From positions 1 through 37,922 of the forward strand of contig JAERRN010000076.1 in NCBI GenBank assembly GCA_016735445.1: DNA of 37,922 bases, read 5' to 3'. The notes beneath the pieces are model-generated. The model was not told the DNA's origin. It did not search any database and was given only the letters and a program-made list of their open reading frames with translations. The DNA is from Rickettsiales bacterium. GTDB taxonomy: Bacteria; Pseudomonadota; Alphaproteobacteria; Rickettsiales; Deianiraeaceae. Each line of letters starts with the position of its first letter. The stretch's first letter is position 1. Of the stretch, positions 1 through 37,922 are shown one piece after another. The position numbers and the translations under genes were made by a program.

Positions 1-84
1 TAAATATTATTTGATGGCAAATTATTATAAGTATAATAACCTTACAATGCCAGTTTTTGGCTATAGTAATATATGTAATATATA

Positions 85-405
85 AAAATTGTTTGGACTC
101 GGGGGGCAGAACCCGACGCCTCCACCAGAAAGATCTTGGGGGCGAATTAGGCTCGACAGGCAGGGATAGTATATTATTTTTACTGGGGAATGTTTTACCT
201 CGCGCGTTAGCGTAAACAAAATAAAAAGTAAATGGCACTATTGTTGCTAATAATGTAACGAAACTTGCTGATGCTGCTAAAGGTCTACGCGATGGAGTCG
301 TATCTGTGTTTCAAAACACAGTTACCTCTGCTGTTAGCTTAGCTGTAGCTTAGTTCAAGTGTTTTCATTAGGGTATGGATCTAGCCTTCTAATAGGTCGG
401 GGTTT
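85..405 (+). ncRNA. ssrA: Permuted two-piece transfer-messenger RNA (tmRNA); boundaries approximate
   Basis: Acceptor piece ends ...GGACTCGGGGGGCAGAACCCGACGCCTCCACCA (CCA at 125-127). Ten nt later the coding piece begins GGGGGCGAATTAGGCTCGACAGGCA (138 on), and GGGGGCG pairs with CGCCTCC. This order (3' acceptor half upstream of 5' half) is the alphaproteobacterial permuted arrangement. An open tag frame runs 246-353. Confidence 0.88.
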
Positions 406-436
406 AGGGTTTCCTGTCAACAGAAAACCCTATTTT
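406..436 (+). terminator. Rho-independent-type terminator after tmRNA
   Basis: AGGGTTTcCTGTcaACAGaAAACCCT hairpin followed by ATTTTAG. Confidence 0.65.
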
Positions 437-629
437 AGTAAAGTTAGTATAGTATATTAACAATTAAATTACTCACTACACTCTTAAGGTGTTAATTGCA
501 TTATAACATCTATTTAGCATGTATGCGCGTTTACAACGTTAAAGCAAAATAATCGCAACAATAAATTATTGTTACTTAATTTTTAAGGGTATACTGTATC
601 ATTTAAACTAGTTATAATTGGTTTTTTTT

Positions 630-706
630 GGGTCTGTAGCTCAGTTGGTTAGAGCAGGAGTCTCATAAACTCTTGGCCGGGGGTTCAAGTCCCTCCAGAC
701 CCACCA
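630..706 (+). tRNA. tRNA with CAU anticodon (tRNA-Ile2 more likely than elongator tRNA-Met), CCA encoded
   Basis: GGGTCTG...CAGACCC acceptor pairing, TAGCTCAGTTGGTTAGAGC D-arm, loop CTCATAA, GGTTCAAGTCC T-arm, ACCA end. The GCAGG..CTCATAA..CTTGG anticodon arm resembles Ile2-type tRNAs. Confidence 0.9.
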
Positions 707-1019
707 TTGCCAATTTGTTATAAAAACAGACGCAACAATATTAACACAATATTGTAATAAGGTAATATATAATTATATATTAAGTTTAGGGTTAAGCATT
801 GGCAATGCACACCCTTATTGTTAGCACCAGATATAATTAGTTAGTGTAAAAAATAAAAACACACAGCCATGCCGCAGTTAAAATAATAAAAACAACACAA
901 CCTTACCTTTATAATGGTAAAACAAAAATATAACCAAAACGCATAATACATAAAGCTTATATATTTAGTAACTAACTAGCAATTGTAGTTGTATAAATGA
1001 ACAATAAAATGTGTTATTG

Positions 1020-3455
1020 TTACTTCTTTAGCGTTGACTTCATAATATTTATTAGCGTTGCTTTAATCGCGTCAACGGTGTTGGCGGTGCTATTGTTATT
1101 TTTGTTAAAAAAACCTTTCTCCATTTTAACATTAATAATGCTATTCGGCGATATTTTTACACAACTGTTTTGTTTACTTGCTAAGTCAAGAAGTGCACTA
1201 ACGTTAATTAGGTTATTATTTGCAAACCAAATAGAGATAGTATAACCGCCAAGTTGTAGTTTTTTAATATTATACTTATAGCAAAAATCTCTTAGGGTAA
1301 TTATTTCTTCAATATTTTGTATTTTTATATTAATTTTACCAAAACGGTTTATCATCTCGTTATAAAAGCCCTCCAATTCATCTAAAGTTGCAATATTAGC
1401 AATTTTGCGGTACATTTGTATTCTAACCTGTAAAGACGATATATATTCTTCTGGTATATATATAGATCTGTCAATGTTAACCTCAGGAATATTTTTCGTT
1501 TCATTGCATAAAGAATTGCCTTTTTGTTGCCTAATGTCTTCGATAGCTCTATTTAGCAAGTCATAATACAAACCAACAGATATATGCTCAACTTTACCAG
1601 ATTGTTGTTTAGTAATTAAATTACCGCCCCCTCTTGTTTCTAAGTCAAGTTGTGCAATTTGAAACCCCGCACCAAACTCACTAAAGCTACGCATATGGTA
1701 TAAGCGGGACATTTTAGCTTTGTTTTGTAGGTCAATTTTTTCTATAAGCAAATAGCAGTTTCCTTGTTTGCTTCTTCTACCAACGCGACCCCTAATTTGA
1801 TGCAACTGTGACAAACCAAATAGGTTTGGCTTGTGTATAACCACAGTATTGCTGTAAGAGAAATCCATACCAGACGCAATGATTGTTGTTGCAACAATTA
1901 TATCGCACTCGTTTTTTTTAATTAAAAGGTTTGTGTCGTATATCTCTTTTGAGCTCATACCGCCATGTATTATAACAATGCGTTTGTTTGGTGTTATTTT
2001 ATCAATCTGGTGGTATAAATCTGCAATATATGCAATTTTTGGCGTTACAAAAAGAACCTGACCTTCCTCCTCGCATTCATGATTAATAAGCGATTTAATG
2101 ATGCTACTGTCAAACAGTATAATATTTGTTTTTGTTCCAATTCTATTATGTGGCGGGGTAGATATAACAGATATATCTTGTATACCAGAAACAGCCTTGT
2201 ATAATGTTCTTGGTATTGGCGTTGCAGATAGCGACAAATAATGCAAATTAGAGTATGACTCAAGTAGCAACTCTTTTTGCTCTACACCAAATAAATGCTC
2301 TTCATCGCACACAATCATGCCAAGGTTTTTATAAATAATTTTATTAGACAAAATAGAGCTAGTGCCAACAAGTATGTCTATTTTGCCATTTGCAACCTGA
2401 TTGATTATATCTTTTACTTGCGCTGTTTTTGTATTGCTACATAAAAAACCAACCGTAATACCAAAGCATTCTAAGCGATTTTTAATGCTTTCAAATTGCT
2501 GTTCCGCCAGCATTACGGTAGGGCATAAAAAAGTAACTTGAGAATACCCTAATTTAGCTATTTTCCCACATACCACTAAAAATATAGCTCGCATCGCAAC
2601 TTCTGTTTTGCCAAACCCAACATCGCCGCATATAATTCTATACATTGGCTTACCAGATTCAAGGTCGGTAAAAATATCAGATATCGCCTTAGACTGATCG
2701 GATGTTTCAACATATGTAAAAGAATTCTCTAGTTGTTCTAATAAATATGCCCGTTCAGCAACTTTGTATCTGGTAGCTTTTTCTAAGGTACGCTTGCCAG
2801 CAATATCTATTAATTTGTGAGCAATGCTGTCAATTTGTTTTTTTGCAGATTCTCTAAGTTTAACCCAAGATTGACCGCCAATTTTATCCAGCAATACATT
2901 ATCTGGGTTTTTAGAGTTATGGGCACATAAAGCATATATTTTTTCTACAGGGACATATATATTGCCGTTGCTATACTTTATTTTTAACAATTCGCAGGTT
3001 TGACCATGTATAGTTTTTATAACAGACTTTTCAAATATTCCAACACCATGTTCTATGTGTATAATAGGTTCTCCAAGTTTTAAATCGTTTAATGCGATCA
3101 TTAAATCTTGTTTATGTCCTTTATCTTTTTTATTATGCTTAAATTTACCATAATTTTGTATAGTAATAAGTTTGCTAGGTAAAAATATACACTGTTTAAT
3201 TTCAAACGAATTTTGCACGTGAAAGACACAAACCCATACCACTTTTGCTTTGCTAGCAAAAACTTGATCTGCAGAGTTAGCTATGTTGTACGGTACACTT
3301 TTGCTTTCTAAAAGCTTGCAAACCCACTGAATTGTTGCTGTATTTTTGCAACAAACTATAACCTTTTTATTAAACGAAATATTATCATTAATAAAGAGAA
3401 ATCTTTGCTCAAATGATACGGGGATAGATATATAATTAGGGACACCCTTAAACAT
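1020..3455 (-). CDS. mfd: Transcription-repair coupling factor Mfd, N-terminally shortened (811 aa)
   Basis: RID region GEPIIHIEHGVGIFEK, Walker A GDVGFGKTEVAMRA, DEEH box (CDEEHLFGVEQKE), RGRVGR motif, C-terminal TRCF (D7) domain; no UvrB-homology region at the N-terminus. Confidence 0.93.
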   Translation of the reverse strand: MFKGVPNYISIPVSFEQRFLFINDNISFNKKVIVCCKNTATIQWVCKLLESKSVPYNIANSADQVFASKAKVVWVCVFHVQNSFEIKQCIFLPSKLITIQNYGKFKHNKKDKGHKQDLMIALNDLKLGEPIIHIEHGVGIFEKSVIKTIHGQTCELLKIKYSNGNIYVPVEKIYALCAHNSKNPDNVLLDKIGGQSWVKLRESAKKQIDSIAHKLIDIAGKRTLEKATRYKVAERAYLLEQLENSFTYVETSDQSKAISDIFTDLESGKPMYRIICGDVGFGKTEVAMRAIFLVVCGKIAKLGYSQVTFLCPTVMLAEQQFESIKNRLECFGITVGFLCSNTKTAQVKDIINQVANGKIDILVGTSSILSNKIIYKNLGMIVCDEEHLFGVEQKELLLESYSNLHYLSLSATPIPRTLYKAVSGIQDISVISTPPHNRIGTKTNIILFDSSIIKSLINHECEEEGQVLFVTPKIAYIADLYHQIDKITPNKRIVIIHGGMSSKEIYDTNLLIKKNECDIIVATTIIASGMDFSYSNTVVIHKPNLFGLSQLHQIRGRVGRRSKQGNCYLLIEKIDLQNKAKMSRLYHMRSFSEFGAGFQIAQLDLETRGGGNLITKQQSGKVEHISVGLYYDLLNRAIEDIRQQKGNSLCNETKNIPEVNIDRSIYIPEEYISSLQVRIQMYRKIANIATLDELEGFYNEMINRFGKINIKIQNIEEIITLRDFCYKYNIKKLQLGGYTISIWFANNNLINVSALLDLASKQNSCVKISPNSIINVKMEKGFFNKNNNSTANTVDAIKATLINIMKSTLKK

Positions 3456-3572
3456 ATAGAAATATTTTGTAATTATCAGTTATTAATTGTTATCCTACTT
3501 TTGCACATAATACATGTGTAATTAATTGGTAAAATTACATAAAACATAGCGCAAAAAAACGTTGTTTTAATA

Positions 3573-4136
3573 CTATAAAATACCTGTTGAACCAAAACCA
3601 GACTCACCTCTATCAGTTTGATCTAGTTGGTCTGTGTATTCTATTTGCGCTACTATAATAGGGGCAACAACTATTTGCGAAACACGTAACCCTGCCGTAA
3701 TTGTAAATGGCTCTTTAGAGCTGTTAATTACCATAGAACCTATCTCGCCACGGTAGTCACTGTCTATTGTTGCGGGAGAATTAAGTATTGTAACGCCATT
3801 TTTCCACGATAAACCAGATCGTGCTCTAATTTGTATTTCAGTTCCTTTCTCTATAGACGCACAAATACCAGAAAACACCAAAGCTCTAGCGTTAGGGTTT
3901 AAGATATACTCTTTAATAAAAACAGGGTTTTCTTCACCTTCGGTATTAATTAAAGCTTTATCCTCATCTTGTCGTAAAAGCCATTTTCTGCTTTTTTCGC
4001 CTTGCTCCAGTATAGAGATAGATCTTAAATCTATCCCACTGCTACCGTTTGTCTCGTATTTTAACAATTTACCACCTTTGTATACCTTATTAGCAAACCC
4101 AGATGTAAACTGAATTTTCATTTTAGAGGAATGCAT
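3573..4136 (-). CDS. dut: Deoxyuridine 5'-triphosphate nucleotidohydrolase (dUTPase)
   Basis: Motifs SGIDLRS, RARSGLSWK, ATIDSDYRGEIG, RGESGFGSTG. A start at the internal Met of MKIQFTSG is also possible. Confidence 0.93.
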   Translation of the reverse strand: MHSSKMKIQFTSGFANKVYKGGKLLKYETNGSSGIDLRSISILEQGEKSRKWLLRQDEDKALINTEGEENPVFIKEYILNPNARALVFSGICASIEKGTEIQIRARSGLSWKNGVTILNSPATIDSDYRGEIGSMVINSSKEPFTITAGLRVSQIVVAPIIVAQIEYTDQLDQTDRGESGFGSTGIL

Positions 4137-4173
4137 ATGAGAAATATAAAATAATTACACAATAAAAATTCAT

Positions 4174-4249
4174 TGGTTGGGGAGGTAGGACTCGAACCTA
4201 CGCGTCACTGGATCAAAACCAATTGCCTTACCGACTTGGCTACTCCCCA
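4174..4249 (-). tRNA. tRNA-Gln (UUG), CCA encoded
   Basis: Reverse complement TGGGGAGTAGCCAAGTCGGTAAGGCAATTGGTTTTGATCCAGTGACGCGTAGGTTCGAGTCCTACCTCCCCAACCA; anticodon TTG. Confidence 0.95.
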
Positions 4250-4634
4250 CCGTAAAACTAGAAAATGATATCTTTTATGTAAAAAACAACTTTTTTATAA
4301 ATTTCTTACAAATTGTTGCCTGCGAATAAGTGCTTATTGTTTTGTTTATTAGCAATAAAGCAATATAAAATTATTCTTTACAGCAGTTACTAGAGCTATA
4401 ACAACTTATTAATTAACCTACAAAACAAACATACATTAACTGTAAAACGATATTGTTTAAGTAATATAAATAGTTTATCTAATAACGTTGTTTTGCATAT
4501 TGTAGTTAAATATATAGCGAGTATTAACGTAAGAGCCTTTAAAAGCACATAAAATATTTTATCTAAAAAGTAAAAAATTACCTATAATACTTTATGTGTA
4601 AAAACAAACTAGTTTAGTTGAATTATTAATTTAT

Positions 4635-5861
4635 ATGGTATACGCTACACATAGTTTACAGCTTAATAATAAAAAAATGCTAGATAGCTCCAAAAACAAA
4701 ATATTTCAAATATCTAAGATGTCAATATGGTGGTCGTCTATCGACAAAACTACCGTTGCGATAGTTGTTTGTTTAATGCTTTTTGGATGGGTAGAAATGT
4801 GTTCCGTTGGCTTAGCTATAGGCAAGAGAACATCAATTAACCCTATTGTATTTTGGGGCAAGCAAGCTTTGTTTATCGCTGTTGGCGTAACGGCGATGTT
4901 AACAATTAGCATGTTGTCAATTAACTCTTTCGCAAAGATTGCGGTGCCAATTTTTACCGTTTTATTAATATCTCTTATTGGTATTTTAATTTTTGGTGAC
5001 GCAACAAAAGGTTCGAAACGGTGGATTAAAATACTTGGTGTAAACGTGCAGCCTTCAGAGCTATTAAAGCCATTTTTTATTGTTATAAATGGTATTATTT
5101 TGGGCAATAACAAAATAAAGCCAAAAGGTGCATTGTTTATTTCAGCAGCTTTATTTTTTACTATAGCGGTATTATTATTTTTAGAACCAGATATTGGAAT
5201 GATGGTTGTGTATTTTGTTGCTTGGTGTACACAAACAGTTGTAGCAAACGTCCCGATGTTTATTTATCAGTTTTTAGTAATTGCTATTCCAATTTTTGGT
5301 GGTTTAACGTACTTTTCTTTACCGCATATTAGGTATAGGATTGATAGCTTTTTAACGGGAGATCAGCCGTATCAGGTAAAAAAGTCTTTATTGTCTATGG
5401 CAAACGGCGGTTTTTTTGGCAAAGGTTTTGGTGACGGGGATATAAAATACCAACTGCCAGATTCGCATTCTGATTATATATTTAGCGCAATAGGCGAAGA
5501 ATGGGGTTTAATTGTTTGTTTAATAATTTTATCTGTTTATTTTGTTTTTATTGTTAACTTAATTAAGCAAACAATGTGGGAGGAAAACGATAGCAGAAGA
5601 ATTATTGGTTTTGGGTTAATTGCTGTATTTTTTATTCATATCTTTATAAGTGTTGGCGTTGGTACAAATTTATTACCGCCAAAGGGTACAACTTTACCAT
5701 TTATAAGTTATGGCGGATCTTCAATTTTATCTGCTTGTATTAATATTGGTATTTTATTAATATTATCTAAATCTAGACAGGGTTTTAACGGTACTTTCGA
5801 AAAAATAAAGAAAAAAAACTTTTGGGATTTATTAATACGTCATAAAGGTAGAACATGGTAA
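4635..5861 (+). CDS. ftsW: Peptidoglycan glycosyltransferase / cell division protein FtsW
   Basis: SEDS family: KGSKRWIKILGVNVQPSELLKP, EPDIGMM, PDSHSDYIFSAIGEEWG, LPFISYGGSS; overlaps murG. Confidence 0.93.
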   Translation: MVYATHSLQLNNKKMLDSSKNKIFQISKMSIWWSSIDKTTVAIVVCLMLFGWVEMCSVGLAIGKRTSINPIVFWGKQALFIAVGVTAMLTISMLSINSFAKIAVPIFTVLLISLIGILIFGDATKGSKRWIKILGVNVQPSELLKPFFIVINGIILGNNKIKPKGALFISAALFFTIAVLLFLEPDIGMMVVYFVAWCTQTVVANVPMFIYQFLVIAIPIFGGLTYFSLPHIRYRIDSFLTGDQPYQVKKSLLSMANGGFFGKGFGDGDIKYQLPDSHSDYIFSAIGEEWGLIVCLIILSVYFVFIVNLIKQTMWEENDSRRIIGFGLIAVFFIHIFISVGVGTNLLPPKGTTLPFISYGGSSILSACINIGILLILSKSRQGFNGTFEKIKKKNFWDLLIRHKGRTW

Positions 5862-7081
5862 ATGATGGTAAAAACAAACAAATAGCAATTGCAGCAGGTG
5901 GAACTGGCGGGCATTTATTTCCTGCTCTTGCATTAGCGCAAATAATGTTGCAAAGTGGTTATAAAATTTTTTTTATTACAGATAAAAATTTCTTTAAATT
6001 TAAAGAACAATTTAATATTATTATTAATAATAAGAATTTTTCATTATATTGTTTAAAAATAAAAAGAAGAAACGGGACAATAGGTAGGTTTAAAATGGCT
6101 GTAGAGTCATTATTGGCAATATTTGCAGTGGCGCGTTATTGCGTAACTAATAAAATTAAAGGGGTAGTTGGGTTTGGTAGTTATGTCTCTTTACCGTCGG
6201 TTATAGGTGGCTTTTTGGTTGGAAAAAAAACTATCATACATGAGCAAAATAAGGTCTTAGGTTTGTCAAATAAAATATCGTCATGGTTTGTATCTGTTTG
6301 TGCGTGTGGTTTTCCAGAAACAAAAGGCTTTCATTGGTTAAATATAAAAAAAGCTGTATTTGTTGGTAACCCCGTTAGAGAAGAATTTACAAAACTACAC
6401 ACAATAAAGACAAACAACGAACGCCAGGGCAATTTTTACGAATCAGCATTAATGTTTAAAACGGTTAACTCTATTAATATATTAATAATTGGCGGCAGTC
6501 AAGGCGCTAGCGTGTTTAAAGACATCGTAAGCCCTGCTTTGTGCAAGCTACCTTTAAAAATTAGACGTAAATTAAAAGTTTACCAACAAGTTACAGAAGG
6601 TCAAAAAAACGAAGTTAAGCAATTGTTTGACAAATTTGGTATACGCTGCGTTGTTGAAACATTTTTTAATAACGTATCAGAGCTAATGAGTTCGGCACAT
6701 TTATTTATAGGACGCGCAGGGGCAAGTACAATTGCAGAAATCGAATGCATAGGTGTGCCAAGCGTGATTATCCCATACCCAGAAGCAGCAAATGACCACC
6801 AAACACAGAACGCTTTATTTTTACAGCAAAATGGCGGCGCTATTGTTATAAATCAAAACGGAGTTACAGTAAGAAAACTTTTAAAAACAATAGAAACTAT
6901 ACTTTCTTCAGAACAAGAATTATTAAGCATTAGCGAAAAGACCAAAAAACTTGCAGAGCCTTTTGCGGCAACTAAAATGGCAATTATAGTTGAAACAGTG
7001 ATATTTGGTCATTCCGCTCTTTTTGTTTCAAATTATAAAACAGGTATTATTAGTGATAGCGGGTTGAAGGTGCGACAATAG
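5855..7081 (+). CDS. murG: UDP-N-acetylglucosamine--LPS N-acetylglucosamine transferase
   Basis: AAGGTGGHLFPALALA, GFGSYVSLP, HEQNKVLGLSNK, IIGGSQGA, GRAGASTIAEI. Confidence 0.96.
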   Translation: MVNDGKNKQIAIAAGGTGGHLFPALALAQIMLQSGYKIFFITDKNFFKFKEQFNIIINNKNFSLYCLKIKRRNGTIGRFKMAVESLLAIFAVARYCVTNKIKGVVGFGSYVSLPSVIGGFLVGKKTIIHEQNKVLGLSNKISSWFVSVCACGFPETKGFHWLNIKKAVFVGNPVREEFTKLHTIKTNNERQGNFYESALMFKTVNSINILIIGGSQGASVFKDIVSPALCKLPLKIRRKLKVYQQVTEGQKNEVKQLFDKFGIRCVVETFFNNVSELMSSAHLFIGRAGASTIAEIECIGVPSVIIPYPEAANDHQTQNALFLQQNGGAIVINQNGVTVRKLLKTIETILSSEQELLSISEKTKKLAEPFAATKMAIIVETVIFGHSALFVSNYKTGIISDSGLKVRQ

Positions 7082-7103
7082 GGTAGAATTAAATTTACAC
7101 ATA

Positions 7104-7877
7104 ATGAGTAAAAGCGGTAAAGTGTCAAAAAACAACAAGTTAAATCCACCCACCTTAAAGCCGGTAGCGTTACGTAAGGTGGTTAACTCTACTAAGGGTC
7201 ATAATATTGGTCACAGAAAAAGAATGAAATCAAAATTCTTAGAGCAAGAAGATAGCTCTTTTTTAGATGTGGAATTACTTGAAGTATTGTTGTATCTTTT
7301 GTATCCAAGAAACGATGTTAAACAAACAGCGCATAAGTTAATTAAGCAGTACCATGATTTAAACGGTTTTATCTTAGCAACAAACAGTAAGCAAGATACG
7401 GATATAATGTTAAAAAACTTTGGGGAAAGCATTACTTTTTTATCTAAACTTAGCAGAGTAATTACAAAAAGGTCATTGGTTACTGGAGTGAGAAAAGAAA
7501 CGGTATTATCAAAATGGAGCGATTTGATGTCTTATTTAAAGTTAAAATTTGGTTACTTAGACAAGGAAAATTTTTCAGTTATCTACTTAGATTACGCATA
7601 TAAATTAATAGACATATGCGAGTTTGGCGTTGGAACCATTGACGAAAGTGTTGTTTATATTAGGGAAATTGTAAAGACTGGATTGATAAAAAATGCTAAA
7701 CATATAGTGTTATGTCATAATCATTTATCCGGCAGTGTAAAGCCTTCCCAAGCAGATATAGATATAACAAACCAAACTATCGTCGCCTGCAAATTAATAA
7801 ATATAGAGGTCTTGGATCACGTTATAGTTTCTAAAGGTAACCAGTTTAGCTTTAGCGAAAATGGGTTAATGAGGTAA
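7104..7877 (+). CDS. radC: RadC family JAB/MPN domain protein
   Basis: C-terminal HNHLSGSVKPSQADIDITNQ and LDHVIVS motifs; N-terminal RadC helical region. Confidence 0.93.
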   Translation: MSKSGKVSKNNKLNPPTLKPVALRKVVNSTKGHNIGHRKRMKSKFLEQEDSSFLDVELLEVLLYLLYPRNDVKQTAHKLIKQYHDLNGFILATNSKQDTDIMLKNFGESITFLSKLSRVITKRSLVTGVRKETVLSKWSDLMSYLKLKFGYLDKENFSVIYLDYAYKLIDICEFGVGTIDESVVYIREIVKTGLIKNAKHIVLCHNHLSGSVKPSQADIDITNQTIVACKLINIEVLDHVIVSKGNQFSFSENGLMR

Positions 7878-8098
7878 GACTAAACAGTTACCGCCTTGTG
7901 TAAGTATTGTACTTTAATTATGTAACACATGTCGCTTACATGGTGCACTTGTGCGTAATTTTTCTTTTATATTTTGGCAACTTGTTTACCTTTTAAAGCG
8001 CAACAACTGTATCGTATAAAATTTATACTTTATATTGCGTCAGTAAAGCAAATGGTAATAACTAATATGTGTAAATAAGACAGTTAGTATTTTGCAAA

Positions 8099-10123
8099 TT
8101 ATTGGTTTGGATTAAGCAATTGTTGCCGTTTTAGCAGCTTAACTTGCTCTCTTAAGTCTGTTGCTAATTCAAAATCTAGGCTATATGCGGCTTTTTTCAT
8201 TTTTTTCATCAAACTAGATATTTCTTTTTCTATATTTATAGTGCCACCTTTTTGTTTTTGCGTTAAGCCAACCTTTTTGTTTTTTGTAGATTTATTATTG
8301 CCAAATATAGTGTTAAACACAGTATCAGTTGGTTTTTCTATATTTTTAGGTTTTATATTGTGCTTCAAATTATACGCTGTTTGCACCTCTCTTCGTCTGT
8401 CAGTTTCTTCAAATGTATTTTTCATTGCTTTGGTTATTTTGTTAGCGTAAAATATAACCTTGCCAGCTGTATTTCTTGCAGCTCTCCCAACAATTTGTGT
8501 TAAAGAAGTCTGAGATCTTAAAAAACCTTCTTTGTCAGCGTCTGTAATTGCAACTAACCCGCATTCTGGTATATCTATACCCTCTCGTAGCAGGTTAATA
8601 CCAACAATCGCTTCTATTCTGCCATCTCTTAGCATTTGTATGATCTTAATTCTTTCAAGTGTTTCGGTGCTAGAGTGCATATACATAGATTTTATACCTA
8701 TTTCTTCAAGATAAGCGTGCGTTTTTTCGGCCATTTTTTTTGTTAGCACTATAACTATAGATCTAAGGTTATTTTCGGTCATTTTTTTTATTTCATTCAC
8801 TAAGTCGTCAAAGTGATTTTCTAGCGGACGAACTTCGCATTGCGGGTCAACTAAACCAGTTGGTCTAATAATTTGCTCCACAACTTCCCCGTTTGTTATA
8901 GATAATTCATCTTTGCCAGGTGTTGCAGATACGTAAATTGTCTGTCCTCTTATTTTATTCCATTCTTCAAACTGTAGCGGTCTGTTGTCTAATGCAGAAG
9001 GTAAGCGAAATCCATGTTCTATTAATTTTGTTTTTCTACTTTTATCACCTGCAAACATTCCTCTAATTTGTGGTAGTGTTGCGTGGCTTTCGTCAGCAAA
9101 TAATATTAAATTTTCTGGCAAGTAGCTAAATAATGTATGTGGAGGATCTCCTTTATTTCTGCCGTCAATATGGATAGAGTAATTCTCTATTCCTTTTAAA
9201 TGACCAATTTCAAGCATCATTTCAATATCGTATCTAGTGCGCTGTTCCAATCTTTGAGCCTCAAGGTTTTTGCCAATGCTGTGAAAAAAGTCTACCCTTT
9301 CTTTTAATTCTTCTAAAATTGTTTTGGTTGCATTTTTTAATATGTGATGAGGCGTTGCGTGATGACTAGAGGGGTATATTGTAACCTTTCTTGCTGTTTC
9401 AACCACAGCGCCAGTTAGTGGGTCGAATTCTTGTATTTCTTCTATTTGGTCATAATTAAATAATATCCTAATCGCTGTATCTTCAGAATATGGCGGGTAT
9501 ATCTCGACAGATTCACCAAGCACCCTAAATTGACCATTGTCAAAATCAATATCGCTTCTTTTATAGTCTAATTGTGTTAATTTTCTTAGCAATATATCTT
9601 GCGGGAAAGCTTTTCCAGTTTCTATGGTGATGTTCATTTTTTCGTAGTACATTGGCGAACCAATACCGTAAATACTAGAGACGGAAGTAACAATAATAAC
9701 GTCTTTTCTTTCCATTAACGACCTAGTTGTAGAATGTCTTAGTATTTCTATTTGCTTATTTATTAAAGAAGATTTTTCAATATACGTGTCGGTCTTTGCG
9801 TTATACGCTTCTGGTTGGTAGTAATCGTAGTAAGAAACAAAATACTCAACAGCGTTATTGGGAAATAGTTGTTTCATTTCGTTAAAAAGTTGTGCAGCAA
9901 GTATTTTGTTATGCACCATAATTAAAGCGGGTCTTTGTGTTTTTAATATAACATTTGCCATTGTAAAGGTTTTACCACTTCCAGTAACGCCAAGCAAAAT
10001 TTGGTCTCTTTTGTTTTCTTGTAAACCTTCAATTAAAGCTTTTATAGCTTTAATTTGGTCACCCGCTGGTTTAACGGGGGAAACTAATTCAAAGGGTTTG
10101 CTTTGAGAAAAAACACTGCTCAC
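8099..10123 (-). CDS. uvrB: UvrABC system protein B
   Basis: GVTGSGKTFTMANV, YFVSYYDYYQPEAY, GINLLREGIDIPE, QIVGRAARN, C-terminal UVR motif. Confidence 0.97.
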   Translation of the reverse strand: MSSVFSQSKPFELVSPVKPAGDQIKAIKALIEGLQENKRDQILLGVTGSGKTFTMANVILKTQRPALIMVHNKILAAQLFNEMKQLFPNNAVEYFVSYYDYYQPEAYNAKTDTYIEKSSLINKQIEILRHSTTRSLMERKDVIIVTSVSSIYGIGSPMYYEKMNITIETGKAFPQDILLRKLTQLDYKRSDIDFDNGQFRVLGESVEIYPPYSEDTAIRILFNYDQIEEIQEFDPLTGAVVETARKVTIYPSSHHATPHHILKNATKTILEELKERVDFFHSIGKNLEAQRLEQRTRYDIEMMLEIGHLKGIENYSIHIDGRNKGDPPHTLFSYLPENLILFADESHATLPQIRGMFAGDKSRKTKLIEHGFRLPSALDNRPLQFEEWNKIRGQTIYVSATPGKDELSITNGEVVEQIIRPTGLVDPQCEVRPLENHFDDLVNEIKKMTENNLRSIVIVLTKKMAEKTHAYLEEIGIKSMYMHSSTETLERIKIIQMLRDGRIEAIVGINLLREGIDIPECGLVAITDADKEGFLRSQTSLTQIVGRAARNTAGKVIFYANKITKAMKNTFEETDRRREVQTAYNLKHNIKPKNIEKPTDTVFNTIFGNNKSTKNKKVGLTQKQKGGTINIEKEISSLMKKMKKAAYSLDFELATDLREQVKLLKRQQLLNPNQ

Positions 10124-10175
10124 CGTTGTTGTTGGTTAAAATAGTAATATTAGGCAAAATGCATAGTAAAATAAA

Positions 10176-10232
10176 AACTTGTTAATAATGCTGTAAATTA
10201 TTTTTTGGTATTTTTAGCATTATTAACAAGTT
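10176..10232. repeat. Perfect 17-bp inverted repeat with 23-nt loop
   Basis: AACTTGTTAATAATGCT (10176-10192) and AGCATTATTAACAAGTT (10216-10232). Confidence 0.9.
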
Positions 10233-10889
10233 GCGTTGAGGATAATAAAAATTTACCAGTTAACTAATAAACAACGGGTAAATAGCAAAAAACGCAATCC
10301 ACAATAACAAGCGCCACGGGCAGTATATAATACTGCTATTTTTTATAATATAATATAAATATTATATAGGTCTAAAATAAAAATAGGCAACCCAAACCAG
10401 CGTTAACTATGTAAAATAGCAATAAAGAAGGTAAAACCTTAATAAACAACAGTAAACTTTTTAACAAAATAGCTAACTATATTACATAAAATTATTTTTA
10501 ATAAACAATAAAGCATTGCAGTAAACCGTGCCAATAAAAGGTATAACAAATATAGTTTTGCTTTTTATATGCTATTATAAAGTTTTGTAAAAACTTAAGC
10601 ATTAGCTTTGGTTTTGTTAACTTTATTAATTTTACTTTTTAAAATATATAGCGGTTATTATAAATATAAATTACGCTTTGGTTTTTTACTAATTATTATT
10701 GCGCATATTGTATACGTTAACAGTGTTAGCCGTTTTTTACAGCACTTATTGGCTTGGTAAAAAGTAAATAGTTACAACTGTTTACTTAATGTTTTTTAAT
10801 TATATACCCTGTTTAAGGTTAGCATTAATAGCATAATTTTTAAATTAATAAAATTAATAAAATTGGCAAATATAATAAATAGCGTAACA

Positions 10890-11912
10890 ATGAAAAGGTT
10901 TTTTATTATTGTTAGCGTTTGTTCTTTAAACTATACAAACATTACTCTTACGCATGCTAATGTATGGCAAAGCACAAATAAACAGTTGTTTTCTTCCAGA
11001 AGTTTATACAACCTAGCAGATAATTTTATTATTTACGGTGATCAAGTTATTGTGCAACATAAAGCAGCAATGAGAACACAAGCAGAAATTGTTGCGGAAA
11101 GAGAAAGAATAAAAAAAGAATACCAGCTGGCATGCGAAAAAGCAGACGACGAAGGTATTGCTAGACCAGAACCTTCAGAATTTATAAAACAACGTGTAAG
11201 TAAATTAAAAGGGTACGAATACATAAAACCAAAAAAAGGTTGTTATTTTTTAGAAAACGAATTTCGTTTTTGCTGTTCAAACGGTCGCATAACCAAGGTG
11301 CTGGGCAAACCAAACCTAAAAAGCCAAGTTAAAGATTTTTTCTTTCACTCAGCAACTAAAGAATGCAAACTACTGTCATACCATGTAATGTATAACTTCT
11401 TATTTAAAAAACGGTTTACCTTGTTTCATCAGTACCAACTAAGGATGTCGTACGATTTATACCCAAGCTTTCTGCGGGTGATGATAGTAAGCGAAAAAGA
11501 CCTATTGTCGCAAGAAGATGACCCTAGAATAAAGCAAACAAACATACTAAACGATACAGATTTACCAATTGACAATTTGCTGGTTTTTTATCTGTCAGAT
11601 ATAAACGAGGTCGGCTGCCTTCCGTTTAACGCTGTATCTTTATCTTCTAATATTGCGAAAAGCACATATAGATTTAATGTTGAAAACTATGTTTTAACAG
11701 AAGAATGGAAAATCGATTTTCAATCCGAAGGAGAAATATTTATAGATTCTCACAACGGAATAGTTACCAAATATAGACGACATAGACTTAACAATGATAT
11801 GCTGAGTGATGTTGTAAACAAGGGAGGAATGATGCTTAAAGATGGATTGTCAGAGGTAACAATACTTGCAGAAGAGTTGGCGCAAAATAGGGATAAAAAA
11901 ACATCACAGTAA
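10890..11912 (+). CDS. Hypothetical exported protein
   Basis: Long ORF (track start 10863 is TTG); ATG at 10890 gives MKRFFIIVSVCSLNYTNITLTHA, a plausible signal peptide. No recognised domain. Confidence 0.8.
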   Translation: MKRFFIIVSVCSLNYTNITLTHANVWQSTNKQLFSSRSLYNLADNFIIYGDQVIVQHKAAMRTQAEIVAERERIKKEYQLACEKADDEGIARPEPSEFIKQRVSKLKGYEYIKPKKGCYFLENEFRFCCSNGRITKVLGKPNLKSQVKDFFFHSATKECKLLSYHVMYNFLFKKRFTLFHQYQLRMSYDLYPSFLRVMIVSEKDLLSQEDDPRIKQTNILNDTDLPIDNLLVFYLSDINEVGCLPFNAVSLSSNIAKSTYRFNVENYVLTEEWKIDFQSEGEIFIDSHNGIVTKYRRHRLNNDMLSDVVNKGGMMLKDGLSEVTILAEELAQNRDKKTSQ

Positions 11913-12097
11913 ATCGGTAAAATAGCGCTAAACCCAAGTATGTTTAAGTATGCAATTTGATGCCATATTAAACAAACACAGCCAATATTGCGTTTGCAGA
12001 CGTACAATGGACCTAACCAAAAACAACCAACAAAACAAATCCACGCATAAATTCACTGTGTACCTCAGTTTTGTAAGTAATAATAAATTAGGTGGTA

Positions 12098-12134
12098 GTT
12101 TTTGTGGCATATAATGCTATACGCCACAAAAAAC
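12098..12134. terminator. Possible bidirectional terminator between convergent genes
   Basis: GTTTTTGTGGC(ATATAATGCTATAC)GCCACAAAAAAC hairpin between the exported-protein gene (+) and dps (-). Confidence 0.55.
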
Positions 12135-12265
12135 CCCATCATATTTAATTTATAGTTGCGCTATTTTAATACAACACGGTTTGCAACTCCGAACACTAGC
12201 TATGTCTGTACTTATAGTTACCTATGTACGAGACCTATGAAGTTTTACAAACATAAGTTAAAACC

Positions 12266-12709
12266 TTATAAGCTAGAGTTTAACATCCAAGCCATAGTGG
12301 TATGTTTTTCCACAATTCCAGACAATAAATTTGTAACAGAATCTAAGCCGTTAAATTTAGGCAATAGCTCTTCTATATGACTAATTAAAAGTCTGTGATC
12401 TTTCACTAAATTGCTAAGCATATCTGTGAATTTAATAACATTTTTGTTAGAATCTTTAATCAAAGAGATGGCAGAGTATTCTGCAAAAGAAGCAGGAACA
12501 AGATGACCAAGTGCCGATATAACCTCTGCAACACTGTCAACTTCAACCGCTAATTCGTTGTAATGTTTTTCAAATAAAAGGTGTAAAGAGTAAAAACTTG
12601 AACCTTTTACATTCCAGTGATAATTTTGCGTTTTTAATAACAAAGAGTATATTGTTGCCAAAAGAACCTCTAATTGTTGAGCGCGAGTTTTGTCTAGATT
12701 GTTTTCCAT
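12266..12709 (-). CDS. dps: Dps/ferritin-like DNA-binding protein
   Basis: NYHWNVKGSSFYSLHLLFEKHYNELAVEVDSVAEVISALG is the Dps ferroxidase-type signature region. Confidence 0.92.
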   Translation of the reverse strand: MENNLDKTRAQQLEVLLATIYSLLLKTQNYHWNVKGSSFYSLHLLFEKHYNELAVEVDSVAEVISALGHLVPASFAEYSAISLIKDSNKNVIKFTDMLSNLVKDHRLLISHIEELLPKFNGLDSVTNLLSGIVEKHTTMAWMLNSSL

Positions 12710-13023
12710 ATTAGTAATAGTGTTAATTTATTAATTATGCCAATAGTAACATTAATACTAAAATTATTATATTAATTTACAATTTTTTATATCTATTATG
12801 TAGCCTTTGCTGGTTTGCTTCTTGTTTTAAATTGTTCTAAAAACTAAATTAAATATTATTATTATATTTTGCCTTATAAGTTTAATAATAAAATAGATAT
12901 ATACAAACATATATTGTATGTTAATGCTTAAATTTACATACAATTTGCCTAATTTACTTGGTAGGTATAAAAAATATGTTAGCTATAATTGGCATTTATT
13001 TTTTGTAGTACTAAATTGTAAAT

Positions 13024-15000
13024 ATGGTTAGCAATAATATAACAAACAAAATAAAATCAGCACCAGAAACGGCAGGTGTGTATAGATATTTTGACGAAAA
13101 AGGTAGGGCGCTGTACATAGGTAAGGCAAAAAACTTACTAAAACGCTTGTCAAATTACTTGCGACCAGATGTAGATTATAGAATTGCTAAAATGTTATCT
13201 TTAGCGTGTAGTTTGGATTGGATAGAAACCAGTAACGAGTCAAAAGCTTTACTAACAGAAGCTTTGCAAATTAGAGACATGCAACCAAGGTACAATGTTT
13301 TACTTAAAGACGATAAATCGTTTTTGGAACTTTGCTTTTCGAAATGCGAAAATTACGGTAAAATATTTGCCAGAAGAGCAGGCAAACAATTTAAAGCGCA
13401 ATGCACAAGTGATACAAATAAATTAGTTACTAAAACAAACAGAACAAGTTCGACTAAAGAGAAAAGTAAAAAAGAAAACCTTATTATATTTGCTCCGTTT
13501 TTTAATAGCACGCGTATAAAGCAGATAACAGAATTGGTTCAAAAAGTGTTTTTAATAAGGGATTGTCCAAATACTACATTTGCCGCACATGCAAAAAACA
13601 AAAGACCGTGCTTACAATACTATATAAAAAGGTGTTCCGCTCCATGCGCTGGTTTAGTGTCAAAAGAGGACTATTTATCAAACTTTAACAATGCGATTTT
13701 GTTTTGCTCTGGTAATGTGCGGAAGGTACTAAAAGATACGCAATCTAGAATGATTAACGCGTCTAATAATACCAATTATGAGTTAGCAAAAATATACAGA
13801 GATCAAATCCAAGCCATTAGAGAAATGCGCATAAATACAGAGTCTGAAAAAATAGGCGATGGGAATGCTGATTTTATATCAATTGAGAAAGAAGGTCATA
13901 TAATATGTTTTTTTGTAAGATTAATACGAAATTACTCGGAGGTTGGCGTTATTGATCTTTTTGCGTCTGTTGAAGAAAAAGATCTTAATAACATTGATAA
14001 CGAAATGGCACAAATGATTGTACAATTTTACCATAACAAATGGCCACCATCTAAAATTATAATAATAAACAAAATAGATATGCTAACTTGTAAAATTATT
14101 GCTATGGCTTTGAAGGAAAAAAATGGCAAAAGTACAGTAGTACAGTTTGGCTCATCAAATGAAAAAGAAGAAATTGGAATTAAAAAAACAAAACTTGCCG
14201 CAAAGTATGCTTTGGCAAATAAAATACTAAACAAACGACCAAGTGTAACTCAAATATACACCCAAATAAAAAATCTGTTTAATCTACCAACAGCACCAAG
14301 TAGGATAGAGATTTTTGATAATAGTCACTTATTTGGCACTAACGCAATTGGCGCAATGGTGGTTGCAACGCAACAGGGTTTTGAAAAAAGCGAATATAGA
14401 TCGTACAGCTTTAAAAATTTTAAAATAAACACAAGTGACGATTACAGTATGATGCGAAATATGTTAACCAGAAGGTTGGAAAAAATAAAGTTGTTAATAG
14501 AAGAACCGAATAACCAGCATGGCAATAATAACGCAGATGACGTAAGCCAAACAATACCGCAGGTGCCGGATCTGCTAATTATAGACGGAGGAATTGGGCA
14601 TTTAAGAGTAGTAAAAGAAGCAATGAATGCGGTTGGTTTATATATTCCGGTTGTATCAATGGCAAAAGGCGTTGATAGAAACGCAGGCAAAGAGGTGTAT
14701 TTTACACAAGAAGAATTACCAATTGTACCAGAATACAATAGCCTAGTTGCTTTGTATCTGCAAAACATAAGGGACGAGGCTCATCGGTTTGCAATTTCAT
14801 TGCATAGAAAAAAACGGCTAAAGAACTTTCATGTCTCAAAGTTAGATAGTATTTTTAATATAGGTAAAAAGCGCAAAGTAACGCTATTAAGTTATTTTGG
14901 TTCTGTTGAGAAGATTAAAGAGGCAACAGTGCAAGAAATAATGCTGGTTAGCGGTATAAGTCAAAAAATAGCACAACAAATATACAATTATTTCCGCTAG
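13024..15000 (+). CDS. uvrC: UvrABC system protein C
   Basis: GIY-YIG N-terminus (PETAGVYRYFDEKGRALYIGKAKNLLKR), RPCLQYYIKRCSAPC, FDNSHLFGTNAIGAMV, C-terminal HhH. Confidence 0.96.
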   Translation: MVSNNITNKIKSAPETAGVYRYFDEKGRALYIGKAKNLLKRLSNYLRPDVDYRIAKMLSLACSLDWIETSNESKALLTEALQIRDMQPRYNVLLKDDKSFLELCFSKCENYGKIFARRAGKQFKAQCTSDTNKLVTKTNRTSSTKEKSKKENLIIFAPFFNSTRIKQITELVQKVFLIRDCPNTTFAAHAKNKRPCLQYYIKRCSAPCAGLVSKEDYLSNFNNAILFCSGNVRKVLKDTQSRMINASNNTNYELAKIYRDQIQAIREMRINTESEKIGDGNADFISIEKEGHIICFFVRLIRNYSEVGVIDLFASVEEKDLNNIDNEMAQMIVQFYHNKWPPSKIIIINKIDMLTCKIIAMALKEKNGKSTVVQFGSSNEKEEIGIKKTKLAAKYALANKILNKRPSVTQIYTQIKNLFNLPTAPSRIEIFDNSHLFGTNAIGAMVVATQQGFEKSEYRSYSFKNFKINTSDDYSMMRNMLTRRLEKIKLLIEEPNNQHGNNNADDVSQTIPQVPDLLIIDGGIGHLRVVKEAMNAVGLYIPVVSMAKGVDRNAGKEVYFTQEELPIVPEYNSLVALYLQNIRDEAHRFAISLHRKKRLKNFHVSKLDSIFNIGKKRKVTLLSYFGSVEKIKEATVQEIMLVSGISQKIAQQIYNYFR

Positions 15001-15063
15001 TTATTAGTTGTATATTTTAAACATTAGCACAAAACGTACACAACTTTAAACCAACACACAGCA

Positions 15064-15846
15064 TTACGAAACATCGCCATACGATAAACTTACAATGTTA
15101 CCATTACCGTTACCAGCCTCGTCCAGTTCTTCAACCAATATTAAGCAGTCGTCGCATATGCCCTTAAAAATATACTCTTTCGACTTTACAGCGGATAGCT
15201 TTATAGTTATTTTATCACCAATACGTTTCCAGCAATTTTTTCGCCATAAGTTGGCATGTGTTAAAATTGCATCCGTTGCAGCATTTGTGTTATTGCCAGA
15301 GATTTTTTCTAAATTAGATAGAATATCGGATGCAATTAGCTCTGAAATATAAAACATTTGCTTGCCTAAATCTAAACTCAATATGTTGTTACCTAATATA
15401 TTTAGGCAGTTTTTACTTGCTAAACTGGTAACTTCGGCGTTGTTAACAATAGGTGTGTAATGTATATTTACGCTTACACCAATAATAAATACATTATCTT
15501 TAATCTCTATTAATACACCTCCAAACTTTTTGTTATCTACAAATAAGTCGTTTGGCCATTTATAGCAAAACCCTTTAATATTTGGCAAATTAAGCATATT
15601 ACCAACAGAGGTAACAGTAACAATTGGAAGAGAAGTTAAGATAGGAAAAGATAAATGATTAAAAGCTAATGACATATGTAAATTGCCATCTTTGTTTGCA
15701 TGCCAACACTTACCAACGCGCCCCCTGCCTTTTGTCATTCTTAGACTTGTCACAAGTACAGGTTCGTTGTTTGGTCTATTTTTTGTAAAAATATTAAATA
15801 CCTCATCTAAGGTTGTTGGTATTTCGTTGTAAAAAAAATGCTTCAT
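15064..15846 (-). CDS. birA: Biotin--[acetyl-CoA-carboxylase] ligase (catalytic domain only)
   Basis: KGRGRVGKCWHANKDGNLHMSLAF, YKWPNDLFVDNKKFGGVLIE. Confidence 0.9.
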   Translation of the reverse strand: MKHFFYNEIPTTLDEVFNIFTKNRPNNEPVLVTSLRMTKGRGRVGKCWHANKDGNLHMSLAFNHLSFPILTSLPIVTVTSVGNMLNLPNIKGFCYKWPNDLFVDNKKFGGVLIEIKDNVFIIGVSVNIHYTPIVNNAEVTSLASKNCLNILGNNILSLDLGKQMFYISELIASDILSNLEKISGNNTNAATDAILTHANLWRKNCWKRIGDKITIKLSAVKSKEYIFKGICDDCLILVEELDEAGNGNGNIVSLSYGDVS

Positions 15847-16169
15847 AAGTTATTGCGGTATTATGTGTAATTGTTTGCACAATGTGTAGTGACTTATTAT
15901 ACTATAACATACTAACTAAAACATATTATATACATCTATACAATAAACGCAGTATGGTGTAAAATAGGTTTACTATATATATTGCAAAATATATAGCAAT
16001 ATTGTAAAATGGCATTACTTTATAGTGCGTTTAAAGTGTTTATACTTAAATAATACGGAAATATTAGCAAAAAGACAATTTATTTATTGCAATTTTAAAA
16101 TATTGTTTAGCAAGTTATAATTGCTGCTGCGTTTTTAACCGGTAGTTTTAATTTTGTAAAAATTAATGT

Positions 16170-18938
16170 ATGCCAAACAAAAAAGACGACAGCAAGCAAT
16201 TTAAGTTGCAAGATGAAGGTGGCAACAAAGTAACAAGTAACAACTCTTCTACAAGTATCGTAGCTAAAAAACCGTCACTATCGCAGGTTAAAAACGACGA
16301 CGAAAGAGCGAACAAACAAGAAAGCAAAAGTAAACATAGTAAAGGTAAAAACGACGCAAAAAAAATAAAAAAAAATAGCAAAATAGAAAGCCAAAATAAT
16401 AGCGTAAAAAAAGACTACCTACAGCAAGAACCAAAAAGAAAAATGACAATACTAGACAAGCTAATGATATTATTTTTAGCTAGTGGCTTTATTGGCGTTG
16501 TTAGCGTTATTGGTACATTTTTTTATATATCAAGTTTTGATATTAATATTGATAACTTATTAAGCTATAAACCAGAAGAGGCGACTATTGTATACGATAA
16601 AGACGGTGAAGTTATCGCAGAAATTGCAAAAGACAGAAGGACTTTTGTACCAATCAAGGATGTACCAGAGCAATTAAAGCAAGCGTTTATTTCTGCTGAA
16701 GATAGAACTTTTTACACAAACCACGGTATAGATCCTATTGGCTTAGCGCGCGCAATGGGGCAAAATTTTGCAATATTACTAAGGGGAAACAAAGAAAGAT
16801 ACATTGGCGCATCAACTATTGCGCAACAAGTTGTTAGAAACCTAGTTTTAAATAACGAAAGAACCGCTATAAGAAAAATTAAAGAGATGGCGATAGCTTA
16901 CAAAATTAGCTCACAGCTGTCTAAAGATAGAATTTTTGAGATTTACTTAAACCATATATACTTAGGATTTCGCTCGTATGGTATTGTTTCCGCTGCAAAA
17001 GCATATTTTAGAAAGGATCTTCAAGAGCTTTCTTTGGACGAATGTGCAATATTGGCAGCGTTACCAAAAGCACCTTCAATTTTAGATCCAAGAAGAAACC
17101 CTAAAAGGGCAGTGGTAAGAAGAAATTGGGTACTAAACCGTATGTTAGTAGAAAATTTTATATCTAAACACAATTACAACAACGCTATTAACAAAAAGAT
17201 TACTGTTTACAATAGAGTTGACGATACATTTGGCTGGGCATTTATTGAATATATTAAATATACACTAGATAAAAACGGTTTAAGTAGCGAAGACATGGGC
17301 GTTGGTGGCTACCACATACACACAACAATGGTTAAAAAATGGCAAAAAATTGCTCAAGAAGAATTAGACAATGGGTTGATAATATTTTCCAAACGCCAAG
17401 GTTACCTTGGTGCTATTGATGCAATAATTATTAATAGTTGTTGGGTAGACAAGTTAAAAACAGTTGCCACAAGTGCCACTTTTGGGTCACTAGAAAAAGC
17501 AGTTGTTCTGTATTCTAAAATAGATAATAAAGAACAAAATGGAAGAATTATAATTGGCCTCCAAGACGGCTCACAAAGCCTACTGTCTGTTGATTCTATA
17601 AAGTGGGCAAAGAGACGAAGAACAAAACCGTACGAACTAAGCTTTAACAATGTACCACTAGACGAAGTATTAAGAGTTGGCGATGTTATTGCTGTACGAA
17701 AAAAAGAAAAAACAAAAGATAACAATGATGTTAAAAATATATACACTCTAGAGCAAATCCCCCTTGTAAACGGTGGCGTTGTTATTATGTCTCCAAAAAC
17801 TGGCGAAATCTCCGCAATGGTTGGCTGCTACGCAGACATACCAACTTCATTTAATAGGGGTTTTCAGGCGGCAAGACAAGCAGGTTCGATTGTTAAGCCG
17901 TTTGTTTATTTGTCTGCTTTACAAAATAATGTGTCGCCTATAGAAACATTTATGGATGCTGAGCTGTCTTTTAACATTGGTAACGGAGAAGTATGGAAAC
18001 CAAAAAATGTAAACAACACATACAGTGGACCTGTCGCAATGCGTACGGGGCTAGAAGAGTCATTAAATACGGTAACAATTAGAGTAGCAAACTATGTTGG
18101 CATTGGTGAAGTTATTAGAACATTTAAAAAGTTTGACCTATTAGTTAATTACCCACATAATTTATCATTAGCACTTGGAAGTGGCGAAACAACATTGCTT
18201 GACATGGTTAGAAGTTATGCAACAATTGCCAATTACGGCACTGCTGTAAATCCAATTTCAATATCCAAAATAACATTAGTAGACAACAAAGAAATAAGTT
18301 TAGACCAAATTACCGAAGAAAAAAAACAAAGCCATACTTGGAAACAAGACGAAAAAAATAGTGGTTGGCTTGATATGGGCTCGTTTTTAAAGGTAGGTAA
18401 AAACAATACAAAAACTAATACGCAGCTTATTTCCCCTCAAATATCATATCAGTTAATTTCAATACTAAAAGGTGCGGCAAAAAGAGGAAGTATCGCAAGA
18501 AGGGTGCAAAATTTAAAAGGGCTAGTTTTTGGTGGCAAAACTGGGACAAGTCAGTGCGGTAGAGATTTATGGTTTATAGGTATTAGCCCAGATATTGTTA
18601 TTGGTGTTTTTGTTGGGTACGATATTCCAACAGACGCAATTTACGAATATGGCTCAACAGCTGCTTTGCCGATATATGCAAAAATTATGGAAAGGTTAAA
18701 GCCAGAACTCTCGGAAGCAGATTTTACCGTTCCTTCTGGTATTAAACTAATAAAAATACATCGCAGGACTGGTGAGCTGGCAACAAATGCCCCAATAGGC
18801 GTAGATGTTATATATGAAGCATTTAAAGATGGTGACTCTTTACCAAGCGGAAAAGAAGAAGAGAAGCTATTGGAAAGCAATAATTTGGATGACAACTTTA
18901 ATGTAAAAATTATTAACGAGATGTCGGATGTTTATTAA
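16170..18938 (+). CDS. mrcA: Penicillin-binding protein 1A family (GT51 + transpeptidase)
   Basis: EDRTFYTNHGIDPIGLARA, GASTIAQQVVRNL, transpeptidase SIVK (AGSIVKPFVYLSAL) and GGKTGTSQ. Confidence 0.93.
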   Translation: MPNKKDDSKQFKLQDEGGNKVTSNNSSTSIVAKKPSLSQVKNDDERANKQESKSKHSKGKNDAKKIKKNSKIESQNNSVKKDYLQQEPKRKMTILDKLMILFLASGFIGVVSVIGTFFYISSFDINIDNLLSYKPEEATIVYDKDGEVIAEIAKDRRTFVPIKDVPEQLKQAFISAEDRTFYTNHGIDPIGLARAMGQNFAILLRGNKERYIGASTIAQQVVRNLVLNNERTAIRKIKEMAIAYKISSQLSKDRIFEIYLNHIYLGFRSYGIVSAAKAYFRKDLQELSLDECAILAALPKAPSILDPRRNPKRAVVRRNWVLNRMLVENFISKHNYNNAINKKITVYNRVDDTFGWAFIEYIKYTLDKNGLSSEDMGVGGYHIHTTMVKKWQKIAQEELDNGLIIFSKRQGYLGAIDAIIINSCWVDKLKTVATSATFGSLEKAVVLYSKIDNKEQNGRIIIGLQDGSQSLLSVDSIKWAKRRRTKPYELSFNNVPLDEVLRVGDVIAVRKKEKTKDNNDVKNIYTLEQIPLVNGGVVIMSPKTGEISAMVGCYADIPTSFNRGFQAARQAGSIVKPFVYLSALQNNVSPIETFMDAELSFNIGNGEVWKPKNVNNTYSGPVAMRTGLEESLNTVTIRVANYVGIGEVIRTFKKFDLLVNYPHNLSLALGSGETTLLDMVRSYATIANYGTAVNPISISKITLVDNKEISLDQITEEKKQSHTWKQDEKNSGWLDMGSFLKVGKNNTKTNTQLISPQISYQLISILKGAAKRGSIARRVQNLKGLVFGGKTGTSQCGRDLWFIGISPDIVIGVFVGYDIPTDAIYEYGSTAALPIYAKIMERLKPELSEADFTVPSGIKLIKIHRRTGELATNAPIGVDVIYEAFKDGDSLPSGKEEEKLLESNNLDDNFNVKIINEMSDVY

Positions 18939-19070
18939 ATTTACAAACATATAGCAAAGTAAAGCTAAATTAAGCATTGTCGCTACTTCAGACTTATTTA
19001 TTTTATGGTTGCAATTATAACAATTTAAGTTGTTTATAAATTTGCTTAGTTTTAATTATTATTTTAGTAA

Positions 19071-20057
19071 ATGATTTTAGTAGCTTTTGGAAGTGAAAGT
19101 GGGGAAGAGAAAATTTCATTTGCAAGCGCTAAGTTCGTCGAGTCACAGCTAAATGAATTAAATATAAAAGACTTTACATTAGCGCAGCTGTCCTACCAAA
19201 ACTTTGTAGATGTAATTGAAAAACACAATCCAAAATGCGTTTTTAACGCAATGCATGGTTCTTTTGGCGAAGATGGCGAAGTGCAAAAACTTTTAAATTT
19301 TTACAAAATACCGTACACGCATAGCCACGAAGTAGCGTCATTTTTAGGGATAAGAAAATCGATAACAAAATCTATATTATCAAAAAAAGGCATAAACTTT
19401 GCAAAAGGTATAACCTTTAGCTTGCAAGAATTATTAGATATAAGTTTTATAAAAAAGATAGAAGAAGAAATAGAAAGTAAAAAAATACAAGGAAGTAGGT
19501 TTGTTATTAAACCAGAAGGAATGGGGTCTTCTTTGCATTTATTCGAATTAAACTTAAACGACAAAGCATCAGCATTAACAGAGGTAGAAGCAATTAAAAA
19601 AAACTTATGCAGTAAGCAATTACAATTATTTATTGCGGAAGAGATGATAATTGGCAAAGAATTTGATGTTGTAGTATTTGACGCTCTTGACGGTGACCCA
19701 ATAGTTGATGTCGCAGAAATTAAATGCGGGAGCGGTAGTTTGTATACATACGATACAAAATATCATTTATCGAAATCTGTTGTTGATTTTAAACCAAAGA
19801 TATCCAAAAAGTTAAAAGAGAAACTATGTGAATATGGTTTACAAATGCACAAAGAACTTGGATGTAAAGACGTCTCAAGGTCAGAGTTTATTGTTCGAGA
19901 ACAAGGTGATGATTTTGAAATCTTTGCTCTTGAAATAAACACACATCCAGGTTTAAGGGATGTATCTTGCGCTGTTAATATTCCAAAGTTGCACGGCGTA
20001 AGTCCAAAACATTTTATAAAAAATATGCTAAATAGGGCTTCATATACTAAAATATAA
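19071..20057 (+). CDS. ddl: D-alanine--D-alanine ligase
   Basis: MHGSFGEDGEVQKLL, FVIKPEGMGSSLH, FALEINTHPGLRDVS, ATP-grasp organisation; directly upstream of ftsQ. Confidence 0.9.
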   Translation: MILVAFGSESGEEKISFASAKFVESQLNELNIKDFTLAQLSYQNFVDVIEKHNPKCVFNAMHGSFGEDGEVQKLLNFYKIPYTHSHEVASFLGIRKSITKSILSKKGINFAKGITFSLQELLDISFIKKIEEEIESKKIQGSRFVIKPEGMGSSLHLFELNLNDKASALTEVEAIKKNLCSKQLQLFIAEEMIIGKEFDVVVFDALDGDPIVDVAEIKCGSGSLYTYDTKYHLSKSVVDFKPKISKKLKEKLCEYGLQMHKELGCKDVSRSEFIVREQGDDFEIFALEINTHPGLRDVSCAVNIPKLHGVSPKHFIKNMLNRASYTKI

Positions 20058-20100
20058 TATTATACAGTATTTTATTTGTTTTAGTAATGTTTAATAATTA

Positions 20101-20940
20101 ATGTATTTTTACTATATGGCATTGAATACAAAACTTTTTAACGAAAAAGAATTCATATGGAGGAGAAGGGGTATTCTTTTTGGTGATTTTATAAAAAGAT
20201 ACTCTGTATTAGTATTTACCGCTTGTTTGGTATTGTTTTTATTTGTGGCATATATTACATTTGAAGAAATGTTCCAAGAGTCGTCAAAAGCCTACTCTTT
20301 TTTTGCCAACAGTATCACAAAAAGTGTTTCTCAAAAATTGTTCGACAAGGATTCGAAAATAGTTGTATTAGGCGTTAAAAATATTCAAAGCAACGAGATT
20401 AAAGCGATTATAAAAAAAACTCTTAGTAAGGGCAAAGATATTAACAACATACACAGCACATTAGTTAATTGCCCACTTATCAAAGCTGTACATGTTAGAA
20501 GAAATGTTATATCAAATGAGACAGTTATTAACATAACAGAGCGCCAATGGGTAGGTGGATTAGTTAGCGATGAAGAAGGTTCCACTGTTCTTGGCATCGA
20601 CTTAGATGGTGGCACTTGGGATCTTTCAAATTTTGCCTATGTGTTAAAAGATTTAGTAATTATTAAGAACGCGAAAAACAATATAGAGGGTTTTTTGGAT
20701 TTACATAATTATCTAAAGTATTTAAAAATACAACAACATTTGCAAGAGGCAAAAATGATATCGAATCGTAGATGGAACATTAAAATGAAGAATGGTTTAT
20801 TAATAAAGTTACCAGCTCTAGATTGGCATAGCGCATTAAAAACAATGATGCTTGTAGACAAGAAAATAGATTTACTAAGCAAAAATAATAAGTTTACCTA
20901 TATAGACTTGCGTGTTAAGAAAAAAATATTCCTTCAATAG
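20101..20940 (+). CDS. ftsQ: Cell division protein FtsQ
   Basis: Single N-terminal TM, POTRA-like segment with INITERQWVGG, downstream IDLRV motif; ddl-ftsQ synteny. Confidence 0.82.
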   Translation: MYFYYMALNTKLFNEKEFIWRRRGILFGDFIKRYSVLVFTACLVLFLFVAYITFEEMFQESSKAYSFFANSITKSVSQKLFDKDSKIVVLGVKNIQSNEIKAIIKKTLSKGKDINNIHSTLVNCPLIKAVHVRRNVISNETVINITERQWVGGLVSDEEGSTVLGIDLDGGTWDLSNFAYVLKDLVIIKNAKNNIEGFLDLHNYLKYLKIQQHLQEAKMISNRRWNIKMKNGLLIKLPALDWHSALKTMMLVDKKIDLLSKNNKFTYIDLRVKKKIFLQ

Positions 20941-21111
20941 TATATTAATTACTGGTTATTGTTTCCGTAAATAATGTTTATTAACATAGCAATATACGTT
21001 ACAAATACCAAGTAAAAACAAAGTAAAAACACTAAGGTTATTTTGTGTGCGTAATTGAGATAGGCTATTAAAAAATACTAAGGTCGCTATTGTTGTTTTT
21101 AGCCGTTATAT

Positions 21112-21178
21112 TTTAACACGGTGAAGCATTTAACACGGTGAAGTTGGCCGTGGTGAGGTAGAGCATTTTGACACGGTG
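21112..21178. repeat. Short direct repeats TTTAACACGGTGAAG (x2) plus a related third copy
   Basis: 21112-21126 and 21129-21143 are identical; a related GCATTTTGACACGGTG lies at 21163-21178. Confidence 0.85.
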
Positions 21179-21223
21179 CGGGCGTAGTTTTGCGCATTTA
21201 GCTGGCTAAATATAACGATATTT

Positions 21224-21898
21224 TTACTCTATATCGAGTATTTTATGTATTTGTAGAGATATATTATATCCTTTTTCTAGAGCAATCTCAGTTGTTAATT
21301 TTGTGTTATTTTTATTTTTCAACATATCCCCCTCATCTAATGGCTGAACATAAATAGGGATACCTATTTTTTTTGCTTGCAACTCTAAAGCGATTGGAAT
21401 TTTAGAGTATAAAGGGTTACTATCTGATAATAAAAACTTTAAACAAGATAATTTTTTTAATAAACTAGAATGTAAAGTTGTTATATTTCCATGTGTGTCA
21501 AATTTAGGCGAGCAAACAATGCGAACTTTTTTTGGCAATGTTCGCCAAATGGTTCCGTTTGTTTCTATTTGCACAGTAAAGCCAGCTTTAATTAAGTATT
21601 TACAAAGGTGCTCTATTGGTTGCAAAAATGGCTCTCCGCCGGTAATAACAACCAATTTTGTGCGACTGTTGGAAATGGATGTCACGTTACTAACAATATG
21701 ATTAATCTGCACCCTTACGCCATTATCAAAACTTGTATCGCAAAAAGAGCATTGTAAATTACACCCTTGCAAGCGAATAAAAACAGCAGGACATCCAGAT
21801 AAAACACCTTCACCCTGTATAGTGTAAAATATACTATTTACATTAAAAAAACCATCATACTTTTTAGTTGGTCTAGTAACTTTATTTTTGCCAAACAC
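21224..21898 (-). CDS. queE: 7-carboxy-7-deazaguanine synthase (radical SAM)
   Basis: FYTIQGEGVLSGCPAVFIRLQGCNLQCSFCDTSFD, VVITGGEPFLQP, VQIETNGT. Confidence 0.93.
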   Translation of the reverse strand: MFGKNKVTRPTKKYDGFFNVNSIFYTIQGEGVLSGCPAVFIRLQGCNLQCSFCDTSFDNGVRVQINHIVSNVTSISNSRTKLVVITGGEPFLQPIEHLCKYLIKAGFTVQIETNGTIWRTLPKKVRIVCSPKFDTHGNITTLHSSLLKKLSCLKFLLSDSNPLYSKIPIALELQAKKIGIPIYVQPLDEGDMLKNKNNTKLTTEIALEKGYNISLQIHKILDIE

Positions 21899-21923
21899 TA
21901 GATAAAATTAAGATAATATTATT

Positions 21924-22421
21924 TTACTGATGTTTGTAAAATCTCTTTAACATTTCGTTAATAAAAGAATTATATATTAACATCATTGCACCAAAAACAG
22001 TACAGCAAACCCCTATTTCTATAGCTGTAAGCCCGATTTGTCCACCAAGTAAAATTGTTGACGCAAACGCCTCATAGTCAAATAGGCTATAACCTAATAA
22101 AATACAAAGAACACCAGTTGTCCCATAAATTAACGCACCACCAGCTGCAAATTGTAGTGCAAGCCAGTTTGGTATTAACCTATTTAAAGCAGCAGTAGCA
22201 TCTTCGCTATTTTGTACAGACATTAACATGTCTCTCATCATAAATGCAACTGCAAATATTATACCAGATTGAAAACCGCCACCGGGAGAGACCTCTCCAT
22301 GAAACTGAATATAAAAACCAAACATTAATATAAGCGGTATAACAATTTTTGATAACAAATTTACAACTACATTTTCAATCTTTTTATTAGATTTTATTAT
22401 AGTTTTTATTTTTTGTGCCAT
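21924..22421 (-). CDS. MnhB/MrpB-domain protein (Na+/H+ antiporter subunit B-like)
   Basis: FYIQFHGEVSPGGGFQSGIIFAVAFMM is characteristic of the MnhB domain; multiple TM segments. Confidence 0.83.
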   Translation of the reverse strand: MAQKIKTIIKSNKKIENVVVNLLSKIVIPLILMFGFYIQFHGEVSPGGGFQSGIIFAVAFMMRDMLMSVQNSEDATAALNRLIPNWLALQFAAGGALIYGTTGVLCILLGYSLFDYEAFASTILLGGQIGLTAIEIGVCCTVFGAMMLIYNSFINEMLKRFYKHQ

Positions 22422-22691
22422 AAAAATACTGCCTTATGCAAAACAAAGAAAACCAACTTAAACACTAACATTGACATGAAAGTAAATCAAGCAAAAATTG
22501 TACACTAATATTGCCAATGTTATTTAACGACAAAGTAAAAATGCAGTATGTTTAATTAATCATACAAAAGTATATAGACAATTATTAAGATATCGTTCTA
22601 TTTATCAGTACCAAATCTTCTTATATTTTGTGTAAATTTGCATAAAACAATTAGCGTAATATTTGGTATTATTTTTATTTGTTTTATAAGG

Positions 22692-23183
22692 ATGGAACTA
22701 AAAATTTATTACCTACCAAGTAACGAGATGTTGTCGAGGTTGTGCGCTTTGGTATATAAAATATACAAACTACAACAAACCACAGTAATATTGCTAAGCA
22801 ATAAAGACGATATAACAGTATTGGACGATAAGTTATGGACGTTTCGTCAAGACGCTTTTATTCCCCACGGCATTGTTAATAAAAGTGTATTAGATTCACA
22901 ACAGTCAGTTTTATTAATTGACAAGTTGGAAGAGAAATTTTTAAACGATAGAAATAGTTTAATAATTACAACCGAAAGCGCAGAATTAATTATGAAAATA
23001 TACAATAGCTCTGCTGTACAAAAAAAGACAGCAAAGGACAATGATTTTTACATTATTTGCATTGTTCCATATGTTGATATTATTCCTTATAAAATAATTG
23101 AACAAGTTAAAAATTTTACCAAAACTAAAGGTTTAGCGCAAAAACAGTTATTACTAACAGGAAAAGAGTGGCAGGTCGTTTAA
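22692..23183 (+). CDS. holC: DNA polymerase III chi subunit
   Basis: MELKIYYLPSN...LLSNKDDITVLDDKLWTFRQDAFIPHGI; the ORF track begins at 22638 but the internal ATG fits better. Confidence 0.8.
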   Translation: MELKIYYLPSNEMLSRLCALVYKIYKLQQTTVILLSNKDDITVLDDKLWTFRQDAFIPHGIVNKSVLDSQQSVLLIDKLEEKFLNDRNSLIITTESAELIMKIYNSSAVQKKTAKDNDFYIICIVPYVDIIPYKIIEQVKNFTKTKGLAQKQLLLTGKEWQVV

Positions 23184-23462
23184 ACATGTGTAATATCAAA
23201 CGTATTACGACAATATGTCGTACACTATAATGCGATAGGTGCGTAGCTGAACCTTAGTAAACCAAAATAAATTAAAACCGCACGCTTGTAATTGTAGCTA
23301 AGTAGCTATATTAAAAATTAAAAAGTAACCAATGTAACCAATACAATTAATTGAAAGTCACGTATACAGCTATTAAGTTAACACAAACCCACAATGTGCA
23401 ACGTATAAACTAGGTAGCTATTAATAAAAAAAGGTTATATTGTCTGCTTTGCGCTATGCGTG

Positions 23463-24230
23463 TTATGCTGCTTTGTGCTCCTCATCGTCGGTATCATTTA
23501 GTATATCATGCATTTCCTTTTCAGCAATGTTTTCAATAATACTAGGTAGGTTCGCTTCAACCCAGCGTCTAACCTCAGAATGTAAAATATTAACAGTTAA
23601 CGCCGAAAGATTAGCCTCCATATCTTTGTTTAAAACAATGCTGTTATCAGCATTAGTGTTGTCAACAACCGAGCTACTGTTGTTATTTTTACTTAAAGCG
23701 GTAGATCTAACATCGTCCAGTTTGTTATTTACAGACTTATCTGTTGGTCTATGTAAGCTATTCCTGCCAAGATTCCGAACGCCATCAGTGCCAAGATTCC
23801 GAACGCTTTGTTGTTTATCATCTAATTCTTCATTAACATCTTTAAATATTTTGTCTAAATCAACAAGGTCTTCATTTGCAGATATTGGTTGAAAACTGGT
23901 ATTTCTTTGTAACTCTTCAAGCTCACTAATGTCACTAAGGTCAGCGTCTTGATTATCAACTTCATCTTGATCATTGTCAAAATCTAACTCTTCAAGCTCA
24001 CTAATGTCGTCAAACTCACTTAACTTATTCTTATAAGTATGCGAATAGCGATTGATAGTTTTATTTTGCAATTCAGCGTACGGGACAACTTTACTGTTTT
24101 TACCAGTTATGACTTCTTTAATTTCATCCATTGCTACCTGCGCGGATGATTTATTGATTTTATTTTTGCTTTGTGCAAACTCAGTAGAGGTAAGTTTATT
24201 AAGAGTCGGATTTCTTCTAAAGCTGAACAT
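23463..24230 (-). CDS. PopZ-like polar organizing protein / DUF2497 family
   Basis: C-terminal LHSEVRRWVEANLPSIIENIAEKEMHDIL resembles the PopZ C-terminal oligomerisation helix; acidic disordered centre; family-like N-terminal helix. Confidence 0.72.
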   Translation of the reverse strand: MFSFRRNPTLNKLTSTEFAQSKNKINKSSAQVAMDEIKEVITGKNSKVVPYAELQNKTINRYSHTYKNKLSEFDDISELEELDFDNDQDEVDNQDADLSDISELEELQRNTSFQPISANEDLVDLDKIFKDVNEELDDKQQSVRNLGTDGVRNLGRNSLHRPTDKSVNNKLDDVRSTALSKNNNSSSVVDNTNADNSIVLNKDMEANLSALTVNILHSEVRRWVEANLPSIIENIAEKEMHDILNDTDDEEHKAA

Positions 24231-24473
24231 GAGTTGTATATTTTACATTAATAAAAAAACGCGCAAATAAAATACCACGCAACCATCAAGGTAAAAGCGA
24301 GTAATTAACACTATATAAACGAGGAGAGGATAATATTTATTTTGCAACAATAAATAAATAAAAACACAAACATAAACAGGTAGAATACTTAAAAAATAAT
24401 ACAAATAAGTATAAATTTAAGCTAAAAAACTTGCTTTTCGGTACGTTAAAGTGTAGCGTAAAATGACATGTGA

Positions 24474-25075
24474 CAACATAAGGCGGGTAATGTAGATAAC
24501 AAAAAAGAACAAACAAATATTATAAATAATCAGGACATCCAAGATAAAAAAATGCCGCAGGTAACACAAATATCTCAGAAGGGAATCTAACAGAAATTAA
24601 AAAAATAGAAACCGAAATAAGCAACAGAAAAACGAAAGCAAAAAATGAAAAACAAAATAACGAAAAAAAGCCAAAATATACGATATTGGCGCTAAAGCAG
24701 GAGGAGTACTTTGGGAGGTTGGCGCGTTGTCTTTTGCGGTTGGTTTTATTACTATGCTTGTATCGTTAGTAATGCCAGTAATACTGGCAGCGGTATTTTT
24801 TCTTTTTCTATCGGTGGTATTTTATCGACTGCTATTGGTTATGAAGTAAAGTCGTTTGGTAAAAAAAACCTTAATCGAGAATAAAATTAATTTAGCTAAC
24901 GAGAAGGAAGGAAAAGATATAAAAGAGTTAGAAGAAAAAAATATAGAGAAAAGTAAAATGCAAAACAACAAACAGGAGTTTGAGCAAAAGCCAAAACACG
25001 AGCAAGCCGAAATAGATAGAAGAAGTAAAAAACGCATCTCTACAATAGACACAACAAACGCATCTCTACAATAAG
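24474..25075 (+). pseudogene. Membrane/coiled-coil protein gene split over several frames at homopolymers (pseudogene or slippage-decoded)
   Basis: Segments VDNKKEQTNIINNQDIQDKK / NAAGNTNISEGNLTEIKKIETEISNRKTKAKNEKQNNEKK / AKIYDIGAKAGGVLWEVGALSFAVGFITMLVSLVMPVILAAVFF / SFSIGGILSTAIGYEVKSFGKK / TLIENKINLANEKEGKDIKELEEK...ASLQ, joined at A7, A7, T6 and A8 tracts. Start uncertain. Confidence 0.6.
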
Positions 25076-25584
25076 GACGCTATAGATGCCCTTTATATAG
25101 TAAAATTGAAACACAAAACTATTATACTAACCCATTTAAAGCGTCTGTATTATTGCAATTTATTTTTTAATAAAAGGTGCGAATATTATTTGCTTACATA
25201 TAAAACAATAAATAAGCAAAATATTTACACACTTACGTGCGTTAACAATGTACCTGTTAAACAGGTCTCTTTTTGCATTACATACAATGTCTAGCATGTA
25301 GTTTTTTGTTAATAATCAAAAGATATCAACATACTTAGTTAGCACTTAAATATATTTACAATTGGGCACACAAATAGAAATACACAATAAAGTTGCAGCA
25401 ACGTTGACATCGAGTAAGTGATACAAGTTAATTTATATAACTTGGTTATTTAGTAAATATACTAAAACGGTGCTTAGCCAAAATAATTACAAGATAAAAA
25501 ATTAGACCAAGTAAATATATTTTTACTAAAGTGTAAATAAAGTAAAATTTACGCCGAAAGCAATGCTGTTATTTTTAAATATTA

Positions 25585-25628
25585 TATTTTGTAACTATTA
25601 AAAGAAACTATTTATTAGTTACAAAATA
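25585..25628. repeat. Perfect 13-bp inverted repeat with 18-nt loop
   Basis: TATTTTGTAACTA (25585-25597) and TAGTTACAAAATA (25616-25628). Confidence 0.85.
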
Positions 25629-26560
25629 ACAATACCGCAATAGATAATTATTGTTTAACCTTTTATCTTGCACATACGCTATACATAACAACATTAATGC
25701 AACATAAAGCAAAAAAAACTAACCACTAAAAGATTAGAGAAGTTAAAACGCAAGAAGCTAAAGCAATATTAGAATATAAAAAATCTGTAAATTAACTTAA
25801 AATTAAAAGTTAACACCAAGCTTTAAAATTAATTGTTGAAGATTCTTATACAGAACTTAAAAAGTTAAACTTATTATTAAATAATAGCTGTAATTAAAAT
25901 TTTTTAATAAAGTACGGGTATTGCCAATTTGCAGCATCTGCACTTTAAATATAAATTTAGCTTAACTGTGTAACCTTTTAAACAATCTTATCTAACAAAT
26001 GCGTTTAAAATACAACAAGACAGCTACCCTGCTTTTATTTGCGCAATTGTCAGTTTACACATGGCAAAATAGGGCGATATTAGCGTTTGTTATAGGCAAT
26101 ACATTAGCCCACAACAATAAGGTAAAAATCTTGTTTCTCTGAAAATAATAAAAAAATATTTACGGTTATTGTTAGTTTTAAAAAGTTAAACTTTACACAT
26201 TGTTACATAATGGCATTAGTGACGCGGAGCGTGTTAATCTTCTTGGTTTTATTTTCTGTAAATATCTATCTGAAAAACGGTATATTTTTGCTAACAAACT
26301 CCTTAAAAGAGGACGACATTAAAGATTGCACCAATATTGCCAATGAAGGGGACAATATTGTCGTGTAAAAATTACACTAAGTTCATCAACCCGTAAGAAG
26401 CATAGGGCACAATAAGTTAATATAATAGGTTTTATAAGTCGTATTTAAAAATATTTGTTACAGTCTGATTGTATATTGTAAATTTCTTGCCTTTTTACAA
26501 TCAGTTATTGGGCTTTACTCTATTTTAGAGATACAGTTGTTATTTTATATATTAATAAAC

Positions 26561-27832
26561 ATGTCAGATGATAAATCTGTAAAGTCGATATTTAATTTTT
26601 TGTATAAATATACAAAAAATTCTAAACAAGAAAAAAAAAGTATTGGACTGGTAGCAGTGCAAAAGGAAATAGAAAACGAATTACTTTCTAACGATGTACA
26701 CCGTATTGTTGTTAACAAAATAATGATAGCATTAAAAAATTACCTAATAAACAGCGCGGTAATACAAAACGAAAGCTCAGAAGAGGTAGCTATTCGATCT
26801 TTCAGAAGTTTACTAATAAACTCCATGAAAGGATCTTCACGCGAAATAACAATTAAAAACGATAAATTGTGCGTTATTACAGTGTATGGTTTTCCCGGTG
26901 TAGGGAAAACAACATTTTGCGGAAAACTAGGGCAATACTTAATGAAAGAAAGGGATGGTGTAAAAATTGCCATTGTGTCATTGGACTATAAAAGAAAAGC
27001 AGGACACGAGCAATTAGAGGCGATATCTAAATCTATAGGTGCGCGCTTTATACATAATTCTAATGTTTCACCAAATAATACCGTGTCAGCATTAGAGTGT
27101 GCAATAAAAAAAGCAGAACATGACGGTAACAATGTTTTAATCATCGACACACCAGCATTAGATTTTAATTCTGCTGAGGAAGTTACAAATCTACAATTAA
27201 TACATGGCGTCATAAGTAACAAACTAGGTCCACAGCATAATTTTAATTTATTTGTTGTAGACGGTATGATGGGCAAAACATGCTATGAGGTCACAAGTAG
27301 GGTTAGGCAAATTTTACCAATCAACAGCATAGCAATGTCAAAAGGGGTTAGCAATTTTGGAATTGGCTCTGTAATAAATGCGCGGTTTGGTTTAAGGAAG
27401 CCAATTTTATATGTTTCTTTTTCAGAGAGATTGAGCGATTTACAGAAATTTAATTTTTTAGATTTTGCAACAGATTTAATAAACAACGTTACGCGCATTA
27501 ATAAAATTGGACAAAGTAAAGAAGATAGGTCATTTAGTAACTTTTATGAGTTAAAAAAGCACTTAGTAGAATCAAAATCGTTAGAGAGTATTTCGCTTTT
27601 AACATCAAGCATTAAAGATAAAAAAGAGAGCAAGCTAAAGGCGATGGCTTTAAATTTCTTTTTAGAAGCTCAAATAGCAATTATAGACTCTATGACAATT
27701 CAAGAACGATTAAGCCCAAGTATAATAAACGACTCAAGAGCAAAAAGAATAGCAAATGGCTCTGGCGCAACGGTAAGTCAAGTGACAATTTTGTGTTGTC
27801 AGGTAAATAAAAAAAAATATAAAAATTGTTAA
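26561..27832 (+). CDS. ffh: Highly divergent signal recognition particle protein Ffh
   Basis: P-loop VYGFPGVGKTTFCGKLG; LFVVDGMMGKTCYEV aligns to the Ffh DAMTGQ region; C-terminus AIIDSMTIQERLSPSIINDSRAKRIANGSGATVSQVTILCCQ matches the Ffh M-domain core. Track start 26537. Confidence 0.85.
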   Translation: MSDDKSVKSIFNFLYKYTKNSKQEKKSIGLVAVQKEIENELLSNDVHRIVVNKIMIALKNYLINSAVIQNESSEEVAIRSFRSLLINSMKGSSREITIKNDKLCVITVYGFPGVGKTTFCGKLGQYLMKERDGVKIAIVSLDYKRKAGHEQLEAISKSIGARFIHNSNVSPNNTVSALECAIKKAEHDGNNVLIIDTPALDFNSAEEVTNLQLIHGVISNKLGPQHNFNLFVVDGMMGKTCYEVTSRVRQILPINSIAMSKGVSNFGIGSVINARFGLRKPILYVSFSERLSDLQKFNFLDFATDLINNVTRINKIGQSKEDRSFSNFYELKKHLVESKSLESISLLTSSIKDKKESKLKAMALNFFLEAQIAIIDSMTIQERLSPSIINDSRAKRIANGSGATVSQVTILCCQVNKKKYKNC

Positions 27833-27913
27833 AATTACTTTAAAGTATTGCACAACATATAAAGCAATATACACTACTAAAGTTAGCTAGGGTTTATTTT
27901 CTATTTCTGTACA

Positions 27914-28687
27914 ATGGTTCGTTTTCCAGACACAATACCGTCAATTCAGATTAGCGATAATTTTACACTTCGCACCTTAACGTTAGATAAGCAAGATATT
28001 AAGTGTTATTGGGAGTGTTATAACGATCCAAGTGTAGTACCGTTTTTGCCAGAAGATTGCGTTCCAAAAACTATACAAAACGCAGAAGAAGACATAGTGT
28101 ATTTAAATAACTGTTTTCAAGGTAAAAAAACAATATTTTGGGCAATTGCAGAATTAAGTACAAATAACATTATTGGCACAATTAACTTACACACAATAAG
28201 TCATTATCATAGCAAAGCAGAGATAGCCTATGAGGTTATAAAAGAATATCGCGGCATAGGTATTGCCTTTAGCGCGTGTAAGGCTGTTCTTAACTTTGGC
28301 TTTAACAATGTAGGTTTAAACCGAATTGAAGCAACAACGCTTACCAACAATGTGCCATCAACATGTTTATTGCAAAAATTAGGCTTTAACCTAGAAGGCG
28401 TATTGTCTGAATATAAACTTTACAGAGAAGAGTTTGTTGACATAGCAATGTTTGGGCTTCCATTTTGCCAATATAATCTTTTACAATCTAAAAAAGCACG
28501 AGGTCATTTGTATAACAGTAAATCTACTATTAACGATATAAGAAAAAAAAAACTAGAGATTGTGCAAAATAATATAACGAAAACATATAAAACGAGAGGT
28601 GTTGCAAAAGTATCGTCAAATAGTAAAAATGTGAAGTATGTTAATTTTGCGTCATTTAAAAATTACAAAGGTACCGCAAATGTTTAA
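27914..28687 (+). CDS. GNAT-family N-acetyltransferase (RimJ/RimL-like)
   Basis: IAYEVIKEYRGIGIAFSACKAVLNFGFNNVGLNRIEATTLTNNVPSTCLLQKLGFNLEGVL. Confidence 0.9.
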   Translation: MVRFPDTIPSIQISDNFTLRTLTLDKQDIKCYWECYNDPSVVPFLPEDCVPKTIQNAEEDIVYLNNCFQGKKTIFWAIAELSTNNIIGTINLHTISHYHSKAEIAYEVIKEYRGIGIAFSACKAVLNFGFNNVGLNRIEATTLTNNVPSTCLLQKLGFNLEGVLSEYKLYREEFVDIAMFGLPFCQYNLLQSKKARGHLYNSKSTINDIRKKKLEIVQNNITKTYKTRGVAKVSSNSKNVKYVNFASFKNYKGTANV

Positions 28688-29705
28688 TGATAAAAAAAAC
28701 TGTACCGATACAAATATTTGTATAGAAGAAATTTTATTAAATTGTGTTGCAAGTGCCGCAGTTGCTTGTCAACCGTGGGTTGGTAAAGACGACTCGAACA
28801 AAGCGGACCTTGCCGCTGTAAACGCTATTAAACAAATACTTACTTCATCTAATGCGCATTTTGAAATAAAAACTGGTGAAGGGGAAAGAGATAAGGCGCC
28901 AATGCTATACTCTGGTGAGCATTTTGGCAAGAAGTTATCACATTGCAACACTAGTGCGGGTTTTGCCAATTCCGCAATAGGCATTGCAGTCGATCCATTA
29001 GAAAATACAAATGCATGTAAAAATAATTTATCAGATTCGTTAAGCGTTATCTGTGCAAATAATGCAAATAAAATGATATCCGCTCCAGATGTGTACATGA
29101 ATAAATTAGCAACTGCAAAACATATCCCAGATGGTTTACTAAGTATAACAAACAAAATTGAAGACAATATTTTGAACTTAGCATCTTTTTTAAATAAATT
29201 ACCTCAAGATGTATCTGTATGCGTTTTAGAAAGAGACAAAAATAGATCTACTATAGAAGGAGTTAAAAGGTGTGGGGCAAAATTAATATTAATTCAAGAT
29301 GGCGATGTGTTAGCTATTTTAAAAACACATCCTCTTTTTGGCTCAATCGACTTATACGCTGGTATAGGTGGTGCACCAGAAGGAATGTTGGTATCTGGCT
29401 TTATTCAGTTAACAGGAGGTTTTTTTGAAGGTCAATTTTTAGCAAGCACAGAAGAGCAGCTATTGCGAATGAAGCAAAAAAATCTAAATACAAAAACAAC
29501 ATATGTGGCAAAAGAACTGATTGGTGAAGATCCGTTTTTTTGTATTAGTTTTGTAACAGACAGTGTTAAACCTAAGCCACGCCTAATTAAACACGGCGAT
29601 AAGTTAGTTTACGAGGTACACGTGTTTAAAGCGCAACCAAGCATGCAAGATAAAAAAAGTGAACCGCAATTATCTTTTAAAAAAGTCATCGTTGACATAA
29701 CATAA
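28680..29705 (+). CDS. glpX: Class II fructose-1,6-bisphosphatase
   Basis: KTGEGERDKAPMLYSGE, VDPLENTN, LIQDGDVLAIL, GIGGAPEGMLVSGFIQ; ATG at 28680 overlaps the upstream ORF end. Confidence 0.94.
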   Translation: MFNDKKNCTDTNICIEEILLNCVASAAVACQPWVGKDDSNKADLAAVNAIKQILTSSNAHFEIKTGEGERDKAPMLYSGEHFGKKLSHCNTSAGFANSAIGIAVDPLENTNACKNNLSDSLSVICANNANKMISAPDVYMNKLATAKHIPDGLLSITNKIEDNILNLASFLNKLPQDVSVCVLERDKNRSTIEGVKRCGAKLILIQDGDVLAILKTHPLFGSIDLYAGIGGAPEGMLVSGFIQLTGGFFEGQFLASTEEQLLRMKQKNLNTKTTYVAKELIGEDPFFCISFVTDSVKPKPRLIKHGDKLVYEVHVFKAQPSMQDKKSEPQLSFKKVIVDIT

Positions 29706-29919
29706 CCAATACACCGTAAACGCTACGCGGTCATGCAAGATGAATCCTAAAATGGCAATCTACAAACAACAACAGAGTATCGCACAAGAATAATACCGTA
29801 CACGTTGGTTTGCGTTAGTTATTAAATACAAGGACAACACTGCGCACCAGTGCTAGTTGTTAAAATTAACACACTGCAAATTTGTTACAAATTGCTAAAT
29901 ATACAAGCAGTTATCGGTA

Positions 29920-30447
29920 TTACTTATTAGCGTAATGTGCAAAAGCCCTATTAGCGTCAATATCTTTTCGAAGAGTTTCAAGCATTTTTAAAACCTCACC
30001 AGTGCCACCTATAATAGCGATTAGTTCGGCAGCTAGGCGTTTTCTCATTGTTCTCTCTTTTCTATTTTGTGCGCCCAAAACTATACGCCTAATAGCAACA
30101 CTTACCGCCCTTCTAACGCTAACAGTAAAAGGTATTCTATAGTTAGATCCACCCATTCTTCTAGATCTAATTTCGGTCATCATGGCAATTTTATTAATAA
30201 TATACTCTAAAAACCAAATCACCTTCTGTTCGTCTGTTGCATTTTCTTCGTTTTCGTTATGTTCGGTAAAAAGAGTAAGAATTTTGCCAGAAACATCATC
30301 AATAGCACCGTAAACTATTCTTTGTGCAACAGATTTTTTACCGTCACACATTACACAATTAACCAATTTAGTCAGTATTTTACTGCCATAAATTGGATCC
30401 CGCACAACTTCTCTACTTTTACTACTAACTTTAACACCTCTTGACAT
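29920..30447 (-). CDS. rpsG: 30S ribosomal protein S7
   Basis: MSRG...DPIYGSKILTKLVNCVMCDGKKSVAQ, RRMGGSNYRIPFTVSVRRA, ANRAFAHY. Confidence 0.98.
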   Translation of the reverse strand: MSRGVKVSSKSREVVRDPIYGSKILTKLVNCVMCDGKKSVAQRIVYGAIDDVSGKILTLFTEHNENEENATDEQKVIWFLEYIINKIAMMTEIRSRRMGGSNYRIPFTVSVRRAVSVAIRRIVLGAQNRKERTMRKRLAAELIAIIGGTGEVLKMLETLRKDIDANRAFAHYANK

Positions 30448-30512
30448 TACGAAAACTGATTAATTACCAATATATATTTGCAACACTTTTACCTTACAAT
30501 TAAACACTATGC

Positions 30513-30887
30513 TTACTTCTTAGGTTTAGGAGCTCCATACCTAGAACGACCTTTACGTCTTTTTTCAACACACTGGGTGTCAAGACAGCCACGAACTATA
30601 CGGTAACGAACACCAGGTAAATCTTTAACACGACCGCCACGTAACAAAACCACGGAATGCTCTTGTAAATTATGACCTTCACCAGGTATGTAAGCGATCA
30701 CCGAATACCCACTGCTTAATCTAACTTTCGCTACTTTACGCAAAGCAGAGTTAGGTTTTCTAGGAGTTTTAACGTAAACTTTTGTACAAACACCTCTTCT
30801 AAAAGGAGCACCCTCCAAAGCAGGTGCTGTTGTTCTTTTTTTAGCAGTCTTTCTTGGACTGCGTATTAATTGGTTAATTGTTGGCAT
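30513..30887 (-). CDS. rpsL: 30S ribosomal protein S12
   Basis: [60 protein letters not shown]. Confidence 0.99.
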
Positions 30888-31229
30888 ATATCAACTATTA
30901 AACTCTACTCACCATTTACTAATAAAGACTACAAACGCTTGGCAAGTGCAACGTTCAACCTAAACCAAGTCATATAATTTTAATTAAAGTCAACAACAAA
31001 AAACAAGAAGAGCCAATAAGTAATGACTTTTCTTGCTTATGCTTAGTAAAAGTAAACATACTAAATTGTATGTTTAAATTAACAACATAAAAAATAATTA
31101 CAATGACAGCAAAACAACAGTGTAATACATACAAACCGCCGACCTAAACAGATAACCGAATAAGACAAACAAGCAAAGATAGCATAGTAAATTGCAAACT
31201 GTAAAAGCAATAAATAATGCGTAATAAGC

Positions 31230-31306
31230 TGGTGGAGATGGGCGGATTCGAACCGCCGACCCCCTGCGTGCAAAGCAGGTGCTATACCAGACTAAGCTAC
31301 ATCCCC
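31230..31306 (-). tRNA. tRNA-Ala (UGC), CCA encoded
   Basis: Reverse complement GGGGATGTAGCTTAGTCTGGTATAGCACCTGCTTTGCACGCAGGGGGTCGGCGGTTCGAATCCGCCCATCTCCACCA; anticodon TGC. Confidence 0.96.
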
Positions 31307-31483
31307 ATAATATAAGTACATATTTCTTAAATCTATACTACCTCTAGTATTTTTTATAATGCAAGGACATAATGTGTAAAATAAGTAAAAATATAAAGAA
31401 CATAAAATAACATTAATAATGCAAAGTGTACATTATTAACTTTGCGTCTAAGCGTTTTTTGCAAATGTGGTTTTATGTCTAAC

Positions 31484-31531
31484 TTGTTATCTATTGCTTT
31501 GTTGCAACACAATAATAGCAATAGATAACAA
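31484..31531. repeat. Perfect 15-bp inverted repeat with a palindrome inside its loop
   Basis: TTGTTATCTATTGCT (31484-31498) and AGCAATAGATAACAA (31517-31531); the loop contains TGTTGCAACA. Confidence 0.9.
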
Positions 31532-31884
31532 AAAAATAATTGTTAATTGCGATAATTAAAATATTACGGCAATGCTTGGAAATTTTGTTAAAAATTTAAG
31601 TAAAAATATTTAATACCACTATAAAGTAAAGCCGTAATTGCCTACCTAGTTTTACATTTGTATGCTTTAAAATAAACACCTTACTTTGCGCTATAAATAT
31701 AGTAATATAAACAAAAATAAGACTAATTAATAAAAATAAAACAATCCCACTATAGCGAGATAGCGGGGTAATTTAGCGTTATTGGGGTTTATTTTTTTGC
31801 CATAAGTTTGTATATATCTGGTAGGTTGGTAGGTTTTATTATATTTTTTAACGAAGCCCTTTAACATATTATTTACTGTTTTTA

Positions 31885-31910
31885 TTTTTAACCCTATTTA
31901 GGGTTAAAAA
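31885..31910. repeat. 26-nt near-perfect palindrome
   Basis: TTTTTAACCCTA-TT-TAGGGTTAAAAA. Confidence 0.85.
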
Positions 31911-32151
31911 GTTATTTTGATATTTTTACCAAAACTAAACAATTTATATTTATGTTACTATAGCATATATGCATATATAATTGTAAATTAAGTTGTTAGA
32001 TTGCTAGTTGACTATTACAATAAATTATCCATACTTAAAATAGTATTTTCTTGGCTAAGAGGTGTGTATACCATTTTTAGTTGGTTGGGTCTTGTACAGC
32101 GTTAATAACACTAGCGTATCAGTATGTTTTTAAAAGCGGTAGCGATGTGTT

Positions 32152-32178
32152 TCAAAAATATCAAAAATATCAAAAATG
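32152..32178 (+). repeat. Three tandem 9-nt units (TCAAAAATR) containing the secA start codon
   Basis: TCAAAAATA TCAAAAATA TCAAAAATG; the final ATG (32176-32178) is the annotated start. Confidence 0.9.
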
Positions 32179-34953
32179 CTTCTATCTTTATGTAAAAAAG
32201 TATATAGAAAAGCATTTAGCGGAAGAAATGGCAAGGCAATTGCTAATTGTAGAAAAATAGTTAGCACTGTAAACAGCCTAGAGCCATACATATGCAAAAT
32301 GAGCGACGATGAGCTTAAAGACCAAACAAAAATACTAAAAAATAGACTACAACAAGGTGAGTTACTAGACGATATTTTACCAGATGCTTTTGCCGTTGTT
32401 AGGGAAACAGCAAAACGACTACTAAACATGAGACATTACGACGTACAGTTGATAGGTGGCATTTTACTACATAGAGGTTGCGTTGTGGAAATGAAAACCG
32501 GCGAAGGTAAAACTTTATCAGCAACTTTACCAATTTATTTAAACGCACTTACAACAAATGTTCACATAATAACTGTAAACGACTACTTAGCAAAGCGAGA
32601 TTACGACTGGATGGGTAGAATATTTGATTTTCTAGGTTTAAAAGTTTCTTATGTTATAAGTAAAAGCAACCTTGAAGAAAGAGCAAATGCCTACAGTGGG
32701 GACGTTGTGTATGTAACAAATTCAGAAATAGGATTTGATTACCTAAGGGACAATATGCAGATGGATCGATCAAAAATATTATTAGGTGAAAGCAGTTTTC
32801 AGTATGCAATTATTGATGAAATAGATTCTATTTTAATAGACGAAGCAAGAACTCCGCTGATAATTTCTGGACCAAACAAAACAAGCTCAGATTTATATTT
32901 AGCAATAGATAAAATTGCCAGAAAAATTAATGATGACACATTATTTATTATAGATGAAAAAAGAAACACCGTTCAGTTAACAGAAGAAGGGGAAGATTTT
33001 GTTGAAGCTAAATTAAAAGCTGCCGAGTTGATAAAACAAAACTCTAGCCTATACGACACGGACGCATGTGCCTTACTTAACCATGTTTTACAGTCTTTAA
33101 AAGCGCACCATTGTTTTAAAAAAGACAAAGACTATATTATTGTAAACGATAGCGTGATGCTAATAGACGAGTTTACTGGTAGAGTTGCAGAGGGCAGAAG
33201 GTACTCTGGCGGATTACATCAAGCATTAGAGGCAAAAGAAAAAGTTCAAATCGGTAGCGAAAACAAAACATTAGCATCCGTAACTTATCAAAATTTTTTC
33301 AGGATGTATAAAAAACTATCTGGCATGACAGGTACGGCAATGACGGAGGCAAATGAATTTTACAATATATATGAGTTAGAAGTATTTAGCGTTCCAACTT
33401 TTACTTCGATAGCACGAAAAGACCATCAAGATTTTGTTTTTAGAACAGAGAAAGAGAAGTTAAATTATATTTGCAACTTAGTAAAAAAAAGAAACAAAGA
33501 AGGTCAACCTATTTTAATAGGTACTGTAAGTATACAGAAATCAGAAATATACTCATCTCATTTGCTTGCAATTGGCGTTAAGCACAATGTATTAAATGCA
33601 AAATACCACGAAAAAGAAGCACAAATTATAGCAGAAGCGGGCAGAAAGAAGTCGGTAACAATAGCAACCAATATGGCAGGTAGGGGGACAGATATTTTAC
33701 TTGGCGGTAGTATAGATAGTAAAATTCTTTTTGCGATCGACGGTATAACAGACACAAAAGAGATCACCAATATCACTGAAAAAATAAGACAAGAGCATGA
33801 GGTGGAAAGGGCAGAAGTGGTTCGCTTGGGAGGTCTATTTGTAATTGGCTCAGAAAGGCACGAAAGTAGGAGGGTTGACAATCAGCTACAAGGTCGCGCA
33901 GGTAGATTAGGCGATCCAGGGATATCGCAATTTTTTCTTTGCCTGCAAGACGATTTGTTACGTGTATTTGGCGGTGACAGGTTGGACGCGGTTTTGCGTA
34001 GGTTAGGTTTAAAAGAAGGTGAACCAATGCAACATGCTATGCTCGACAATGTAATAGAGAGATCTCAAAAGAAACTTGAAAACTTCCATTACGAGATTCG
34101 TAAAAATATTGTTCGTTATGATGACATTATAAACGAGCAACGAAAACTAATCTATCAACAAAGAAACTTTTTTTTAAAAGAGAATAGTTCCGATATTGCA
34201 ATTAAAAAAGTAATTCATAATTTAAACAATTCATTAATCGGTGACTTAGTTAAAGAGCAGGGCTTCGTGTCTCATGATGTAATTATTAGCGAATTGCATT
34301 CTGTATACAAAAATGGATTCTTAAAAAATATTCCAAACCTACTGCTAAATTGTGACAATGAAATTACATTAGATAACTTACCTCAAACTGTAAAAATTGT
34401 AGATAAATTGATTTTTGACAGTTACAGACAAAAAGTTGCAAGTATTAGTGACGGTGTTAAAAAAGTAGAACAATTTGTATTATTAAATAGTTTGGACTCA
34501 TGTTGGCAAGAGCATCTAAACAAAGCTTCCCATATTAGGGAAGGGATACATTTAAGGACATACAGTAACAAAGATCCGTTTACAGAGTATAAAAAGGAAA
34601 TGTTTCTTGCGTTAGAAGAAACGTTCTATAATTTCGATTTCTGCGTTGTTCAGCATCTTATAAGTATAGAGGTTGACAGACGTAGTGAGCAAAACTATCT
34701 TCACGTAGCAGAAAACCAGTTACAAGATGGTAAAATTGAACAAACATATGGTAATATCGTTTCCTCAAAGTCAATTCCGTTAAAAAGTAATACAGATACT
34801 ACCGCATTAATTGGCAGCGGCAATTATCCTCATGTTATTAACCGTCAAAACATAACTAATAGATACATCGGTAAAAAAGTAGCTCGTCAAGGTCGTAATG
34901 AAAAATGCTCTTGTAACAGCGGTAAGAAATATAAAAATTGCCATGGTAAATAA
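32176..34953 (+). CDS. secA: Preprotein translocase ATPase SecA
   Basis: MKTGEGKTLSATLPIYLNAL, IDEIDSILIDEARTPLIISG, MAGRGTDILLGG, C-terminal zinc motif CSCNSGKKYKNCHG. Confidence 0.98.
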   Translation: MLLSLCKKVYRKAFSGRNGKAIANCRKIVSTVNSLEPYICKMSDDELKDQTKILKNRLQQGELLDDILPDAFAVVRETAKRLLNMRHYDVQLIGGILLHRGCVVEMKTGEGKTLSATLPIYLNALTTNVHIITVNDYLAKRDYDWMGRIFDFLGLKVSYVISKSNLEERANAYSGDVVYVTNSEIGFDYLRDNMQMDRSKILLGESSFQYAIIDEIDSILIDEARTPLIISGPNKTSSDLYLAIDKIARKINDDTLFIIDEKRNTVQLTEEGEDFVEAKLKAAELIKQNSSLYDTDACALLNHVLQSLKAHHCFKKDKDYIIVNDSVMLIDEFTGRVAEGRRYSGGLHQALEAKEKVQIGSENKTLASVTYQNFFRMYKKLSGMTGTAMTEANEFYNIYELEVFSVPTFTSIARKDHQDFVFRTEKEKLNYICNLVKKRNKEGQPILIGTVSIQKSEIYSSHLLAIGVKHNVLNAKYHEKEAQIIAEAGRKKSVTIATNMAGRGTDILLGGSIDSKILFAIDGITDTKEITNITEKIRQEHEVERAEVVRLGGLFVIGSERHESRRVDNQLQGRAGRLGDPGISQFFLCLQDDLLRVFGGDRLDAVLRRLGLKEGEPMQHAMLDNVIERSQKKLENFHYEIRKNIVRYDDIINEQRKLIYQQRNFFLKENSSDIAIKKVIHNLNNSLIGDLVKEQGFVSHDVIISELHSVYKNGFLKNIPNLLLNCDNEITLDNLPQTVKIVDKLIFDSYRQKVASISDGVKKVEQFVLLNSLDSCWQEHLNKASHIREGIHLRTYSNKDPFTEYKKEMFLALEETFYNFDFCVVQHLISIEVDRRSEQNYLHVAENQLQDGKIEQTYGNIVSSKSIPLKSNTDTTALIGSGNYPHVINRQNITNRYIGKKVARQGRNEKCSCNSGKKYKNCHGK

Positions 34954-35231
34954 TTATATTTTTTGCAGTAAAAAATATAATTAAATATAAACTTTATAAG
35001 TTTTGTTTCTTATTTTTATATTTACATAAAAAGTTTACAATATTAGCGTTACTATTTATTAGTGTAATATATAATTGAAACGAGCAGAAACGAGCGTAAG
35101 AGCTAGCTAAATCAACAAGCTATATTATTTTACTAAGACAGCAAACAACTAGCTTATATGTAGCAAAAGAATAGCAAAAGAGTAAAAAACCCTTTACTTA
35201 CTTAAGGAAAGAAAGAGATGTAACTATATAA

Positions 35232-35606
35232 TTATTTCCAAGTTTTCTTTTTTCTTGCAGTTACTTGTATTTCAATACCAACACCTGACGCAATATTTAT
35301 CGAAGAGATAGCGTCAATTTCTGCAGAAGTGGCATTAAGTATTATAAGCATGCGATAATGCCTAACAATTCTCATTTTCTCCTTAGATTGACCATCAACA
35401 TGAGGGCTTCTATTTACAGGCATAGTAACAATTGAGTTTGGCAAAGGTATTGGACCAACAACCATAGCGCTAACTTTACGCAACGCAATAACTAAGTCCA
35501 TTGTCGCTTTGTCCAAAATAGAAGATGCAAAAGAAGATAGACGAATCTTTACATTTTGTGATTTTTGGTCAAAAGCTGAAGACACAGAAGAAGTTACACT
35601 ACTCAT
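35232..35606 (-). CDS. rpsJ: 30S ribosomal protein S10
   Basis: NVKIRLSSFASSILDKAT, VVGPIPLPNSIVTMPVNRSPHVDGQSKEKMRIVRHYRMLIIL; the track begins upstream at 35630. Confidence 0.95.
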   Translation of the reverse strand: MSSVTSSVSSAFDQKSQNVKIRLSSFASSILDKATMDLVIALRKVSAMVVGPIPLPNSIVTMPVNRSPHVDGQSKEKMRIVRHYRMLIILNATSAEIDAISSINIASGVGIEIQVTARKKKTWK

Positions 35607-35719
35607 ACTAACAAAGGGCAAAATTAACAATACAAAAAATTACTACAACAGGTTATAATAACATTCAAGTAAAAAAACCCAACAGCAACAGACAACGGTA
35701 AACAAATAACAATACAAAA

Positions 35720-36529
35720 CTACCGTTTCGAAAACTGCTCTCTCTTTCTTGCTCCTCGTAAACCTGTCTTTTTAGGCTCAACAATCCTTGAATCTCTACG
35801 CAATAATTTATCTTTCTTTAAAGCTGGTCTCATATGTGGTAACAAGGCAAGTAAACACTTAGATATACCCAAGCGAACAGCTTCAGATTGAGCGGAAATA
35901 CCGCCACCTTTTACCTTACAAACTACACAATAGTCAGACAAATCTTCATCTATTACCGTAAAAGGTCTTGTGATGTCGAGCAATGCTTTAGGAGAGTTAT
36001 TAAAATAGGATAAACAGTTCCTATTATTTACAGAAACAACAGATTTTTTATCCCCTGAAATAGCCCACACCCAAATACGCGCTATAGAGGCTTTTCTTTT
36101 GCCAACCATATGAGCGGCATCTTTAGGTATTTTAATTTTCTTATCCTCATCGCTTAAATCTACAATTGCATCTTTAAACTTTCGCTCTTGAACCTTTGAC
36201 GACATTAAACCACTTTTAAGAACAACCTTATTTGGTAATCTCTTTATTATCTTTTTTAAAGATACATATTTCCTTACAAAACCAGACTTTGACAACGATA
36301 TGGACTTTTCACCAGTAACCGTTTTTGCGGTATTATTGCTACTAGTCTGAATTACATCTGACTTAGTGTCGCTAGTTTTAATTTTTTTTGCCACTACAGG
36401 TACATCAGATTTAGAAGAATGCGAGACAGGGTTATCTCCTGAAGCGCTGGTAACCTTCTTTTTAACTGGTGTGGTAGATTTAACAGAAGCCCCTTTCACG
36501 GCTGTGCTTTCTTTTTCATTTTGAGCCAT
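35720..36529 (-). CDS. rpsI: 30S ribosomal protein S9 with long N-terminal extension
   Basis: C-terminal ~130 aa is S9 (VGKRKASIARIWVW ... GGGISAQSEAVRLGISKCLL ... GLRGARKREQFSKR); the first ~138 aa are Lys/Ser/Thr-rich. Confidence 0.95.
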   Translation of the reverse strand: MAQNEKESTAVKGASVKSTTPVKKKVTSASGDNPVSHSSKSDVPVVAKKIKTSDTKSDVIQTSSNNTAKTVTGEKSISLSKSGFVRKYVSLKKIIKRLPNKVVLKSGLMSSKVQERKFKDAIVDLSDEDKKIKIPKDAAHMVGKRKASIARIWVWAISGDKKSVVSVNNRNCLSYFNNSPKALLDITRPFTVIDEDLSDYCVVCKVKGGGISAQSEAVRLGISKCLLALLPHMRPALKKDKLLRRDSRIVEPKKTGLRGARKREQFSKR

Positions 36530-36549
36530 ACGAATAATACGAATAATGC

Positions 36550-37077
36550 TTATTGATCAGAACGATGTTTTTTATGCATGCTCGCAAAGTCAATTAATTG
36601 CGGTTTTTGAGCAGCATGAGTATGATTTGAACCAGCAAATAAATGCAAATTACGCATACGAGCGTATGACATAGCACCCGAGCTTAACATGCCCTTAACG
36701 GCCGATTTAAGAATTCTTTCAGGAAATTTTTCACTCCTGATAGTTTTTACATTTTTTGTTTTTAACCCACCAGGATAACCAGTGTGCCTGTAATACGTTT
36801 TAGTAATTTCTTTATTACCAGAAAGGTAAACTTTAGCAGCGTTAACAACAACTACATTATCTCCACAGTCGGTATGAGGTGTGTAATAAGGTTTGTTTTT
36901 ACCTCTTAAAAAATCTGCAATTACAACAGCTAATTTACCTAAAGTAAAACCATCAGCATCAATTAAAACCCATTTTTTATACTCCTCCTTCTTTTTATGA
37001 CTAACAAAAAGAGTCTTATTTCTAGACTTAGGTAAATTATCAGGGTTAAAATCTTCCTTCTTTTCCGACATTGACAT
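36550..37077 (-). CDS. rplM: 50S ribosomal protein L13
   Basis: KWVLIDADGFTLGKLAVVIADFLRGKNKPYYTPHTDCGDNVVVVNA, YRHTGYPGGLK. Confidence 0.97.
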   Translation of the reverse strand: MSMSEKKEDFNPDNLPKSRNKTLFVSHKKKEEYKKWVLIDADGFTLGKLAVVIADFLRGKNKPYYTPHTDCGDNVVVVNAAKVYLSGNKEITKTYYRHTGYPGGLKTKNVKTIRSEKFPERILKSAVKGMLSSGAMSYARMRNLHLFAGSNHTHAAQKPQLIDFASMHKKHRSDQ

Positions 37078-37088
37078 ATATAAACCAA

Positions 37089-37355
37089 TTAACGTAATTT
37101 AGTTGCTTTTTTCTGCGCAATATCACGAATACCAAAATCCGCAATAATCTTAGAGTATGTCTCTTTGGATTCAGCAAAAGCTCTTTGTAGCATTTTACGT
37201 CGCTTCTGTACAAGAACTAGTAAAGAACGCTTTGCTGGTACATCACCTTTATTTTTTTCAATATGTAAAGATAAATACCCTATACGCGCACAAAGCAATG
37301 CAACTTGCACAAAAACCGAACCAGAGTCCTTATCGTGTAAACGATACTTAGACAT
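37089..37355 (-). CDS. rpsO: 30S ribosomal protein S15
   Basis: MSKYRLHDKDSGSVFVQVALLCARIGYLSLHIEKNKGD, LVLVQKRRKML; the track start 37397 extends beyond canonical S15 length. Confidence 0.93.
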   Translation of the reverse strand: MSKYRLHDKDSGSVFVQVALLCARIGYLSLHIEKNKGDVPAKRSLLVLVQKRRKMLQRAFAESKETYSKIIADFGIRDIAQKKATKLR

Positions 37356-37715
37356 TAAACCTGATTTATTAGATAAATAATCTATCAACATTCCCAAAAA
37401 TAGTAGAAAACTAACAACAAAGTAACCAAAACAATCGCAAGGTTAGTAAAAAAACAACACCCAGACGAAGCCATACATTAATTCAATTGCACAGTAACCG
37501 TTTAAAAGTCAACATTTTTTTAAAAGATAACAATGGATGGTAATAAAATTGTGATTTCAAATAAAAAATTTAGCTAAAATTTAACACGGACAGCGTAGTA
37601 AATATACTATTTTTAACAGATTTTAATAGCAATAATTAGCTATTATCCAACAGCCTTGCGTGGTATAGAAAAATAAAAGGTTAGCTAAAAATATTAACTT
37701 CCTTTTTTCTTGTAG

Positions 37716-37922
37716 GCTATTGAGTGTTTTTTACCCACGCAAGGTTTTTACTTTTTTGTTGGCACACGTTATTGCATTGAAACAGTTGACAAATTACCGT
37801 ATTGCATCACCGATGCCAGAATGTTTTTTCGTTCAGACTCTATTATATATGCACTTTCTTACTCTGGCGCTAAAGTTAAAATGCCAGCTTCTAATTTTGA
37901 AGGTAATAGATTTGCTATTTTT
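37716..37922 (+). other. Possible partial coding region running off the right edge, start not identifiable
   Basis: Open frame of 69 codons to the window end: ...GFYFFVGTRYCIETVDKLPYCITDARMFFRSDSIIYALSYSGAKVKMPASNFEGNRFAIF; protein-like composition, preceded by TAG with no ATG/GTG/TTG near the beginning. Confidence 0.35.

Follow-up and report, generated by a model that had tools for sequence, protein, structure and literature searches.

Degenerate GTPase motifs in the only Ffh found in a Rickettsiales genome: a probable relaxation of the SRP cycle

Ffh is a near-universal protein-targeting enzyme. Few cellular features are as strongly conserved as the pair of SRP GTPases, the twin active site that they form and the tetraloop of 4.5S RNA. 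The need for two-sided hydrolysis rests on laboratory mutants. In the stretch of 37,922 nucleotides analysed here (the window), which comes from a Rickettsiales bacterium, a first-pass annotation had reported an ffh gene with degenerate G3 and G4 motifs at 26561-27832 (+), and had proposed an altered nucleotide specificity, an SRP that no longer cycles normally, or a protein in decay. This raises the question whether the gene encodes the working Ffh of its genome and how such a protein would take part in a targeting cycle.

The gene is an intact ATG-initiated open reading frame of 423 aa, with a possible alternative start (TTG) upstream at 26537. It was the sole ffh found by profile searches in the window genome (G000, genus g1; a MAG of 958 kb in 81 contigs, 83% complete, 32% GC), in which one locus matched PF02978 and two matched PF00448, these being ffh and ftsY. 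The second, canonical copy that the first-pass annotation had considered, and that would make this one a paralogue, was not found when the contigs of this 83%-complete genome were searched. A scan of viral contigs gave no match. The best family match of the protein was TIGR00959 (ffh; 6.7e-50), aligned over residues 12-419, and its score of 170 bits lies below the curated NCBI cut-off of 473 bits. Pfam recognized the SRP54 GTPase domain (PF00448, 3.6e-31) and the signal-peptide-binding domain (PF02978, 2.3e-13), and the N domain marginally (PF02881, E 0.09). The protein thus has the N-G-M order of Ffh/SRP54, and it aligned with Ffh of E. coli (PDB 2xxa chain A) with an E value of 3.5e-27. The gene stands alone between low-GC spacers (26366-26560 and 27833-27913) and adjoins a GNAT acetyltransferase gene and glpX; rpsP, the usual neighbour of ffh, does not figure in the list of open frames immediately downstream.

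In the G domain, the P-loop (G1) GFPGVGKTT at 26888-26914 (+) has an intact GxxGxGKT, as the first-pass annotation had stated, and the Gln of GLQG next to it (Q112, the equivalent of the trans-acting Q107) is replaced by a Pro. The insertion loop (IBD/G2; 26984-27016 (+)) reads DYKRKAGHEQL in place of the YRPAA-type motif, the Pro and the second Ala of RPAA being changed. The catalytic D142, R145 and Q151, the equivalents of D135, R138 and Q144 of T. aquaticus, are nonetheless kept. At 27146-27160 (+) the canonical G3 motif DTAGR has become DTPAL, in which the Asp and Thr are retained and the equivalents of G190 and R191 are gone. The canonical DSxxGQ is DGMMGK without the Gln (27260-27277 (+)), and the G4 and GG region, canonically TKLDGDARGG, is SKGVSNFGIG (27338-27367 (+)), with the G4 Asp changed to Val and the first Gly to Ile. 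As the alignment with E. coli Ffh placed DTPAL on DTAGR and SKGVSNFGIG on TKVDGDARGG, the replacements described earlier were borne out; the losses at Q112, at the first Gly of DARGG and at GQ (now GK) had gone unremarked. Among the features of SRP-type (SIMIBI) GTPases, the window protein consequently possesses the P-loop and the D..R...Q of the insertion box, and it lacks both G3 DTAGR and G4 [TS][KR]xD (SKGV). The composite-site residues that are preserved in its G domain are the P-loop, D142, R145, Q151 and the G3 Asp (D196). Neither the alignment nor a string search revealed displaced equivalents of G3 or G4 elsewhere in the protein. The sole other [ST]KxD, SKED at residues 319-322, was rejected because it sits in the linker beyond the G domain, and a frameshift artefact was rejected because a single frame carries the alignment with E. 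coli Ffh through the strands and helices on either side of both motifs. An AlphaFold model built with five sequences had a mean pLDDT of 52, which is too poor for a check of the nucleotide site.

The distribution of the losses was determined by aligning the window Ffh with that of 17 other genomes of its GTDB family (7 genera, g1-g7) and of 24 outgroups of the same order, and by scoring the 112 columns that are each invariant in at least 23 of the 24 outgroups. The window protein kept 15 of 17 such residues in the M domain, 7 of 11 around the P-loop and 6 of 9 in the insertion loop; it kept 5 of 15 in the closing loop, 4 of 18 in the N domain, 3 of 13 around G4, 1 of 9 around G3 and none of the 10 in the linker and finger loop. 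The contrast between the M domain and the remainder of the protein (29 of 95) is significant (Fisher p 1e-5). Identity to the outgroups followed the same pattern (N 20%, G 24%, M core 42%). Residue loss in the window Ffh is therefore selective: the M domain, the P-loop and the Asp, Arg and Gln of the insertion loop are spared. The well-kept M-domain core at 27671-27802 (+), which the first-pass annotation had rightly called recognizable, includes SRAKRIANGSGATVSQV (27734-27784) and the 4.5S RNA-binding motif SRAKRIANGSG. The Met-rich finger loop and tail of Ffh/SRP54 are both missing: the linker and finger-loop region (27548-27619 (+)) has no canonical KKMGGM..LPG, and the truncated C-terminus (27803-27832 (+)), about half the usual length, contains no Met beyond the RNA-binding motif, compared with 1-19 in the outgroups. 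The absence of this tail, already pointed out in the first-pass annotation, is shared by g2 and g7.

The partner GTPase, which the same annotation had advised to inspect for compensating changes, showed a parallel one. The one ftsY found in the window genome (contig G000:C34) encodes DTPGY for DTAGR, whereas TKVD, the P-loop GxNGSGKT and D..R...Q are kept; the Gly of DARGG at the half-site position is altered as well (QKAG). The Arg latch is hence missing from both Ffh and FtsY in this genome. Most FtsY proteins of the family retain DTAGR or DTSGR together with TKxD; the exceptions include G002 (DTPGI and SKFE) and G004 (DLPGL and SKFE).

A search for 4.5S RNA, likewise advised, yielded one candidate in the window genome (G000:C28:7593-7690). 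It scored 35.8 bits with the Rfam model, under the gathering score of 40, and 54 and 43 bits (E 9e-9 and 5e-10) with two family models that include it, and it has the hallmark core CTGGTCAGG...AAGCAGCCATA. The core helices covary across the family: in a test limited to the 6-pair core, the outer structure being poor in the first RNA alignment, 93% of the cells were paired and the covariation exceeded that of each of 500 shuffles and of every slid control. Outgroups with a cleanly located core carry a GNRA tetraloop (GAAA, GAGA) at the apex of the RNA, and g4, g6 and g7 likewise have a GNRA loop there. The apical loop of the window genome reads UUUU-AUUG-AAAA, so that the GNRA tetraloop is lost, and it is replaced in all seven g2 genomes by UUAU, UUUU, UAUU, a GGAAU pentaloop or a U-rich loop (loci L109-L112 and L128-L130, with L003, in these two genera). 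Despite this replacement the internal loops that bind Ffh are kept in both. The GNRA loop is reported to contact FtsY and to stabilize the early complex (cited in PMC5115805).

In two genomes, G002 (a single 1.2-Mb contig) and G004, no credible 4.5S RNA was detected with the Rfam model or the two family-built models, and the M-domain RNA motif of their Ffh is degenerate (DRKKEIANLA and DKKKKIATIL; 8-9 of 17 invariants kept). The genes of G002:C1 (L036, L142) and of G004 (L038, L057) combine this degenerate motif with an FtsY that has SKFE and lacks the G3 Arg. Both hallmarks of the RNA-less SRP class (cpSRP54/mtFfh type), the missing RNA and the eroded motif, are found in G002, and in G004 as far as it is assembled; the window genome, in which RNA and motif are both present, does not belong to that class. 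The two sister genera, g3 and g5, are on these sequences candidates for an RNA-free bacterial SRP. In a third genome (G006) no 4.5S RNA was found with the same models, its RNA motif being intact and its assembly fragmented. Weak candidates in G004 and G006 were rejected for want of the conserved GGTCAG/AGCAGCC core; the one in G004 also falls within a coding frame.

What had escaped the first-pass annotation is that the erosion is graded and extends over the whole family. D[TS]AGR and the G4 Asp are constant in the 24 outgroups. The G3 Arg of Ffh is missing in 16 of the 18 family genomes (6 of 7 genera) and retained solely in g4 (G003, G008). The G4 Asp is a Glu (TKxE) in nine of the 18 (G001, G005, G009, G010, G012-G016) and a Val in the window protein. 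At the Gln of GLQG, which every outgroup retains, 14 of the 18 family members carry P, N, H, Y or S instead, and in one member (G017) the Asp and Arg of the insertion loop are both gone. The P-loop is intact in all 18, each of which, including a single-contig genome, has one ffh with an open frame. To judge from this alignment, the window Ffh is the extreme end of a graded, family-wide series and no private oddity. In a tree of Ffh and FtsY combined, g4, whose motifs are canonical, and g6 branched early and g1, g2, g7 and (g3+g5) formed one clade (100/99), within which the order is unsettled, the branches being long and the details unsure; the branch of the window genome measured 1.61. A simple history would begin with the loss of the Ffh G3 Arg after g4 had split off and the trimming of the Met tail in g1/g2/g7/(g3+g5); the tetraloop would then have been lost in g1 and g2, the G4 Asp outright in g1 and the RNA in g3+g5.

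Genome reduction alone was rejected as the cause, since Ffh of other alphaproteobacterial genomes of 0.6-1.0 Mb matched with E values of 1e-141 to 1e-169, compared with 2e-49 for the window protein. Generally fast evolution of the genome was rejected as well: its SecA is 44-49% identical to most same-order SecA proteins, whereas its Ffh is about 24% identical to those of the outgroups, whose own mean identity is 57.5%. The acceleration is thus stronger in SRP than in SecA. The window SecA (32176-34950) has a C-terminal SEC-C tail; in G002, G004, G009, G011 and G017 the SecA match stops around query residue 831-839, and the tail is seemingly missing. In a class-wide sample 332 of 385 genomes passed the ffh cut-off. 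The Ffh match was absent or very weak in G070, G201 and G378 (family f45), G102, G226, G321 and G397 (f77) and G121, G240 and G410 (f96), some of which are 97-100% complete; true absence is not implied because the screen is lossy, as it also missed G391, other members of whose family match normally.

These results lead us to lean, on sequence grounds, towards an Ffh-RNA particle that still works, with a relaxed or almost inactive GTPase site of its own, and that leaves most of the cycle to FtsY. The targeting machine would probably survive with a changed or one-sided energy cycle. The window gene would be the working Ffh of its genome, neither a paralogue nor a dead gene. Its M domain would still bind 4.5S RNA and signal sequences, and its NG domain would build a composite site with FtsY by means of the P-loop and the Asp, Arg and Gln of the insertion loop. 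The nucleotide site of Ffh itself is predicted to have lost base selectivity with the G4 Asp (now Val) and the Arg latch with the G3 Arg (now Leu). The cycle would then rest on FtsY, which retains TKVD and the P-loop, although its Arg latch is lost (DTPGY). Among E. coli single mutants, FtsY R386(191) still assembles into the complex but activates the GTPase at neither site, Ffh D251(248)N has a 200-fold lower affinity for GTP and yet stimulates FtsY if XTP is supplied, and mutants in G454/G455 of the DARGG motif are reduced to half-site hydrolysis; Q107 of T. aquaticus Ffh, the Gln of GLQG, contacts the nucleotide of the partner (PMC517823). As the window Ffh is changed at all three mutant positions, binding at its site would be weak and unselective for the base, guanine-specific binding would be mostly the task of FtsY, and the heterodimer would form nucleotide-dependently, organized mainly by the GTP of FtsY, with an activation that is weak and either slow or one-sided. 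The 4.5S RNA would presumably no longer speed up docking through a GNRA loop. Since the loss of a single Arg191 in E. coli blocks both sites, the double loss may even leave no useful hydrolysis at all. Suppressors of SRP loss in E. coli link targeting to the rate of translation (PMC7844537), and a cell that grows slowly may put up with a slow cycle. The window system would in this way mark the extreme of a graded relaxation that the SRP GTPase cycle has undergone across the family. It is conceivable, though we would not presume it, that the whole family has a one-sided or nearly dead GTPase pair, with the Arg latch of both partners and the 4.5S tetraloop given up in the window genome and the RNA in two sister genera. 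If this were true, the family would hold natural intermediates between the canonical SRP and a protein-only, GTPase-poor bacterial targeting factor.

A different explanation is that Ffh has become a pseudo-GTPase that serves as a nucleotide-independent adaptor, its complex with FtsY being held and released by contacts with RNA, lipid, ribosome or translocon. The joint disappearance of the G4 Asp, the G3 Gly and Arg, Q107 and part of GG would be in line with this, as would the lost Arg of FtsY, the lost GNRA loop and the member of the family (G017) that is even without the Asp and Arg of the insertion loop. Nothing, however, would oblige a pseudo-GTPase to preserve the P-loop, the G3 Asp or the catalytic residues D142, R145 and Q151, all of them present in the window protein, and the constancy of the P-loop throughout the family also argues against it; we consider such an adaptor unlikely.

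Decay, in which the gene is no longer needed and its frame is open by chance or recency, had been put forward in the first-pass annotation. It would agree with the long branch, the very low identity of the N and G domains and the reduced genome. Against it, the frame is open over 423-464 codons, whereas at the composition of this genome a random codon would be a stop in about 8% of cases; the invariants of the M domain are selectively kept and so is the 4.5S gene; and ffh is open in every genome of the family. Moreover, dN/dS of Ffh was 0.049 (G012/G016) and 0.057 (G013/G015), similar to FtsY in the same pairs, values that refer to relatives with eroded motifs (DTAGI/TKTE or DTAGV/TKTE), the window genome being the sole g1 genome in the sample. 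Ffh of relatives with eroded motifs is under strong purifying selection, which argues against simple decay, and we regard decay as quite improbable. The altered GTPase cycling that had been proposed beside it is better supported, given the accompanying changes in FtsY and in the tetraloop of 4.5S RNA.

A changed nucleotide specificity, by which the G4 Asp to Val replacement would let Ffh use another NTP such as ATP, finds some encouragement in the intact P-loop and in the role of the Ffh G4 Asp in setting guanine specificity, D251N switching it to XTP (PMC517823). The G4 residue nevertheless varies across the family (V, E, D) without a visible convergent new pocket, and neighbouring residues are gone as well, which looks like relaxation rather than retuning, so that we hold this to be very improbable. 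That a canonical ffh lies in the unassembled 17% of this genome, 83% complete in 81 contigs, and the window gene is a paralogue is scarcely credible given one ffh in each of the 18 family genomes, the single-contig genome included, with the G3 Arg lost in 16.

The relaxed particle that we favour can be compared with known systems. With the E. coli/T. aquaticus type (TIGR00959) it shares the N-G-M layout, the P-loop, the D/R/Q of the insertion loop, the RNA-binding motif of the M domain and, in its genome, FtsY and 4.5S RNA as partners; it differs in DTPAL, SKGV, the Pro at Q107, NFGIG, the lack of an MGGM finger loop, of a Met-rich tail and of a GNRA loop in 4.5S, and in its 170 against 473 bits. 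Chloroplast SRP (cpSRP54 and cpSRP RNA of mosses, charophytes and seed plants) has also been relaxed stepwise: according to PMC5115805 and PMC8321541, the Physcomitrella chloroplast SRP RNA has an apical loop other than a tetraloop, and other chloroplast lineages have lost SRP RNA together with the RNA-binding motif of SRP54. This joint loss, established for chloroplasts and inferred for mitochondria (PMC8321541), matches the sister genera g3 and g5. The window SRP differs from the chloroplast one in being bacterial, in having no cpSRP43 and in being changed mainly in its GTPase motifs, a loss that the consulted passages on chloroplast SRP do not report. It resembles the mtFfh/mtFtsY of some protists in its divergent bacterial-type Ffh; in mtFfh the RNA is absent and the RNA motifs are mutated, as in g3 and g5 (PMC8321541), whereas the window protein keeps its motif, its genome keeps the RNA, and it is bacterial and not organellar. 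No report of such bacteria was found in the open-licence papers that were searched.

Changes comparable to those of the laboratory mutants have here been made by nature, in graded combinations, and purifying selection acts on the gene concerned wherever it was measurable. The family provides ready-made sets of protein and RNA that bear on which residues are dispensable to the cycle, on whether Ffh must hydrolyse GTP, and on the loss of RNA from SRP outside organelles.

Two further features of the window may be mentioned. An Mfd-like protein of 810 aa is encoded at 1026-3455 (-); its match to the mfd model (907 positions) starts at position 212, and the protein seemingly lacks the N-terminal UvrB-like part. 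At the end of the contig, 10-434 (+), lies an alphaproteobacterial permuted two-piece tmRNA (RF01849, RF04321).
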